Shown here: in pieces, positions 1-64,000 of the stretch
Layout of the letters: each line of letters starts with the position of its first letter
Position numbering within the stretch: the first letter of the stretch is position 1
Assembly (NCBI GenBank): GCA_030247885.1
Contig: JAPDRO010000006.1
Location: forward strand, 1,116,001-1,180,000
Length of the DNA stretch: 64,000 nt
Source: Taxawa tesnikishii (nom. ined.)
Lineage: Eukaryota > Ascomycota > Dothideomycetes > Dothideales
Reading direction: 5' to 3'
The notes under the pieces: model-generated
The model's input: only the letters and a program-made list of their open reading frames with translations
What the model was told of the DNA's origin: nothing
The model's database searches: none
Program-made: the position numbers and the translations under genes

Positions 1-126
1 CATTTTGTTGTCCTCGTCCGTATCCAACCCCACTATTGCAACCCGACACCCACATAGACACTCTCCTAGTCACTCACAGCCCCCTCAACATCACAGAAAC
101 CAGAAGAGTCGGAAGCAAAAGACACA

Positions 127-902
127 ATGGCGGACAAGGAATTCACTTACTCGGACGTCTCGGAGCACACCTCCAAGAAGGATCTCTACCTCATCGTCCA
201 CGACAAGGTCTACGACTGCTCCAGCTTCGTCGACGAGCACCCGTACGTACCCCCTAGTTCCTTTCCTTCCTTACCGCGACCTTCGACGCCGCCCTCACCA
301 TCTGCGCGCCTGCACCCTCTGTCCTGTGTTGGCAAATATCTCACTCTCTGACGCTGCTTACGTGTCGTTTCTCACGTCTTGGCCTGGTCGCAAAGCAGGC
401 GAATTTCGGATGCTTGTTCATGACTGTGGCAGAAAAGACGGCTAACACGCGATTTTGAATAGCGGTGGTGAGGAGGTCCTCCTCGATGTAGCCGGCCAGG
501 ACAGCACAGAGGCCTTCGAGGATGTCGGCCACAGTGACGAGGCCCGCGAGATCCTCGAGGGTCTGTTGATCGGAAAGCTCAAGCGCGAAGTGAGTTGCCC
601 CCAAATCCCCTTTCGCTTCCTTCTCCTTCCACCCCATTGTCCCCGTCCTTGTCCGATCACCCCTCCATTCATCCCCCACCTCTTCGTATATCACACGCGC
701 CAGTTGAGGCAAACAAAGACTGACCACACAACCAACAGGCCGGCGACCCGGCACCCAAGTCCTCCGCACAGCCGACCTCGACATCGACAAAGGCCCCGAT
801 GCCGCCGGCCTGGGCGTCGGCGTTTACGCCCTCATCCTCGTCGGTGGCGCCCTCGCCTTCTTCGCCTACCAGTACCTGCAGGCCAACAGCGAGTCCAAGT
901 AA
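127..902 (+). CDS. Microsomal cytochrome b5
   Basis: Small haem protein that passes electrons to ER desaturases and other ER oxidases, held by a C-terminal membrane anchor. Exons are 127-242, 463-589 and 739-902. Exon 1 ([14 protein letters not shown]...) runs into the haem-ligand motif HPGGE, rebuilt exactly across the first intron, followed by the second-half b5 core ([19 protein letters not shown]). The C-terminus is a single hydrophobic helix ([20 protein letters not shown]). About 135 residues, normal for the family. Exon lengths sum to 407, one short of a multiple of 3: the linker (GDPAPKSS...) and the anchor lie in different frames, and adding one C to the CCCC run at 794-797 joins them. 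I treat this as an assembly error. The anchor frame and linker frame each look typical of fungal b5, so the identity is secure. Confidence 0.93.
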
Positions 903-1664
903 ACGCCGACATCCTTACACTATCCGTGTATACGTCACACGAACGCATCAGCATCGGGTTGGACGTGAGACGTTCGGCGGACGACGAGACTTGATTCACA
1001 GAGACAAGATAGAAGAGAACTGAGCGGCTCCGCATCGGTGATGGCACAACGACGACAGTGAAATCTTTTGTGAGGGGAGGGGGAGGGGGAGGGGTTGTGT
1101 GGCAGGCGAGCTTTCATGGCGTGTCGAGCTCGGTGTGTGGGGGTTTCCCGGATCGAGTTGGAGTATTTGCGTTTTGACGTGTCTCTTGGGAATATCCCCC
1201 TCCCCTTTTTTTTTCTTCTTCTTCGCAATGTTCGTGGCTAGAAGGCGTGCTCACCAAGCGATCGGTATGTCCATGTTGTTCGTAGCAGAGGCCTTGTGTG
1301 CCGGAGAGAGCGTCCTTGTAGAAACGGAGACCCCGAACATACATTTGCACAAACCTTTCATGCCCACAAATCGCACGATGGCTTTGCTTGTTCTATGATA
1401 CTTCTCTTGGCCAGCTTCGATTCTTGAGGGCACTCATAGAGGAGCCTAAAGAGGTGCGGTCAAGGTTGCGAACCACGATTTCCTCGCTAGCCATAGAGAC
1501 GTGGGATGGGCAAACTTCATCTTTGTTATTTCAAAACTCTACATACGCAGTGGATATGTTGCGTAAGCAGTACCATAAATAATCCGCATCCGCTTTCGAA
1601 TATACCATTCCCGAGCACCAAAGTTTCGAATGAAAGCTGTCAGCTGTCAAACGAAGACAAGGAC
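903..1664. other. Intergenic (convergent 3' regions)
   Basis: Lies between the 3' ends of cytochrome b5 and HSE1. Contains purine- and pyrimidine-rich runs near 1075-1095 and 1197-1222; no further gene supported. Confidence 0.6.
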
Positions 1665-3778
1665 TCACCGGTAGTAGTCCGCGACATCGTCATGTCCCTG
1701 CTGCTGCTGCTGCAGACCTGGATTATACGCCTGGTACCCGCCTGGTGGCCCGTTGTTCAATACGGGGTATGGGTTCTGGGGGTTCGGACTGCCTGGTGCG
1801 CCTTGGTTCGGCACGGAAGGAGGTGCGTGGACTGGCTGCGGAGGCTGCGAGGGTTGGTGTGCAGCGTAACCGTCTTGAGGTCCTTGGGGAGAGTAGACTG
1901 AAGAAGGGGAGTCGAACGAGGGTTGTTGGTTGCGGATGGGGAGGTTTTGCTGCTGCTGCTGTTGCTGGGGCGGATGTGGTGAGAAAGGCTGCTGAGGAGG
2001 GGCCCAGCGGCGTGTGGATCTGACTGGTATAGCTGTTGCTGTTGCGGTGGTTGTTGTGGTGGCTGTGAAGGCGGATATGAGTGCCTGTTGTCGATTGGCG
2101 ACTCGTACCCGGCGGTCGCGAGCTCCTGTGGGTTACCGTGATTCAGCGTGTGGATGCTCTGAGGCCGGTTGTTGTTGAATGGGGCAGAGTGCAGTTGTGG
2201 GCTGAAGGAGGCTCCGTCGGTACCAGGTTTGGGCGTGTGGTGCCGGTTTTCAGATGACGCGGATGGTGCACCGCCGGGCAGGAAGTGGAATGGTGCGGGT
2301 GCCCCGGGTGTGGGTCCGTTCATGGCTGGCGGGTAGCCGTAAGTGCTGTGTGGAGGCTCAGATGGCGCAGGCGTGTAGTAGCGCTGATGATCTTGCGCTG
2401 GGCCGGGAGGTGGGTATGATGTTTGTTGGCCTTGTTGTGGCGGATAGCCTTGCGGCTGAGGCGGGTTGTAGGCATTATAGTAGGGTTGGGGTGGTCGCGC
2501 GCCATACCCAGTAGGCGCTTGCGACATAGAGGATTCGAGGAGAGCTTCGTAGTCGCGGCGTGCTTTGATGAACTTTTCGTTGAGTTGAGTGAAGTCGTCT
2601 GTTTATGGATCAGCCCCGCTTCTACTTCTACACCGATGTTTGCTCGCTCACCCTTCTTTTGAGAATACTTGCCAATCAACTCAATCAACTTCGGTCGAAT
2701 GGCAAGCGTCTGATGGTATAGCTCTGTGATTTCCTCCTCGCTGGCTTGATCTCTAGCCCCGCCCACGCCTCCTTCTCCCCTTACACTCAGCAGCGCCAGC
2801 AGCTTCTCTACGTTTCTGATTTGAGCAAACACTTCACCCTCCATGGCAGCATCACGCTCCAGCTCTTCTCTCGTTGGGTCTTGTAGCTTCTCCACATAGT
2901 TGAGCGGGAAAATACCCGTCTGGCCCCTTAACGATCCTTTCCACCAGTCCTTGTAGACAGACTCCAGCACAGCAATGATGTCGCCCTTCCTGAAAGCCAA
3001 CTCACCGGGCTCCGATGGAGTGAAATCATAGAGTGCCTTCACTCTGCTAACGGTTGCTGCTGTAGTGCCCGCCTGCGCCCCGGGTTGCGTGTCCGGCTGT
3101 GAGTCGGAAACAGATGGATCTTGCGTCTTACTCACACTAGGGCTTGCACCCTTGTCCCTGATGCTCAGCGCAAGCGCCATCTGAAGCTCTTCTTCTTCCT
3201 TTCTCCTGTCATCGTCCCCAATCTCCCTCTTCATCGGCTTGCTCGGAGGCTGGAGGCTCGGGTTCCCTCTCCGCAACTTGTCGTACGCTTGCTCCATGAT
3301 GCCCAGGTCTGCATCTCCTCTGAACATTTCCGTCCATTCGTGCATGCGCTCAAGAATCTTGCTCTTGACTTGCTGGTGAGTGTTCCTGTCGTTGGCTAAG
3401 CGCAGGAGCGCGTCTGTAAACGAGCGGCTGGCAAGCTCGCGATGCAGCGGCGGACCGCAGTTCTGTGAAAGAGCATTTGCAAGTTCGAGTGTGTAGAGTT
3501 GCACGTTCGCATTGCGGTGCGACAGCCGCTTGATGAGCGCGGCTACGGCGGACGAAGGGCCTTGGGGAGACGCAGATACGCGGTCGCAGACATCGAGGAT
3601 AAGTGCCCAGTTCTCAGATGTGAGGTTCTCGTCAGTCGCCTTGACTGTACAGCACTGTGAGCATTGAGAAGGAGAGCGGGGTTGCCTATGTCTACAACGG
3701 ACGGGCAGGTAAATAGATATAGGCATGAGGGGACTTACCGACGACTTCGTCGAAGGTATTTGCTTGAGCGCGGAACAT
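1665..3778 (-). CDS. hse1: ESCRT-0 subunit HSE1 (STAM homologue; VHS-UIM-SH3)
   Basis: Partner of Vps27 in ESCRT-0, which sorts ubiquitinated cargo at endosomes. Exons are 3739-3778, 2652-3644 and 1665-2598. The start MFRAQANTFDEVV and the following KATDENLTSENW are typical of HSE1. In order: VHS domain (about residues 14-140), ubiquitin-interacting motif (EEEELQMALALSIRD, near 165-180), SH3 domain (VKALYDFTPSEPGELAFRKGD, near 215-270), a GAT-like helical region, then a long Gln/Pro/Tyr-rich tail ending DDVADYYR. Expected length about 655 residues. The tail changes frame at a GGGG run (1999-2002 on the + strand); one extra base there restores a single frame to the TGA at 1665-1667, and the exon sum (1967) is one short of a multiple of 3. 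Likely assembly error. Confidence 0.94.
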
Positions 3779-4188
3779 GCCACTGGTAAACCTCCCTGTG
3801 TTGTTATGCTTTGGTTGTTGTCGTTCTCTACACGAAACAGTTTGCGCGTGAGTGTTTGGACGTAGGATGTGTTATATGGTCGCCTTGGGGCGCATGTGAT
3901 GGAACCCAAGTTGAAGCTCTGGGCGGGCGCATCAAGCGATGACGCATCTGCTGAGCCTCACTGCCTGCTTGCGGTGCTTGTCCGTACGAGCACCATAAAT
4001 CCATTGGTCTCCTCGCGCTATAACGTATGCCATTCATACTATCGCACTTTGCCGGAATATCGTATGAAGCAGACAGTGCATCAGATGGATAGGAAGACAA
4101 ACGTCGAGCAAGCGGAGTATGATGACATACAAATAAATATTACTACATGTTCGGTGTTTGTACAGAAGAATCGAATACCGTCACTTCT
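3779..4188. other. Intergenic, HSE1 promoter / mitochondrial AspRS 3' side
   Basis: About 410 bases upstream of HSE1 and downstream of the AspRS stop. No convincing coding potential or repeat seen. Confidence 0.5.
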
Positions 4189-6415
4189 TCACTCCCTCAG
4201 CCTCAGATGATATGTTGTCAACTGCTCTCCGGTCATCTTGCCCGGACTTTTCACCAGGCCATCCTCACCTTTTCCACTCTTTGGGAATGCAATCACATCC
4301 CTGACACTCTCTTTCCCTAGCATAACCGCTATCAACCTATCAAATCCCAATGCAATACCTGCATGCGGCGGACACCCGGCCCTGAGAACCTCAATCAAAT
4401 GCGCAAAATCCCCAAGCCTCTCTTCACTCATCTTGAGCACGTCGCGCAGAATCAGCTCTTGCATTGCCGCGCTGTGGATCCGTCGACTGCCGCCGCCCAG
4501 TTCTACACCGTTGACGACCAAATCGTAGTGTTCTGCTTTTACGCTCAGCGGATCCGACAGCAACAAATCAACATCTTCAGCACTCTTCGGCGCCGTGAAC
4601 GGGTGGTGCGTGCTGCTCAATCCCGCGGCGCCGCCCTGGCCTGGATCGGCATCCGTCGTCGGTGAAAAGAGTGGGAAATCAGTGATCCAGAGAAACTCGA
4701 AGCCTTGGGGTTGCGCCATGAAGCCCCGTGAGACAGCCGCGCGATGCAGCGCCAGACGCAGCTGTCCGATGGGCGTGGAGCCCCCAGCAAAGGGTGCGTT
4801 CTTGCGTGCTTGGATGACCACGAGGTCTCCGTCCGAGAGGTCAAGGAGCTCCTCGACCCGCTCAGCGGCTTCGAAGCCGAAGACCTGGAGGCCAGACAGA
4901 GGACGCCGCGTGTCGTAGATGAAGATGCCGGGCTGCCCCTCCGGGTTGTTGATGAACGGTTTAGCGTCGGGTGAGTCCATGAATTCGGTGACAAATTTGC
5001 GGGTTCGTTGCGGTTCGTCTGAGACGGGAATTTTTAGAATTTCGACAAACGGATCGGTGAGGGGACCAATTTTGCTGATGAGGTCGGCAGGTAGCAAATA
5101 ATCTATTCTGGAAATCTGTGGTCACGGTCAGTGTTGGTCAATTGGGGAAATTGGCTTGAATGACCTTCGACCCAAGTCGTATATCAGGCTTGTCTATACC
5201 GTAGGTAGCCATCGCCTCTTCGTAGGACATTCTTGGGAAGATTTCAGGTAGGTTCTTGATATCCAGGAGTCTTGTCCACAACCTCTTGACGAGCGCTTCA
5301 ATAACGGCCATCACGTCCTTGCCACTACTGAAAGCCATTTCCAGATCGATCTGCGATACCGAATCAGACAAGGGCGATTCTCTCTGTAGATCAGGATGAT
5401 ATGCATACTTGTGTGAATTCGGGCTGCCGGTCCGCCCGCAAGTCTTCATCTCGGAAACACTTCGCAAACTGAACGTACTTCGAGATGCCGCTGGCCATCA
5501 GAATCTGCTTATATTGCTGAGGGCTCTGAGGCAAAGCGTAAGCCATGCCTGGAGTCCTTGTAGGCACAAGAAACTCTCGCGCTCCCTCCGGCGTTGATTT
5601 GAAAAGCAAAGGCGTTTCCACTTCAGTAAATCCTTGCCCCTGGCATAATTCGGATCTCACAACGTTGTATGCTCGGCTGCGGAAAGTGAGTGCATCGCGG
5701 AGAGCCTTGTCGGTACGGATCTGCAGGTGTCGCTGTTCCGGCGGGAACGTGGTGTCCTCAGCCACAAAGATGTCCCTCGGGAACTCATTAAGGGGTTGGA
5801 TCTTGCTCAGCTCGATTTCCACATCCGTAACCTGATAGATCTCGCCCTCCCTCGTCGAGGAAGGCTTGGCTTTGCGGCTTCTTACCGTACCGTGGACAAC
5901 CACGGGAGTGAGTGTGTTGAGACCCCTGAGCACTTTGCAGGGATCGCTGGCGTCTGTATCATCCTTCAGGTGAGCAACGACCTGAACTGAATGGGATAAG
6001 TCCGCGTTGAGCAGCTCGGCGAATGTGAGAGTTTTCGACGCATCCCGTTGAGTTCTCAAGTAGCCGTGAAGCACTGCTCGTTTGTGTACGCGTGCATCTT
6101 TCCGAGATACAAGGTCTCTTATATCGAATGTCGCAGAAGCAAAACTGACTTCATCTATCAGCGAATGAATAGTTTATCTGTCGAGGGAACATGCATACGG
6201 GACTGCTTGAACTTATCGAGGATGTTGTCCTTGCTGCTCTCCTCAACGGCGACAGTTCCGCTGCTTGTAAACCCTCTTTGCGTGGTTGATCTTTGACATG
6301 CGGAGATCCCAACAGGGACTACGGTGAGAGTTGGCCGCACATGGCTTCTCGAAAGTCGGGATGATGCCCGTCTCGATGCGATTGCAGCGGCGCAAGACAG
6401 GCCGCTATAGAGCAT
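4189..6415 (-). CDS. msd1: Mitochondrial aspartyl-tRNA synthetase
   Basis: Class II aminoacyl-tRNA synthetase charging mitochondrial tRNA-Asp. Exons are 6199-6415, 5409-6115, 5165-5350 and 4189-5115 (678 residues, all phases agree, no frame breaks). The N-terminus is rich in Arg/Ser without acidic residues ([16 protein letters not shown]), a plausible mitochondrial targeting peptide, so I chose the ATG at 6413-6415. Next come the OB-fold anticodon-binding domain, class II motif 2 ([18 protein letters not shown]), the aspartyl motif [13 protein letters not shown], and the C-terminal motif 3 region ([14 protein letters not shown]). The bacterial-type insertion between motifs 2 and 3 is present, as expected for the organellar/bacterial AspRS lineage rather than the cytosolic one. 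Confidence 0.94.
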
Positions 6416-7543
6416 CAAGTCACCGCACCAATTGAAACTGGGGTTGAAGATTACAGAACAAACTGTTTGGTATAGGATGCTTCGACAACAACGGCAAGAG
6501 GTAGAATAGACGGCCAAGCTTTTGACCCTGCATCCGGCGTCAAGCGTTCTGACACTGAGATTCGTGAGCGCTGATACAATTTTCTCGCAGCGGCGTTCGT
6601 CTTCGAGAAATCATGACCTTCCAAGTTCAAAACATGTATGTTATGCTTCTGCAGCAGAACTTCTTTGCCAACCCTCCTCGCTGACTATACTCCGCAGATG
6701 ATGAAAGCCTGGCGTGTAGTAGTTGAGCTACCCCTTGTTCTCGCTCTCGAACTCTCCCCTCCTGGGGGCTCAAGTGGTTCGTTTATGAGGCAAGGGTAGC
6801 ATGTTATCTGCGTTCGGCACACCCACCTTGTTACCTCACGGACGCGAAGAAGGCAACTCTGAACCTTTACTTGGAAGGACTCTCCTACCACGCGTTGGAA
6901 CTGTGCTCGTCGGCCGAGTGCGTATACTGATTCCATCACGTGTATATAGAAAGTACATAGCACGAAAGTCGAGCGTTGCGTCTTCCCGTTTCTCGTTTCA
7001 TTGCCTGCATCGGCTTCCAGTCTGTCTCGATCAACGCTGGTCACCTCATGGAGATGTTTGAGATACCTGCCGATGTCGATATCTCCAGCGACCTAGCGAA
7101 CATGAAGCCAAGCATTATCAACAGGTCAAGCTGCATCTTCCAGTTGCAGCTCGACCGTAACAATAGTGCAACACAACGACTTGGGCGATGTTAGCATTGC
7201 CTTATATGACTGAACATATGACGATATTCATGAACCAGAGGGTAGGGCGGTAGGCCTGTCTGCGTGTATGGCGAAGTAGACGGACCATACAGAGCTCGCC
7301 GGCTCTGCGTCATGGCTAAATAAACTGCCCGGCAGCCAAGCCGAGCACAACGTTCCAAGATGCATCGACTATCCGTGCCATGAACCAGTTCGTACCGCGC
7401 CTGTATCTGCAGCAAACAATCCCTCTCTCGTAGTGCGCGAATATTCTTGGCTATGCGCATCATATAAACCAACTTCTTCCTATTACAACCGCAGCTCCCT
7501 ACGAAGTCGACGCGCTATACCCTTGGCTAGCGGAACCGCGCCC
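6416..7543. other. Intergenic between divergent AspRS and AP180 genes
   Basis: About 1.1 kb shared upstream region. Short open frames exist but none resembles a known family or starts and splices convincingly. A TATA-like stretch (ATATAAAC) lies near 7463, about 80 bases before the AP180 ATG; its role is inferred only. Confidence 0.5.
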
Positions 7544-9646
7544 ATGTCGAGCTCCTTCGAGAAGTCCGTCAAAGGCGGCACGAAGATCAAGGTACATTGC
7601 GCCCTGCAGCCCTCCGTATACGTCCACTACAATTTCGACAAGCGCTGAACTGTCCTGGTAACTAGCTAGCGGCCCCGAAATCCAAGTATGTCGAGCACAT
7701 CCTCCTCGCGACTCACTCCGGTGAAGCTGGAGTCGCCGAAGTCTTTCGAACGCTACAGAACCGCCTAAGAGACTCGACCTGGACCATTGTATTCAAGTCG
7801 CTTATTATAGTACACTTGATGATCAAAGAGGGACAAGAGGATGTTACACTCAGATATCTCTCCGCGCAACCGAAGAATCGACTGGCAATTGATACGTTCA
7901 CAGATGGTACGTTGAACCCGAAGCATTGGAACAATCTGTGATGCAGGAGGAGGGATGCGGCTTTAGGGATGGGCGCCAAACTATGCTGACAATAAATTAT
8001 GTGGGCAGTCCAAACGCAAGGCCAGAACATCAGGCACTATTCGAACTATCTGTTGCAACGGGCAGAGTCATTCCGTGACACCAAAGTGGACCACGTTCGC
8101 GTCGGAGAAAAGCGCATGAGGACACTCACTATCGACAAAGGTCTCCTTAGAGAAACGAGTTCCCTACAAGATCAGATCAAAGCTCTCGTGAAATGCGATG
8201 TAGGTCTGGGATCATCGCTCGGGTTCCCAGTTGTCTGACTCTTGGCCAGCTTCTTTCTAATGAACCAGAGAACGAGATATCGCTAATGGCGTTTCGTCTT
8301 CTGACCCGAGATTTGCTCGACTTGTTCGGAGCAATGAATGAGGCAGTCATTAACATACTTAGTCAGTATACGATTCCCTTTAGTGATATTCAATCTCGCT
8401 GACAGCAGTCGCAGAGCACTATTTTGAGTTGTCTCGTCCTGATGCCGAGCGCGCAATCACTATCTATAAAGTGTTTGTCAAACAAACTGACCAGGTAGTG
8501 CAATACCTCAGCGTTGCGCGACATTACGAACATGCGACGAGGCTTGAGATACCGAAAATCAAACATGCGCCCACGAGCTTAGCCGCTTCGCTGCAAGAAT
8601 ACATTGATGATAACGACTTCGACACGAATCGTCGACAATATCTTGCCGAGCAGCAAGCGAAAAAGGGCGGCAAGTTCGCCAGTGATACTTCAGCCAAGAC
8701 GTTCCCGTCGGCTGTGGCTGTGAAGGCGCCTTCTTCGTTGCCTTCATCTAAGCCAACAGAAACCAAGGCGGCCCCAGCACCAGCCAAAGGCCCAACTCCG
8801 GACCTCATCGACTTCTTCGACTCCATTGAGCAAAACCAAACACCGATGGCACAAAACGCTGTGCAGCAGTATCAACAAACCGGCATGCCAACAGTTGGTT
8901 TGCCGCAAGCATATCCGCAGCAAACTACCAGTGGCGGCGCGACCAATCCGTTCGCTCAGCAATCCCAGTTTACTCAGACTCAGCCGCAGCCGCAGCAGCT
9001 TCAACCTAGCTTTACCGGTGCTGGCTTCGGTGGTTACGGACCTCAGCCACAGCAGCAACAGCAAGCTTACATCACGGTCAATGATGGCTTCCCACAGGCC
9101 GTGCAGCAGCCTTCGAACATGCCGATCCAGCAGCACTTTGGCGGCGCGCAACAGTTACAGCCGCAGTCAACGTTGCAGCCTCAGTCTACCAATCCGTTCC
9201 GACAATCTATGACGATGACGGGTGCAGGTGGCTCACAAGCTGCTCCTGCTCAGCAAATCCAGCATCAGTCCACCAACCCCTTTGCCAGACAAGCCCCGCA
9301 GAGTCCGATTGCGAATGGGGCTGCCAATGGAACATCTCCTCAACAACAGCAAGCCGCGTTTCAACCTCTCCAACCACAACCGACCGGTAGCACTAATCCG
9401 TTCGCAAAACCTGCGCAGCCTGTTGCGCAGCAGACGGACTCGCTCTCACCTTCCGCCCCACTTCAACCAAACCCTACAGGAAGCACAAATCCCTTCAGAC
9501 AATCTGCTTTTGTGAACCAACAGACGGGGCAGGGGTGGCAGACGGCACCGCAGGCCACGATGGGTGGGCTGGAGCAGTTGCCGACAGTACAGGTGTTTCC
9601 AAGGCCAGGTCAGCTGCAACAGCAGCAGCAGACGGGTTGGCCTTAA
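7544..9646 (+). CDS. AP180/CALM-type clathrin adaptor (ANTH domain, NPF repeats)
   Basis: Homologue of yeast Yap1801/1802, an endocytic adaptor that binds PtdIns(4,5)P2, clathrin and EH-domain proteins. Exons are 7544-7591, 7666-7906, 8009-8199, 8250-8361 and 8406-9646; lengths add to 1833 (610 residues) with consistent phases. The ANTH domain covers about residues 1-280 (SFEKSVKGGTKIK, KYVEHILLATH, TIVFKSLIIVHLMI, EHYFELS). Then a Pro/Ala linker with DLIDFFDS, a possible clathrin-box-like motif, and a Gln-rich tail containing five Asn-Pro-Phe motifs (TNPFAQ, TNPFRQ, TNPFAR, TNPFAK, TNPFRQ), the classic EH-domain ligand. No frame breaks. A reading frame on the opposite strand of the Gln-rich tail is a shadow. 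Confidence 0.93.
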
Positions 9647-10141
9647 GGAAGTGTCTATGCATGTTTTGTCGTGGTTTAGCGTGGCGTTCTTTCTGGATAT
9701 TGCATTGAGGAGGGGAAGCAGCTGGAAGAAAGTTGCTCCGGTTTTCGCGATCAATGCAAGGGCTCTGGAGATGGCCAGTTCCGAGGTCGACGTCGCTTGG
9801 GTTGTTGGCAGGCTTTGGAGACGGAATGAAGAACTGCACTTCAAACCTACTGTCTTCGATCTGAACTAGGACCGTTGTCTCGTATTCTTACTCGTTTTGC
9901 TCTCATGTCTCGGGAAGTGTCTTAAATCTGTATTAAAGTGAAAGACCTATTCGTCCGACAGTTTGATGTCACTTCACTACGTTCTCTCAATCTGGCATGA
10001 TCTGCTCCCTTGAGTTTTGCATGTGAAAGCTCTAGCATCCCACTTTCCACCGCGGGGCACAACAACCAAAATCGCAACACCTCCACCATCCATCTCCGCA
10101 ACGCAGTCAAACACGCCTCCTACAGACACACACGAGACAAC
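9647..10141. other. Intergenic, AP180 to NudC
   Basis: 3' region of the AP180 gene and promoter of the NudC-like gene. No gene, repeat or RNA seen. Confidence 0.5.
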
Positions 10142-10821
10142 ATGTCTTCCTCACCGACGCCATCAGAGCGTGAGGCTGCGGACAAGGCGGCGAAGGACCG
10201 TGAGAATGACGAGCAGAGCAAGCTTCCCTACAAATGGACGCAGACAATCCAGGACCTCGACATCACCGTCGCAATTCCAGGAAACATGAAAGCGAGGGAT
10301 TTGGATGTTAAGATTGCGCGAACGAGTCTGAGAGTGGCGGTTAAAGGACAGGATGCTGTTATCGACGTACGTCTTGGCCTAACATCCATTCTACCAGAGG
10401 TGCTATTGCTAAACTGCGGTCATCTCGAGCTTCTGAGAGTATATCGAGGGTTAACGCGCATCATGGTGATACAGGGCATACTCCCGCACCCTATTGTCAC
10501 AGACGAATCGACTTGGACGCTCGAAACAACGCCCTCAGGTAAAGACATCAGCATCCATCTGGATAAGGTAAACAAGATGGAATGGTGGGCACACGTGGTG
10601 ACCACAGCCCCGAAAATCGATACGAGCAAGATCACCCCGAGAACAGCAAGCTCAGCGATCTGGATGGCGAGACGAGGAGTATGGTCGAGAAGATGATGTA
10701 CGATCAGCGTCAGAAGGAGATGGGAAAGCCGACTAGCGACGAACAGAAGAAGCAGGACTTGTTGCAGAAGTTCATGAAGGACCATCCGGAAATGGATTTC
10801 TCGAATGCGAAGATCAGCTAG
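10142..10821 (+). CDS. nudC: NudC-like nuclear movement protein (CS domain)
   Basis: CS-domain (p23-fold) protein of the NudC family, an Hsp90-linked co-chaperone needed for dynein-dependent nuclear migration in filamentous fungi. Exons are 10142-10366 and 10475-10821. The CS domain starts at [17 protein letters not shown] and ends with the hallmark EWWAHVV; after it comes the NudC C-terminal region with [31 protein letters not shown] and the usual terminal NAKIS. About 190 residues, normal for the family. The two halves lie in different frames; one extra C in the CCCC run at 10635-10638 joins them (exon sum 572, one short of a multiple of 3). Probable assembly error. Confidence 0.93.
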
Positions 10822-11555
10822 GTGGGGGATAGAGTACGGAGGAGGTCAGTTGAGCTGAGGAAGTTGGGACAATATCGAGCAGAAGATGCATCGAAAAACA
10901 AGCGGTTCAAGAAAGAGCATGGGGATTATCGGGCATAGCTTCGGCGTACAAAGACATGATCCTTGATGATTGCAGACATCCAAGACCACGTTCCCCGGTC
11001 GATCATGCGAAGATTGGGTTTGGAGAATACCATGCGACCAGAACAGGGTGAACGAAAACGACGGCATCTGTCATCAACGGCCACAGGCACTCGAGAACAT
11101 TGGCGTTCAGTTACCACTCGGTTTCTGTGACAGGAGCTTCCCCGGCCGCACCCAATTCCGGAATAGCCGAGGCTTCCAAGAACGCAGAAGAAGTTCCAAG
11201 GTCAGGCGTGCAGTGTCATATAGAGCAAGGCTTGGAGGAGCGACCAATCAACGCGCTGCCCCGCAAGCAGCTCTGAGAATGTGGGGGCCAAATACATGCA
11301 TCCATCCAGCCATGTCCTCAAGAACCAATGAAATAATTCTACAGAACACGCCCGCATAACACAGCCTTGTTCCGTCTCATATCAGGGCTCGCGCTACCAA
11401 TCTTGTGTGTTGGTACCTGCAGATATGGACATGCTCTAAGTGAAATCTCCCTTTCAATCCCAAATTTCCGCCCTGTCCCGTATACGTCTTCTCGCGATTT
11501 CTCTTGCGCTCTTCGCGACAACGTTGGTGTAGTTGTCTGCCATTCCACGGGTTAT
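10822..11555. other. Intergenic, 3' of NudC
   Basis: About 730 bases before the signal peptide of the next gene. Open frames here lack recognisable domains; probably UTR and promoter. Confidence 0.5.
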
Positions 11556-14500
11556 ATGATGCCTTTCCATAGGGTCTTGTTAGGCGTAGTTATAACGGCT
11601 ACAATATCATTCCCTACTGGAATCACTGCCCTAGGCAAGTCTTGTGTCCCGTTGTTCAACGTGATCGTGGAGTTGTCCTGACATGTTCATTGTTGCCTTT
11701 AGACATCATAAGCGCAAGCTCCGCACTGCAAGCTCCATCGAGGTCGATTTGTTTTATCAATGCGACTGGAACCGGGAACTACTCTCTGTGTGGATTTGTT
11801 TCAAACACCCCAGTCCCCTCTCTATCGAGTGATCTTTCGTCCACCGATCAATATGCTACAACCGCCAGCTCCACGCATGCAGATGCAAGCACTGGTTCAA
11901 GAAGTCCAGAAACTCGGTCGACATCAACAATCGGTAGTCCGCTCTTTTCGTCGACGTTTGCAACAACCAGCATTAGGCCCATCAACAACTCGACCTCTGT
12001 ACCTACAACTTTCAGCGAGAATTTGACCATCACCGCTGTGCCAAACGCTACCTCCCATTGGGAAACACAATGCTCTACAACACCCAGCATTGCTGGCTTG
12101 ATGCTGTATAGCTGCGACTATCCACCATGTCCCAGCATTGCTGCATGCCCAGAGAACAACACAGCATGCTTTGATGCGGCTAATACTACAGCCATGAGGT
12201 GCAAATCGCAGTGGGACGCTTATTACACTACTCGGGAGACCTGGTACAGTGCTGCGACTACTGTGCCGCAGTCCACAACAAGCACTATGACTTCTACCAT
12301 TGTTGTCTATCCCACTACAAGTACGGCGACGGATACATTTTCGACTTTCGCTATTGCTCTACCGCCATACGGCTCACAAGAATGGGGAGTTGCGACACCG
12401 GTATATGTCTTTGGCAATGGCACAACAACATTCACAAGCTCCACTTCGGTTTTAAGATACAACGCTTATCCAGAGGTTCGTGCCATAACCATGGATCCTG
12501 ATTCCGCACGAATTGAGAAACATGCTAACGTGTTCAACAGTACACTGCTCCGGCGCCGTGCTGCAAATTTACAACCGTAAAATATGCTTCGTGCTACCAA
12601 TGCACAATCTATGGTGGGACGGTAGAATTATACTTCTGGCCAGAAACTGTAGGAGTACAGGCACCCGCCAACCGCACAAGCTCCACAGGTTATGCGACTG
12701 GTATCTCGAATCTACCCCGGTGAGTCTTCGAAATCCAAAGTACTGGGTCTTTTGTGAGTTCTTGTCGTTAGCCACAGAGCTTTTGCGTGCAAGACAGATA
12801 TGTTGTCTGCTACATGTGGTGTAAAAGCATCCCCATCATAGCGCTGTGTCTTCCACATTGATTTTTCTAGCTGACGTTTCCCCAGCACTTTTGTCACGAA
12901 GGGAATGACTTTTACTTCGCCGACTGTATACATATCTTTGGAGACGGCTTATGCAAGCGATCGCTGCAGTCAAGTCGGTAAGCGACATATGGGTTCGGTG
13001 CTGGCAATGGATCCTGCGGACGTTTCTTCGCTCTCATTCCCACCGCAGCCATTTCTTGACACAAATTCACTATTCACTCCGGTACCCGTAAAGTATGGAG
13101 ACCTTCAGGGCATAGTTCCAGTCTCAGCATACGAAGCACAGTCCTCTTGCGCCATTGGACCAAATAGTGGTGGAATGGGCGGTTCAGGCAAATGCCTTAC
13201 TATATATCCGGACTATGCACCTATACTCCAGGTCCCCTCACAAATACGGGCACTTGATAGCGCCTGGGCATCATGTGGTCTTGACTTGAGAGGTCTGTAC
13301 GATCCACCAGTCGCAATGACAGAGACGACTATGGCCGACCCAACTTACAGACACACGAAAAGCCCAATGTCTTCGCCGCCACCCGCCACCCCATCGCCAC
13401 CTCCTCACAGTGTAGCGTCCGAAACAGATCCACAGGTAGATCACACTGCGACTGCAACATCGAGCTCCGGAAGTATGCCAGTGTTCCCATAGATCATGTC
13501 TGTGCTATCTTTGTCTTTGAGCTGACAGCATGCAGGTAGCCCAACAGCAGTCTCACCTACCACGATTGTCCCGCAGTCTCAACAAAGCCCCAGTGAGACC
13601 CCAGGCGATACCGATTCTCCGGCGCAAGTCAAAGATCCTCCTCCCACGCCGCCAGTCCATACCACAGCTTTTGCGATTCCTACGGCCACGCCATCACAAC
13701 ACACGGATACCGATGTCTCTCCGTCAACACTTTACCCGGCAGCCACCTCAACCGAACCATGGCCATTGAGTACAGGCGCAGTCAGTCCGCCTGCATCTGC
13801 AGCTCTCACTTCTTCATCTACAAGAAGAATCGGTGACATAATCGCAAGTGCAATAGGAATGATAGTGAGCCCCTCTTCTGAGCTTCCGACTACAGACTCT
13901 GGCGCGCTTGAGACGTCAGATACTCTGATACCTTCCCACATCAATGATCTATCGGACAATCCCACGAATAGAGGACCTGATAATCTGCAGAGTTTCGTTG
14001 CAGCCTCGATGGAAGCGTCGCCCGCCGGCGGCACTCCAGTGATAGTCAGCGATCAGGGAACTTACTTGCAATTTTCCCATGCAGCGACCGGCGACGGCGT
14101 GTCTACTATGTTGAACGGTGTACAGCCAGGCTTGGGCACGCACCCAGGGACAATCACTGTTGCCACGCAAGCCTCCGCCTTTACTCCTGCAGCTACTTCA
14201 GCTTATGCTATTGGATCGCAAACTGTATTTATAGGCGGTCAATTGTCCGTCAGTGGACATGTTGTCTCTATTGGGCCGTCGGGCACTGTTATCGTTGACG
14301 GGACGGTTGTGCGCACGCTTCCCACCCCAGCACCTGGTGAGGATCCGGTGACAGTCTCACGCTCCAACCCAACAACATCAGCAACTGCTCTTCATACGGG
14401 AACGCTGAAGCTGGACACTTCTGCCGCCAACTCTGGGAAGACTGTTGCACATGGATCATCGGACGGATCAGCTATCAAGAGCAGTCTGACGAGTATGGTA

Positions 14501-14875
14501 CTACAGCAGTCAACAGACTCTTCAAGCTTCATCATTGTAGGCACTCGGGTCCTTCCATACCAGGAGCTTGGCACCGACGTGATTGTTGCGTCGCAAACAC
14601 TTGCTCCTGGCTCGATAGTTTCCATCGACGGCGAAACACTCAGCCTTGGCCAAGATCATACGCAGGTGTTGGTCATCTCCGCATCCAGTACATTTACAGC
14701 AGAGATACGAGTTACTTCGGGGCCCCTCACGACGGCCTCTCTAGGCGTGGCGGCAGTGGGCTCGAGCGAAATGTTAGCTTCCCCTACGAGTGATGCTAAC
14801 AAACTGGGGTGTACCCATATTGTCCGGTTGTTATCGTCACTGGTGGGGTATCTTCTACTGGACAGTCTGCTCTGA
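11556..14875 (+). CDS. Large secreted Ser/Thr-rich protein, probable GPI-anchored surface protein
   Basis: No enzyme domain recognised. Proposed exons are 11556-11643, 11703-12475, 12541-12719, 12886-13472 and 13536-14875; they add to 2967 bases (988 residues) with consistent phases. The first exon-intron junction uses a weak donor and is the least certain. The N-terminus (MMPFHRVLLGVVITATISFPTG) looks like a signal peptide. The mature protein is rich in Ser, Thr and Pro with many Asn-X-Ser/Thr sites, has a Cys-containing central part (YASCYQCTIYGGTVELYFWP), and a repeated motif in the C-terminal third (GQLSVSGHVVSIGPSGTVIV; VASQTLAPGSIVSIDGETLS) typical of fungal wall-associated proteins. 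It ends in a short hydrophobic tail (VRLLSSLVGYLLLDSLL) consistent with GPI addition. Role in wall or adhesion is inference. Confidence 0.75.
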
Positions 14876-15232
14876 GGCGTATACGTATTCACAGCACAAG
14901 AACAAGAAGTTTCGTACCATCTGGAATGCTTTCTAGGACCACAATTGTGTTGAGGACCCATGACATGGCGCTGTTTCCACAGAATGATCTGCGCCACTTT
15001 CGTCGCCCATCCGTCATGAACGCGCGCTCCGTGCAAAGACTTTCGTTTACCATTGGTCATGTTCTTCTCAAATAATTGCAGGGATAGCGGATAGATCTGC
15101 AAACGATCAGATCGGCTCATTTGCTTAATTCTCTAGCTCCACTATCTCCACCCTCTCATCCCCAAGGTACTAGCTTGATCGAAGGCCAAGATAAAACTAA
15201 AGATGCTCTTTGGTTCTTTAGGTACCGTGCTG
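14876..15232. other. Intergenic
   Basis: No supported feature. Probably the 3' region of the surface-protein gene. Confidence 0.4.
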
Positions 15233-16235
15233 TCAACGTTTCTTATACACGTAGCCGCCCACCTTGAACAGGTGCGAAGACGTCAAGGGTGATCTGGAAG
15301 GCCACGTCAAGCTTGACCCAAGAACCGGTGTCTTGTCCTGAGGAGGATTTTGCGCACGACTTGTTGTATGCACATTGTTCTGAACATTTTTCGACAGAGA
15401 CCAAACCCACACTTTCGTTGTCTGCACCTGGTCGTCACAACTTGACGATCGGATTGCGTGTGTTTATGCGGGACCGCTTAACGATCCAATTTTGGCTTAG
15501 TGTTAGTATGCAGAAGACCCTTTCGTCGTCTCTGGTCACTACCTTGGTACAAGAGACCCGATCGGGTAATTTAGCTTTCGTCCTTTGATCCCATACGATC
15601 TGGAACCATCTCTGGACCGGACTAGCGGCGTCGACAGCCCGCCAAATGTTTCGCGGTGGAAGTCCGAGAGATCGGATCGATCCACCGGCCCGTACCACCA
15701 AACGGGGGTCAATCTGCGAGTCAGTGAGCCAATCTTGACTTTAAGCCCTGGCAGATCTTCGCCTACCTACATGAGAGCTATACCTTCTCCATCAGTAGAG
15801 TGTCTGCATCTCCGCCTTCAGCTCCAATGAAAACGCCAATACGCGCAATCTTCTCCAGCAGCACATCCTGGTGGAAACATGGCGAACAAAAACACATTAC
15901 GTATCCGCACGACGTTGCTATTCAGCTTCGATTGGATGATCACCCAAATTCGATACCAGCCATGAACCGTAATGTAAGAAGCATGGTGCGTTGCCCTTCG
16001 CCAACTCGCGATGCTGATTCCCATTCACGGGGCACGCCCCTGCTCGCTCCCTACTAGCGCAGATCCGTTCATGCATACGCAGCATCCACGGCAGATCATT
16101 GAACAATCGAGGATGAACTTGTAGCTTCCAGCTCCCTGCTGGAGCCGGCTCCGTTGAGTTGAACTGTATTCCAGATAGGTCCACTTGCTTGGGCCATCTG
16201 ACCCCATTGAAGTCAGTGAGGAAAGCGTGTCTCAA
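15233..16235 (-). other. Unresolved minus-strand coding-like region
   Basis: Several open segments on the minus strand could be exons of one gene, or its remains. An upstream segment (about 15970-16235) reads ...VHPRLFNDLPWMLRMHERI...; a short segment near 15800-15875 reads DVLLEKIARIGVFIGAEGG and is bounded by plausible AG and GT sites; a third (15435-15715) reads ...VWDQRTKAKLPDRVSCTKVV...; the last (15233-15427) ends VGGYVYKKR. I cannot connect all segments in one phase, the first segment has no clear ATG, and I recognise no family. Treat as a candidate only. Confidence 0.25.
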
Positions 16236-16450
16236 AGCGGGAAGGAAACATGCAAGCGTACGTCAGACTTGAACCTGGGTGCTATAATGCTTTCTGAGGC
16301 GAACTTGCCGATGGAGAGACCGCATGGAGAGACAAAAGGGATGCTACTCCTGCTGTTGTCCTTCCTTCTCGCACTTTCTGCACATGCTTGGACTAAGATA
16401 CAATCCATTTGGTCAGCACGTCAAGTCCCGGTTTGAGAACAAACGCTCAC

Positions 16451-19400
16451 ATGTGGACAGCTAAACTTCGACCTGCCCCTTCTAATCGTTCAGCCCATCC
16501 TCCTAGATCCCAATCTCCGAAGCCAGCTCAACAGATTATATCGGAGCCTGTACCATCTGCTACAATGTCAGCCGGTACCGCCAGAGTCGCCTCTAATCCT
16601 CCCGTGAACCGTTCTACAATCAATGGCACAGCCGGAATCAACGGCACTCATGGTTACGCTACACCTCCCCATTCTCCGACGTACTTGGTAACATCCAAAA
16701 CTCGTCCTGCTGGAACCCCATCTGGCAAAAGCAGGGTCAGCTCGCTGAGCCAGGCTGTCCGACGCAACAATCCCAATGGCAGCTACAAGGTCAGTGTTGT
16801 CCAAGAGACAGCCACTACCCTAAAGAGAAAGAGCATGTCAGAGCTCGGCGCCGGCGTCTCCCAAACGGCGAACGACTCGTCCTTCATTGATCTTGTTGAG
16901 TGGATCAGGTCGGAGCGTTTGGCAACCGTACCACACAAGGGTAGTACATGGGACAAGGTCCTGATCAGAGCTTTGCACTTCATTGAGCAGCTACATAATT
17001 TCGAGAGAGCAGTTCAGAGCTTTGCGTCGGATAGCGATGCTGCTGCTCAGCTTGGATATGGTCATACTCGACTACTGCTGGAGGTTTGCTACCCCATGCC
17101 CTGCGTCTTACACCTGCTAATGCCTAGGCAGCTTGGACATGAAAACTCTGAAGCCCTCGACAGGGCTTTAGGCTTCTTCTACAAATGCTCATTGAGTGTC
17201 TCGTCGCTTCTGAATCGATCAGGCCTTCTTTCGGTTGTGTCTGAGACGCAGGAGCAGCTTTGTCTGATGTATACTGATCTCCTGACTTTGGTTGTTGAGG
17301 TCTCGATACGGTTCTATAAGACAGTACATGGTAAGTGGCCTCCAGTCTCTCCACACCAGGTTGGCTGTTCTGATTGAAGCATAGGTATGCTCTCCTCTGA
17401 GGTCAGCTTAGACATGCATGAGGTTTTCGGTGATACGATCGAGACGTTTCGCTCTCGGCAAGACAAAATCACTGAAACTCTCTGGAGCTATCAAATCAAC
17501 TCCGAGGGCTTCAGTGCAGATGAAGGTATGTGTTGCTTTTTCCAGGCCGTGAGCAGCTTTGTTAACGCTGTGGGCAGCTCTCGACATCAGAGTTTTGGGC
17601 AAATGGCTGGCTCCGCAGGACCGAGTCCTTGCAGCACTGGGGCGCGACCATACTACCTTCACGGATCAGCAGGCGGAGTTCACCTGTCTTTGGTTTCAAG
17701 ACGATCTTACAAAATTCTTGAAAGGTCCCGACAGCTTCATGCTTGTCAACGGCCAGTCTGGCTCTGGGAAGACCACACTGGCTGCAGCCGTAAGTGAAAG
17801 GTTGCAGCGTCGACTCGGACGCAAGTCTTACTCAAGTCTATTCTGTCCAATCGGTAAGCCCCTCTCTAGCTCTTGCTCAATGCAGGCATTGCTAGCCCTC
17901 AGTTATTCTCCCTGTGGGCCAGTGCCCCGGGTAGACTCACAGCTTTACTGACATGAAATCAGGCTCGGTTCCATCTCAAGCCACTACTTTGCACGTCGTC
18001 AAGACTATACTTTACCATCTCCTTAACATGCGAGTTGGTAATATGCACCTCTACCGCACCCTCGCCCAGGCATACGAACACGCCCGTAGCTGCGCAGACC
18101 CGAAGGTGTACGAGCAACATCTGTGGAACGCCTTGGCCGATATCCTCAGGCACCCCTTGATGACGCCGATGACCTGGTCATGGTTATCGACGGTTTGGAT
18201 GAGCTCGTTGGCGGCAAGCCAGCCGGTCAAGACTTGCTCGAAAATCTCACTCGAATTACCGGCCAAGGCAAGCGTGTTAAGCTTATCGGGCTTTCGCAAT
18301 CACTATCTATGCCTTCTGCCGTGCGCGGCACACAGCTCATTATTTCCCGCGAGGACACTCGTGATGACATTCACGCAGTGATCATCAAAGCGCTGATGCA
18401 CTGTCGCCACTTCAACAGGAAGCCTGGTCCAGAGCAGGAAAGCACCATCGGGCGTATTATCGACGCGTCTGAGGGATCATTTCTTCGAGCAACTCTTACC
18501 TGCGAGGTTCTCAAGGCTGAAAAGACGCAGGATAGCTTTACAAAGGCGGTGCAGACCTTGCAAAGCTCCCGCCCTTCTGTCCATGATCTGGTCACAAGGA
18601 TCGTCTCCGTCTTGGAACCAAGTGATGATTCCAAATGGCTCCTATCCTGGCTAGTCGATGCTGCTCGTCCTTTGACGTACGATGAGATTGAGAGCCTCTT
18701 CAGAACGGACGTCCAGCGTGGCGTCCACTCAGATAAGCGTGTCGACCTGCACAGCGTTACACAGACACTGAGGCCTTTGTTGTCCACGCACGAAGACATC
18801 GTCTGTGTACGACATGGGCTTGTGCACACTGCGCTGCGGACACTCTTCGATCAAGCCAAACTGCCCTTGCCAGTAAAGGACCGGCAGATGGCTTTCCTTC
18901 TGAGGGCGCTCACATACGTCAAGTCAACGCTTCGAGAAACAATAGAACCTACGCTCGACAACCGTGATCAGGGTCTTCCTAACAAGCTTTTCCAACGACA
19001 CCCCTTCCTTGAGTATGTCATCCGCTACTGGCCTTCTCATCTGAAACAAACTCCAATCGTTCCAACCAAATCTGGCGATGCCAACGTTCCGGATGAAGTC
19101 AAGAAAGCCTTCCCCGAAAGCACGGCAATGCCCATCCTGGAATGGCTGTGCTGGGATGATCAGTTCCCTGGAGCGCAAGAGGTAGACTTGCACATTCTTG
19201 TCAGTCGCCTACGTCGTCACGTATTCTCAGAGAACCACCCCTCCGTCATGCAGTCGTACATCAACTGCGCCACTTACTTTGAACTCATGAAGCACTCAGC
19301 CGAAGCCGGCAGATATTATTTTCAGGCGATGAACATCAGCCTCACTGTTCTTAGTACCTTTCATCCTTTGACGGTGGAATGCGCAACACGCTACCTTCGT

Positions 19401-22400
19401 CTCACGGAGCCACTGGTTACAACTTCGCGGACAGACATTATGACACGTCGAGAGAAAGTCCTTAACATCCTCATTACTGCCTACGAGCGCCAGTTTGGAT
19501 CCACATCAGATCTTGTCATCACCACAAGACAGCTCCTGGCCGAATTCTACATGCACATTCATGAGGAAGATCGAGCAACAGAGGTGCTACGCATCATACA
19601 TGGCACTACATCGGGTAAGAACGGAAAGGATACCGATCACGCTCGTGGTATCTCGGAACATCTTCGCATCAAGCTTGGCAAGGCCAAGGGTGATCGAGAC
19701 CTGGAAACTTACAATCCGCTCTTCACCGACGAGGACGATGAAGAGACGGTCGTGTCCCTTGACCTTGGACAGATCGCAGTCATTATTCGCAAGGCTGAGT
19801 CTTATCTGTCCCAAGGAAAGACATCGTTGGCGGAGCAAACGTATGTTGAACTGTGGCAACAGTTGTCTGAGAGCTGCCGCACAACTCGTGCCGTGGAGTG
19901 GCACGAGAAGAAGATCGACACTGTGATTGCCTATGCTAAGTTCTTGAAAACGCAGAAGCGCGAGAGTGAGGCTTCAGCTTTTCTCACCTGCCTGTGGCAA
20001 GAATACGAACACCATGAGCTTGCCTTCTCTGAGAGCATTATCTCAAGGCTCACTGAAACTGCCCGGATGATGAAGAGTGTCGGTCAGTACAGTGCTGCAC
20101 TGTCCATCTTCAAGCACGTCAGTTCGTTCTTCTCGACCGTCCGAAAGGAGGATTCTCGATCAATCTCTCAGATTGAAGAAGAAATTGCCATCACCTCGAC
20201 GGAAGTCGTGAAGCACACATTGTCCAGCTCGAGTTCGACCGAGAATACCAACACTGCCTCTGCGTCTACCTTCGAAGAGATCTTCCACTCTATGATTACG
20301 AATCAGTACAAATCGGTTGACTCAACAGTCATAATGCTTGCTAAGCGGCTGACCACACTTTACATGGAGCAAGGGAAGTGGTCCGAGGCAATCAGTACAA
20401 TTCAATCAACACTGCAGCGCACGTGGAGCTCTTTCTCAGCTGTCTCCATACACGGCGTTTCATACACTTCAACCTTTTGGCAAGAATCGGTCGAGCTGGC
20501 TCAACTCCTGGCTGAATGCTACGTGCATCAACGGCTGCTTGAAAAGGTTGAAGATGTCTATGTACGACTGTTTCGGGCCGTGTTGTCGGCACCGGCGAAA
20601 GACAACACCCCTTTGCTCGAGAAGGTTACGTCGCTCCTCGTCAGTTTCTACGACAAGCATGGCTATCCGGATAGAGCCATCAGCGTTTTCCAAGAGGTGC
20701 TTGTTGTGTACAGAACTAGGCTTGGCCCAGTTCACGATGTCACCATCCAGACATTGTACACCTTAGCAGACCGTTGCCGTCGCCATGCCAGGAGCCACCC
20801 GTACTGGATCGAGTACTGCCAGCAAATCGTGACGAGTCTGAACAAGGATGCTGACATTTGCCATGCCAACGCTATGAAGGCCTTGGTATTTGTCGCAAAC
20901 TCCTACTGGGAGGAACGCAGACACGCCGAGGCTGTGACCGTGTTCAGCATACTTTGGAATACATTCATTAATAGGACGAAGGAGTATGAACAATTCAAGG
21001 ATACCAAGTTTGTCTCGGAGCTCTACGAGCGTTACTTTCAATGCCTGGAGGAGACGAAGGCTGATTGGGAGGTTCTGTATCGCGTTACAAAGCAGTACCG
21101 CGAGACCTGCTCCAAAGCTTTCGGAGCCAGCGTTGCCATCACCACGACGGCCACACTGGCTCTGGCTCGTATTTCCCAACGCAGCGAGAGTCATACCGAT
21201 GAAGCCATCTCTTGGTATGAGGAGGCTTCCAAGTCCTCGTCCTCTTCATCCGATACATCGATCAGCAGCACGGATATCAAGCAGACCTTGTCAACGTTGT
21301 ACAAACGTCGAATCCTATCACAGTCCTCCACCGCCAGCTCGGAGACTGTTCAGAGGGCCACGACGATCTACGAAGAACAATTTTCTGAGGCCCGAGCGAA
21401 GTACGGCTACACGTACGAGATGACGCTGAGCAATCTGAAGGAGCTGTCAATGCTTTACACGCGTCAGCAGAAAACCGACATTGCGATGAAGGAGCTGACG
21501 ACCGCCGTGGTAGAGATCAATACCAAGGAAACGTCTCTACAGAAGATGCTCGAGTCCGCCACGTCTATTGCGCAGACATTCCAGGCCTGCAAACTGACCC
21601 AGCGCTGCACTGAGCTCATCCTGGAACTCCATCGCCAAATCATTGCAAAAGAGGTCAAGAACTCGAAGTTCTCTTTCAACCTGACCAAATGTGGCAGCGC
21701 CTCCTGATGTTCCTCGCTGCTCTGGAGTACCATATTCGGACTGATCTGTCCATAACGTTTTCGGAGATCATGTCGAACATAAGCGCTGAATCCGTCTACT
21801 ATGAGAACTTCAGACGGGTGATGGTGGTGAACGACAGCCTCGAGAAGGTACTTGTCGCCGCTGCACCTCTTCGGCACTTCCTGCTCCGGATGAACCGCAA
21901 GGATATGGTGAGCTCTGTGGAAGACCAGATTGTGCAACTCTACGCCAAGCGTTACATCGAAGATGTCCAATTGATGAGCAAAGACTCTCCCCGCACATTC
22001 ATAGTCGGCATCCTTGATTACCTTGCAAACCACAAGACAGCAGACTTCGTCCGAGCAGTCATTCTCGCGTCCAACAAAACCGTTGCAGGACTTGTCAAGA
22101 ACAAGAGGTTTAAGGAAGCTTACGATGTTGCCGAGATGGCGTTCAGGTTCGCCCAGCAGCACAAAGGTTATCACGGTCCTAGAGCCATTAGCCGTGGCTT
22201 CGAGCTCGCTTCGTACCTCGACGGTCGTGGCGAGAATAGGTGCACAGACGAGGGCTTGCGCAAGCAGCTCTTACAGCTTTCGAGCAGCATCATCAAGGAG
22301 ATCCTGCAGGTCTGCAGGGATCAGAAGATCAACTTCGCACAGGTGCAGTTACCGGAACTGAACCAAGTCATTGCCCTGCTTGGTGAGCAGCAGGATTATA

Positions 22401-23260
22401 AGACTTTGGAGGTGAGCTAAATTCCCCTCACCCTTCTCCCCTTCTCCGTGTCCATGTCCCCCACCTCCATATGTGATCAGGTTTCGGATCCCCAGGCTAA
22501 CCTCTTCCCTCCTGCAGTGGCTCCTCAACACCCTCTGGAACAACCGTGAAGCCCAACGCGCGTGGCCACCCCAAGTCCTCCTCAACCTCGGCCGACGCCT
22601 GGTTTGCGCGCGATACCTCGCGAAACATTCCACAGAATCGATCCGGCTCTGCGAGGACATCGTCTACAACATGCGGCGTGTGTACGGTGCTCGGCACCCC
22701 GTCACACTCGAGACGTGCGACCTGCTCGCACAACTCTACACCAGCACGGGCCAGCAATGCCAGTCGCAAGCCGCGCACGACAAGAGCGCCGCGCTGCTGG
22801 CGGGCGAGTACTTCAAAAGGCCATCTTCGTGTACGAGGACGTGCTGCGCTGGCTGGTCGCTGGACGCGACGGCGACGGGAGCGCGGACGCGGACGACGAG
22901 GACGAAGACACCGCCGCCGCCATCCTCATGGAACACGGCGTCACTATCGACGAAGACGGCGACGGCGTGCAGGACGAAGACCAGGTCGACCGCGCCGCGC
23001 TCGCGAAACAACACTTGCGTCTGCTGAAGTTTGCGTTCCAGCGCCTGGGTGCCTGGCCGAAACAGTACAACGCGTACGAGAAGCTGAACGCAGACGTCTT
23101 CGCCACGTTTGGTGCGCAGTTGCAGGGCGTTGAGGGTGTCGAGAAGTGGAGCCCGAATGGGTTCGGTAAGGGGAAGGCGGAGAGTACGGAGGGGGCTTTT
23201 GGGGGTGTGAAGGATTGGCAGATCGCTTCTGTTCCCTTTGGCGTTTCATCTGCCGCCTAA
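16451..23260 (+). CDS. Giant NACHT-TPR protein (STAND / NLR-like NTPase)
   Basis: Exons are 16451-17083, 17132-17330, 17385-17525, 17578-17853, 17963-22411 and 22518-23260; allowing three missing bases they give 6444 bases (2147 residues). In order: a disordered Ser/Pro/Asn-rich N-terminus; a helical region about residues 130-330 (IDLVEWIRSERLATVPHKGSTW, FERAVQSFASDSDAAAQ) like that preceding NACHT in many fungal STAND proteins; a NACHT NTPase with Walker A GQSGSGKTTL near residue 382 and Walker B LVMVIDGLDEL near 489; then more than 1000 residues of TPR-like helical repeats (YDKHGYPDRAISVFQEVLVV). No HET, Pfs, Goodbye or ankyrin domain is visible. Fungal STAND proteins act in non-self recognition and programmed cell death, but large conserved members may have housekeeping roles; function here is unassigned. 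Frame changes at CCCC 18153-18156, near 21683, and AAAA 22815-22818 are each cured by one extra base. The start could also be the ATG at 16565. Confidence 0.88.
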
Positions 23261-23273
23261 GGAGTACTGTTTC

Positions 23274-23445
23274 CTTTCATTGATAATGAAAAGCGAACGG
23301 TTGCCGGCTAGCACTTGATGCCTCACTTGTACTTTGGGGTAGCCTTACTTGAGCCTTACTATACTTCACTCGAGCTTTGATTTAGCCTCACTTTGGCTTT
23401 GCTTAGGTTTTACTTAGGCCGTTCGCTTTCAATTATCCGTGGGAT
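23274..23445. mobile_element. MITE-like element, copy 1 (inverted terminal repeats)
   Basis: A roughly 160-170 bp stretch flanked by inverted repeats: left GATAATGAAAAGCGAACGG (from 23282) and right CCGTTCGCTTTCAATTATC (to 23437). Aligning the left arm with the reverse complement of the right leaves only a small mismatch or shift. The left end itself forms a hairpin, TTTCATT-GAT-AATGAAA. The interior has short CTTACTTGA/CTCACTTGTACTT-like repeats. A related copy lies at 26402-26533 in the opposite orientation. No coding capacity, so non-autonomous. No clear target-site duplication was found. Confidence 0.7.
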
Positions 23446-23889
23446 CGGGCAGTAACTCTTAGAAGAGCCTTGGCGGCTACGGCCGTTGTCAGAGACCGGT
23501 ACGTGGACGTAGTGCAAGTTTGTAGCGCATGTATGCATTCCATGACTGAGTCTGTTGCGAGGATTTCGACTTCTTCAGCAATGCCGTCCATGCATGCCTT
23601 GTGCCTGACTCACGTTCATAACCCATGTTCCTCGTACCCAATGCCGTACGCCACGCTAAGTCTTCCATGGATATCGATTGGCATAACAAAAACCAGACAT
23701 TTGTGTTCAAGCTCGCTCACTCACTCTCTCTCTCTCTACCCCTCTCCCTCTCTATCTCTGCATGCATTCAAGCTCTCTTTCTGCGTGGATTCCTGACCTC
23801 TTAGGGCGAATTGGAACGAAAAGAGTATACAGCGCTCAAAAGCGCGAAAAGTAAATGGAAAAGAAACTTGCAGAGCGCGGCGCACGGCT
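23446..23889. other. Intergenic, 3' of small Cys-rich gene
   Basis: Contains a CT-rich microsatellite-like stretch at about 23715-23755 (CTCACTCACTCTCTCTCTCT and similar). No gene supported. Confidence 0.5.
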
Positions 23890-24553
23890 TCACACACAGG
23901 ACAGACACCTCCGCTCATCTCCCGAAACCGAACAAAGACCGCAGACATGCCGGCCGCACGCGCTGCAAGCCGTGTCGTCGGCCAATACGCCCTCGTCGAG
24001 TTCCATGGCATCTTCGGGCTGTATGGGTCGATCGCAGTCTTCACAACGTAGGTCTGGCGACATTTGCGGTTGCGTTGCGCGGGGTATGGGGTTTGTCGGT
24101 ACTGTAGGGAGGTTCCAGAAGGAATGCAAGGTTGACTTTTGCGGTTGTTGGTTCGCTCGAGCAATTGCGATCGAGGTCTGGGAAGGGATAGGAGAGGCAT
24201 TCGGATGTTGTTTCTGCGCATCGAATAGCTTGCTGACGGTAGACGCTGGGGCGGTGTGTCAGTAAGAATTACTCGTTTCCCGGGACGTCTAAACCTACCG
24301 TGCACTATGCTTTCATCGGGTCTGTTGTCTCTGTACCTTTTGTGCGTCCGACTGTTGAGATGTTTCGGCTCGGTTTCGGTGTTCTCCTTCCACGCCCATG
24401 AGTTCTCCGGTCGCATCGGCTCAATCGGTTTGCTTTGTGTGAAGAAAAATGGCATTCGGGGCGCGTTGTCATTCCATTGATTGGCTGCGAAAGGGTTGCT
24501 GGAGTCTGCGAGGGGGTGAAGGATACGGTCGATCGCTTGCGCTTGAGGGCCAT
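23890..24553 (-). CDS. Small Cys-rich protein with LHSFW motif (function unknown)
   Basis: Exons are 24299-24553 and 23890-24245; about 203 residues if one missing base is allowed. The N-terminus MALKRKRSTVSFTP, the basic motif HLNSRTHKRYRDNRPDE, the motif STLHSFWNLP, and a C-terminal Cys cluster (CEDCDRP...CSACGRHVCGLCSV...RCLSC) form a layout I recall from uncharacterised proteins of filamentous ascomycetes. The paired Cys spacing suggests zinc binding, and the basic segment nuclear location; both are inference. The early frame change is cured by one extra base at the GGGG run 24458-24461 (+ strand); the exon sum 611 is one short of a multiple of 3. Confidence 0.78.
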
Positions 24554-24710
24554 GTCGGAGAAGTCGGTGACTGTGTGCGGTTTTGCGAGAAGAATACTCG
24601 GGTGTGTGTGCTATGCGATTGTAAGTCTAATAGCGTCGTGCGACGAGTTCGTGCGGCACAATGTGGGTTGTGTTGTGATGTGTAGAGGATGAGATGGACG
24701 GCAGGGCAAA

Positions 24711-24759
24711 GTACTGCAGGTAGGGTACTGCAGGTAGGGTACTGCAGGTAGGGTACTGC
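24711..24759. repeat. Tandem repeat, 14-bp unit x 3.5
   Basis: Perfect copies of GTACTGCAGGTAGG followed by a half unit. Each unit carries the palindrome CTGCAG. Lies about 170 bases upstream of the MEMO start. Confidence 0.95.
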
Positions 24760-24850
24760 CGTGAGTGGTCAACGAGGCTGAGGCTGCACGCGACAGGTGG
24801 GAATCAAAGACGCGACGATTGCGTCACGCGACTTCGTTGCTGTAGAACGT

Positions 24851-24894
24851 CCAGGCAGCAGCCAGGCAGCAGCCAGGCAGCAGCCAGGCAGCAG
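24851..24894. repeat. Tandem repeat, 11-bp unit x 4
   Basis: Four perfect copies of CCAGGCAGCAG, ending 37 bases before the MEMO ATG, so likely in the 5' UTR or core promoter. Confidence 0.95.
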
Positions 24895-24931
24895 CACAAG
24901 GTCGGCGATACAAAACACCTTGTTAGCAAGT

Positions 24932-26275
24932 ATGGCTGTGCGAGAAGCGAGCCATGCCGGCTCATGGTACACCGCGTCCAAGCCGCAGCTGAACTCTCAA
25001 TTGGACGCATGGCTCAATGCTGTAAACACGCCGGTCAACCCCATCGGGCCTCACTCCGAGCAGAGCGAGCCGATTACCTCCCTCCCAGTTTCTGGAGCTC
25101 GAGTCATTATCGGACCGTAAGGCGCCATCTGAATCTCTTCGACCCGTTGCTACATTGCTGAGACTGCGCAGTCATGCAGGCTATTCGTACTCCGGCCCAG
25201 CAGCTGCCTATGCATACAAAGCCTGGGACGTATCGAAGGCGTGAGTAGGCATCATCTCTTTTCCTTGTTCGTTTCCTTCCATACATCTGTCACTTCTCTG
25301 GTCTTTGGGAACCTACGCCGACTGTGTCTTGTGCACCCTGCGAATATAATGCTGCTGTCCTGCCCTTTTCGACGCATACTCAAGTCTCCTTCTGCCAATT
25401 GCTTCTCAAAACACGCTCGTTTCTCCCGAGAGTCAGCATGTCTGACCGTGTCTCTGTTTATAGTAAACGTGTCTTCCTACTTGGACCCTCCCACCACTGG
25501 TACCTGGCAGAATGCGCGCTCTCACGCTGTGCAGCCTACGAAACCCCTCTCGGGGACCTGGCCATAGACCGCGAGACCACGGATGAGCTTTACAAGACGG
25601 GAAAGTTCAAGTGGATGCCTCAAAGCGTCGACGAGGATGAGCACAGTCTCGAGATGCACCTCCCTTATATCCACAAGATGCTGTCCAGGTATCCCGTCAC
25701 TGTCATTGTCTAGAATTGTCCCTAGCTGGCGTTAACGCATCCAAAGACAGTTCTCCAACGAAGCTATTTTCCCGAAGCTCGTTCCCATCATGGTAGGCAA
25801 CACATCGGCCGCGACCGAGCGTCAGTTCGGGCAAATCCTGGCTCCCTATCTCGCCGATCCCGACAACGCCTTCGTCATCTCGTCCGACTTCGCCCACTGG
25901 GGTCTGCGCTTCAACTACACCTACTACGAGCCCAACAACAAATCGCCCGTCAAGCTGCGGCAGTCGGACAAGTCCCCGCAAGATCCGCCCATCCACCAGA
26001 GCATCAAGCAGGTCGATTTCCGGTGCATGGGAGCTTGCGAGACGGGCAGTCATGCCGAGTGGTTGAAGGTCTTGGCCGACACCGGAAACACGGTTTGCGG
26101 AAGACATCCGATTGGAGTCATCATGTCGGCCATTGAAGTCCTGGAATCTCAGGACGAGTCCAGTAATGGGGCCCGGAGATTCAAGTTCGTGAGGTATGAA
26201 AGGAGCAGCGAGTGCAGACGCATCAACGAGAGCAGCGTCAGCTACTGCAGCGCTTTTGCTGTCATGGAGAGCTAA
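24932..26275 (+). CDS. MEMO family protein (Mho1-like)
   Basis: Member of the conserved MEMO1 family, related to extradiol dioxygenase folds and implicated in redox or metal handling. Exons are 24932-25116, 25172-25240, 25464-25688 and 25747-26275, total 1008 bases (335 residues), all phases consistent. The conserved blocks are present: [10 protein letters not shown] at the N-terminus, [17 protein letters not shown] across intron 1, [29 protein letters not shown], and [36 protein letters not shown] and [10 protein letters not shown] follow. The His residues of these blocks form the family's metal-site-like pocket. Length is normal. No frame breaks. Confidence 0.94.
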
Positions 26276-26401
26276 GGTGGGGCTGGAATACTTGTAAGCC
26301 ATTCAAGCGCGTGCGTGTAGTCGCATAAGATAGACATGGCTATACGAGCATCCGTTCTCCCTGTGTCGTGTGGAGATAGACACCTAATACCCCATTCTCC
26401 A

Positions 26402-26533
26402 GATGATTAAAAGAGAGAGGTTTGAGTGAAGCCAACGTGAAGCCAACGTGAGGATCAAGTAAGACTTGAGCAAGATACAAGTAAAGTATTCAGTGCTTGC
26501 CCGCAATCTTTCGCTTTCAATTATCAATGAAAG
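26402..26533. mobile_element. MITE-like element, copy 2
   Basis: About 130 bp, related to the element at 23274-23445 and inverted relative to it. The right end CTTTCAATTATCAATGAAAG matches the reverse complement of the left end of copy 1, including sequence outside the core repeat. The left end GATGATTAAAAGAGAGAGG is a diverged partner repeat. The interior shares the GCAAGCACT...TTACTTGTA core. It contains a short direct duplication GTGAAGCCAAC(GTGAAGCCAAC). More decayed than copy 1. Confidence 0.65.
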
Positions 26534-27158
26534 AGGGTAATACATCTGCATCCACAACCGCGAATCGGAACAATCTGCGTGTGGGATTCAGTCTGCTTGA
26601 TTGCAAGGTTTCCTCCGCGTCTAGAGGCAACGTGCAAAGAAGAGGATCGAGGCAACCACCCTCTTACGAGGCACTACACAAACGGCATGCTGCAACCGCT
26701 TGACCCGAGATTGGTTTGCGGCGGCGACATTTTACCGTTTTCGCGCTCCTAAACTGGTGGATGCCTGATATGAGGTGTTTGCCTCGATTCCCATGTTTGC
26801 ACGTTGCTCCCTAATCCGGAGGGCAGCACGAGAAAGTCTGCTCTGAGAGTTTTAGACACGGTGGTGACATCGTATTGGCGTGCTCGCCCTGCAACAACAC
26901 CTCATCGATTAGGCGCCAACCGTGCTTCGAGCAAGGTGAATTTGCCATCATCCTTGAACGAGTTCCTCAAAATTGTAACAGTCATTGTTTTTTGTTTTTT
27001 AAAACTATGTTATCGTATTACATTCAATCGTCAAAGAAGAAGGTTTCTAGCAGAGAAGACAGGCTCTCAAGATGTTTTTCCCCGCACCAGATCCAAAGAA
27101 CACCCTGCGCTTTGCTCCAATGCTACCGTTTCCAAGCCCAACAACGCCCGCACGCGCG

Positions 27159-27198
<40 letters not shown>

Positions 27199-27230
27199 TA
27201 TGCCCTCATGCCACGACGGAACCCCCTTCT
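26534..27230. other. Intergenic with CA microsatellite
   Basis: 3' region of the FAD monooxygenase and of MEMO. Apart from the dinucleotide repeat at 27161-27194, nothing is recognised. Open frames running through the repeat are artefacts. Confidence 0.5.
27161..27194. repeat. (AC)n microsatellite
   Basis: Uninterrupted AC dinucleotide tract of about 34 bases, just beyond the stop codon of the FAD monooxygenase. Confidence 0.97.
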
Positions 27231-28826
27231 CTAGTTCCAGTCACCAGGACCCAGGTCGATGGGCTTTCCGTTCCTCATGTCCTCCATGATGTCCTCGATG
27301 TTCCATGGCTCGAACTTGTAGCCCGGGGGTAGTTTGGTGGGATGTCGGCGTCCTCGAAGTCGACGCCCTTGCGCAGGCTCTCGACCGCCTTGGAGTAGTT
27401 CTCGTATGCGTACGCCTCCGGGTCGTGGCTCCAGACCCACTTGGGGAGACGCGGAGCGGCGCGGCGTGGGTCGAGCTTGACCTTGTCCCAGTCGGTCTCT
27501 TGCAGGAGCTCGGCGTTGGAGAAACCGAGTTTTTGAGCGCAGGCGGTACGGCAGAAGCTGGAGAGCGTGTTAATATTAGTTACTTTTGTTGATGAGGATC
27601 GGGAAGTGATGAGGAAAAACTTACCGGAAGTGGATGTGAGTGCGGACGGATTCAGGGATGTGCTCCTTGCCGCCGATCTGCAGGCAAGAAGCGAGGGAGA
27701 TGGCGTCCTCGATGGCCTGGGTGGCGCCGTTTCCGGATGCGGGAAGGAAAGAGTGTGCGCTGTCACCGATCTGGATGATGCGGGCACCTGGGGAGCACCA
27801 GCTAGGCTGCGGGTTGCGCCATAGAAGCTCGAAGTTGATGATGGTGTTTGGGGGTGTGCACTTGACTAGCTCCTTGAAAACCGGCGCCCACTTGTCCTTA
27901 CCGGGCATCTCGTCCATACCCTTGAGAACCTCGTCGTAGTCGATGGTGTTGTTCCAGCTCTCGGCCTCAGAACCGGTTGCGTCGTGGTTCATGATCCAGA
28001 TCATCATGTCAGGGCGGGTTAGGGTGAGCGCGTAGGTAGATGGACCGAGCCATGTGCGGACGATTGGCTGCTCGCCGTTGATCAGGTGGAAGAATTCCTT
28101 GACTTCGGGGTTTTTGTCAAGGTGCTCGATAGGGAAGGCGGCACGCCACATGGCTCTGCCGGAAGAGCGAGCGCGAACCTGTCCACCCACAATCTTCTGC
28201 GACTTGGAGCCAACACCGTCGGCAGCGATGACAACGTCGCCCTCAAACTTCTCGCCCTTGTCGGTCACGACACCAGCCTTGCCGCGCTCCTCATCCTCGA
28301 AGTAGTCGACCACGCGCTTGCCGAACTCGACCTTGACACCGAGTCTCTCGACCTGCTTGACGTACATCTTGTAGACGAGTGGGCGCATCTGGAAAGTTCC
28401 CGGTGGAGTGGAGGGATCGAGTCCCTGGGCGCGCAGGCGGTCGGCGACCTTGAGTGGCTTGATCATCTGCTCTCCGCTGTGCTTGAAGGTCTCGATCCAG
28501 GCATCGTGAAGGCCAATGTCGACGTACTCCTGGTGCATCTCTGGCCAGTGCTTGAAGAAACGGGTTGCGCTGAGACCCATGAAGTACATGTCACCTGCGC
28601 ACGTGTCAGATCCGTGCTCACGATACTGCCATTTGCAAGGCAATCGCGTCCTCTACTCACCAGCAGTGTTGATGTCCGAATTCCTCTCGAGCACGCGCAC
28701 GTTGTGGCCCTTGCGGATGCACTCAATGGCAGCGGTCAGACCGGCCAGACCGGTGCCCACAATGAGAACGTCAATGCCGCTGTTTGGGTAGGAGCCCACG
28801 GGTTTGAACTCCATGGTAGAAGACAT
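27231..28826 (-). CDS. FAD-dependent monooxygenase, salicylate hydroxylase-like
   Basis: Group A flavoprotein monooxygenase (PHBH fold), typically hydroxylating aromatic or secondary-metabolite substrates with NAD(P)H. Exons are 28661-28826, 27625-28594 and 27231-27557; with one missing base 1464 bases (487 residues). Motifs: Rossmann FAD site VLIVGTGLAGLTAAIE, the middle motif DVVIAADGVGSKS, and the second FAD motif IIQIGDSAHSFLPASGNGAT. The C-terminal frame changes in the GGGGG run 27325-27329 (+ strand); one extra base joins NYP to GYKFEPWNIEDIM and gives the end LGPGDWN. Substrate cannot be told from sequence. It is divergent from the P450 gene across a 2.4 kb gap, which may hint at a shared pathway, but that is weak inference. 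Confidence 0.9.
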
Positions 28827-31237
28827 GTTGGCGACTGTCTGGATGGTGGTTTCGAGGAAGAAAAAGAGATGCAGGTACACAGGAAAAAAACCTCCGAACG
28901 AGGGGGACTTACATGGGCTTTTGAACAAGCATTCATTCGTAGCGGCGACCGGCGGTCAGACTGCCGGTCGGCGTTGAGCGGTCATCGTAAGGCCCGAGAC
29001 GTCCGTTTTGGGCGTTGTAAGGGCAATGACAATGAAACCATGGCCGGTGGAGTTTGGCAGCGATGGCCGGAGGTGGCCTGTTTTGCGGCGATCTGCATGT
29101 GATGATGTGGATGTACTGTAGGGCACCTTCCACTTCGATCGGATATCAGAGGCTCCCTCGCCCCTCGCCCCTCGCGTCTCGCGCCTGGCCCCTCTGGCAG
29201 CGCCTGCTCGGAGGTCCGACGACAGGTTGCGGAGAGCATCTGGTGAGATTGGTCTGTCCTTTGCACTGTGGTGCAGGGCTACTTCGCGTCATCAGCTCGA
29301 AACTGCCCGCCTGCCCGCACGCCGCGAGGTTCGCCGGAAGCATCAACGGCTAGCTCCCGCGAGCGCAAACTTCAACCGCTCGAACCCTTGTCGTGGAGAT
29401 CGCCGGCGCTACTGCACGCTTATCGAAGCCGGAGTGACTGAGAGGTGCGCCGTACCCCACCTTCGAGGCCAACGTTGAACGTCTGTCACTCTCTGTTTTC
29501 GGCTCTCCTCATTCTCCATTCTCCATTGTCCATCCATCCATTCATCCATCCATCCGCCTCCCGCCAGCCTCATGCACATCTGACCAGGGTCAGGGGTTGT
29601 GTGCAACACAACTCAACCGTTCCAGGGAGCGTGCGGTCCGATCTCACTGTTTCACGGGTGAGAAAGCCATCCATAGCCTCCACAACTTTTTCGCGGTAAA
29701 CAATCCTGGGAAGCTTCTTGTGAGGACTGCAGAGCATCTGCACCTCGACGCGATATGGCAGTGTGATTCTCTAGCATGCAAATGTTCCGTGAATACCATG
29801 GCCCCAACTCGGATGCTTGAGCACGTTTTCGTTCGTTGATCAGCCGTTTATGCAAACAACAGCACGAAAGCCGTGCCTAGTCTATGATGCAGTGATGGGC
29901 AACCACTGAGACTGGCACGCCCGAGCATGGAAGCTACCGCAGGCGCCCGCAAACCGTTGTCCCGCATCAACTGGTGCAGATCACACCCGCACTCAATCTC
30001 CTTATGTGGCGCTGACCGACCTCACCATTGCTGCCCTTAGGCCTCCTACCCCAGGATGCTGTCGGGCAAGACACTACGTAGGCGCGTACGACTGTTCTCA
30101 CGTCAACTGTACACGCCAAGTGGGTGCTGTGTCGACATTCACCTCAAATTCTCCATGCTAATGTTGGCGTCCAGTACATCGTTGTGGTACCCTTTGTTCC
30201 TGATCCAAGCTCGCGGCTTCTTGCACAAGATCTACTCGGCTAATCATACAATTTCCCAAGTCCGGACGTTATCCCTGACGATGCTTCCTGCTCTTGTAGG
30301 GGTGTCTGCACATCCCTGCCTCTCATAAACAGATCGTCGCTCGGACTTTGCGATATGAGCGAGTCGCGACCCGTAGCAGATGCCGTCCGGCCTACTGCAT
30401 CCTAACGGAATGCGTGCTTTTCGCCCTTTGCCTCCTCTGCAGACGCGTGCAATGGTCAAAACATGAGCGTGACAAAGACACGGTTGGGATATGAAAACCC
30501 AGCCGGTCATCGCTGCACGCAAAGCGCAAAGGGAAAGCACGGGCCGATGCAAAGGTTGGGTATGGGTTGTAAGCTAAGTAAGATGTCAAGCGTCCACGCG
30601 CTAACCTGGGGATGACCACACTGCTGGGTCCGCACCGGCGATCGCACCCACACAGCGAAAGCGTTGATCTAATCTGCAGCCTTTCCGACCAGTTTGGTAG
30701 GAACACGCTCGACCAATCGCAGAACACATTCTGATGCATCTTCGTCAAGTAACGATCATCGTTTCTGCTTGGCCGCATCGCTAAACATTGCATTTCCCAT
30801 TCGGTCGCTACGAAACGCGAGAATCTTATCCACGATCGAGTAGTTCGTTCGCCGCTTTCCTTTGTTTCCAGGCACACCGTCGTGACAGCCCTCTATCACA
30901 CTTACGAGTGTCCGCATTTGTCCTGGCGCGCATTAACCTGCCTCCCCTTTTACTGTTTGCGTGGTGGTCCGAACGTCAGCCGTACCCAGTCGCCCTCCTC
31001 TCGGAGTTGGCTGCAGATGATATCACAAGCCAGGTGTCAAACCTAGTGTTGAGACGAATCGGCTCGATCGTGAACCATGCAGATCCAGGCCACATCTCGC
31101 ATGCATGCTGATCCGGCTTCATCCCTGCCGGTGCGTGAGGTCCATGACCTGCGCGCCTCGCCTCGTTTCAGGTAGTTAATCCCAAGGTCTCCTCTCTCTC
31201 GCAGTCCTCTTTCATCTTCTGTCTATCAACCGCCATC
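28827..31237. other. 2.4 kb gene-poor region between FAD monooxygenase and P450
   Basis: Divergent upstream region. A CATC tetranucleotide-like tract lies at about 29529-29556. Open frames up to about 160 codons (for example 30392-30877, minus) lack recognisable domains, consistent starts or splice sites, so I call none a gene. No tRNA, repeat family or transposon seen. Confidence 0.5.
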
Positions 31238-32950
31238 ATGCAACCTATCACGCTGGCCGTCGCGGTGATTGCTCTGGTGGGCTTCGCCCTCCTGCAACTG
31301 CTCAACAGACGCAAGAAGAAGAACTCTGAAATCGTCGACAAGCTACCTGGACCATACCAACTCCCACTCATCGGTCGCATCCATGACTTGCCCATCGACT
31401 ACATGTGGCTCAAGTTCAAGGAGTGGGCAGACATCCACGGACCCATCTACCAGACGGAGATGCTTGGCACCAAGTTCATCATCATCTCCGACGAGAAGAT
31501 TGCTGAGGAGCTTCTGGTAAAGCGCAGCAAGATCTACTCTGACCGTCCCGCCGCCAAGTCTCTGTTCAACCCTAAGGAGGAGTACCTACCCTTGATGGGC
31601 CACAACCGTACGTCTTCAACGTCGCCGTCACGTGGCCGCCACTAACATCTTGATACAGACTTCTGGTCCCGCCAACGGCGCATGACACATGCCTACATGA
31701 TGGAGGCTGCCAACGCGGGCTGGTATGGCATTATGGAGTTCGAGGTCAAGCGGTGGCTGGCCCGTCTCGTCGAGGATCCCGCTTCCTTCCAATGGTCCCT
31801 GGAGGACTGCGCGGGAAAGGTCATGTCCACGCTCAATTGGGATGACCCAAGCGTCAGTGGTGCTCTTGTTCCTAGCGCATGGGGTCTCCTTACTCAGATG
31901 TCTCCCGCCGGTCCCCTTACTAACGTTGTCACTCCTCTCTGGCACCTCCCCTGTTCATGAACCCATGGAAGAAGGCCGAGTACAAGCGTTACGCCGAGCA
32001 AGAACGCTGGTGGATGGAGCGTTATCAGCAGACCAAGTCCGAAATGAAGGATGATGTCGCCCGCCCTAGCTGGACACGCAAGTACATTGAGACCGAGAAG
32101 ACCTCCAAGCTTTCCGGTGAGAAGGAGGCTTCCTACATGCTCGGCATGATGGCCCTCGTTGGCGTCTTTACTATTGCCGGACCACTCAACTACTTCCTCT
32201 TGGCCATGGTCTTCCACCCAGAATGGCAACGCAAGCTCCAGAATGAAATCGACACCGTCTGTGAAGGCAGATGCCCGACACTGGCTGACGCACCCAACCT
32301 CCCCATCCTCCGTGCTTGCATCAAGGAGACGATGCGCTGGAAGCCAAACGTTCCCACCGGTGTCGCGCACGAGGTCGAAGAAGACGACTTCTATAGAGGC
32401 TGCCTCATCGAGAAGGGCACCCGCATATTACCATTCGACCTGTGAGTTCTACTCTTGCTTGCCTGGCTTGGCCTGTATGACCTTTTCGCTAACACGACTA
32501 ACTAGTGCCTTCCTCCGTAACCCAACCAAGTATCCCGACCCAGAGAACTTCCACCCTGAGCGCTGGCTCGAGCCCGGCTGGCCGACGTACCAAGAGCCCC
32601 TCTCCGTCTACCCAACAATTCGCGGCATGTCTTCCTTCGGCTGGGGTCAACGTACTTGCTTAGGTCAGAACCTTACCCAAGATGAGACAATCGTCGCATG
32701 CGGTGGCCTGGCCTGGGCCTTCAATCTCAAGAAGAAGGTCGACCCTACTACTGGCCTCGAGATCGACATTGACATCAACAAGAGCGGATCGTTGCTCATC
32801 ATCAAGCCTGACCCGTTCCAGATGGAGTTCGAGCCAAGGAGCGAGAAGCGCAAGCAGGAAGTCTTGGATCAATGGCGGGTGGCTGAAGCCAAGGACAAGG
32901 AGGACCGCGAGTTGTTCATCGCGGCGGCGGCGAAGAAGCAGGAGGCGTAG
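31238..32950 (+). CDS. Cytochrome P450 monooxygenase
   Basis: Membrane-bound haem-thiolate oxygenase of the ER. Exons are 31238-31607, 31659-32441 and 32506-32950; 1598 bases, one short of a multiple of 3, giving about 532 residues when corrected. N-terminal anchor (PITLAVAVIALVGFALLQLL) followed by a basic stop-transfer and the Pro-rich hinge LPGPYQLPLIG. The I-helix region lies near GVFTIAGPLNYFLLAM, the K-helix ExxR is KETMR, the PERF-type motif is FHPERW, and the haem-binding loop is FGWGQRTCLG with the Cys ligand. An extended charged tail follows. The frame changes at CCCC 31948-31951; one extra C rebuilds TPLWHLPLFMNPWKK. Family number and substrate not assignable by eye. Confidence 0.94.
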
Positions 32951-35900
32951 GGATCACGTTTTGAACTAATGAGACGTTTATGGATGGACTGGCACGTTTG
33001 GTTTGCATTTGTCCTCTCGTGGCGTTGCTTGCTCGTCATGCCCTTTTTCGGACGGTTTCGCACCTGGACGCTGAGGCGTGCCTTTGTTGTTGTAATACGC
33101 CTCTTTTTCTTTTATTCATCCGCGGAGCGAGATGTTTTACATTGTCTGATAGAGACGACCCCTTTAGACGATGCAAAAATTGAAAACGTTTGAATTCACG
33201 GCAGCTTCCTCGATCTGGCCACTCTCTTTCTCCAGTATCTCTCTGGCTCTGTTGTTCAGCCGGAGTGAGTGGCCTCTGCGACAGGGCTGCTAGCACCGAC
33301 GCGCATCGTTCACGCTTGACTGTGGGAATCTTGCTGTGCTATTGAGCCCAGCCCACTCATCGACCCCAGCATCCGCGCTTTCTCGAGTCTCTGAAGGCCG
33401 GCTGACAGGGTGAATTCTCCCGATATTACGGGCTCTGGAACCAACAACAACAGGATGCAATGCAGGTCTTTCAGCTCGTCTCACGCACGCATGGGGCAGG
33501 AGTTAGCAGGACAAGGTTCGAGTTCCTCTGCCAACGATCCCCCGGACGCCCAGAGCGCCCAGTCGGAGAATACAAAAAGGGGGGGGGGAGGGGGGTACAT
33601 GCTGACATGTCGCTACCTGTATACAAGCTCGGGACAGGCAAACGGGCTCCTGCATTTACTGAATGCGGAAGAAAGGAATCAGGTAACGGTCCGCCTATTC
33701 GCGCGAGGAAGATGCGCCGAGTCTGACACAGCGTAGGTACATTCGCATCCCCATACATGGGATGAAGCTTTTGCTTGGGATTGTGGTCTAGTCCAGCTGC
33801 GACTTACCAGCAGTCATCGAACAAAGCTGGTGGTATAGATGAGCGATATTTCGACAGCAGGAGGTCAGAGGTCAGCACACCATGTCAGCGTTTAGGTAAG
33901 GAAAAGCGCCTCATCCACCCGTTGACTGTCACAGGCGCGATCGGCAGGTACCGCTTATCTCTCTCTTGAAGCGTTCCAGCCCTCCCTTCCTCCACTCTTG
34001 TGGCGCGACGTGTGGCTTGCAGGGATCTTTGTCACATCATCCGCCAAGGCGGGCGGGCCTAGAGCTATGGCCCACCAACCTTGCGCAAACCCCGCGTGGA
34101 AAGTCGAGCGCTTGGACTGACGACACGACTTCGCGATGATCCCTGAAGGACGACGTTTATTAAGCTCAACAAAGGACGGACCGACCTTGGGGAGCCGAAT
34201 GCTCCTGCCCTGCAATGTCTGCGGTCGTGCAGCACTCTTGCCGTCGCCTTCGAGCCCAGGTGTCGGTGTTGGTGTTGGCGTTGGCGTTGGCGTTGGCGTT
34301 GGCGTGCGTGTGAGTGGAGTGCAGTGGATGCGTGCATACGTGGCGCATCGTTTTCCCGGGCGCACGCGTTCGGGGTTGAGCATCTGAAGCATAGAGTTCT
34401 GGAGGCGAAAGAGTTGCTTGCTGAACAGATTTAGAAATGGGGGACTGCTACTCGGTTTTGTTCAATGCAAAGCTCGACCAAAAGGACATACCATTTCCGC
34501 ACACGCCAACCTCTCTCAACCAGGATACCGAACACAATCGCGGCGGTTGCGACCAATATCGGTCTATGGGATCCGGGTCATCCCGATGGCTTCTTCGACC
34601 GTCGTACGATCTGTGTGGAAGTGGCTGGATTGGAAACGCCAGATGCTTGCGTGTACAACGAAGCACTGCCCTCTACCGTGGCATCTCATTAATGGCTTGG
34701 ATCTAGATCGCGCGATGCTTTGCACAACATTCCTTGCGAAATGAAGGAGGCGTAAACTGGACCATGATGGCTTTTCGGAGGGAAGTGATTTGATAAACTC
34801 CCTTTGGTCTGGACCGTCCTCGACAGTGGGAGTCGGTGCATGCTACAATGCTTGCACGGCTCTTGAGCTTGTGTGTGGACTGCCCCGATGGCTTTCTCAG
34901 AAGTGAAGCCTCAAACACGGGTTGTTGGGGCAATTGTCGACCGATGAGCTATCGCTCAGGTGCCGGAGATTCCTTGCGATCACAGAAGCAGCTGCGGTTG
35001 CGAGCTGCGACGGGTGGGTGAAGACAGATTATCCATACTGACGCGTTGAGCAAAGCCATCAGCACAATCGCAGCGCCGGTATCTCATCTCTACCATGTTC
35101 GCCTGGAAACTCAAAGACGGCAATGGGAATCAAAAGACTTGTTTCCTCATTTCGTATGTTCGGTTTATCCAGATGTTTCGACGATATCTCGTCCTGCATG
35201 GCTTGATCTCTGTACCATCCACAAGCGCTGCAAGCTTGTCCGATTTGCTCTTCTCCTCCCGTCCGCGTGCTTTTGCATTCTTACAGCGTCCCTTGCCGTT
35301 GGAGATGCTGTCGGATTCGTTATACCACAGCAAATCGTCGGCTCCTTAATCCTCATCCTAAGATCACCCGCGGCTCTGGTCTGAAACGTCTATGGAATTG
35401 GTGCGATTTATGCGGGACGCCTGCAGAACTTTTCCAACCATACGGGCATGCGAGGCGAGCCAGATGGGGATTATTAATGGAGGTAGTCGGCGATAAAGGT
35501 TAGGGTGAGATCGACTCGGAAAAGAAGGAATTGAGTGACTAAGTCGTAGCTATCATGGCATGACAGGTGCTGAGCGCTTCGGTTCTGAACGCGAACACTG
35601 CGAGTCCTGACACGAACGAGGTATGGGTTATATGATTGCAGGGTTCAACAGCGGAAAGCTTTCATGATCACGAAATGGTAGAGTTATCCAGAAAAGTAGT
35701 TTTAGTACAGCCAATCGGAGATTTCTTTGAGCACAAGCACGAGACATCATGGAGACATCATGAAGATATAAACAGTCGCTGTAACCACGGCCCTCAAGCT
35801 CAATCGATTCTTCCCTCTACATATCAGGCAAAGTAGATGTAGCATCTGTCCTGTCGGTGTCGGCGGTCTCACGCTCCGTTACGAGAACAATTATGGGGAC

Positions 35901-36208
35901 CCGGCGCTCCGAGACTGCAGGTGGGCAAAGCCGTAAATGGGAGGAGTGGACATTGTCCTATGACGGCTTCAAATGTCCGAGCTGCGTGCATGCCGATCCC
36001 GACATGTGATAAAGCTTAGGTCCCGGCGGTCAGACAAGGTACCGCAAGGCAAGCAGTCTACGGGCATTGGTAGTTAATTCCGTGGTTGTTCATAAGGTAG
36101 TGAGGGTCCTGATTTCCTTGGGCTGCCCTCTTTGTCATCTCATCCCAAATCCTCTCAAGTTCAACGTGTCCCAGCACCTATTTCAAACCCCAGAACCCAG
36201 CAGCAACC
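32951..36208. other. 3.3 kb gene-poor region
   Basis: Between P450 and the NmrA-like gene. Contains a G-rich run at about 33581-33597 and a GTTGGC hexamer array near 34265-34304. Short open frames on both strands carry no recognised domain. No RNA gene or transposon seen. Confidence 0.5.
34265..34304. repeat. GTTGGC/GTTGGT hexamer array
   Basis: About six to seven copies of a GGTGTT/GGCGTT hexamer in tandem. It encodes Gly-Val or Asn-Ala dipeptide repeats in open frames, which are not supported as genes. Confidence 0.85.
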
Positions 36209-37124
36209 ATGTCCAAGGTCGTTCTCGTCACCGGCGCCACGGGCAAGCAGGGCGGTTCAGTCGTTGACGCCCTGCAAACCAACTACCCCAACCAGTTCAC
36301 TGTTCTGGCTGTAACTCGCGATGTGGCCTCAAGCAGCGCACAAAAGCTCGCTTCTAAGCCCAACGTGAAGCTCGTGCAAGGAAACCTCGACGACGTGCCA
36401 GGCCTTTTGCCGCGGCTAAGGAAGCTACCTCTGAGCCAATCTGGGGCGTGTACAGCGTGCAGATTTCCATGGGCAAGGGCGTGACATACGAGAGCGAGAT
36501 CGCACAGGGCAAGGCCTTGATTGACGAGTCGGTCAAGAACAACGTCTCGCAGTTCGTCTACAGCTCGGTAGAGCGTGGCGGCGACGAAGCGTCCTGGGAC
36601 AACGAGACCCCGATCCCGCACTTCAGCTCCAAGCACAAGATCGAGCACCACCTGCGCGACAACGCCGGCGGCATGGGCTGGACCATCCTCCGCCCAGTCG
36701 CATTCATGGACAACCTCGCCCCGGGCTTCCCGACAAAGGTCTTCTTGACTGCAGTGCACAACGCGCTGGGAGACAACAAGTCTATGCAGTGGATCGCAAC
36801 CGCCGACATTGGCTTCTTCGCCGCAGAGGCCTTTGCCAAGCCCGACGAGTGGAACCACAAGGCCGTCGGCCTTGCCGGGGACGAACTTACCTTCCCAGAG
36901 ATCTCCAAGTCCTTCGAGAACAGCACTGGCTCCCTGTAGGCACCACGTTCTGGTTCTTGGGCAATGCGCTCATGTGGGGTGTTGCTGAGCTGGGAACCAT
37001 GATCCGCTGGTTCGGATCCGATGGATACAGGGCCGATGTGCAGAAGCTGAGGAAGATAAACCCACAGCTGATGACTCTCGAGGATTGGATCGTCAAGAAG
37101 AGCGCGTTTCCGACAAAGCAGTAG
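36209..37124 (+). CDS. NmrA-like NAD(P)-binding protein
   Basis: Atypical short-chain dehydrogenase of the NmrA/HSCARG family, which bind NAD(P) and often act as redox-sensing regulators rather than enzymes. The start MSKVVLVTGATGKQGGSVVDAL carries the Rossmann motif GATGKQGG. Further family blocks are VKLVQGNLDD, WGVYSVQ, FVYSSVERGG, HFSSKHKIEHHLR, WTILRPVAFMDNL and WIATADIGFFAAEAF. A single exon of 916 bases would be 305 residues after adding two bases: one T in TTTT 36405-36408 (joining VPGLF to AAAKEAT) and one C in CCC 36932-36934 (joining NSTGSP to VGTTFWF). The intact C-terminus supports assembly error rather than a pseudogene. Confidence 0.9.
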
Positions 37125-38124
37125 ACGAGGTGGGTGGAATGGTGGGAATAAGAGGCTATATGCATTGGAAATTTTTTTCTGGAGCGCAGGTGGGGATTCA
37201 TGGTTGGCCTGCGGCGTACAAGCTCTGTTTTAGCATCTATATGCTCTGTTTCCTTAGATGAAGGAGTTCTTCTGTGGTATGGTATAGGAAACGGTTATGA
37301 TTATCTATACCATCTGACTGCACGACGTATTTGGCAACACGACCACACCCATTCACCGACGCGTCACGCGTTGCGCCAAGCCTTTGGCTGATTTCCAGTT
37401 TTGCGTCTGTATCACCCTCGATTTCTCTTCATTGCCCCCCCCCCCATCTCACGTCCATTATGTGACTTGCTTGCTTTCTTGCTTGCTTGGTCGAGATGTC
37501 TGCGTCGGCTTGTTTCTAATACGCTGCTTTGGTCTGTGAAACAGCAGCCTCGACAACATTGTCTCCATACGTCCGATCGTTGTGAGTATATGTTGTGTAA
37601 CATTCTCTCCTGCACCTGTTGCACACCGCTCATGTGTGCTTCGTGATTCGTCGTATGGCCAAAACCGCCCATGGTATAAGCAGTGTTTCCTGTCCCTTCC
37701 TTTGTTTCTCCTTTTATTTCTCTTAAATATACTCTCTCCGGCAACTTCGACAATGGGCCTACGAGACGGCAGAACAAGTAACTCATCCACGAAGTTTTGT
37801 CGCCGTCATGACTGCACTCGCTGCCACACGCAACCCCATCAAGCAGCTCTGGTCCGTTCCTTCTCTGAATGGCACATGGCTCACCAGTTCTTTGCCATCG
37901 ACAAGATCGTTCTTCATCAGTCTAAGACCAGCCTTTCAAGGATTTAGAAGACTCGATCTTTGTATCCCCAAAGTTGACACTTGGCTGCATAAATTTCTGA
38001 TGATTACGCCTGACCTAGAGAGCTTGTCCTCAACGTACCCCGGGCTATCTGGGGAGCATGGCAACAACCGCTTCCATGACTGGATTAACGGTCCACGTCT
38101 CATCGGGCGCTCCGCACTGAATCT
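37125..38124. other. Intergenic, 3' of NmrA-like gene
   Basis: About 1 kb with a C-run (37435-37444) and T-rich tracts. A plus-strand open frame of about 115 codons ending at 38155 has no recognised domain. Nothing else supported. Confidence 0.4.
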
Positions 38125-38577
38125 TCATCCATCTGCGAGATTTCGGTCTCCGTAACGCCATCGTCGGAGCTCCATACCTACTTCAGTTCGTAGAAAACCC
38201 ACAAAGCCAGTCTGCAATCTCTCCTTCTCGGCTTCCGTGGCCCTATACAGAAAAAATTCGCCCGACCACGACTGGCTTACATGCCTTGAGGAGACCAACA
38301 AGCGGTTGAGCGGCTTGCAGAAAGTGCCCGTAAACGGGTTGTTGACCATACGAAGAGCCAGGCAAACCAGAACTCTGTGATCGGTTTCAATCCTGACGGC
38401 TACCAAGGGTGTTCCGTTTGCCAGCCCAAATACGAAGATACTACTTCCTACCACGGCAGTCGAGGAACGCAACGTGACACCGTCCGGAATCGTCAGGAGC
38501 GAAGGTTTCGGCGATTCAAATACCCCTTTCAGTTTTGTGCACACGTCAAGTTCCGGGCAGATGGCTCGAACTGACAT
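38125..38577 (-). CDS. Hypothetical small protein (uncertain)
   Basis: Open frame of 150 residues from the ATG at 38575-38577, reading MSVRAICPELDVCTKL... and ending FLRTEVGMELRRWRYGDRNL. Composition is protein-like but no family is recognised, and the frame extends further upstream without an ATG, so exon structure may be incomplete. Could be a spurious frame. Confidence 0.3.
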   Translation of the reverse strand: MSVRAICPELDVCTKLKGVFESPKPSLLTIPDGVTLRSSTAVVGSSIFVFGLANGTPLVAVRIETDHRVLVCLALRMVNNPFTGTFCKPLNRLLVSSRHVSQSWSGEFFLYRATEAEKERLQTGFVGFLRTEVGMELRRWRYGDRNLADG

Positions 38578-39055
38578 GGAGCCATACCTTCTTCTATTAT
38601 GTCGATCATGTTTTCGGAGAACACGAACTGTTTGTTTGCCTAGAGATGTGGGATTCCCATCTTCGAACGAGCTTGGGTTGAGCTTCACCAGGGATGCACT
38701 TGCGACTGAGAGCTTTACTTCGGCGGTTCGATGCTAGCATACAGAACAAAGACGAAAACTCGAGCAGGTTCTCAGAACAAGCATGCGGAATGGAGTATGA
38801 GTGGCGGTCGTACAGAAACCGAGAAGACCATGTAGCCAAAAGCACAAGCTGACGGTGTCACACATGCGCTGAGACATCGGTAGCAGGACGACATAAGATA
38901 TGTCTCTTTCAATCAAATACATTACAGATTTCTTCCGAATAGTATATACAAGAAAATCGTTACCAACAACGCCTCCTCGAACCCAGCAAGATCTGGTATG
39001 CACATTACGCCGCTGTCATGCTAGATGTTTATCCCATCCATGTAGTGCGATCCTG
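38578..39055. other. Intergenic, 3' of arylsulfotransferase-like gene
   Basis: No supported feature. Confidence 0.4.
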
Positions 39056-40806
39056 TTACAACGCAAGAGCCATCAACGCACCCAACACGCCCAACCCGAG
39101 CGTGGGCACCTTGACGACACCCGCCGCACCAGACTGGGTCGCCGACGCTGTGGATGAGGTCGAGGTCGAGGTCGCGGTGCCGCTCGCAGTAGCGTTGTCC
39201 TGTTGGCTGTCGTCACCGCTGCCCGTCCTGGTGGCAAAGCCCGAGCCGAGATCCACAGTCCCGTTGGACGCGCGCGTGGTCTCCCCGAGTCGACATTCAC
39301 GACGTCCGAAGCGCCCAGCACCTTGCCCTCGTTATCCAAAGCCACGGCTCTGACATACCGCGCCTGACCCGCGACATCAACGCCCGTCTCGAATCCGTCC
39401 TTTGTGACGTTCTTCCACAGCGCGGTGCCGTTGTTCAGCGCGCCCGCGCTCTCGTTGCCCGCCAACAGTGCCCAGCTCTTGACCTCGGTCGCGCCGTTCC
39501 AGGACACGAACACGCTTCCGTCGCGTGCTGCGATTGCGGGATCCCAGGATGGGTACGCGGTCCAGTTCTGCTTGTACGCGCGGTACGATTGCACGGAGGC
39601 GTTGCCGATGATGCCGAACTGCACGTCCCAAACGACGGTACCGTCGGGTGTGTACTCGGTGAAGGCCGGGTTGTTGCCGTATCCCATGAGCACGTTACCG
39701 TTGGCGAGCGGCTGGACACTGCCCTGAGACGCGCTGAGGATTCCGTCGGGAGACATGTAGGCTTGGTCGAGGGTAGCAGTCATGGCGGAGTAGTCTAGCG
39801 TGATGCGCAAGCCACGGGTAGCGTTCTCGGTGCTGACCCAGTCTGCGGCGCCGTTGTCGAAGAGCGTGAGCTGGTTGCTGGTGTTGTTGAACCAGCGTGC
39901 GTCGTGTTGCCAGGCAAAGTTGGTCGCGTCTCCGTTGCTCTGGTCCTCGAATTGGTTCTCCTTACCGCCGAGCACCCAGATCAAGTCACCCGTGCTGCCG
40001 TTGACGTAGGAGATGGTGTGCGTGTGACGGGCGGATATGAGGTAGTTGCCAGAGTCGTCCTTCTCAACACTGTTGATGTGGTAGAAATCGTAGGGGTTGT
40101 CCTGTGCATCACCGGTGCTACCTGGGGCCGCATACGAGGAGTTCAGCGCGAAGTGGTCCGATGCACGCCACGAGAAGATGAGGTCGTTGGTCGCAATGTC
40201 GATCTCTTGGAACAGGGAGTCGACAATCCAGCCGTTGCTGATGTTGTAGGCCGACAGATCCCAGCTGACTGGCTCGTAGACGGTGATGAGTGCGGTGCCA
40301 TTGTCCGTGAGCTGGAACTCGTGCATGTCACCCTGAACGCTGACATTCTTGGCCGTCAGGTTGTAGGCAACGTTGTAGGAGTTATCCAGCATGATGTAGG
40401 TCCCTTCTCCGTAGCCCTGGCCCTGTGGCTTTCCAGACCAGAAGGTCAAGTAGTCACTACCGTTGTATTGCTGGATGCGTGTACCGAAGCACTGGCCGTA
40501 GGTGGAGTTGGCCCAGACGAGAGACAGATCGTTACTGTTAAAGACCATGGGAGAAACGTAGCCGGCAGTTTGCACTGCTGTACCTCTGACGGACAGGAAG
40601 ACCTGACTAGCCAAGTGTGCATCCTCTGTCTGGTTGGTGTTGACGTTGAAGATTGGGGCAGTGATATTCACGGACGTGAAGGTTTGGTTTGGGTACAGGC
40701 CATAGTCCCGTTGCTGGTATTCGGAACTAGACTGGTATGTTGACTGATCCGCAGCAACCAAGCGAAGGACGGGCAGCCCAAGTGCTGCAAGGATGAACGA
40801 ACGCAT
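39056..40806 (-). CDS. Secreted arylsulfotransferase-like protein (ASST family), probable GPI anchor
   Basis: Belongs by motif to the arylsulfotransferase/PQQ-like beta-propeller family common in fungi. The signal peptide is MRSFILAALGLPVLRLVAAD. The propeller region contains GDMHEFQLTDNGTALITVY, FYHINSVEKDDSGNYLISAR, HTHTISYVNGSTGDLIWVLG and FAWQHDARW, the diagnostic blocks. Many N-glycosylation sites. The frame changes at CCCC 39283-39286; one extra base gives 583 residues and a Ser/Thr-rich stem (TASGTATSTSTSSTASAT) ending in a hydrophobic GPI-type tail (LGLGVLGALMALAL). Without it the protein would end in an Arg/Pro-rich nonsense tail. Actual enzyme activity in fungi is not established from sequence. 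Confidence 0.88.
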
Positions 40807-42089
40807 GTCTGATCCAACTGGACAGGGGTTTCCAGATATTCCGAAGCGAGTGTAGAGGAAGAAACAAAAGAGATGTTTTGATTGTATTACAACAGATATT
40901 AAGGAACAACGAGAGTCCTGGCAGGTGCTGATATGTTCCTACCTGCAATATGCCCAAGGTATAGGCAACCACGAGGAAGGGAAGAACTGGTGCAGAAGGA
41001 GGCACTGAATCAAAACACTTACGCGTCCCGGCACCACGATAACTTGGCAAGAGGTCGCTCATCCTACCTAGTGTGTATAGTCCAACAGCCAGGGCGTCTT
41101 GGTTCATTTGACAAGCCGATCTCGGCTCAGACAGCCGAATGTGCAGCGAATGTGCAGTGGAACCGAGATCTTGTTGATGCGCGTACAAGCAGAGACGTTA
41201 AGGCGTTGGACGAGATGGATGATGAGGCCCGCAGCGCGACTCATGCTAGGATGCGCACGATCCAGCCTATCCTTGCACGGCGCTCGATGGTGAGTGGCTA
41301 GGTCAACTTTGCCAGAGAGAAGGCTTCCGATGAATATTATTGTCAACCTCGAAGACAATCTTGAGACATAACAGAAAGGACTCGTCATCCGTCATTCTCC
41401 ACTCATGGACATACATGGCGGTACATCAGTCGTGGGTATGCCAGCATACAACATGATGTTAAATCGAAACTCAAACCGCCTATAAGCGACCCTAGATTCG
41501 ACGCGAGCGACTCAGTCGGAGGTCATGTCAGAGGATGGCGTCTTTCTAGCGTGACATAAAGCTCCGGACGACGTGACGCCGACACGAATGTGCGGGCCCG
41601 TTTATAAAGCTTAAAATTTGGGCGGTACTTAGCGCGGCCAGATCAGGGAATTCATCACGCGAGCTCGCGTCTCGCTATCTGTTCGATGATGATAATATAA
41701 GGCAGGGGCTGATAATAACAGCTTCGAAAAGAAGAGCCTCGATACCCTCGAGAGCCAACAGCAATGGATGCTCGAGCGATAGCCAGAGCTGAACACATCG
41801 AACAATCTAAACTGCGGGGCCGCGGCACATGCAGGATGAGATAGGGTCAAGCTGGCAAGGTATGTAGTTAAGATCATGTGCACTCATTCGAGCAAGTTTC
41901 TATCCTACAATTCCACTCTCCTATTCGAGCTCCAGAGCTCCCCACAAAACTGCATATGCCCCCTGCGAGTCATGCCATTGTTGAAATCGCCCTCATGAGC
42001 ATCGTGGCCCAAGTCCGTTCGTTCCGATCCATCCGTTTTTCTCCACACTTATCGAGTACGTTCCTGACCATCTGTTCTTCGTTTTCCGT
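40807..42089. other. Intergenic, upstream of arylsulfotransferase-like gene
   Basis: About 1.3 kb with a stretch of lower GC around 41330-41700. No coding region, RNA or repeat recognised. Confidence 0.5.
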
Positions 42090-42705
42090 TCACTCGGTTT
42101 TCTTCCCTCTCTGGACGAAACCCATGCCGTAGTGGTAGACCAGCGTACCACCAAGGTTCGCCGCAAACAAAATCGCAACGCCCAGCACGACGCTCATCCC
42201 GACCATCCAGCCTTGGGGCTCGTATGCGACCGGGTTCAGTCCTTCCTTTAGCATCTCCACGCTGCCCGCCTGCCGTCTGCACCACCAGCTGTAAGCGCTG
42301 GCCGCGATCACGATATCGTTGATCGCAGCGTGTGCAATGGTTGTCTTGACCTTGGCCTTCATGCTACCGTCCGGGTTGTACATGCCCTGCGACTTGATGA
42401 TCTTGGCGGCTTGAGCAACGCCAGTTGCTGCAGATGGAAGAGAAAAGAGTAGGCCAGCTCCGAGGGAGTAGTAAGAGATACGCGAGAGCTCCGTTGCTGG
42501 TGGAAGGTAGTGAGTAATCGTTGAAGGGAGGGAGCCGTAGATTGGGTAGAGTGCATCGAGCGCATAGGAGGCAGTGAGGAAGGCGAGCGGCCAGTGGACC
42601 GTCGCTGGGTGAAGAGGGTGACTTGGGTATTGATTAGTGGGGTTCTAAGCAAGGTAGGGAGCTGTCAATGTCTTGAACGTACTCGGTGGATGCGACTGGA
42701 GCCAT
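42090..42705 (-). CDS. DUF2231 integral membrane protein
   Basis: Small multi-pass membrane protein of the DUF2231 family; function unknown. Exons are 42683-42705 and 42090-42621; lengths add to 555 (184 residues). The splice rebuilds MAPVASTDHPLHPATVHWPLAF, the family's hallmark HPxxVHxPLA start. Four hydrophobic segments follow: after that motif, SYYSLGAGLLFSLPSAATGV, AAINDIVIAASAYSWW, and WMVGMSVVLGVAILFAANLG. The C-terminus is a short basic tail. No frame breaks. Confidence 0.9.
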
Positions 42706-43071
42706 TGTGTTGTTGTTGTTGTTGGTGTTGTTGTAAACTGTGGCGGATGAGGCACAGAGTGTTGTTTAGATCTGAGAATGTTCGTAGCCTGCCTGTAGCA
42801 GAAGTTGAAAACAAAGATTACCTCCCTGTCGGCCTTACAGACAACAATGCAACTGTTGACTTATGGGGCTTGTCTGATTGGTAGATGGCTACCAAGCGGA
42901 GGATTTCAGGATCTCCGCAGATCGGCCCCTCGCTCGTCCGGTCAACATTGTGACATCTGGTGATGCTGCAGGGCTCCGGGTCGGTAAAAGGAGGCACCGA
43001 GGGTGCGATGACGTCCGGTGGGACTTGAGGGAACAAGTTCTTCTCCTCTGCACCCCTGGAAGGTGGGCTCC
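42706..43071. other. Intergenic between DUF2231 and tRNA
   Basis: DUF2231 promoter, with a (GTT)n-like tract at about 42710-42733. No gene. Confidence 0.5.
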
Positions 43072-43075
43072 AAAA
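43072..43075 (-). terminator. Possible Pol III terminator for tRNA-Val
   Basis: TTTT on the minus strand, about 40 bases beyond the tRNA 3' end. Position fits a Pol III terminator but is a little far, so tentative. Confidence 0.4.
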
Positions 43076-43114
43076 GGTAACCTGGGGCTGACCGCCTGGG
43101 ACGGTCGAATTGCC

Positions 43115-43264
43115 TGATTCGGGCGAGGATTGAACTCGCGGCCTTCTGTGTACATAGCAGCAAGCGTTTCGGAGCTGTAAGACAGATGTGATAACCACTA
43201 GGTACTGTTAGAGTTGATGAGGGGGTCGTGGGACAAGATTTCAACTAACCTACACCACCGAACC
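43115..43264 (-). tRNA. tRNA-Val(UAC) with a canonical intron and an extra D-loop insertion
   Basis: Read 3' to 5' on the plus strand. Acceptor GGTTCGG pairs with CCGAATC (one G-T pair), discriminator A. D-stem GTG/CAC. Anticodon stem TCTGT/ACAGA with loop C-T-T-A-C-A-C, anticodon TAC (Val, codon GUA) and T at position 33. T-arm GCGAG-TTCAATC-CTCGC. Two insertions interrupt it. The first is 25 nt after position 37 (43151-43175), the normal nuclear tRNA intron site, ending in GTA that can pair with the anticodon. The second is 52 nt in the D-loop (43198-43249), listed separately. Removing both leaves 73 nt with a standard D-loop GTGTAGTGGTTATCAC. Whether it is expressed is uncertain because the insertion splits the A box. 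Confidence 0.88.
43198..43249 (-). other. 52-nt intron-like insertion in the tRNA D-loop
   Basis: On the tRNA strand it starts GTTAGT, holds a fungal branch-like CTAAC nine bases from the end, and ends CCTAG. A TAG occurs at both borders, so the exact ends can slide by up to three bases. Size and signals match spliceosomal introns in this window (for example the 52-nt intron at 17526-17577). Confidence 0.7.
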
Positions 43265-46200
43265 TTTAGATTAACCTTGTATGTAATCCATCAAAATATA
43301 ACCTGTTTGCCCATTAGCGAAAGGGCTAAGGATGGTGCAGTTATCACCTAGTCAAACCGAGGGTTAGCAAATTGATTCTAGGTCAACACAATCGTCCCAC
43401 GGTTACGCATGCTCAGGCCGCGGTCCACGACGCAACACCAGCCTCAAGACCTGGAACAAGCACACCAACAGACCACCCAGATGCGCAACAGCAACAACTA
43501 ATATCCATATGACCCTCATCTAGTTCCCGGAGGTAGACGCCGGATCAGGGTGAGGCTACGTGTTGCGAAGTCAGATGGAATTCTGTGCATGGGAAACCAT
43601 ACGATTACGAGAGTATTGGATAGGCTTGCAGGGAAAAAGGTGAGAAACAAAACAAGGCTAACAAATGAAAAGGCGTGGTGCCATGGTACTCGGCAAGTAG
43701 CATCGAAACCGCATTCTGTCCATATCGGTGTGGAGCAAAGGAGAGAAAGGAAAACAAAGAAACGATACAGGATTACATCACTAGACAAAACGCAGACAGC
43801 GTTGGAACACTTCTGCTCGAGGTTTGAAGGCAGTAGTCTGTTGTTGGTGAACTCAGAAACGAGTGCTGCTAATGCGGTAGACTGACGGCGTTCTCACGGA
43901 AAAGCGGACATTCGACCGGCGAGAAGATTATCCACTGCCATGACGAACTCGATTTCCGTGAACCAACAATTCTGTAGAAAGATCGTTAACAAATAGACAG
44001 AGACTTGTTTCGTCTTCTATTGAGATCCAAGATATTGATTCTTGAAGAGATCGCAGAGGTGATCGAGAGAGGAGAAGTGTGATTACTATGGGTATGGGAC
44101 CCCCCACGTTAGAGCTCACCGTAACCACTCCCCAAGACATGCAAAACTAAATGGTGATGAGTAGGATATCACTTCGCAATGGTAGAAGGCAAGGCACCAG
44201 TGTTGACCGTCAACAGAGCTTTGAGCGCGGATCGGAAAGCCTTCCTCCGGTCTCTAGATTGACCCTAGGTCGTCCCGTCGTGCCTGGAATTGACGTGCTC
44301 TGCGTGATCGAGGAGATCCGTCCTTGTCAAAGGAGGGTCATGTGAGAGTTGAGCGGCCATGCATAGCATCCATTCGAGCTCTTGAACGGACTGAGCTTCA
44401 ACAGGTTAAACAGTATGCCACCATGCCGCTCGCTTCCTAGGCGCCGCATCCCTTCGGATGAATCTCCGCTGTTGTCGTCGCCGGAGGTTTGCACTTACGC
44501 TGTACGGTCCTCTCGTCTGGTCGGCAATCTCTGAGCAGTTTTGCGCATCTCATCCCGGAACATCCACTGACTGCCTTGACGATTCGGAAGACTGCACAAA
44601 GCTGCATAACACATGGACCCAGTTCTGCAACAGGTTTCGCTTGCTTGACGTGAGTGATTGCTACCCGTCTGCTAGCCTGGTATGTCGTTGGAATAAAGAT
44701 ACGGATTGGGAAGGTTTACCGCGCACGTAGCCTGGTCGGCACGAGAAGTTTGGTGACATGATGCATGCATGTATGATTGCAGTGTAGGTGTGGATTTCTC
44801 ATTCGTCCTAGATGTTGCTACTCATAATGCTAACCCAAGCTTCGCACTCCGTCTCTCTCAGTAGCGTGGCGAGCAACTACACGCTCTGCGATCCACTTCA
44901 ACACCAGTCACTTTCTAAGCATCATCATGGTCCGAATTGCGCGACCCAGCAGTTTCATAGCCTTCTACGGTCTTTCCACTATCCACCCGGCAAAGTGCAG
45001 AACGTTGTTCAAACGCTCTTAAACCAGGGTTACTAATATCCTCCTAAGCTGTATCTTTGAACTCAGCGCTCTCAACGCGTTCCATCCGACGCTAACCTCA
45101 AAGTCTTCCTCAGGTACTGTGGAATGACGATTGAGACGTCATGGAAGTGGCACGTAAATTTGAACGAAAAAGGGTCCTGCAGAGTCCAAAGCGGGAAGGC
45201 CACATTCGACAAGGTGTGAGAGCCCTGGGAAGAGAACGGCACAATCTACCGGGATTACTTGGATCGGTTTCTTCGCCTGGGAATCTTCGTCTTCTACACT
45301 CCCCAGTCACACTACCAGTTCACGTCCATGTTGGCTAGGCGAGGCGGTGAAACCAAAGACTGTCGCTCGGAAGCCGGCAAAATACAATTGGAGATGAACC
45401 CCTACGATTTACTTGTCCTCTTTGCTGCCAACATCTACCCAGGAATCAACTTCAGCGACCACCAGAGACACGGCAATGCTCTCCGAGATCTGGAAGTTAT
45501 CCACGTGTAGATCATGACCCCTCTGCCACGTGCGCTGGACAGACCGGAACTGTCCGATGATGCGCTCAAAGCGAAGGAACCGGGCGCTTCTTTCAAGCAG
45601 TGCTGTCATTCTGCCGTCGATTGGATACCGCCGTTTGCGCCGAAATTGCTTGGTCATTGCAACGAAATGTTAGTCGTCCGCGCTGTCAGCACCGAGTAGC
45701 GCGATCGTTTCCTTCAGCGGTAATCCGATAACGCGAGCCGCGCCAAAAGCTCGCTTTGGTCCAATCTCATCGATTTCCCCTACGATACCACTAGAAACTG
45801 CGAGTTATTTTGGTATCGCAAGAAACCCCGACTGACCTTTACACAGAACTGTCCGATGCGCTCACGCTTGCTTCAAGTACAGCAGCACAAACCAGGCTCA
45901 GCTGCCGTACTCAGGAGGAATGGTATCGACCTGGCTCAGCACAAATCCGAGAGTCTGAAGTCTTTTTGGGTTCTGTTTTGGGGCGTCTCGGTTTGCTGAG
46001 AGAGGACATGATCATGGAAATGCATCCTCACGCTAGGAGAAGAAGCGTTAGGAGTAGTGGCTCTTCGTTTCCTGGTCGCACTCCTTCCTAAACTTCTGCA
46101 CCTATCCGCCTTGCAGCTATTAGCGTAGCGAGAAAACGGTCGATTTTAAAATTTACTCAAGATATTCCAAGTAGTGTTTCGGATAGCCAGGGGACAGAAT

Positions 46201-46713
46201 CATTCCTCTAAAGCTCAGTAGAATCACTACCAAAGCCATACATCAGAGAACATCTTGGAACAAACAATGGTGATGAATGATGCGCAATGAGAAACCCGAA
46301 CGGAAGGACGTTCCGAGATGGAGCAACGAAGGCGGAATGTTTCCGCAGACATCGCGTTTGTCTCATGCCTAAGCTTAACGGAACCCCAGGTGAAGTCTGC
46401 CAGACACCACCTCACAATGGTCAATGACTCCATGTACTTCGGACGATTTAGAGACAAGAACGGGAACACCAAAAGCACGGGTTTTTGCAAGTCTCGGAAC
46501 TGTGTAATCGTAAGCATTGCATATTCCATTCTCTCATCGTCTATCGACCTCTGGGGTTGATTCAACCGCGTGAATGCAGTTGCATGTTGTTCATTTCTTG
46601 TCGCCTCTGTCTTTGTTCCACCCCAAACTTGAACCCCAGTAATGACAACTCGGGCGCAGGTGAGCTGTGCCTCTACCTCTGCTTCTGCCTCTAACGGCAA
46701 ATTCTCCTTCCCC
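43265..46713. other. 3.4 kb gene-poor region, possible decayed gene at 44.8-45.5 kb
   Basis: No gene can be built. On the plus strand near 45100-45510, one frame reads CGMTIETSWKWHVNLNEKGS, then meets a TGA, then resumes in the same frame as EENGTIYRDYLDRFLRLGIF. It looks protein-like, so it may be a decayed or unrecognised spliced gene. Other open frames (43550-43885, 45810-46091) have no recognised domain. No tRNA, 5S rRNA or transposon seen. Confidence 0.35.
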
Positions 46714-47175
46714 TCACCTGGCCATCTCTGCCGCTTGAGCGACACCATCGTCTAGATCAGCCTCATCAAATGGCTCCGCCTTCTCGGGCAGAATAATACT
46801 CCTCTTTGCAGCTGTGCCCACGTTTCCACCTCTGGCTTTGTGTCTTGTCTTTTGGGCAGCCATGGCAATAAAGTACATGTCCAGATCGGTGAACAATCCC
46901 ACGTGGGCTGCGGTGTGAGCGTTGGCTGAGTACTGCCTTCTGATCGCCTTGACCTCCGCGACTAGAGTATCGCTGAATCTGAGGCTACGCGTGTGGCGCT
47001 GCAGCAGGGCGATGATGTGCGCCGGAATGATGGGTTCTGGATCCTCAAAACCTGACATGCAGAAAGCTGAGATGGTATCTTTCTCATGCGCCGAAAGAGC
47101 AGAGGAGGGATCGAGCACCGCATCGATGCAGACGAAGTAGGTCTGACTGGATGGTCTAGTTCCATCGTTCCCCAT
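46714..47175 (-). CDS. Hypothetical protein, 153 residues
   Basis: Single open frame from an ATG (MGNDGTRPSSQTYFVCIDAV) to TGA. Mixed helical composition with a central PIIPAHIIALLQRHTRSLRF block and a basic stretch (AAQKTRHKARGG) before an acidic tail. No family recognised. Divergent from the next unknown gene with a 412-base gap. Composition and a clean ATG make it more credible than nearby frames. Confidence 0.5.
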   Translation of the reverse strand: MGNDGTRPSSQTYFVCIDAVLDPSSALSAHEKDTISAFCMSGFEDPEPIIPAHIIALLQRHTRSLRFSDTLVAEVKAIRRQYSANAHTAAHVGLFTDLDMYFIAMAAQKTRHKARGGNVGTAAKRSIILPEKAEPFDEADLDDGVAQAAEMAR

Positions 47176-47587
47176 GCTTATGACACGAATCAGCTACATG
47201 CCCGGACATGTCGGCCCAAGTAACACGTACCTAGTGCTAAGAGACGAGGTCATATAGAGAAGGCGGTCTTTCTTGTGTGTTATGGAGCGCAGTTGAGTGG
47301 TGGTTTGTTCAGTCGAGCTTCACTGCTGTGTCGTCAACGTTCACAGCGCAACCATCTCCTAAGACGTCATAGAACCCACCCCTTCAAAGACTTGATCTTA
47401 TCCTTTGACTTCTCACATACTCGTCTCCCATTCCTCTTTTCTTCCTCTTCCTCTCATAGAGTATCTTTCAAACATCTCTCCAAAGTTTTGGTCTGAAGTT
47501 GCGAACGAATCTGGCACTCACACTCTGTCCCTTCCTTCAGAACTCCTCCCTACGTCTGGACTGAAGTTGGGAACACTACACGCCGAC
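47176..47587. promoter_or_regulatory. Divergent upstream region of two unknown genes
   Basis: 412 bases between divergent starts, pyrimidine-rich near 47440-47455. No motif assigned. Confidence 0.4.
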
Positions 47588-49334
47588 ATGCAAAACATGC
47601 GTGATGTCGACACACTGCTTCGAGAGTTCGAGGCATCTCTTCGGCGTGTAACGAATGAGATATCAGATCGGGAAGCCCTAAACACACTCGCATCTGCGTT
47701 GATGACACACGACATCCAGCCGTCATCCAGGCCATGTGCGCAGCGGGCTCTCAAAACCTACAGCGCTTCGAAACATGTAAGCTAACTGACTCCTCTGAGT
47801 TCTACCTTGGACACACAGAATGCTAATAACATCAGGGTTCCGCGATACCCGCGAAGTGCGTCGTGACCTAGAAAGCGAACTAGAAGAATCTCTAGAATCA
47901 TCAAACCAGCCAGCTGAGGCCGTTACGGAGAGAAAGCGCAAGCACCATGACTCGCCAGAGAGGGGCGAACAACGCGCTGCGAAGACGCAAAATCGAAGCC
48001 AGGAGACATCCGCTCGTTCTGCCACCCAATCGATTCCAAGCGCCACAGAACGTTCGCAGCAAATGCAGACACAGCAGCCACCGGGCGGCGGTTCATCTGC
48101 CGCTGCATCTGCGCATCATTCCGGACCAGGAATTAGTCATGCTGCCGCTACCTCGCGTGCCAACCTCAACTCCACGGCCCTGGTTACACAGCCTACATCA
48201 ACTCAGCAAAAGCCACCACCAGACCCAAAAGAGCAGTTCATGGCGTGGGGCCATAGTCTGTTTAACGACAGCGGGTGCGTGTTTCGTACCTCAGAGAAGT
48301 ACACACTGGAACAAGTCACCAACGCAAAGTATGTCGGTCCAATCGAGTTATATCCGGAGACGAAGACTATGATGAGAGTGATGGTACAAGTAATCGAGAG
48401 GGCATGCGATGACGCCCATGATACCAATCTCACATTGGGTATGAAGGTGAACAAGACGACAAGTTGGGACGGCAAACGCTTGGACTTGGACTTCAAGAAC
48501 ATGAGCGCTAGACAATACTTGGAGAGTGTTTCACAGAAATCTTACGACACGGCATTGAACGATCTCCGCCAGTTCAGTGCTCTTCTTGGTAAGTCTGAGG
48601 AGGTATACTATTACCAAGCGTCCTTCTGGAAACCGCTCCTCGACCGGCGCATTCAGGTTGAGCCAGCCGTGAACGCGAAGGAATCGGATGTACAGATACG
48701 GAACAGGGTCGTTAAAGCGTTTGCTAAGGAAGCGGGTGTCCCAATTCGAAACAACATCGGCCACGAGCTGCACAGAGTCGCCAACATCTTACACGACCTC
48801 CGAACGGGCGCGACTGACCACACCTGGTTGATTCTGTACGGAGGAAAGCCCTTCTTCGAAAAGCTCAAGAACACAGCTAGGTTGACGGTGGACGTGGTGC
48901 GCAAATGGGCAGACCTATACAGACCGCTTGTGAACCGTATAACAGTGCGCATAGCCTCTCTGCGCCGGAATAGCTTGATGATCCCTAACAGGATTGTGTG
49001 CGCTTTGGAGTCCGTACTGGCAGTCCACGCGAACTTCCCTCCGGTCCAGGACCGCTCACGATACAGGTCATACTGGCACGAAGATCAGCGCCTTACTGGT
49101 CCGCTGTACCTCGCTAGGGAACTTACCGGGACAGCGGACGTCCACTCTGTTGTAACTGACCTTGTCGTGGCTCGCGGTAAATTGCTCAGGGTTAATGCGG
49201 GCCGTACAAGCACACTTCTACGGTGGGGCTTTCAAGGAGCCACGAAGAAGAATCACGCCTTACTCACGGATATAGTCCGGATGCGGGACGACGGGGGAAG
49301 AGCATTGGGTGTTCTGTTGTCCCTTGCCTGCTAA
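47588..49334 (+). CDS. Orphan protein of unknown function, about 570 residues
   Basis: Proposed exon 1 is 47588-47776 (MQNMRDVDTLLREFEASLRR...), donor GTAAGC, branch-like TAATAAC, acceptor near 47835; exon 2 runs to the TAA at 49332-49334. The exon phases disagree by one base unless the GGG at 47835-47837 is short by one. The middle is a low-complexity Gln/Ser/Ala region (KHHDSPERGEQRAAKTQ...). After it comes a globular part (EQFMAWGHSLFNDSGCVFR, VYYYQASFWKPLLDRRIQVE, NNIGHELHRVANILHDLR). Downstream, a different frame (49309-49677) reads PAKPGDLLGVIGGTLVHG... and could be the true C-terminus if the GGGGG at 49293-49297 has one base too many. No family recognised. Confidence 0.6.
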
Positions 49335-49677
49335 GCCTGGCGATCTACTGGGCGTCATTGGCGGCACACTGGTCCATGGCAGACAGGAAGGCGTGCATGC
49401 GCAGACTGGGGTCCATGTATTCCACACGCACCTGGGCGTATCTCTCGAAGCCCACGGTCCGCTTGCCAATTTGCGCAGCTCCCTGCCCACCGCCAGGGAA
49501 TTTTGGACAGCGCACTGGGATGAGGGTTCTATCGAGGCAAACTGCCGACTTACGCTCGACGTTGGGGTGGACGAGGGAGTGTGTGGGGCTCCGATCCTCC
49601 GTTTGTTGGTATTTGCGACGAAGGAAATTCCGGCCATGTGCCCGATCCTGCTCGAAGACGACTTGCCTTCACCATAA

Positions 49678-50547
49678 TTCATCCGGACATATGTCCGAAA
49701 TTCATTTCGGACGCATGTCCCTGTTGCATCTATGCGGACCAAGGTCTATACAGGATAAATGCTGGTTTCGTCTGGGAGAAGCAAATGGATCAGGTGGCTT
49801 CGGTGGTCAGTGGAGGAGAATGCGGAGGAGATTGGCCGACTGTGTCTTGTCAAAAGGCTTCATATAATAGGACAGAATGATCTTCAAATTGAAAGAAAAT
49901 CTTCTGCACCAAAACGTCGATGGACATTGTGGCTAATGGAAGATGCGTTGATGCCAGGCGGCAGCAAACACACTACTTGGTGTCGCAAGACGAAACGAAC
50001 AAGAGGAGAATTGAGGAAGAGCAAGATACACAGTACGTGTAATATGATCTCAGCAACCCGCCTTCAAAGATGTTCAAAGCCTTGATTGCCTGACTCATCT
50101 ACGAACTACTATACCTGTAAGCCCACATGTATCCACGAATTGTAGACCTTACCTCTCCATTCACCTACAGATCAAAGAAGCGTTAATCCATCCATGGACT
50201 GGACAAACCGGTCCATCCACTGACAGCTCCGTGTACGACAACATCATGACCCGTCACTAGGAAACAGAGAGAGGAGCAAGAGAGGAGAAGATGCAGAAGG
50301 AATGTCACCGACGACGTGAACTCGTATACAAAACTTCCCAAAGCAGCAAATACCCCGCTAGAACGCAGATGCCCCCTCCCCAACCCATTTTCCCGTGGAC
50401 TGATTGCGCCCACGCAAAACGCCAAAAAAACCGAGTTCCAAAACGCCCTCCCTCCCTCCGTCTCTCCCCGTCAAATGGTATAATGGAGACTTTCAAACCA
50501 CTCCCTCAGCATGCGTATTCACTCACCCCCACCCCTCCCCTCCATAT
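49678..50547. other. Intergenic
   Basis: About 870 bases between the unknown gene and DnaJ. No feature recognised. Confidence 0.45.
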
Positions 50548-51715
50548 CTACAGGATCTCCTTCAGCTTCGTCTTCTGCGCCGCCGTTAAGCTGGTGGGGA
50601 ACTTGATCTTGACGCCGACGACGAAGTCGCCCCTCTCGTCTGGTTTCTTGCTCTTTGGCATGCCCAGGCCAGGATAGCGCTCGGTCCACGTGGGTTGTGT
50701 AGGGCCTGCGCTGCTCACGCTGACCTGCTTGCCGTCGATGGTTGAAACGGTGCGCTTCCAACCCGTCAACGCCTCCTTCAGGTCGATCTCGACGTCGTGG
50801 CGGATGTCGTCGCCTTCGCGGCGGAACAGCGGGTGTGACTTCTCTTCGACGATGAAGTGCAGATCCTGGGTACCGCCCTCGACTTGGTCCCCGACGCCGT
50901 TGAACTTGATCTTCGAGCCTGGTTTGAGACCCTTCTTGATGGGGACCTCGAGGATGCGGTCTTGTGTGCTTTGTTTGCCTGTCATCTCGTCGTAGGTCTT
51001 GCGCTTGATCTTCATCTTCTTCGTCGTGCCGTTGAAGAGGTCTTCGAGCGTGACTGGAAGGGGCTTCTCCACCACCGTCACCTCGGGTGTTTGTTGGCGA
51101 CGGCCATTCATGCCGCTTGTGCGTGTCCTGCCAGCGCTGGGACGACCACCACCGAAGGAACCGCCGAACCCGCCAGGCATCCCACCACCGCCGCCAAAGA
51201 AGAAAAGAAGTCGTCTTCGTCTCCTCCTCCCCCTCCTCCTCCTCCTCTTGCCCCGCCCATGCCTCCAGCCCCTCCTCGTAGGAACTCGGCAAAAATATCA
51301 TCCGCGTTGCTGAAGCTGAATCCCCCACCACCTGGTCCTCCACCGCCCGTGCTGAAGTGGAACGTCCTTCCTCCTCCTCCACCACCAGGCATACCACCAA
51401 AGCCTCCGGGCATGCCACCGAATCCCCCGGCATGCCGCCGAATCCGCCGCCCTGGCCGCCGGTCTCGGGTTGCGGTGCGCCGCCGCGCAGTATGAAGTCC
51501 AGACCGAACTGGTCATAGGTCTTGCGCTTCTCAGGGTCGGACAGGATCTCATAGGCCTGCGAGACTTCCTTGAACTTCTCGGCTGCGTTGGGGTTGTCTT
51601 TGTTCTTGTCCGGGTGCCATTTTAGGGCGGCTTTGCGGTAGGCCTTTTTGATCTCTTCGGCGGATGCGTTAGGCGAGATGCTTAGCTGGTCGTAGAGTTT
51701 GGTTTCGGCGACCAT
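50548..51715 (-). CDS. Type II DnaJ/Hsp40 co-chaperone (Sis1-like)
   Basis: Hsp70 co-chaperone of the cytosol and nucleus. The J domain spans residues 1-70 ([19 protein letters not shown]) with the essential HPD in [12 protein letters not shown] long Gly/Phe-rich region follows with repeated GGFGGMPG and FHFSTGGG. Then two C-terminal substrate-binding beta domains ([40 protein letters not shown]) and the dimerisation end [13 protein letters not shown]. No Cys-rich zinc finger, hence type II. The span of 1168 bases needs two extra bases: at CCCCC 51424-51428 and at AAA 51196-51198 (both + strand), giving 389 residues. All three pieces then read through the Gly-rich region without odd sequence. 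Confidence 0.93.
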
Positions 51716-52511
51716 GGTGCTGTCTCGTTATGCGGTGTGTGTGTGTGTGTGTGTGACTGCCAGCCAATAGCTGGGGGTGTTTTGAAGGTATGGTATATGT
51801 AAGCAAAAAGTCAATTGCAGCTCGCAGTCCGTGATAGGCAGAAAGGTTTTGTGTATATGTAAGTAGTGAGTGGTGAGTGGGTGTTTGCAAGTTTGCGTTG
51901 CCAGTCACCAGTTGGCAGCCCACTTTCCCCGACGCGGCTGTGACGTACTCGGTTGAAATTGAACGAGGAAGCTTCTCGAAGCTTCCACCTTCGCCTTGTG
52001 TATACAGGTACATACTCGACTTCATTCTGTCAGACCAGAACCTAGGAGAATCGCCTTTTGAGAAACCACAATATACACTTGCTCAATGCTAAAACCGCGT
52101 GTGAGTGCGGTTTGTAACGTTCTAAATGTAAGTTATCCCACCGTCGCGCTTTACCGGAGAGTCACGGAGTACAAGCCATCACGGCACAAATACTACAGCA
52201 CGCTACGTCGACCGCCTGAACTGGCGTGGTTGATTGTTTGATTGAGGATATACACAACCTTCCAATCCCCTCCCCTTGAGTCTCCCTAGTCATTGCAACT
52301 CGCACGCCTGATTGTGGCGCGCGTTTAGATATAATGGTTTCCCTCTAGAGCCATGGTGTTCCCCGTTGAAAGCTACCAGTCCACGACTGGTCTTCGAAGG
52401 GGTCGGCAGGCTTGATACATCGAACAGCATTCACCCTCAAAACCGTCATGTTACATCTGGAAGATCCATGTAGGCTCCACAAGAATGCATGCACAACCCC
52501 GCCTGCCGTTA
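51716..52511. other. DnaJ upstream region with (GT)n microsatellite
   Basis: A GT dinucleotide tract of about 20 bases sits at 51735-51754, just upstream of the DnaJ ATG. The sequence GAAGCTTCTCGAAGCTTCC near 51969 has inverted GAA/TTC units resembling a heat-shock element; suggestive only. No gene seen. Confidence 0.45.
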
Positions 52512-53711
52512 CTACAGCCGTTCTGGAGAGTCGCCGTCGACGAGCTTCTGGTCGCTAGGAGAAGCACCACTTTGAACAGCGCTCAATATGTCATGATGTG
52601 CGCTCAGGATGTGATCGCGCCATTCGTGTCGTTCCATAAACCCCAGATGGCAATCGGCATGAACGCATAACAACCCCTCGTGCCCTGAGTCGAGCACATG
52701 TTGCATGCCTTGCTTCAAGCGCTAGAGCAATCGTCAGAACCAACATGATCCATCGCGTCACAAAGAAATGTAGAACCATCGGCTTACCTTGTGACAATCG
52801 ACCCACGGACAATGAAAGACAAATGCTTCATCTTCCTCATCCTTTCCACTTTCCCTCTGTTGCGCTGACGAGGAAGAACCATTCAGCGGTACACGACGCT
52901 CGACTTCAAACCCTTCCTTGAAGACCATATCGTCAGCGTGACGCATGCGACTATACGAGCATTCGAACGCCGGCGTCCGTGTCATTGCAGGCTTAAAGGC
53001 CGATCTCAGCATGTGATCGGAGATGAGCTCCAGCCTGTAAGCGGCCTGGCTCATCTGTTTTCTCTCTTGCACGTTGACGTCGCGCTGCTTGGAATCCGTC
53101 CCAGTCGCGGTGCTGATGTCCATAGTGCTGGCTTCCAAGAGCTCATCCAGAGTTTCGTCAGATAGCATATCCCTGTTCTGCAAGAAGCAGTCTATACTCT
53201 CTGCAACCCATCCTTCGTGACCTGACTTGAGACATGATGGGACAGAGCCGCCATGGCTAACCGATCGCTCGGGGTAGTGATATGATGCCTCGGTAACGGT
53301 GGCCACAGTTGCCCTCTTCTTTCCTTTGGAGCGAACTGGACTTGCGGCGGAACCGTCCATTGAAGGCAAGGAATCCTGGATCTTCAGATCCAAATTACAC
53401 TCCTGGTCCAAAAACGCATCGAGTTCCGCCTCAGCGTTCACCTTCGAAACCGCATTCCTGCTGCTACGAAACGACGAGGATACCGCTCGATGGCGCCCAC
53501 TGAGCGGCTTTGGTGCTTTCCTGACTGCGTATTCATGATTTGTCGTCCGTATAGGCAGAGTGGGGAATTTCCGACTACCGTGGTGGAGAGCTGCCAGATC
53601 CTCTGCGGTTTCGAGCGAAGATCCAAGTAAGCTCTGCGAGACGTCTGCGGCCGAGCGAGCTATACGGTCCGACCAGGCTGTCGAGCTTCCGTACGTTGGT
53701 GGAATGCCCAT
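52512..53711 (-). CDS. Protein with C-terminal C2H2-like zinc-finger region, function unknown
   Basis: Exons are 52788-53711 and 52512-52721, total 1134 bases (377 residues). Start MGIPPTYGSSTAWSDRIARS chosen because upstream frame codons lack ATG. The N-terminal and central parts are Ser-rich and probably disordered, with basic KGKKR. The C-terminus has FHCPWVDCHK joined by the splice to RLKQGMQHVLDSGHEGLLC, then HADCHLGFMERHEWRDHILSAHH, giving Cys/His spacing like two C2H2 units. Nucleic acid binding is possible but unproven. I do not recognise an orthologue. Confidence 0.72.
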
Positions 53712-55125
53712 GATGACCGAACCAGCAATGCGTGTTGTTTCTTTTCCCCTGATTCTTCTCCCGGGAATAGCAGCCTTGGCTAATAGTGTGGAAAGTTTAA
53801 TCCGGTCACCCTTCACGTCTCGATCCTCGTCTCAGTCCGTTGAAATCCAGGAGGAAGTCATGCCTGGTGACGTCCTCAACAAGGTGGCGGGCGTAAAGGT
53901 GAGGTGGCACGGCACGAAAAATGACGAGAAGGAAGAAATGGGGTTCGCAGGAGTACCAAGGTACTTGTATGCCGTTTCGAGCGATGATCTTCCGACCGCT
54001 GGCGGCGAAGATCACACAAGAACGCGGGGAAGTGGAGCAAAAGAGCCGAAGAAGGAAGTTGACCGCGGCTGAGAACACACGACAGACACTGTGTGGTAGA
54101 GATTGTAGAGTGAACTTGGTTTCCTTCTTCACCTTTCCCGGAACAATCGCCCTTTAATCCGACGGCTCTTCGACGAGGAACTAACCTCTCTTCTCGAATG
54201 TGAAGCGAGTGCGCGTGCCACGCATCTATGCAAGTGCAAGATGTTAATCTGGACAGCCGTATCTTCGGTTTCTTGATCGGATTCTGCCGCGCTTGTACCG
54301 GATTCAAATACGAGAGCTCAACCGATTGTTGCTCCGTCGGAAGTTTGTGGTGAGTATACACAGCAGTAACAATCTTATACACCTCACAACAACAGTTCGG
54401 ACAGCCAAATGACCCATCATTGAGAACTGAACTACGCCTGATAATTATACCCGCCGGAGCATTGCGGCCACTCTAATGTCGAAAGGTAAAAGAGTGGTTC
54501 TAGCATACATTAAAGAATACAGACACTTTGTGCCTTACGATAGAGTATAGATGAAAGTTACTAACTTCCAAGAGCGGTGTGTTTCGCATATAACTTGTTG
54601 ATCGCTAAGCGCTACGGGCTAGTACCAACGAGCGTTGTATCTGCATATATCGTGTCCGAGCAGACGTGCTTAGTTCTTCTACCTTGCAATAGCAGATGGT
54701 TGAAGCAGACTAGAGGCCCAGAAGACGCTCCGTCACACAAACTGGGTGAAATCCAGCGTTTTCGTCATTCAACCAAGGTGGGCCGACCACTTTCGGATTC
54801 CGGGAGCTCAACTACGCATGAGTATTTCCCTTCATCGTGCCACCTTGATCTTTTTCCAGAATCTTCACATGACGTGGTCGCCCTCTGATCGGACCGTCTT
54901 TGGCGCTTTCATTGAATGTCTAGTAGAAACACGAAGAATACACCCTTACTGTCCATGCCTCTTGCCAACACATACGCTCATCTGTTCCTTCTTGTCCACA
55001 TGGTAGGACTCGTGCAGGAAACCAACGACGAGCAAGTATACCGGGCCGAAGGTGAACACAAAGCTGCCACAACAAGTTACTACCACAGAACAAAGGAAAA
55101 GGACCTGTCAGAACGTACGGCTCGG
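53712..55125. other. 1.4 kb intergenic region
   Basis: Upstream of the C2H2-like gene and downstream of Yos9. Part around 54400-54620 is AT-richer. Short open frames on both strands, none convincing. Confidence 0.45.
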
Positions 55126-56682
55126 CTAAAGTTCGTCTCTCTTCGGGTCCTGATCCTTGTGTGTCTCCTCACTGCCCTCTTTGCCCTCCTCCCTCTTCTT
55201 GTCACCAGCTTCCTTCTTCTCATCCTCGTCATCGATAACACCTCGGTACTCCTTGCCCTTCGGCGTCTCCACCACCTCAAGTTTCCAGCCTTTGCCACCC
55301 GCGATCCTTTCCAGTTCCTTCTTGAGGCGATCAATAGTCTTCGGGTCTCCCAGACCAAGCTTCTTCAACTGTTCGGGGAGAGCAGCTTGCCCATGCTGTC
55401 GGCGATGACCTCGATCAGAGTCTCCTTGTTCTTGCCGCCTACTATGGCCGACTTCTCGATCTTCTGGTCGGCGGGAATCCATGCGTGCGCTCCTAGTTTG
55501 ATACCGCCTACTTGGCGTAGAAGCTGAGCTTCTCTGGCATCGCGGCGGCCTGCAGATTCTATGTCGGCGACTGTCTGCTCTTCTGCGGCCAAGCTGGCTT
55601 CGTATGCTTCGACTTGGTCATTGCGGACGATGGGAGAACAGGAAATGTCGTTTGGTTTGTCCTTTGTGGGAGGCTTGAAGGCGATGTCGTTGCAGAGGCG
55701 CGGCGTCTGGATGATCATGAGATATGCGCAGGTCGCAGTTTCCTTGATCAAGGAGATTTTGTCATGGGTTCCTGGATTGCAGTGGAACTGTTCTCTTTGT
55801 TAGCATCACCCTTCGTTGCATGCCTCCGTCTGGAGCGTCTTACCTGAACTTCGATACGCCTCTCCTTGCCCGTGAGATCGCATTCAGTGCCGCCCTCCAA
55901 ACGCTGCACCAGATACCGTGATTCGCCCTTTGTTTCCAGTTCTCCCAACGACTTGCTAGTGCTCGCTTTCTCGCTGTCCGCACCTCGCGCCTCCGCTGCG
56001 GCTTTGCTCTCTGCACCAGTATCCTCTTGAACTTTTCCCAATACGAATCCAGGGACTGCCGGGTCTTCTGTGGGAGGGTAGACCGGAACACCTGGGCTCG
56101 GTGGCAGCTGATGGAACTGCTTCACGCCCTGTCCGTAGCAGTATCTGTAACTCCACCACCCACTCCAGTAATAGACGCAGTTTCCCTGCATACCACGCAG
56201 CAACTCCCAGCCGCGATCGTTCGCCCTGGCTAGCTCTTTCTCTTCATCCTGCCTTTCTTGGGTGTTGTTCTTGTCCTCCGGCGCAGATGGCTCGGCGATG
56301 GGGATGCGGCAAAGGTAGCGCTGACTCTGTAACTCCAGGACGTCGTAGTTGTACCTCGCTTTTCGCCTGTTTGTACTTTGAGGCAGGTCCTCGACTGAGG
56401 AATGCTCTCCAATATCTGAGAAGTCGGACGTGTCGGGGTAACGGCCTTCCACTGCTGGCTCGTCGGCGGCCACGCGAGATTGAGCTTGTAGCTCCGTCAC
56501 ATAATCGTCGGAGAAAGTGACTGCGTACTGGAGGATTGGAAGTCAGTATTCATTCGCTAAAACGTACACAGTGAAACTGGACGTACTTGCGGATACGCCA
56601 GGACATCGTCATGCACGCTGAAGACGTGCTGGCTTGCGAACGCGACGCGCAGCAAGGCCGGAAGAGCCCAGAAGCTCTTCAT
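55126..56682 (-). CDS. yos9: ER lectin Yos9/OS-9 (MRH domain, RDEL retention signal)
   Basis: ER-lumen lectin that recognises trimmed N-glycans on misfolded proteins and delivers them to the Hrd1 ERAD ligase. Exons are 56587-56682, 55844-56527 and 55126-55787. Signal peptide MKSFWALPALLRVAFASQHV; then an MRH domain with GNCVYYWSGWWSYRYCYGQG, LVQRLEGGTECDLTGKERRIEVQ and, across intron 2, FHCNPGTHDKISLIKETATC (family Cys pairs). A helical, charged C-terminus ends KRDEL, an ER retrieval signal. The exon sum (1442) is one short of a multiple of 3: one extra base in GGGG 55375-55378 (+ strand) joins GKLLSP to EQLKKLGLGD, giving about 480 residues. Without it the RDEL would be lost. Confidence 0.93.
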
Positions 56683-57332
56683 GTTCTGTTGGTAGGGTGT
56701 GCGATCCCAGTGCGACCTGAACGAACGAGCACAAAGCGAGAGAGTCAGGCAGTAGTGACCAGATGTTTTGGCAAAGTGACAGAGTCGGGCGCATACATTG
56801 GAGAAGCTACGTATCGCTACCGCCGATCGATATCAAGGGTCCTGCCGCATTTGGAGAAGAAAATCTGGGGAAGGAGCAGGGCAAGGGCGGTATATGTATG
56901 ATATGTAAACCATGCCCCCAAGCGACGGGTTCCAGCCGAACAGTTTCTATCACGGTGCAAACAACTACAGCAGCAGACCTCTACGCTTATCATGGATCAC
57001 AGGATAGGCCTTGCGCCATTGCCCTCTATGGCCAAAGGTGCTTCCGGGCTTGAATGAGGGATGACCGATAAGGTAGGCTGGACCCTCCGCACACACGACT
57101 TCGACTTGCGGTAGTAGCTGATAAAGTCATGGTTGCCATTTCTTCAGAACTCCTTTCCTTTCGTTGTTTGTGAGGCCAGCGAAAAGACATCCCTATAGAC
57201 GGCCGCTTTCCTCCATCATCGTTTTTCCCTTCCTCCTAGCGCCTCTCGATGCTCGTCTGCCTTACGAGACCATTCCAGGCAAAGCAGGCTCATGAATCAT
57301 GTTCTTTCCCCGATGCACCGGAGTGTATCGAA
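56683..57332. other. Intergenic
   Basis: About 650 bases between the Yos9 promoter and the eIF3d 3' end. Nothing further recognised. Confidence 0.5.
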
Positions 57333-59171
57333 TCACTCCTCGCCAACGTCCTCGCCTACAGCACCCAGGTCCTCGCCGTCCTCCTCAAAGGTGTCCCCTG
57401 GGACGTTGTACAGACGGATGGTAGGCTTGTTGGGGTCCTTGACAAGCACATACTTGCCGTCAGACTCCTTCATGATCATATCAACAAAGGTCCTGACAAT
57501 AGCCCAACCGTTGTTGAGGTTGAGGTTCATCTGAGATGCAAACTCGCGGGGCTTGTATCCGAGGACACCGAGGATAACGTGGTCGTTGGACGATTTGGGG
57601 TTGACACGGGAAACGAAACTAGGGAACATTGGTCAGCCAATGCCATGTGATTGTAGGTGTTGTCATGTACTTACCCGAGCTTCATCATGTCAGCCTTTGC
57701 GAGAATGCTCTGCACGGTCCAGCGGGCGAGCTTGATGCTGTTGTTCTTCATCTCGGTGGCCACGACAGCACCGCGCTGAGACCAGAGCTTGCTGCGCCAG
57801 TCCAGAGCGCCACCGGAGCCGGGGGCCTTGCTGTCGAACTCGTTGAGAGCCTTGATGGTCAGGAACTGATCCTCACCGCTGATGTTGTTCTTGACGACTG
57901 CATCGAGCTCTGTCCTGACGATAAGGTGCAGAGGCTCCTCATCAGCCTCAAGCGAAAGATCGAACCTCCTGTACTTGTATGCCTTGGACGCTGGTGGGTC
58001 GGTCTCCTCAGCTGCATTGTAGAATGGGTGCTCGTTCGACATGTCACGCTTCGATGTCTCAGACTCGATTACGGTCTGTATCGGGAAAACGTGGTTGATG
58101 TGGGTAGCCTCCTCCACCAAGGCTCCAACGCTGTTGATCGAGTCCTTGCCGCCGTCGGTGGACTCCATCGGAGCGTCCGCGGCATTCTCGTTGACAGTGA
58201 CCCTGTCAATGGTGGAGCCGTCACGCTTGTCGATGAAGATCTTGTTGCCTTGACGGTTGATGATCAGATCCCAGGAGTAGACTGACCTCGGTGCGCACAT
58301 GAGCATGGACAGAATGTTGTCAGTTGTGAAGACGGTCGCCTCGTTCTTCTCGGCGAGCTCCTGGATAATGGGGTCGTTCGAAGTGGTGACATTGTACGCC
58401 GCCCTCTCAACAACATTCAACTTCTTGGAGGATTGCGGTGCTCCAGGTTGCTTGTCGTAGTTGCGGTCATAGTAGTAAAGGAAACCATAATCGTCAATGT
58501 CTTCTCCCTCACCAGTGTCCAGGTTGAGCTTGGAAAGACGGTTGAAGTCGATTTCCTCCAGCAGACGCCAGGAATCCTTTGGCTGCACCGAGGCTTCCCG
58601 GTTACGTTGTGGCTTGTCGTAGTCCTTCCAGCCGAATCTACGTCCACCACGTCCACCTCGCTGGCCCCGGTTGTCGTAGGTCTGCGCACCTCCTCTTCCT
58701 CCCACACGCTGGAACGTTCCTCGTGCGCCGCGCTGAGCCGGACCGCCACGAGCGCCACGGCCACGGAAAACGGTGCCACCTCCTCTACCAAATCCGCGTG
58801 TGCGAGCGCTGGTGCGGGAGTTGTCTACCAAAGAGAAGGTGTTCTCCTCGTTCTGACCCTCGATGTTGAAGACAGTTTGCAGGCCAGGTCCAGCTCCGTA
58901 GGGTTGGTCTATCGCGCAAGTTAGACACTGCTTTTTCCTGCAACCCTGTTTAAAGCCACATACCCCTGTAGTTCCTGTTGTACTGTTGTCTGCCACCTCT
59001 TTCCCTGTCCTTGCCCTCAGTGGTCCAATCGGCCATGCGACCAAGCTTGTCGCCCTTAGAGAATGGCGCATATGGAATGCCATTCAGAGTCGTCTCCGTG
59101 GTGGTGGAGGGACCCCATGAGTCCGTGGAGGGCAGAGCCTGCACCAGGTCGAGAAGCGATGCTGGCGCCAT
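57333..59171 (-). CDS. Translation initiation factor eIF3 subunit D
   Basis: Cap-binding-related subunit of eIF3 (Moe1/Int6 partner in fission yeast). Three exons: 58964-59171, a large one from about 58909 to about 57674, and the last from about 57618 to the stop at 57333. Start [21 protein letters not shown] and [12 protein letters not shown] are conserved. An Arg/Gly-rich RNA-binding segment follows ([19 protein letters not shown]). The family core has [61 protein letters not shown], and the C-terminal [17 protein letters not shown] and [19 protein letters not shown] blocks. Acidic end [17 protein letters not shown]. About 560 residues, normal length. No frame breaks. Confidence 0.95.
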
Positions 59172-59825
59172 GTTGTATAATGGTATGGAAATGGAAATTT
59201 GAGGCAATGGAGGGGACTTTGGCGGCGGGCAGCAATTCTCTGGTGCGGAATCTTGGCGGTAATGTTTATAATGATAAGTCAAGCTCGTTTCTACACATGG
59301 CTTCACATCCTCGCATCACTAAAACTTGGCTGCTCTTAGAAGGGATATCGAACATCGAGGCTGTACAAGGAGAATAACCCTCGGACTGAATGCATGCGGA
59401 AGACTGTTGTAATATGGTTGTTGCCCTACGATAGCAGTTGTCCAACCACAGAATATCGTTTACCATCCCTTTAACGAGTGTGAGAGCCCTCGCTTGCTAA
59501 TGAAAGGAGCGTGAGGCGTAGTGCCACGAGCAAGCGGTTCTACCTTTTGCATGTGAGATTGGCGACAACATCACCTGCCATTCTTCGTTCTTTCATCGTC
59601 GAGCAACACTCGAATCCTTTGTTGCTCCCTCGACTTCAGTACGAAACTGATCCAGCAGCATGCAAAGAACCTGTTGATTTGCTAACCCTTGCTCTCACAC
59701 CACCTGAGTTCCTTTGAGACCTCATCTTTCCGTTCAGCCTTTTGCTTTGCCCCCACGGCTAGCTCTTGCATACATCATGGGGTTTGATATCAACTGGATG
59801 AGGTCGCGCCGCAGAAAACTTATAC
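59172..59825. other. Divergent upstream region, eIF3d and unknown gene
   Basis: 654 bases. No motif assigned and no coding region seen. Confidence 0.5.
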
Positions 59826-61403
59826 ATGGAGTTGCTTGTGCATGCCTCAGCGCCCAGCTCGCGGAGAAACGATGAGAAATACAAAGCCCAGGCTCGAGCT
59901 TATGCTTCTTTCGAGCCTGCAACTGGAATCCAACCATTACACGTCGAACATCAACCTCGGGCCAAAGTCTTAGTGGGACCATCGAGGACTATAGGTCTTC
60001 CAGATGTGCAGACTGAGCTCCATCTCGGGCACAGTCTTCCGGTTTTTGTTGAGGATACTCAACTTGCGATCACTGCTTTGGAGTCTCAACTTATTACTTC
60101 CTCGCTAGGAAGACTTACATATTCGGCCCAGTACGAACAGGAACAGTCTTTGTGCACGCCAGAGAAGCTCACCGGCCATGCTTCAACCCAAGGCCAAGGA
60201 TCAGAGCATGATGCCTTACCCTTTGCGAGGGTTCGTGACAGTACTTCCCAATCCGCGCATCAGATGTCCCCTCGTGGCGATAGCAACGGACCATCTCCCT
60301 TTGTTCGCATACAAGAGGGTACGCGACTTGCCATTGGATATGTCGGAACCCCCAACCAACAAGGCGGAGGCGGCGAGGGTCACAGCTCTCCGTTACGCAA
60401 GCGTCTGAGAAGCTCATCATCCCAGCCCGAAAGACACAGCTCCTCTTGGGAAGGAGACGATATTCCGTCACAATTACCGAGTACTTACTCATTGAGTGAC
60501 ATCACATCCAAGAACTCGAACGGGAGAGACACACACCTGCCCTTTTCATCGCCAGTTGCCTCCAACCATCGGTTAGAACCAACTGGTGGTGATATCGCCC
60601 GGACCTCGACACAAGGCTCTTGGGCTCCGAGTGCGCAAAGGCCAAACCAGCACCATCCAACTGAAGCTTCACAATATGAACTCGATCAGACGACCCGACG
60701 GGAAACTCAAGATCGCAGCGACCACGGGGAAACAGCTCACACGACAGCTACACCAACAACAGCCGTCGCATCTCCCCGGCCGCAACAAGCCGCTCCACTT
60801 CCACAACCCAGATATCCCTCAGTCCCTACCTCAGCCAACCCACAACCTCCACAGCCCTCTCACCCACCCCTTCCACCGCCACTCTCCAAGCCTTCTCCGC
60901 CCTCCCCTATAGTCACGCCACCCACGCCACCGACCAGCATCCAGCCCTTCCGTACACACGTCACGCCCTCACTGAACATCCTCATGAACAACGCCGACCT
61001 GACCGACCGCTACAAACCGCAGTCGATTACGCGGGAACCGCGGGTCTCGGAGCGAGGGCACTGGCTCGTGGATCCGTCATCCTGGGCGCCGGGGCTGCAG
61101 GTCGAGTTCTGGCAGTTCTTGGAGCGTATGGTCGGGCAGGGGAATGCCGGGTGGGGAGTTTGGTGCGCTCGGGAGAACGCTCGAGAGGAGGCCGTCGAGG
61201 GAGGGTTAGAAGACGGGGGCCGCAGTGGGGGTGGCAGAGGGTCAGAGCAGGCGTCAGGAGGGCTGGGAGTGGTGAAGGTGTTTTGCTGGGGAGAGGTTGT
61301 GAGGCACGTTTATCTGATGCTTTATGTGGCGAGCAAGAGCAAGATCAGAAAAACAAAGGCGCAATGGCGGGATGCGGAGGAGGAAGTCGTGGTGCAGATG
61401 TAA
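59826..61403 (+). CDS. Unknown protein with conserved-looking C-terminal domain
   Basis: Single exon, 525 residues, ATG start. The first 370 residues are Ser/Pro/Gln-rich and probably disordered, with Pro-rich tracts (HPPLPPPLSKPSPPSP) that could bind SH3 or WW domains. The last about 140 residues look folded: TPSLNILMNNADLTDRYKPQ, RGHWLVDPSSWAPGLQVEFW, GQGNAGWGVWCARE, VKVFCWGEVVRHVYLMLYVA and AQWRDAEEEVVVQM. Trp-rich and ending at the domain edge. I recall similar tails in uncharacterised ascomycete proteins but cannot name a family. Ends 130 bases from the convergent glutaredoxin gene. Confidence 0.75.
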   Translation: MELLVHASAPSSRRNDEKYKAQARAYASFEPATGIQPLHVEHQPRAKVLVGPSRTIGLPDVQTELHLGHSLPVFVEDTQLAITALESQLITSSLGRLTYSAQYEQEQSLCTPEKLTGHASTQGQGSEHDALPFARVRDSTSQSAHQMSPRGDSNGPSPFVRIQEGTRLAIGYVGTPNQQGGGGEGHSSPLRKRLRSSSSQPERHSSSWEGDDIPSQLPSTYSLSDITSKNSNGRDTHLPFSSPVASNHRLEPTGGDIARTSTQGSWAPSAQRPNQHHPTEASQYELDQTTRRETQDRSDHGETAHTTATPTTAVASPRPQQAAPLPQPRYPSVPTSANPQPPQPSHPPLPPPLSKPSPPSPIVTPPTPPTSIQPFRTHVTPSLNILMNNADLTDRYKPQSITREPRVSERGHWLVDPSSWAPGLQVEFWQFLERMVGQGNAGWGVWCARENAREEAVEGGLEDGGRSGGGRGSEQASGGLGVVKVFCWGEVVRHVYLMLYVASKSKIRKTKAQWRDAEEEVVVQM

Positions 61404-61532
61404 GATCTTGCGTCGTTGAAACATTCGGTATATCCATTTCGTCTATTGGGTAGATTGTATGAAGGGGACCATCGAGTTCATCAATTCCGCTCGTATGGAT
61501 AGGTGCAGCTACGATTCTATGGTCTTGTTCGT

Positions 61533-62557
61533 TCATGCCGCTGGTCCGCCCTTCGCGCCTACGGAGTAGTCCCTAAGGAACTCCGGGTCGTTTTCGAATT
61601 CCTCCTTCAACTGGTTTGACACGTTAGCCGACCATTCCAGATTCTAAAGCATGGAGAAGAACTTACGATGTCCAAACCTCCCACAAGCTCTCCTCCCACA
61701 TAAACTTGTGGGAATGTCGGCCAGTCAGAGAATTCCTTGAGGCCCTGCCTGACCTCATCGTCGGCCAGGATGTTGAAGAAACCGTACCTGATGCCCTTCT
61801 CGCGCAGTATGCTGACAGTCTGCCTGCTGAACCCACACTGTGGTGCCGAAGGCGTGCCCTTCATGAACAACATAACCGGTGCAGCCTTGACGAGCTCGCC
61901 CAGACGCTGATTGAGCTCCTCCTTCGCCTGAGGGTTCGCCTCGCCTGACGAGTAATCCGGCGCAGTGGCCGGGTCACCCGAACCAGGCGTATAGCCGGAC
62001 AGGTTCTTTGCGCCAGAGCCGTTCGTCTGCGCATCCCCGCCCGTATGATCCAGGTTCTCGGTGCCCATGGGTTTTGTGACCTTCTGCGCGGGCGGCAAAC
62101 CGAAGCTTCCGGGGTTGCTGTCCGCCTTGCCCGCGTGCTTCTCAATCGTGTTCCTCACCTTGGCCGCGTCGCCGCCGCTGATCGTCTCGACCACCTGTCC
62201 GTCTCTTTCCAACACGATGTAGGGGACTTGTGTGACGTCGTACTTCTCACTGATTTCGCTCACTTCCTCGGCGTCTATGCTGAAGAATCCAATTTTGGGC
62301 GGTGTGCTGACTTGGTACGTGCTGGCGAGGGTGGATAGGATGGTGGACATTTGCTTGCAGGGTTCGGCCCATGGTGCGTGGAAGTAGAGGACGAGGAGTG
62401 CGCCGGATGGGAAGGAGGAGGCGTGGTATGAGAAGTCGGCTTCGGTGGGGATGTCGGTTACGGTGTGATGGGATTGATTCAAGGGGTTCTTGGAGGAGTT
62501 GTCCTGGGCTACGCTGCCTGGGTTGAACTCGGAGAGTGGCTGGGTTGAGCTTTCCAT
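61533..62557 (-). CDS. Monothiol glutaredoxin Grx3/Grx4 (thioredoxin-glutaredoxin fusion)
   Basis: Multidomain monothiol glutaredoxin that binds a [2Fe-2S] cluster with glutathione and reports iron status to fungal GATA/CCAAT-type regulators. Exons are 61667-62557 and 61533-61610, total 969 bases (322 residues). The thioredoxin-like domain has the altered site WAEPCKQM (single Cys) after LVLYFHAP and the cis-Pro block VPYIVLERDGQ. A Gly/Ser linker leads to the glutaredoxin domain: VMLFMKGTPSAPQCGFSRQT with the CGFS active site, WPTFPQVYVGGELVGGLDI and LKEEFENDP. Only one Grx domain, as in yeast Grx3/4. ATG at 62555-62557 chosen; upstream in-frame codons are not ATG. No frame breaks. Confidence 0.95.
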
Positions 62558-62987
62558 GGTGGTGGGGCAAGCGCTGTGCGGTATGGTGTCGGATGTCGGT
62601 GGACAGGGTTTCCTGGGGATGGTGTTGTTCTTGTATAGGCGCGGGTGCTTATCAGGAGACTGACGTGTAGCCGATTGTCGCGCAAAGCAAAGAAGTGTTG
62701 TGGTGGTGTGTGGAACAGTACAAGATAACTGAGTAAAGTAAAGTAAAGTCAAGACATGTGAGCCACTTCCTCGGACCCTCCCACCGATTTCTCATCCGCC
62801 CGCAAATGACGAAACTTCGGCAACCAGTGTCCGGCAAGGCTTTACCCGATTGCACAAGTCGAAAATCTAATCTAGCCGATCGCGAAGATCTGATCTAGAG
62901 AAACTCAGAAAACTTCAGAGGGTCCAGCTTGGGAGGACCGCTCCAGCACCCCGACAAACATACCACACCCGACCGCCTTATCACAAA
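62558..62987. promoter_or_regulatory. Divergent promoter of Grx3/4 and Rpf2
   Basis: 430 bases between divergent starts. A repeated AAGTA tract (GTAAAGTAAAGTAAAG) lies at about 62733-62749 and a near-palindromic ATCTGATCTAGAGAAACTC stretch at 62889. No GATA-type regulatory claim is made. Confidence 0.5.
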
Positions 62988-64000
62988 ATGCTTCCGTTGA
63001 AACAAATGTAAGTAGTCTTGTACTGCTCTAGTTGGTCCGGGCACTCACTGGCCTCCAACAGCAAACCGCGCAATGCGCGCTCCAAGCGCGCCCTCCAGAA
63101 GAAGGCGCCGCAAACCGTCGAGAATGACAAGATGACCCTCTTCCTTCGCTACACCTCCTGTTCCGAAATCACACAGCTCTGCATGGCCGACTTCCACTCC
63201 CTCAAGCGCCCACTCGCCATCAAGTTCAGCAAGAAGAATGACATCCACCCGTTTGAGGACGCCTCTTCTTTCGAGTTCTTCGCGGAAAAGAACGACACTA
63301 GTCTCATGGTCTACGGCAGCCACAGTAAGAAGCGTCCGCACTGCATCACGCTCGCTCGCATGTTCGACTATAAGCTCTTGGATATGATCGAGTTGCTCAT
63401 CGACCCCGACACGCTGCGCACGCTGAACCAATTCAAGAACGCCAAGGCGGCCGTGGGCTTGAAGCCTCTGATATCGTTCTCCGGATCCGCATTTGAGAGC
63501 CCGACACCGAATGCGTACACCCTGGCGAAGTCCATGTTCCTGGACTTGTTCAAGGGAGGCGACGCCACTGGTGTGGATGTCGAGGGTCTGCAGTACATGA
63601 TTCACATCAGCGTGGGGGAGGAGGTTGGGGGCGAGCCAGCGCCAAAGATACACTTCAGGACCTATTTGATCAAGACGAAGAAGAGCGGACAGAGTCTGCC
63701 GCGCGTGGAGGTCGAGGAGATGGGACCTAGGATCGACTTCCGTGTGGGAAGGACAAAGGAGGCGGAGGAGGATATGATGAAGGACGCGCTCAAGAAGCCC
63801 AAGAACCTCGAGGTAATGGTTCCCATATGTTGGATAGGAAGCATGGAACTGACACTCGGACAGCCAAAGCAGAAGAAGAACATCGAGACCGACGTCATCG
63901 GCGATAAGGTCGGTCGCGTGCACCTCGGCAAGCAAGACCTCGGTCAGCTCCAAACCCGCAAGATGAAGGGCTTGAAGAGAAGCCGAGGCGGAGACGACGA
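62988..64000 (+). CDS. rpf2: Ribosome biogenesis protein Rpf2 (Brix domain), 3' end beyond window
   Basis: Brix-domain protein that with Rrs1 brings the 5S RNP to pre-60S particles in the nucleolus. Exons are 62988-63007, 63062-63812 and 63864 to beyond 64000. The tiny first exon (MLPLKQI) splices to KPRNARSKRALQKKAP. Brix blocks: MTLFLRYTSCSEITQLCMAD, FSKKNDIHPFEDASSFEFFA, SLMVYGSHSKKRPHCITLAR, FDYKLLDMIELLI, LKPLISFSGSAFESPTPN and FLDLFKGGDATGVDVEGLQY. The C-terminal part is Lys-rich (KKPKNLE; KMKGLKRSRGGDD). The window ends just before the expected stop. Phases of exons 1 and 2 agree and no frame break is seen. Confidence 0.95.

Follow-up and report, generated by a model that had tools for sequence, protein, structure and literature searches.

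We report a tRNA-Val(UAC) gene, apparently nuclear and from an ascomycete-like fungus, in which the D-loop is interrupted by a 52-nt insert whose signals are best read as those of a GT-AG intron of the mRNA type. This reading had been put forward in the original prediction, and it is partly supported by our data; the anatomy of the gene and the splice signals are borne out. Specifically, we regard it as very probable that the insert is of the spliceosomal type by origin, and we lean slightly towards the further view that it is a spliceosomal U2-type intron which is spliced and would give a working nuclear tRNA-Val(UAC). Here "the window" refers to the whole stretch of DNA that was analysed (64 kb), and the features of the gene and its surroundings are collected in Table 1.

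Table 1 Features of the tRNA-Val(UAC) gene and its surroundings (positions in the window)
Feature	Position	Strand	Remark
tRNA-Val(UAC) gene, 150 nt including both introns	43115..43264	(-)	ARAGORN on the 73-nt product
Exon 1, tRNA positions 1-15, 15 nt	43250..43264	(-)	
D-loop insert, 52 nt, between positions 15/16	43198..43249	(-)	putative spliceosomal intron
Donor GTTAGT	43244..43249	(-)	
Branch-point motif CTAAC	43207..43211	(-)	ends 9 nt before the intron 3' end
Acceptor TAG	43198..43200	(-)	
Exon 2, tRNA positions 16-37, 22 nt	43176..43197	(-)	
Canonical tRNA intron, 25 nt, at 37/38	43151..43175	(-)	
Exon 3, tRNA positions 38-73, 36 nt	43115..43150	(-)	
A-box-like TGGTGTAGGTTAG, unspliced gene	43245..43257	(-)	exon bases plus first intron bases
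B box GTTCAATCC	43127..43135	(-)	intact
TATATTTT, TATA, possible upstream Pol III element	43293..43300	(-)	consensus match only; starts 36 nt upstream of position 1
First T4 run	43072..43075	(-)	starts 40 nt downstream of the tRNA
DUF2231 membrane-protein gene	42090-42644	(-)	PF09990, E 3.1e-18; the tRNA sits in its upstream region

The 73-mer that is left when both introns are removed was called tRNA-Val(tac) by ARAGORN, and the second interruption is, as had been proposed, a normal intron after position 37 (Table 1). The uncut 150-nt gene gave no ARAGORN call, nor did the version in which only the D-loop insert was kept. When the D-loop insert alone was removed the program called tRNA-Thr(tgt), because the remaining intron was placed elsewhere; the Val-UAC reading follows from taking the intron to lie at its canonical 37/38 position. 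In the whole 64-kb window ARAGORN predicted no tRNA gene, also with introns allowed, and Rfam gave no match at the gathering level, its partial tRNA match (43123-43200, starting at model position 8) reaching 20.5 bits compared to a gathering score of 29. A gene of this kind is consequently invisible to ARAGORN and to Rfam at that level, and tRNA counts in such genomes may run low.

Removal of the insert yields the D-arm GTGTAGTGGTTATCAC, i.e. the standard arm is restored as predicted, and the predicted exon junction reads GTGTAG/TGGTTATCAC. The cloverleaf of the 73-mer has 20 of its 21 pairs by reading, the exception being a T-T at 13-22, and in the minimum-energy fold computed with RNAfold the acceptor, anticodon and T stems are present while the D stem is absent. 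The earlier statement that the tRNA "folds perfectly" is therefore slightly too strong. Relative to what we take to be the sequence of human tRNA-Val(UAC), the 73-mer is identical at 54 of 73 positions and its D-arm at 16 of 16; moreover, the positions that we presume to be invariant among tRNAs (T8, A14, G18, G19, A21, T33, G53, T54, T55, C56, A58 and C61) are all kept.

The splice signals attributed to the insert, a GTTAGT start, a CTAAC followed by 9 nt and a TAG end, are all present in the reverse complement of 43198-43249. The donor has one mismatch to GTRWGT and seven of its nine bases are complementary to U1, and the CTAAC fits the CTRAY motif at 6-36 nt from the acceptor, the yardstick taken from excerpts of PMC5832005. 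Because TAG flanks the insert on both sides, its start can slide by 3 nt, which gives four equivalent starts and one product. To estimate how often chance would produce such signals, 400,000 random 52-nt inserts with the dinucleotide frequencies of the window were placed in the same exons and scored for GTNNGT, YAG and a CT[AG]A[CT] lying 3-22 nt from the end, with every register that gives the same product allowed. All signals were found in 6 of the 400,000 inserts; with the looser branch point CTNAY the number was 12, and with the exact CTAAC none.

The position of the excision was evaluated by scanning the 499 distinct products that result when 44-60 nt are excised. With 183 of these called as a tRNA, ARAGORN is alone too lenient to fix the excision. 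Strict D-arm rules (A14, R15, GG, A21 and three D-stem pairs) were passed by 10 of the 499 products, all of them ARAGORN-called; their excisions are 50-53 nt long and include the one at GT-AG. Three donors, corresponding to introns of 66, 56 and 52 nt, share one branch point and one acceptor, and of these only the 52-nt intron is in the strict D-arm set. When folded alone, the insert has its donor paired with the branch-point region (-6.7 kcal/mol, z -1.95; 9 of 200 shuffled sequences fold at least as well); a related pairing appears in the fold of the whole precursor, whose stability is ordinary (z -0.99, reached by 36 of 200 shuffled sequences). The modelled pairing could hinder splicing, but little follows from it, since the consensus sequences of donor and branch point already make GTTAG and CTAAC complementary.

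For comparison with the protein-gene introns of the window, 51 candidates were collected mechanically (a GTNNG start, a CTNAY, an AG end preceded by C, T or A, and an open frame of 70 codons or more on either side), and from these 14 putative introns that join reading frames plausibly were picked by eye. Several of the 14 lie in or beside frames with Pfam hits, namely eIF3 subunit 7 (eIF3d), class II (D, K, N) tRNA synthetase, P450, FAD-binding and VHS/SH3. The insert (52 nt) falls within their length range of 50-106 nt, 13 of the 14 being 50-67 nt long, and the distance from its branch point TCTAAC to the 3' end (9 nt) lies within their 3-17 nt; the branch points of the 14 are no independent yardstick, because GTNNG, CTNAY and a terminal AG had been conditions of the filter. 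Likewise, its acceptor score of 4.81 is inside the range of the 14 (0.91-5.86), as is its number of U1-complementary donor bases (7 of 9, compared to 5-8). The donor TAG/GTTAGT scored 4.06 bits with the matrix built from all 14, and in leave-one-out scoring the 14 ranged between -0.01 and 10.79 with one lower than the insert; none of them has T at +3, and the donor score was equalled or beaten at 8% of the 7,662 GT sites in the window. In size, branch point and acceptor the insert thus matches the protein-gene introns, as had been claimed for size and signals, but its weak donor scores below 13 of the 14. The genes and short introns of the window are fungal in style. A putative intron in the P450 gene (32442-32505, plus strand) ends with CTAACACGACTAACTAG and carries two CTAAC motifs, the last of them only 3 nt before its end.

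With respect to transcription, the spliced gene carries the A box TGGTGTAGTGG, and in the DNA the insert falls after its eighth base. The original prediction held that the A box is split; the interruption is there, but the box is clipped rather than destroyed, because the first bases of the intron nearly restore it, and the resulting TGGTGTAGGTTAG reads as TRGYNNAR with four unconstrained bases before the G, which fits the A-box pattern of Pol III genes with two extra bases. Yeast TFIIIC tolerates wide spacing between the A and B boxes. What speaks most against an ordinary Pol III gene is the distant T4 run; at 9.5% of 20,000 places chance alone puts a T4 within 47 nt, and the first T5 downstream of the tRNA is 4,859 nt away. 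A scan for bacterial promoters and terminators, a method unsuited to fungi, found nothing.

Taken together, our data suggest that a nuclear tRNA-Val(UAC) gene has acquired a spliceosomal GT-AG intron in its D-loop. We infer that Pol III probably continues to transcribe the gene, using the near-intact A box, the B box and the upstream TATA element, and that the D-loop intron would be removed in the nucleus by the spliceosome, as for the fission yeast U6 precursor. The 37/38 intron would be removed separately by the tRNA endonuclease and ligase, and both the order of these steps and the function of the product are given here as the most plausible course. A single nuclear tRNA may in that case depend on two unrelated systems, the spliceosome for the D-loop and the Sen endonuclease for position 37/38, with the start of an intron standing in for the end of the A box; from the sequence we judge the chances of this combination to be evenly balanced.

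The chief and serious rival to a functional spliced gene is a recent pseudogene, where a spliceosomal intron or introner-like element has hit one of several Val-UAC genes that is now dead or not usefully spliced. Short insertions in the D- or T-arms of eukaryotic tRNA genes usually affect one gene out of many synonymous ones, according to excerpts of PMC4090602, and the genes concerned are supposed to be pseudogenes; both the distant T4 (40 nt) and the weak donor are in keeping with this; that the tRNA still looks intact would be explained if the insertion was recent. The gene has, however, only the 13-22 pair open and the presumed invariant positions are kept, its B box is intact and its A box nearly so, and the splice signals are complete, such that we consider a pseudogene unlikely, if clearly worth reckoning with. 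No other tRNA was found within the 64-kb window by ARAGORN or Rfam. Another reading would be a Pol II transcript, started for example upstream of the DUF2231 gene, that spans the tRNA region and is spliced there, any tRNA being secondary. That gene follows the tRNA on its strand at a distance of about 0.5 kb and a close Pol III terminator is missing, but Pol III elements are present. Three open frames of 100-129 codons run across the tRNA region in the same orientation, and a Pfam search up to E 0.1 matched none of them; there is therefore no sign of an overlapping protein gene that might own the intron, and we regard this explanation as improbable. Chance or an artefact of assembly, i.e. a random intron-like insertion or a sequencing error, appears the least probable of all: the sequence is a single one with no second assembly, but only 6 of the 400,000 random inserts matched, and the longest match of the insert elsewhere in the window is 10 nt (E 2.0), so that it is not a misplaced local copy.

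Removal of the insert by the tRNA splicing endonuclease, either at a bulge-helix-bulge as in archaea and Cyanidioschyzon merolae or by a looser route such as may serve nucleomorphs, was evaluated using as criterion a 4-bp central helix, 3-nt bulges and at least one flanking helix. GGTG and TACC can be drawn as a 4-bp helix that has a TAG bulge on each side, but the flanking helices are absent (0 inner and 0 outer pairs), so that neither the strict nor the relaxed form of the motif is present and the central helix stands alone. Among 40,000 random inserts, 20.4% also had such a helix, 2.15% had the relaxed motif and 1.3% had the helix together with the inner stem that is lacking here. A missing bulge-helix-bulge is not enough to rule out the tRNA endonuclease, because eukaryotic tRNA introns need no clear local motif, as noted in parts of PMC4090602, and in the nucleomorph of Guillardia theta a defined bulge-helix-bulge is missing from many ectopic introns (PMC3978253, in part). 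The endonuclease would, however, leave the GT-AG and branch-point signals unexplained, and we regard it as improbable for the D-loop insert.

Returning to the reading of the insert as a spliceosomal intron, its possible source is of interest. Introner-like elements have been proposed as a source of new fungal introns, Dothideomycetes included (PMC4457414, in part), and as newly gained spliceosomal introns of fungi they resemble the insert and might have given rise to it; they are known as multiplied copies, whereas no second copy is present in the 64-kb window. An introner or transposon origin might also be read from the flanking TAG and the GTTAG/CTAAC inverted repeat. It is not supported, because AG on both sides is expected from insertion at a spot resembling a splice site, because the complementarity of GTTAG and CTAAC follows from the consensus sequences, because the folds of insert and precursor (above) are equalled by 9 and 36 of 200 shuffles, and because the insert is single-copy within the window. 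We also searched for relatives in contig collections of viruses, bacteria and archaea, which are uninformative on fungi. A pattern in which a GT-AG insert interrupts the Val D-arm had no match in the viral contigs, where the uninterrupted 5' half of the tRNA likewise gave none, and two matches in genome contigs (the bacterial records L001 and L002) were set aside, as roughly four are expected by chance with 21 fixed bases and 31 gap lengths.

Among the matches listed from the open-access literature, judged by titles and the openings of abstracts, we found no spliceosomal intron in a nuclear tRNA gene. The closest parallels are other small structured RNAs. In fungi the introns of U3 genes resemble normal spliceosomal introns, and excerpts of PMC5832005 show that they share with the insert the GT-AG ends, a host gene for a small structured RNA, CTRAY, a branch-acceptor distance of 6-36 nt and a place in the 5' half; they differ in that the host RNA is U3 and not a tRNA and in a mean length of 92 nt. 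Of the U3 donors 88 of 136 are GTRWGT, and the acceptors are CAG in 129 cases versus TAG in eight, while the insert combines GTTAGT with TAG (PMC5832005). The fission yeast U6 gene carries an mRNA-type intron, and fungal U6 snRNA introns thus offer the same combination of this intron type with a small RNA transcribed by Pol III (Tani and Ohshima 1989, 1991, cited in PMC10484740). U6 differs in being a spliceosome component whose intron has been attributed to reverse splicing near the catalytic bases, which does not apply to a tRNA (PMC10484740, in part). Spliceosomal introns also interrupt a non-coding structural RNA gene in the ascomycete 18S rRNA (Cubero 2000, cited in PMC11889510), where the host is an rRNA and not a Pol III gene (PMC11889510, in part).

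Ectopic introns within tRNA genes are known from archaea, C. merolae, which is among the cases of real non-canonical tRNA introns, and nucleomorphs; they too can lie in the D-arm, and some of the genes have a canonical intron as well (PMC4090602 and PMC3978253, both in part). The archaeal and C. merolae introns are cut at a bulge-helix-bulge, which the present insert does not form, and the archaeal D-arm positions include 20/21, 22/23 and 25/26, in contrast to 15/16 with GT-AG and a branch point here (PMC4090602). In the G. theta nucleomorph the ectopic introns are 3-24 nt long, many lack a bulge-helix-bulge, and their route of removal is described as not known (PMC3978253).

If the insert is indeed a spliceosomal intron, it would, as far as we have found, be the first known in a nuclear tRNA gene, and tRNA would join the short list of structural RNAs that host such introns (U3, U6 and rRNA). 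It would also mean that new introns can land in Pol III genes and be tolerated there, and that tRNA gene counts can miss the genes concerned.

Elsewhere in the window, the best solved relatives of the Rpf2 protein are 7ozs chain C (ribosome production factor 2 homolog) and 4xd9 (labelled as an AFUA orthologue). Finally, an open frame of 1205 codons (18090-21707, plus strand) apparently continues at 21614-22420 in another frame.
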